Of a DNA stretch of 6,458 bases, positions 1 to 6,458 are shown piece after piece. Below the pieces are notes generated by a model. It was not told the origin of the DNA, ran no database searches, and worked only from the letters and a program-made list of their open reading frames with translations. Source of the DNA: DASVDK01 sp036562265 [NCBI: Thermodesulfobacteriota bacterium] (GTDB taxonomy: Bacteria > DASVDK01); the NCBI GenBank assembly GCA_036562265.1, contig DATCKS010000187.1, positions 1-6,458 on the forward strand. Direction: 5' to 3'. Made by a program: the position numbers and the translations under genes. Each line of letters begins with the position of its first letter. The first letter of the stretch is position 1.

Positions 1-744
1 GTGGTACGGCTGGCCGAAGTACTCCTCGAACCAGACCAGGGCGAACGCCGTCACCTCCTCGGCGAAGGCCGCCTGGTGCAGGGTCCCCGGCGTCGTCCAG
101 ATCCGGCAGGGGGTCCTCCCCACGCGCCGCGCCTTCGTCCCCTCGTACCGGCCCACGGTGAGGGCCGCGAGGTAGGTGGAGATCGGCTTCGTCCTGCGGA
201 AGACGACCGTCTGCGTCCCCCGGTTCTTGCGGACGGTGGTCTTCGCCGCCGCGCCGTTGGTGATGACGGTGAGGCCGATCGGGGCGGTCACCGTCCACTG
301 GAGCGTCGCCTTCACGTCGGGCTCGTCGAAGCAGGGGAAGATCGCCCGGGCGTCGGTCGCCTCGCACTGCGAGACGATGGCGCGCTCGGCGCCGTCCCGC
401 GCGAGGTAGAGGCCGTGCATGCCGGGGTCGAGCCGGCCGACGAAGGCGAGCGTGATCACGACGCGACCCCGCGGCAGCGGCCTCGGGAAGACGAGCGCGA
501 CCGTCTCGCGCGCCCGGTACGTGCGGACCGTCCCCCTGACCCGCCGGCCCTTCACGAGGGCGACCGGATCGGACACCGACAGGTTCCGGGCGTTCAGCTC
601 CACGGTGTCCGTCTCGGCCACCACGCGCGCGGTGATCGTGAGCCGGCCCTCGAAGCGCTTGCGCGCCGGCGAGACGTCGATGTCGATGGCGTAGTCGCGC
701 GGCAGCACGTGCCGCGGCAGGCGGTAGTCGGTGGTGGTCGCCAC
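1..744 (-). CDS. M1-family metallo-aminopeptidase, N-terminal part (cut by window edge)
   Basis: Zinc aminopeptidase of the M1 family (aminopeptidase N / puromycin-sensitive type), which removes N-terminal residues from peptides. Only the first 248 residues are here, and the frame is still open at base 1. The N-terminus has the typical opening of the beta-saddle domain ([20 protein letters not shown], residues 7-26). The family signature around residues 125-142 is clear: [18 protein letters not shown], with the Q-x-E substrate N-terminus recognition motif (Q126, E128). The segment ending [14 protein letters not shown] (189-202) and the closing [10 protein letters not shown] (239-248) also fit. 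The GAMEN and HExxH zinc motifs would follow just beyond the edge, so catalysis cannot be verified. No signal peptide is seen, so it is probably cytosolic. The GTG start at 744 is chosen because GAGGAG/GGAG stands 5-10 nt upstream and the family N-terminus begins right there. It is divergent from pdxH. Confidence 0.93.
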
Positions 745-884
745 GTCTGCTCCGCTCCTCGAAAGAGTCGTCGTATCGTCCGGTGTGCCGGGCGCCCGGG
801 GCGCCGAGCCGCATGGTAGCAACCCTGGCCGCGGGCGGCGGCGGCGCGTTGCCGAGGCGGCGTCCGGCGGCTTACAATGCGTCC
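745..884. other. Divergent intergenic region, aminopeptidase / pdxH
   Basis: A 140-nt spacer between the divergent starts of the aminopeptidase gene (minus) and pdxH (plus). It holds the pdxH promoter at its right end and, on the minus strand, the GAGGAG ribosome binding site of the aminopeptidase near 755-760. A GC-rich inverted repeat (GGCGCC at 791-796 and again at 800-805) lies in the middle. No convincing minus-strand promoter was found; TACCAT on the minus strand (813-818) is the best -10-like hexamer but has no good -35. Confidence 0.6.
849..878 (+). promoter_or_regulatory. pdxH promoter (sigma-70-like), probably leaderless
   Basis: A -35-like TTGCCG (849-854) and a -10-like TACAAT (873-878), separated by 18 nt, lie directly before pdxH. 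The -10 box ends only 6 nt before the ATG at 885, which places transcription start at or within a base or two of the start codon. No Shine-Dalgarno sequence is present in the few bases between. The call rests on hexamer matches only. Confidence 0.6.
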
Positions 885-1472
885 ATGTCGCTCGACCCGA
901 ACCCGTTCGTCCAGTTCCGGCGGTGGTTCGCCGATGCCGTCGAGGCGAAGATCAAGGATCCGAACGCCATGACGCTCGCCACGGCGACGCCCGACGGCGC
1001 GCCCGCCGCCCGAGTCGTCCTCCTCAAGGAGATCGATGACCGCGGCCTCGTCTTCTTCACGAACTACGAGAGCCGCAAGGGGGTCGAGCTGGCGGCCAAT
1101 CCCCGCGCCGCGCTCTGCTTCTTCTGGGCGCCGCTCGAGCGCCAGGTGCGCGTCGAGGGGCGCGTCGAGAAGGTGACGCGCGAGGAGTCCGAGGCCTACT
1201 TCCGCACCCGGCCCCGCGGCAGCCGGCTCGGCGCCTGGGCGTCGCGCCAGAGCGCCGTCATCCCGGGGCGCGAACCGCTCGAGGCGCGCGTCGCCGAACT
1301 CGAGCGGCAGTACCCGGAGGGCACCGAGATCCCCTGCCCGCCCTGGTGGGGGGGCTACCGGGTGCTCCCCGATGCCTTCGAGTTCTGGATCGGGCAGCCG
1401 AACCGGCTGCACGACCGATTCCGCTACACGCGGTCCGGCAGCGGCTGGACCGTGACGCGCCTTTCGCCCTGA
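885..1472 (+). CDS. pdxH: Pyridoxamine 5'-phosphate oxidase
   Basis: FMN-dependent oxidase that converts pyridoxine 5'-phosphate or pyridoxamine 5'-phosphate to pyridoxal 5'-phosphate with O2, the last step of vitamin B6 cofactor synthesis and salvage; cytosolic homodimer. The 195-residue product is full length for the family. Visible signatures: RVVLLKEID (43-51) and [10 protein letters not shown] (57-66) of the FMN-binding split barrel, [11 protein letters not shown] (87-97), GAWASRQS (116-123), and the C-terminal family block [11 protein letters not shown] (152-162) with [14 protein letters not shown] (165-178), where R174, H176 and R178 fall in the conserved substrate/FMN-contacting stretch. 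It ends in the usual short tail. The ATG at 885 is chosen over the in-frame GTG at 783: family homology begins at [11 protein letters not shown], and the 34 upstream codons are low-complexity and overlap the promoter. The start appears leaderless. The DUF3750 gene follows after 41 nt on the same strand. Confidence 0.96.
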
Positions 1473-1513
1473 CGCCGAATGCCGAGCGGCGCTCGCCCGT
1501 CCCACGTGTCGCC

Positions 1514-2284
1514 ATGCGGATCCGTGGCATCCGGGTCGTGCCGCCGTCGCTGACGATCGGGCGCCTTGCCGCCCTCCTCGCGCTCGTCCTGTTCCTCGCC
1601 ATCGCGGCGCAGGCCTGCGCCCGCGCCTCCGCGGGGCACTGGAGCCAGGCCCGGTGGGACTCGGCCGGCATCGCCCCCGATCCGGCCACGACACCCGAAG
1701 CCGTGGTGCAGGTCTACGCGGCCCGGGTCTGGGGGTGGCGGGGCGCCCTGGGCGTCCACACCTGGATCGCCGTCAAGCCGAGCGGGGCCCCGTTCTGGAC
1801 CACGTACGACGTCACCGGATGGGCGGTCCGGCGCGGCCGCCCGGCCGTCCGCGTCCGCAACGGCATCCCCGACGGCTACTGGGCCGGCAGCGAACCGGAA
1901 CTCCTCTACGACCGGCGGGGCGAGGGGGTGGACGACCTCATCGCGCGCATCGACGCGGCCGCCCGGAGCTATCCCTACGCCGACACCTACACGATGTGGC
2001 CCGGCCCCAACAGCAACACGTTCGTCGCCTACGTGGCGCGCGAGGCGGGCCTCCGGCTCGACCTGCCGCCGACGGCCATCGGCAAGGACTACCTGCCGAA
2101 CGGCAGCCTGGCGGCCCTGAGCCCCAGCGGGACCGGGCTTCAGGTCTCGCTCTTCGGCCTCCTCGGGGTGATGGTGGCCCTCGAGGAGGGGGTCGAACTG
2201 AACGTCCTCGGCCTCACCTTCGGGATCGACCTCTGGAGGCCGGCCCTCAAGCTGCCCGGCGTGGGCCGGGTCGGCGCGAAGTAG
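1514..2284 (+). CDS. DUF3750-family membrane-anchored or exported protein
   Basis: A 256-residue protein I recognise as the DUF3750 family; no established function. Residues 17-34 form one hydrophobic segment after a basic N-terminus, so it is either a signal peptide (possible cleavage near AQA at 32-34) or an anchor holding the rest outside the cytoplasm. C35 does not sit in a good lipobox (AQAC). Conserved-looking blocks are WDSAGIAPDPATTPEAVVQV (48-67), VHTWIAVKP (81-89), the YWAGSEPELLYD stretch (122-133), MWPGPNSNTFVAYVA (161-175), DLPPTAIGKDYLPNG (183-197) and a glycine/leucine-rich C-terminus (SLFGLLGVMVALEEG, 212-226). The ATG at 1514 starts just before the hydrophobic segment; earlier in-frame codons overlap pdxH in another frame. 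No clear Shine-Dalgarno is seen. It follows pdxH by 41 nt and may be co-transcribed, although there is no obvious link to B6 metabolism. It ends 2 nt from the stop of the convergent lipoprotein gene. Confidence 0.85.
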   Translation: MRIRGIRVVPPSLTIGRLAALLALVLFLAIAAQACARASAGHWSQARWDSAGIAPDPATTPEAVVQVYAARVWGWRGALGVHTWIAVKPSGAPFWTTYDVTGWAVRRGRPAVRVRNGIPDGYWAGSEPELLYDRRGEGVDDLIARIDAAARSYPYADTYTMWPGPNSNTFVAYVAREAGLRLDLPPTAIGKDYLPNGSLAALSPSGTGLQVSLFGLLGVMVALEEGVELNVLGLTFGIDLWRPALKLPGVGRVGAK

Positions 2285-2286
2285 CG

Positions 2287-2997
2287 TTACCTCGCGCCGT
2301 CCACCCAGACGCGCAGATCCCCCGACGCCACGTCGAAGACGTCGGTCATGCAGAGGAGCGGCGCGTCGAGGTCGGCGCTCACCCGAAACGCCGCCGTGAT
2401 GCCGTCGAAGCGCATGCCGGCGACGCCGTCCACCGCGTCGCGCGGCACGCGCACCTCGACCGCCGACCCGACGAACGTCGGCGGCAGGTCCGGGCTGTCG
2501 ACGAGGAGCGCCAGGCCCGGCCAGGTCCGCGGCACGCGGGGGGTGGCGCCCTGCGGGATGTCGCGGACCTTGAGCCCCGTCGGGCCGCACGCCTCGTCCG
2601 GGACGAGCACGAGCCAGTGAGTGTGCCAGACGTCCCGATTGCGCCGTCCGTCCGGGGCGTCGTCGAAATCGGGGTGGGACGTGACGGCAAGGGCGAGGAT
2701 CCCCTGACCGGCCTCGAACCCGACCGCCGCGGTGTCGAGCGTGGTCGGCCAGAGGTAGGCGTAGACGCGGCTCCCCTCGAGGGCGCCGGTCGCTCGGGGT
2801 GTATCCCCGCCGGCGCCGTCGCGCACCTCCATCCGAAAGATGACGTCCTCGCCCTGGAGCATCACGACCGCGCGGACGATGTCGAAGGGCGCCGCGGTGG
2901 CGGGCGTGACGTCCGATCTCACCTCACGGCCCGACGTGCTGCACCCGACGAGCGTCAGGATCGCCAGGAGGGTCACCGCGTACGTCGCCCGGATCAT
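2287..2997 (-). CDS. Predicted lipoprotein with His-rich motif, unknown function
   Basis: A 236-residue exported lipoprotein. The N-terminus MIRATYAVTLLAILTLVGCS is a signal peptide with lipobox LVGC, so Cys19 is the predicted lipidation site. Following it are a linker (20-37) and a beta-rich domain. Notable motifs are LWPTTLDTAAVGFEAGQGIL (82-101), SHPDFDD (107-113), VWHTHWLVLVPDEACG (123-138), and LLCMTDVFDVASG (214-226). His108, His125 and His127 could bind a metal or heme, and Cys137 and Cys216 could form a disulfide; both points are inference. I do not recognise a named family. The ATG at 2997 is chosen over the in-frame start at 3054: it has a strong ribosome binding site (GGGGAGGG, with GGAGG 7 nt upstream) and gives a clean signal peptide at the N-terminus. 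It is divergent from rnk and convergent with the DUF3750 gene. Confidence 0.85.
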   Translation of the reverse strand: MIRATYAVTLLAILTLVGCSTSGREVRSDVTPATAAPFDIVRAVVMLQGEDVIFRMEVRDGAGGDTPRATGALEGSRVYAYLWPTTLDTAAVGFEAGQGILALAVTSHPDFDDAPDGRRNRDVWHTHWLVLVPDEACGPTGLKVRDIPQGATPRVPRTWPGLALLVDSPDLPPTFVGSAVEVRVPRDAVDGVAGMRFDGITAAFRVSADLDAPLLCMTDVFDVASGDLRVWVDGAR

Positions 2998-3076
2998 GCC
3001 TCGCCCTCCCCGATCGGCCAGAACTCCACGGCGTCCGTCCGCCGCGCGCCACACGGTCCGCCGTGCGTCGGCGGAG

Positions 3077-3106
3077 ATACTGAGGACCTCCTTGCGCGGC
3101 TGTCAA
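3077..3106 (-). promoter_or_regulatory. Candidate promoter of the lipoprotein gene
   Basis: On the minus strand a perfect -35 hexamer TTGACA (3106-3101) is followed after 18 nt by the weak -10-like CAGTAT (3082-3077, 3 of 6 matches to consensus). Transcription would start near 3070, giving a leader of about 70 nt before the ATG at 2997. The -35 is convincing and the -10 is poor. Confidence 0.45.
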
Positions 3107-3127
3107 GGCCGGCCGCTCCCCGCCGCC

Positions 3128-3136
3128 TGATACAAT
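3128..3136 (+). promoter_or_regulatory. rnk promoter, extended -10
   Basis: TGATACAAT fits the extended -10 pattern TGnTATAAT with one mismatch. No good -35 hexamer lies 16-19 nt upstream (the position reads GC-rich), which the TGn extension commonly compensates for. Predicted start is near 3143, leaving about 29 nt of leader that contains the ribosome binding site of rnk. Confidence 0.6.
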
Positions 3137-3159
3137 GCACGAGGCGCTCGGAACCGACG

Positions 3160-3166
3160 AGGAGGG
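3160..3166 (+). promoter_or_regulatory. Ribosome binding site of rnk
   Basis: AGGAGGG, a near-perfect Shine-Dalgarno sequence. The AGGAGG core ends 6 nt before the ATG at 3172 and fixes that start. It contrasts with pdxH, the Crp/Fnr gene and the CopD-like gene, none of which has a clear Shine-Dalgarno. Confidence 0.8.
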
Positions 3167-3171
3167 ACAGC

Positions 3172-3588
3172 ATGACCGCGACCCCCGACATCGTGATCAC
3201 CGACCGCGACAAGGAGCGGCTCGTCCACGTCGTGGAGGCGTGGATGGATCGGCCCCCGTTCGCGGAGACGGTCGATTTCCTCGACGCGGAGCTGGCCCGC
3301 GCGGAGGTCGTCCCCTCCGAGACGATCGCGCCCACGGTGGCGACCATGAACTCCCGGGTCGAGTACGAGGACGCGGTCACGGGACAGCGGCGGTGCGTCA
3401 CGATCGCCTACCCCGACCAGGCCGGCGGCGCCGATCGGGTCTCCGTCCTGAGCCCGGTCGGTGCGGCGCTCCTCGGTCTGTCCGAGGGTCAGGAGATCGC
3501 CTGGCAGACGTCCGACGGCCGGGCGCGGCGGATCCGGCTCCTCAAGGTGCACTTCCAGCCGGAGGCGGCGGGGCAGTACGACCTCTAG
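3172..3588 (+). CDS. rnk: Rnk, regulator of nucleoside diphosphate kinase (GreA/GreB-like)
   Basis: Rnk-type protein of 138 residues, matching the usual length of about 136. Family members share the GreA/GreB fold, a short N-terminal coiled coil and a C-terminal FKBP-like domain, and bind RNA polymerase near the secondary channel; E. coli Rnk was named for its effect on nucleoside diphosphate kinase levels. Here the helical part is about residues 8-48 (ITDRDKERL, FLDAELARAEVV). The C-terminal domain starts at TMNSRVEYED (58-67) and carries the family hallmarks SVLSPVGAALLGLSEGQ (91-107) and FQPEAAGQYDL (128-138). The start has a strong ribosome binding site and a promoter. The Crp/Fnr gene follows after 25 nt, so the two are probably one transcript. 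With the NO-related neighbours this suggests a role in tuning transcription under nitrosative or oxygen-limited conditions, which is inference from context only. Confidence 0.93.
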   Translation: MTATPDIVITDRDKERLVHVVEAWMDRPPFAETVDFLDAELARAEVVPSETIAPTVATMNSRVEYEDAVTGQRRCVTIAYPDQAGGADRVSVLSPVGAALLGLSEGQEIAWQTSDGRARRIRLLKVHFQPEAAGQYDL

Positions 3589-3613
3589 GCGCGCCGGGCC
3601 GTCCCCTCCACCC

Positions 3614-4297
3614 ATGCCACGGGAGCCGGAGCCGCGCCCGCCCGACGAGGCCGCGGCGGTCACCTATCCACGGCTCGCCGCGTGGCTCGCCGGACGCCCG
3701 GCCGAGCCGCGCGCGAAGGGAGCCGTCCTCTTCCGCGACGGGGACCCGTACCGGGGAGCGATCTTCCTCGTCGAGGGGACGGTCACGCTCCGCAAGGCGT
3801 CCGCTCGCGGCCGGGCGCTGATCCTCGCGATCGAGTCGGCCGGCCGCCTCTTCGCCGAGGCGCCGCACCTGACCGGCGAGCGGACCTACGCCGTCACCGC
3901 GCACTGCGTCGAGCCCTCGCGGATCGTGCGCCTGTCTCCCGCCGACCTCGAGGCCGCGCTGCGCGATCCGGAGGTCGGCCGCGAGATCGTCGAGAACCTC
4001 GCCCGCAAGCTGCACCGGTTCCGGCAGTCGATCTTCGAGTTCACGCTCACCGACGCGCAGCGCCGCCTCCACCGCTTCCTCGAGACCCTGGCCCGCTCCG
4101 GGCAGCGCGGCGCGCCGCCGCCCCTGCCGGTCACGGTCACGCTCCCGGTCACCAAGCACGAACTGGCGGAGCTCATGGGGATCACCGCCGAGGCGCTCTC
4201 GCGCACCTTCGAGGCGCTCGAGGCGGCCGGCGTGGCGGAGCGGCTGCCCGGACGGGCGCTCCGCCTCCTGCGGTGGTCCGATCCGGAGATCGACTGA
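3614..4297 (+). CDS. Crp/Fnr-family transcriptional regulator, DNR/NNR/FixK-like
   Basis: A 227-residue activator-type regulator. Domains in order: cNMP-binding-like beta-roll sensor (about 30-108; FRDGDPYRGAIFLVEGTVTL, 40-59), long dimerisation helix (about 119-145) and winged helix-turn-helix (about 150-218; TKHELAELMGITAEALSRTF, 180-199). The recognition helix carries E193-x-x-S196-R197, the E-x-x-S-R pattern of FNR, DNR and FixK proteins that read TTGA half-sites; CRP has R-E-x-x-G-R and reads TGTGA. Only one cysteine is present (C98), so it lacks the FNR cysteine cluster for a [4Fe-4S] centre. A heme/NO-sensing DNR-like mode or no direct sensing is more likely (inference). The ATG at 3614 starts an Asp/Glu/Pro-rich extension (1-16). 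No ribosome binding site is visible 25 nt after rnk, so translation may be coupled or the leader atypical. A matching TTGAC-N4-GTCAA box lies 13 nt past its stop codon. Confidence 0.93.
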   Translation: MPREPEPRPPDEAAAVTYPRLAAWLAGRPAEPRAKGAVLFRDGDPYRGAIFLVEGTVTLRKASARGRALILAIESAGRLFAEAPHLTGERTYAVTAHCVEPSRIVRLSPADLEAALRDPEVGREIVENLARKLHRFRQSIFEFTLTDAQRRLHRFLETLARSGQRGAPPPLPVTVTLPVTKHELAELMGITAEALSRTFEALEAAGVAERLPGRALRLLRWSDPEID

Positions 4298-4310
4298 CGT
4301 GCCGGCTCGC

Positions 4311-4326
4311 CTTGACCTGCGTCAAG
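4311..4326 (+). promoter_or_regulatory. Crp/Fnr-type (FNR/DNR/FixK) operator, perfect dyad
   Basis: CTTGACCTGCGTCAAG has perfect 6-bp arms (CTTGAC / GTCAAG) around a 4-bp centre. It fits the TTGA(C/T)-N4-(A/G)TCAA consensus recognised by FNR, DNR/NNR and FixK. The centre is between 4318 and 4319. The gene directly upstream encodes a regulator with the matching E-x-x-S-R recognition helix. With a start at 4360, as predicted from the -10 box, the centre falls at -41.5, the class II activating position where the regulator overlaps and replaces the -35 element. Confidence 0.85.
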
Positions 4327-4347
4327 ACGCACCCGGGCCGCGCCGGC

Positions 4348-4353
4348 TACAGT
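4348..4353 (+). promoter_or_regulatory. -10 box of the CopD-like gene (class II activated promoter)
   Basis: TACAGT matches TATAAT at 4 of 6 positions and ends 7 nt before the ATG at 4361. Setting its first base as -12 gives a start at 4360, one base before the ATG, so the transcript would be essentially leaderless. No -35 hexamer stands at 16-19 nt; TTGACC at 4312-4317 is 30 nt away and belongs to the operator. This fits an activator-dependent promoter. Confidence 0.65.
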
Positions 4354-4360
4354 AGGCCCG

Positions 4361-4867
4361 ATGCGAACCGTCTACCTGCTCGCCGTCTGGCTCCACATCC
4401 TCGCCGTCGTCGTCTGGCTCGGCGGGATGGCGTTCCTCGTCCTCGTCTTCGTCCCGATCGTCCGCAAGCCCGAGCTTCGGGCGCAGGCGCCGGCGCTCTT
4501 CCACCTCCTCGGGACGCGGTTCCGTCCCGTCGGGTGGGCCTGCCTGATCACGCTCCTCGTGACCGGGACCATCCAGCTCGGCTACCGGGGCTACGGGTGG
4601 GAGGACCTCTGGACCGGCCGGCTCTTCGCCGGACCGCTCGGACACGCGCTGGCGCTCAAGCTCGCCATCGTGGCGGTCATCCTCGTCCTCTCGGCGGTGC
4701 ACGACTTCGTCGTCGGCCCGCGAGCCACCGTCGCCGCCCTCCCCGGCGCGTCTGCCGAGGCGCGCGAGCGGCTCAGGCGCCAGGCGAGCCGACTCGGGCG
4801 GACGACCTTCGTCCTCGCCCTCGTGGCGACGGCGCTCGGCGTCGTGCTCGTGCGCGGGCTCCCCTGA
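4361..4867 (+). CDS. CopD/HemJ-like four-helix membrane protein
   Basis: A 168-residue integral membrane protein with four predicted helices at about 5-31, 57-76, 95-118 and 147-165. Helix 1 carries WLHILAVVVWLGGMAF (10-25) and helix 3 ends with AVHDFVVGP (112-120). Histidines H12, H95 and H114 and lysine K100 lie in or at the ends of helices, as in the CopD family (copper resistance/uptake) and the related heme-binding HemJ fold; heme or copper binding is therefore plausible but not shown. No signal peptide separate from helix 1. The ATG at 4361 directly follows a Crp/Fnr-type promoter and has no Shine-Dalgarno. It converges on norD with 10 nt between stops. Its position under an FNR/DNR-type box beside norD suggests a part in NO, heme or copper handling for the reductase (inference). 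Confidence 0.8.
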   Translation: MRTVYLLAVWLHILAVVVWLGGMAFLVLVFVPIVRKPELRAQAPALFHLLGTRFRPVGWACLITLLVTGTIQLGYRGYGWEDLWTGRLFAGPLGHALALKLAIVAVILVLSAVHDFVVGPRATVAALPGASAEARERLRRQASRLGRTTFVLALVATALGVVLVRGLP

Positions 4868-4877
4868 GACCGGCGCG

Positions 4878-6458
4878 TCAGCGTTCGAGGAGGCGGCGGA
4901 CCAGCTCCACCAGGACGTCCGGGAGCCGCTCGGGACGCAGCAGGCGCGCGTACGACGCCCGGCCGAAGACCCGCGGCAGGTACGCCGGCGCCTCGCGGTC
5001 GATCGTCAGGCAGAAGGGCCTGATCCCCTGGAGCTGCGCCTCGACGACCGCCTGCCGCGTGTCCTCCACGCCGTAGCGCCCTTCGTAGAGGTCGACGTCG
5101 TTCGGCCTGCCGTCCGAGAGGAGGAGGAGCAGGCGGTGTCGGGCGCGCTCGCGGCCGAGCAGCGCCGTCGCGTGGCGGATGGCGGCGCCGACCCGGGTGC
5201 AGCGGTCCGGCTCGAGCGCCGCGATCCGCCGGCGGACCGCGGCGCCGTAGGGCTCGTCGAAGCCCTTCGCCGTGGCGAGCGTGACGCGGCCCGGTCCCTC
5301 GCCCGAGAAGCTCAGGATCGCGTAGCGGTCGCCGAGCGCGTCGAGCGCCTCGGCGGTCACGAGGAGCGCCTCCTTCTCGACGTCGATGACGCGCCGCGCC
5401 CCGGACACCCAGGCGTCGGTCGACGCGCTCACGTCGACCAGAAGGACGATCGACACGTCGCGGCGGGCCGGCCGGACGGCGGCGTAGAGGCGCTCGTCGA
5501 GCGCGCGGCCGGCGGCGCGATCGGCGAACGCCGCGACGCAGGCGTCGAGGTCGACCTCGGGGCCGTCGGGCTGCCGGCCGAGGCGGACGCGCCGCGCCCG
5601 AAGCCGCTCGAAGCGGCGCCGCACCCGCTCGACGAGCAGCGCCTGCCGGGCGAGGACCCCCTCGGCCCAGGCCAGGTCCCCTTCCGGCGCCGCGACGTCG
5701 CGGACGACCGCCCCCGGGATCCGGTAGACGCCGGTACGGCAGTCCCACTCCGGGTAGACGATGCCGGCCGCGAGCGGCCGGCCGTCGGGGGCGGTCCGCC
5801 GGGACGGCGGCTCCTCGGCGAGGAGCACCTCGTCCGGCCGGCCGGGCGTCCGGACCACCGGCGCCTCCTCGAGTTCGGAGAGCGAGTCGGCGAACCCCTC
5901 GGGATCGGCCTTCTCGTCCCGGTCGAGCGGCCGCTGGAGACCCCGCGGATCCTCGACGCTCTCGCTCGGGTCGTCCCAGGGGAGCACCCACATGCCGGGC
6001 CGGTCGTCCGGCTCGTCCTCGCCCGGCGTGCGCGGCTCGGGCCGCCGGCGAAGCCGCGCGGTTCGCTGCCGCCCCGGCCTCGCCTCGTCGCTCGCCCCCG
6101 GCCACGCGCCGATCGCGGCGCTCGCGTCGGCGGGGCGAGTCGTCACCCCCCACGGCTCGACCACCGCCACGCCGCGGTAGCCGCCCGCCGGCGGGAGGTC
6201 GCGGGCGACCGCCGTCGCCCAGCGGAGGGACGCCTCCGGCGTCGGGCCCGCGGCAAGGGGCGGCGGCGGGTCGGCCGGGCCGCTCTCGAGCGCCGCCCTG
6301 ACGAGCCGCTCGACCGCCCGCTCGGACGGCGTCAGGCCCTCGATCGGCGGGCGGCCGGCCAGCGCCGCGCGCCGCAGGGCGACGAGGTCGGGCAGGAGAC
6401 CCGGCAGCCCGACCGCGAGCCAGCGATCGATCGCAACCCCTTCGGCGAGGAGGTAGAG
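4878..6458 (-). CDS. norD: Nitric oxide reductase activation protein NorD (VWA domain), N-terminus cut by window edge
   Basis: NorD, with the MoxR-type AAA+ ATPase NorQ, is needed to make active nitric oxide reductase (NorBC), probably by helping insert non-heme iron; cytoplasmic. The frame is open from the right edge to the stop at 4878, giving 526 residues; whole NorD proteins are usually 600 or more, so roughly 100 N-terminal residues are missing. The ATG at 6170 is internal: upstream codons continue a NorD-like helical region (LYLLAEGVAIDRWLAVGLPG at the very edge; YRGVAVVEPWG before a poorly conserved stretch). An acidic linker spans about 146-226. The VWA domain (about 333-526) has an intact MIDAS: D342-x-S344-x-S346, T421 and D449. 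NorD hallmarks include WVSGARRVIDVEKEALL, GFDEPYGAAVRRRIAALEP, TRVGAAIRHATALL and SDGRPNDVDLYEGRYGVEDT. norQ/norB-type genes would be expected beyond the right edge. Confidence 0.93.
   Translation of the reverse strand, partial: LYLLAEGVAIDRWLAVGLPGLLPDLVALRRAALAGRPPIEGLTPSERAVERLVRAALESGPADPPPPLAAGPTPEASLRWATAVARDLPPAGGYRGVAVVEPWGVTTRPADASAAIGAWPGASDEARPGRQRTARLRRRPEPRTPGEDEPDDRPGMWVLPWDDPSESVEDPRGLQRPLDRDEKADPEGFADSLSELEEAPVVRTPGRPDEVLLAEEPPSRRTAPDGRPLAAGIVYPEWDCRTGVYRIPGAVVRDVAAPEGDLAWAEGVLARQALLVERVRRRFERLRARRVRLGRQPDGPEVDLDACVAAFADRAAGRALDERLYAAVRPARRDVSIVLLVDVSASTDAWVSGARRVIDVEKEALLVTAEALDALGDRYAILSFSGEGPGRVTLATAKGFDEPYGAAVRRRIAALEPDRCTRVGAAIRHATALLGRERARHRLLLLLSDGRPNDVDLYEGRYGVEDTRQAVVEAQLQGIRPFCLTIDREAPAYLPRVFGRASYARLLRPERLPDVLVELVRRLLER

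Follow-up and report, generated by a model that had tools for sequence, protein, structure and literature searches.

A likely class II Crp/Fnr promoter with a predicted near-leaderless start in front of a CopD-like gene

How is a CopD-like membrane protein gene expressed when only 63 bp separate its ATG at 4361 from the end, at 4297, of the Crp/Fnr-family regulator gene before it, and when that gap holds an inverted repeat and a −10-like hexamer? The question arises in a 6,458-nt stretch of DNA from a bacterium assigned to the Thermodesulfobacteriota (DASVDK01 sp036562265), which we analysed whole and call the window. Our reading, to which we give a probability of roughly 0.7, is that the gap carries a class II Crp/Fnr promoter, at which a DNR-like activator would produce a leaderless or nearly leaderless CopD-like message, with nitric oxide (NO) as the likely signal. 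The features concerned are collected in Table 1.

Table 1. Promoter elements and genes discussed in the text (window coordinates).
Feature	Position	Strand	Basis or remark
Operator dyad CTTGAC-N4-GTCAAG, full sequence CTTGACCTGCGTCAAG	4311-4326, centre 4318.5	.	Sequence reading, motif scan
−10 hexamer TACAGT	4348-4353	+	First base 29.5 bp from dyad centre
Predicted transcription start	4360..4361	+	0-1 nt upstream of start codon; inferred from geometry
rnk-like gene (GreA/GreB C-terminal domain)	3172..3588	+	Pfam GreA_GreB, Rnk_N; SD AGGAGG
Crp/Fnr-family regulator gene, DNR-like	3614..4297	+	Pfam cNMP_binding, HTH_Crp_2
CopD-like membrane protein gene, regulated gene	4361..4867	+	Pfam CopD 37.9 bits vs cut-off 32.1
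NorD-like VWA protein gene (nitric oxide reductase accessory)	4878..6458	−	Convergent with CopD-like gene; 5' part beyond window

The dyad is of the Crp/Fnr type, has no mismatches and begins 13 bp after the regulator gene ends. It is the sole zero-mismatch dyad in the window, where a scan allowing up to three mismatches gave six matches against 1.53 expected. From the first T of TACAGT to the A of the start codon is 13 bp. If position 4348 is taken as −12, then +1 falls on the G at 4360, the dyad centre falls at −41.5 and the ATG starts at +2. A preliminary description had listed this dyad, hexamer and ATG with their spacings, all of which we recovered at those positions, including the 29.5 bp from dyad centre to −10. 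It had also counted three independent spacings; only two are independent, as the third is their sum. TACAGT matches TATAAT at four of six positions, and the best −35 candidate at a spacing of 16-18 bp, AAGACG, matches at three of six by eye. The promoter scan listed no sigma-70-type site at the CopD-like promoter, which bears out the earlier view that no −35 hexamer competes.

Dyad symmetry by itself says little, because perfect 6+4+6 inverted repeats of any sequence were common in simulations (6.4 per simulated window); the window has a G+C content of 74.5%. The particular sequence and its position are more telling. Dyads of the form TTGAY-N4-RTCAA occurred in none of 400 simulated windows, and a −10-like hexamer falls at one fixed place with a probability of about 0.0011. 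Across 1.0 Mb of 74 other loci, TTGAY-N4-RTCAA gave four oriented matches, equal to two sites, neither with a −10 in register. The exact 12-base dyad was absent from 13 other whole genomes (about 57 Mb), in which the reversed-dyad control gave eight forward matches.

The case for a class II promoter is carried mainly by comparison with relatives. We counted dyads with at most one mismatch to TGTGAC-N4-GTCACA or CTTGAC-N4-GTCAAG in the window plus 73 CopD-like loci, which are the 74 loci described below minus L122, a near copy of L116 dropped before the count. A hexamer with the A...T pattern (−11/−7) lay exactly 29.5 bp away, in either orientation, at 9 of 13 sites. The expected number was 0.60, and no shuffle among 5000 reached nine; with the window itself removed, 8 of 12 sites remained in register. 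Looser dyads had no such excess (2 of 49 sites at two mismatches, 25 of 550 at three).

A second set came from seven whole genomes, which contained 46 Crp-type dyads against 11 for the reversed control, so that part of the 46 must be chance matches. Among the 37 dyads unused before, 14 had the hexamer at 29.5 bp, where 2.29 were expected and no shuffle of 5000 matched the count. Two of the 37 are homologous mrp promoters, and two more are dyads that lie close together in L177. At the remaining offsets between 20.5 and 41.5 bp there were zero to six sites each. The second set is the cleaner of the two, since our attention was drawn to the TGTGAC consensus and the 29.5-bp register by L097 and L118, both of which belong to the first 13 sites. 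Together these counts give strong support to 4311-4361 as a predicted class II Crp/Fnr promoter, as the preliminary description had proposed.

In the mechanism that we propose, the DNR-like protein encoded at 3614-4297 would most likely be the one to bind the TTGAC-N4-GTCAA dyad at −41.5. Once bound, it would stand in for the −35 element and allow RNA polymerase to engage TACAGT. Transcription would then begin at the ATG or one base upstream, and the message, leaderless or nearly so, would be translated without a proper Shine-Dalgarno site. NO would be the likely signal, and protection or repair beside the NO reductase the likely role of the product. If this is right, the locus is a compact case in which the position of an activator is by itself enough to determine where transcription starts and how the message is translated.

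The regulator has the recognition helix AEALSR, which is of the FNR-like E..SR type, and matched none of the NCBIfam family models at cut-off. Its closest solved structure is the DNR protein 3dkw, presumably from Pseudomonas aeruginosa (E 1.3e-14, residues 30-219 aligned), but at 57.7 bits the relationship is distant, and heme or NO binding by the regulator is putative. Close relatives were sought in three groups. None was found in Chloroflexi (201 genomes; best E 1.3e-19, 33% identity) or in Pseudomonadota, where 3 of 299 genomes matched at 32-33% identity, and none of 235 Myxococcota genomes matched at E 1e-18. FNR senses oxygen through a 4Fe-4S cluster held by four ligand cysteines. The regulator has one cysteine, which rules against FNR-type sensing and makes the oxygen half of the earlier suggestion, that the gene responds to NO or oxygen, a weak one.

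The NO half fared better. It is supported by the DNR-like regulator, by the NorD-like neighbour and by the genes found under the relatives' dyads, and we consider NO, from these sequence comparisons, the more likely signal at the CopD-like promoter. Over 527 aligned positions, the NorD-like product has 50% identity with a VWA protein of Aquabacterium olei, whose gene adjoins genes for a c-type cytochrome, an oxidase subunit I and a NorQ-family protein and lies near norR. RIC and NnrS are NO-stress proteins. Among the relatives' in-register sites, L133 has a RIC gene (NCBIfam 240.1 against a cut-off of 204.7), L089 an NnrS gene, L105 an FeS-assembly gene upstream of the CopD-like gene, and L097 a ParA/Mrp-type gene. 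CopD-like genes are themselves in register in L097, L118 and L136, and L116 is off at 30.5 bp. In L136 the order is that of the window: regulator, dyad, CopD-like gene. The class II register is seen again at the Crp-type dyad of a cobalamin-independent methionine synthase gene in L118 (3887-6268, minus strand). By eye, the second set adds RIC (L189), a Crp-family gene (L181) and a heme-copper oxidase-like gene (L158); several in-register sites have no callable gene. A nitric-oxide regulon is likely, because RIC, NnrS, iron-sulfur assembly and CopD-like genes all occur at such sites. In Gemmatimonadota, the comparison yields a small, likely NO-responsive Crp regulon that includes the CopD-like membrane protein.

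Could another Crp/Fnr regulator, for example an oxygen-sensing one of the FNR type, be the main activator at a real class II promoter? TTGAY dyads are common to FNR and DNR proteins. According to the available part of a study of Dinoroseobacter shibae, Dnr and Anr boxes cannot be told apart, and Fnr and Dnr share sites in that organism (PMC5398030). Against this stand the mere 13 bp between the regulator gene and the dyad, and the fit of helix type to half-site in those loci that have a regulator gene alongside. Adjacent regulators with an RE..(S/A)R helix (L089, L097, L105 and L136) accompany TGTGAC or near-TGTGAC dyads, and the window's AE..SR regulator goes with TTGAC, although the window alone represents the TTGAC side. 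CRP and FNR of E. coli, with these two helix types, read TGTGA and TTGAT, respectively. On balance we regard a different main activator as improbable, if the strongest of the alternatives to control by the adjacent DNR-like protein.

The available part of the Dinoroseobacter study also gives the nearest published parallel for the promoter, in that nosR2 and hemA3 have a TTAAC-N4-GTCAA box 41.5 bp from their starts (PMC5398030). The box type and the 41.5-bp position resemble those of the window, and the Dinoroseobacter genes under FnrL/Dnr are denitrification genes. Unlike those promoters, as far as the source describes them, the window's predicted start sits at the ATG.

This brings us to the start of the CopD-like gene. 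Its only Shine-Dalgarno candidate is AGG at a spacing of 4 nt, which counts as no Shine-Dalgarno site. There is no alternative in-frame start between the last stop codon and the ATG at 4361, and five of eight CopD-like homologues (45-51% identity, with common residues that include His12 and VHDFVVGP) have ATG at the aligned first residue. The product also passes Pfam DUF4149; as a name, the copper_CopD equivalog (NCBIfam NF033808) was rejected, at 39.2 bits against a cut-off of 195. From the promoter geometry and these start-codon data, a near-leaderless start appears likely.

The relatives' promoters are of a different kind in this respect. In the 13 with a readable gene start, a count that leaves out in-register sites without a clear start, the predicted leader was 17-74 nt in 11 and zero in two. 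At CopD-like genes it was 68 nt (L097), 45 nt (L116) and 49 nt (L118), and these lengths indicate that the pairing of class II activation with leaderless translation is not conserved with the CopD-like gene. A leaderless start conserved across the CopD-like family was likewise rejected, as a hexamer with at least four of six matches was in place at only 4 of 74 loci. The near-leaderless start put forward in the preliminary description stands on the window's own geometry, its lack of another in-frame start and the homologues' ATG, and does not extend to the other CopD-like leaders.

Both zero-leader promoters among the 13 precede mrp-like genes. These two, from L166 and L169, have a dyad in common with each other and TAGC(C/G)T at 29.5 bp; the ATG is exactly +1 and an in-frame stop lies 12 nt upstream of it. 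The L166 protein scored 259.8 against the ApbC model, under its cut-off of 348, and L169 encodes a close homologue. We searched 191 genomes of that Gemmatimonadota order for the zero-leader layout with a GTCACA half-site, a pattern blind to the window's own variant. It occurred in three genomes, two of them near copies, each time at the mrp-like gene (L166 1401-2559, L169 258-1416, and L194); the reversed control gave no match. The mrp-like promoter (L166/L192, L169/L193, L194) resembles that of the window in its Crp-type dyad and a TANNNT at 29.5 bp. It differs in its TGAGAC...GTCACA half-sites, in its Fe-S carrier-like gene and in a leader of 0 rather than 1 nt, and the organisms are distant. 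Class II activation and a zero leader thus also go together outside the window, but seldom, and at another gene.

Within the window, the start of pdxH (873-887) has TACAAT beginning 12 bp before the ATG and no Shine-Dalgarno site; TTGCCG, a −35-like sequence, lies 18 bp upstream. When pdxH was used to look for close relatives, 8 of 11 genomes gave a match, none above 54% identity. With a register of 12 bp at pdxH against 13 bp at the CopD-like gene, and no Shine-Dalgarno site, near-leaderless starts are probably no rarity in this genome, a suggestion drawn from two genes only. The available part of a published survey gives a TANNNT signal, some 12 bp upstream of the start codon, as the mark of leaderless genes, found in Actinobacteria, Deinococcus-Thermus, Acidobacteria, delta-Proteobacteria and others. 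Among genomes with such genes, their mean share is, for example, 13.3% in Acidobacteria and 15.8% in delta-Proteobacteria (PMC3160421). The window's TACAGT, 13 bp before the ATG, resembles these TA-led genes; the survey, in the part available, sorts start-codon-proximal signals, not activator sites (PMC3160421).

The preliminary description had called the pairing of class II activation with leaderless translation unusual. It is indeed rare, but the near-identical register at pdxH and the mrp-like gene of three Gemmatimonadota genomes qualify the statement: the pairing is uncommon, not unprecedented in kind. Further examples are likely in M. tuberculosis and Bradyrhizobium, given the clustering of CRP sites and the leaderless starts there. 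The source for the former, as available, places M. tuberculosis CRP sites in a cluster at −60 to −40, and the title of its reference 36 refers to an extensive leaderless transcriptome (PMC4117774); for Bradyrhizobium, the available text counts 320 starts that lie no more than 10 nt from a start codon (PMC4842269). Among the matches listed in a search of titles and abstract openings in the open-licence literature, no paper announced a pairing of leaderless starts with class II, FNR, Crp or FixK regulation, which does not prove novelty. A broader proposal would be that, in NO and iron-sulfur stress regulons, class II activation and leaderless translation have come together on two or more independent occasions, at the CopD-like gene and at the Gemmatimonadota mrp-like gene, so that one activator aligns the start site with the start codon and protein can be made under stress without leader-dependent initiation. 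We offer this tentatively and think it rather improbable.

The arrangement of the genes also permits a second alternative. Since the CopD-like gene follows the regulator gene on the same strand after 63 bp, read-through into it is possible, and the gene might be expressed mainly from the rnk-regulator unit, with weak translation independent of a Shine-Dalgarno site and with the dyad secondary or vestigial. A TACAAT box before rnk and the lack of any terminator-like site in a scan of the window agree with this. A read-through message would, however, offer the ribosome just the AGG at 4 nt, and the 29.5-bp register is far above chance in the window and its relatives; we therefore judge read-through as the main route to be still less probable than a different activator. 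The suggestion that the dyad is an RNA hairpin, a terminator or processing site whose spacing to TACAGT is accidental, can be set aside as extremely improbable: a perfect 6-bp repeat with a 4-base loop could pair, and such repeats are common by simulation, but predicted folding left the dyad stem unused and was no better than that of shuffles (z of −0.06 for 4305-4345 and −0.75 for 4298-4375), and the scan found no terminator-like site.

We return to the preferred reading, activation at a class II promoter by the DNR-like protein, and to the family of the gene that it would control. A scan of genome contigs found 15 relatives; the best nine, which come from several phyla, showed identities of 44-52%. 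Two scans of viral contigs found none. Of these first relatives, L005 has RIC, L002 NnrS and L004 hemerythrin. Searches for the CopD-like family, run at differing E limits, matched 44 of 249 Gemmatimonadota genomes, 1 of 299 Pseudomonadota genomes (G001 itself) and, in further searches, 20 of 235 and 10 of 251 genomes. The resulting 74 CopD-like loci, many shortened by contig ends, comprise 20 from Myxococcota, 10 from Chloroflexi and 44 from Gemmatimonadota.

In Myxococcota, NnrS lies within about 8 kb of the CopD-like gene in 8 of 20 loci and RIC/ScdA-type genes are nearby in 3 of 20; Crp-family genes are near it in 7 of 20 Myxococcota, 1 of 10 Chloroflexi and 3 of 44 Gemmatimonadota loci, all counts made without a background control and with query names first assigned by eye. 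Later checks of the neighbours' names agreed for NnrS, hemerythrin and RIC. Of the neighbours looked for, not one was present in 36 of 44 Gemmatimonadota, 8 of 10 Chloroflexi and 6 of 20 Myxococcota loci, and NorB-, NorC-, NorQ- and NorD-type queries matched at none of the 74. In L006, COX1-family and c-type cytochrome genes are divergent from the CopD-like gene, with matches to COX1 and cytochrome c models only. A TGTGAC-type dyad lies within 250 bp upstream at only 5 of 74 loci, two of these being near copies. Across loci, then, the NO link of the CopD-like family is patchy. The Myxococcota neighbourhoods, with NnrS or RIC nearby, nevertheless make a part for the CopD-like protein in NO defence testable.

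Six Myxococcota loci (L076, L077, L078, L079, L080 and L081) have ATGAY-N4-RTCAT-like dyads, and in each an NnrS or Crp-family gene is within reach of the CopD-like gene. These dyads are perhaps the operator of the regulators with a VETAIR helix found in L076-L081.

Upstream in the window, the rnk-like product passed NCBIfam PRK05753 (130.2 against a cut-off of 109), and its gene is perhaps the first of a unit that carries the regulator. The regulator's ATG has no Shine-Dalgarno site and lies 25 bp downstream of rnk; translational coupling may be needed. The Shine-Dalgarno-led rnk gene and the regulator gene may use one promoter, with TACAAT at 3131-3136. By eye, this box is preceded by CTTGCGCGGCTGTCAAG (3091-3136 region), a degenerate inverted repeat that is not in class II register.
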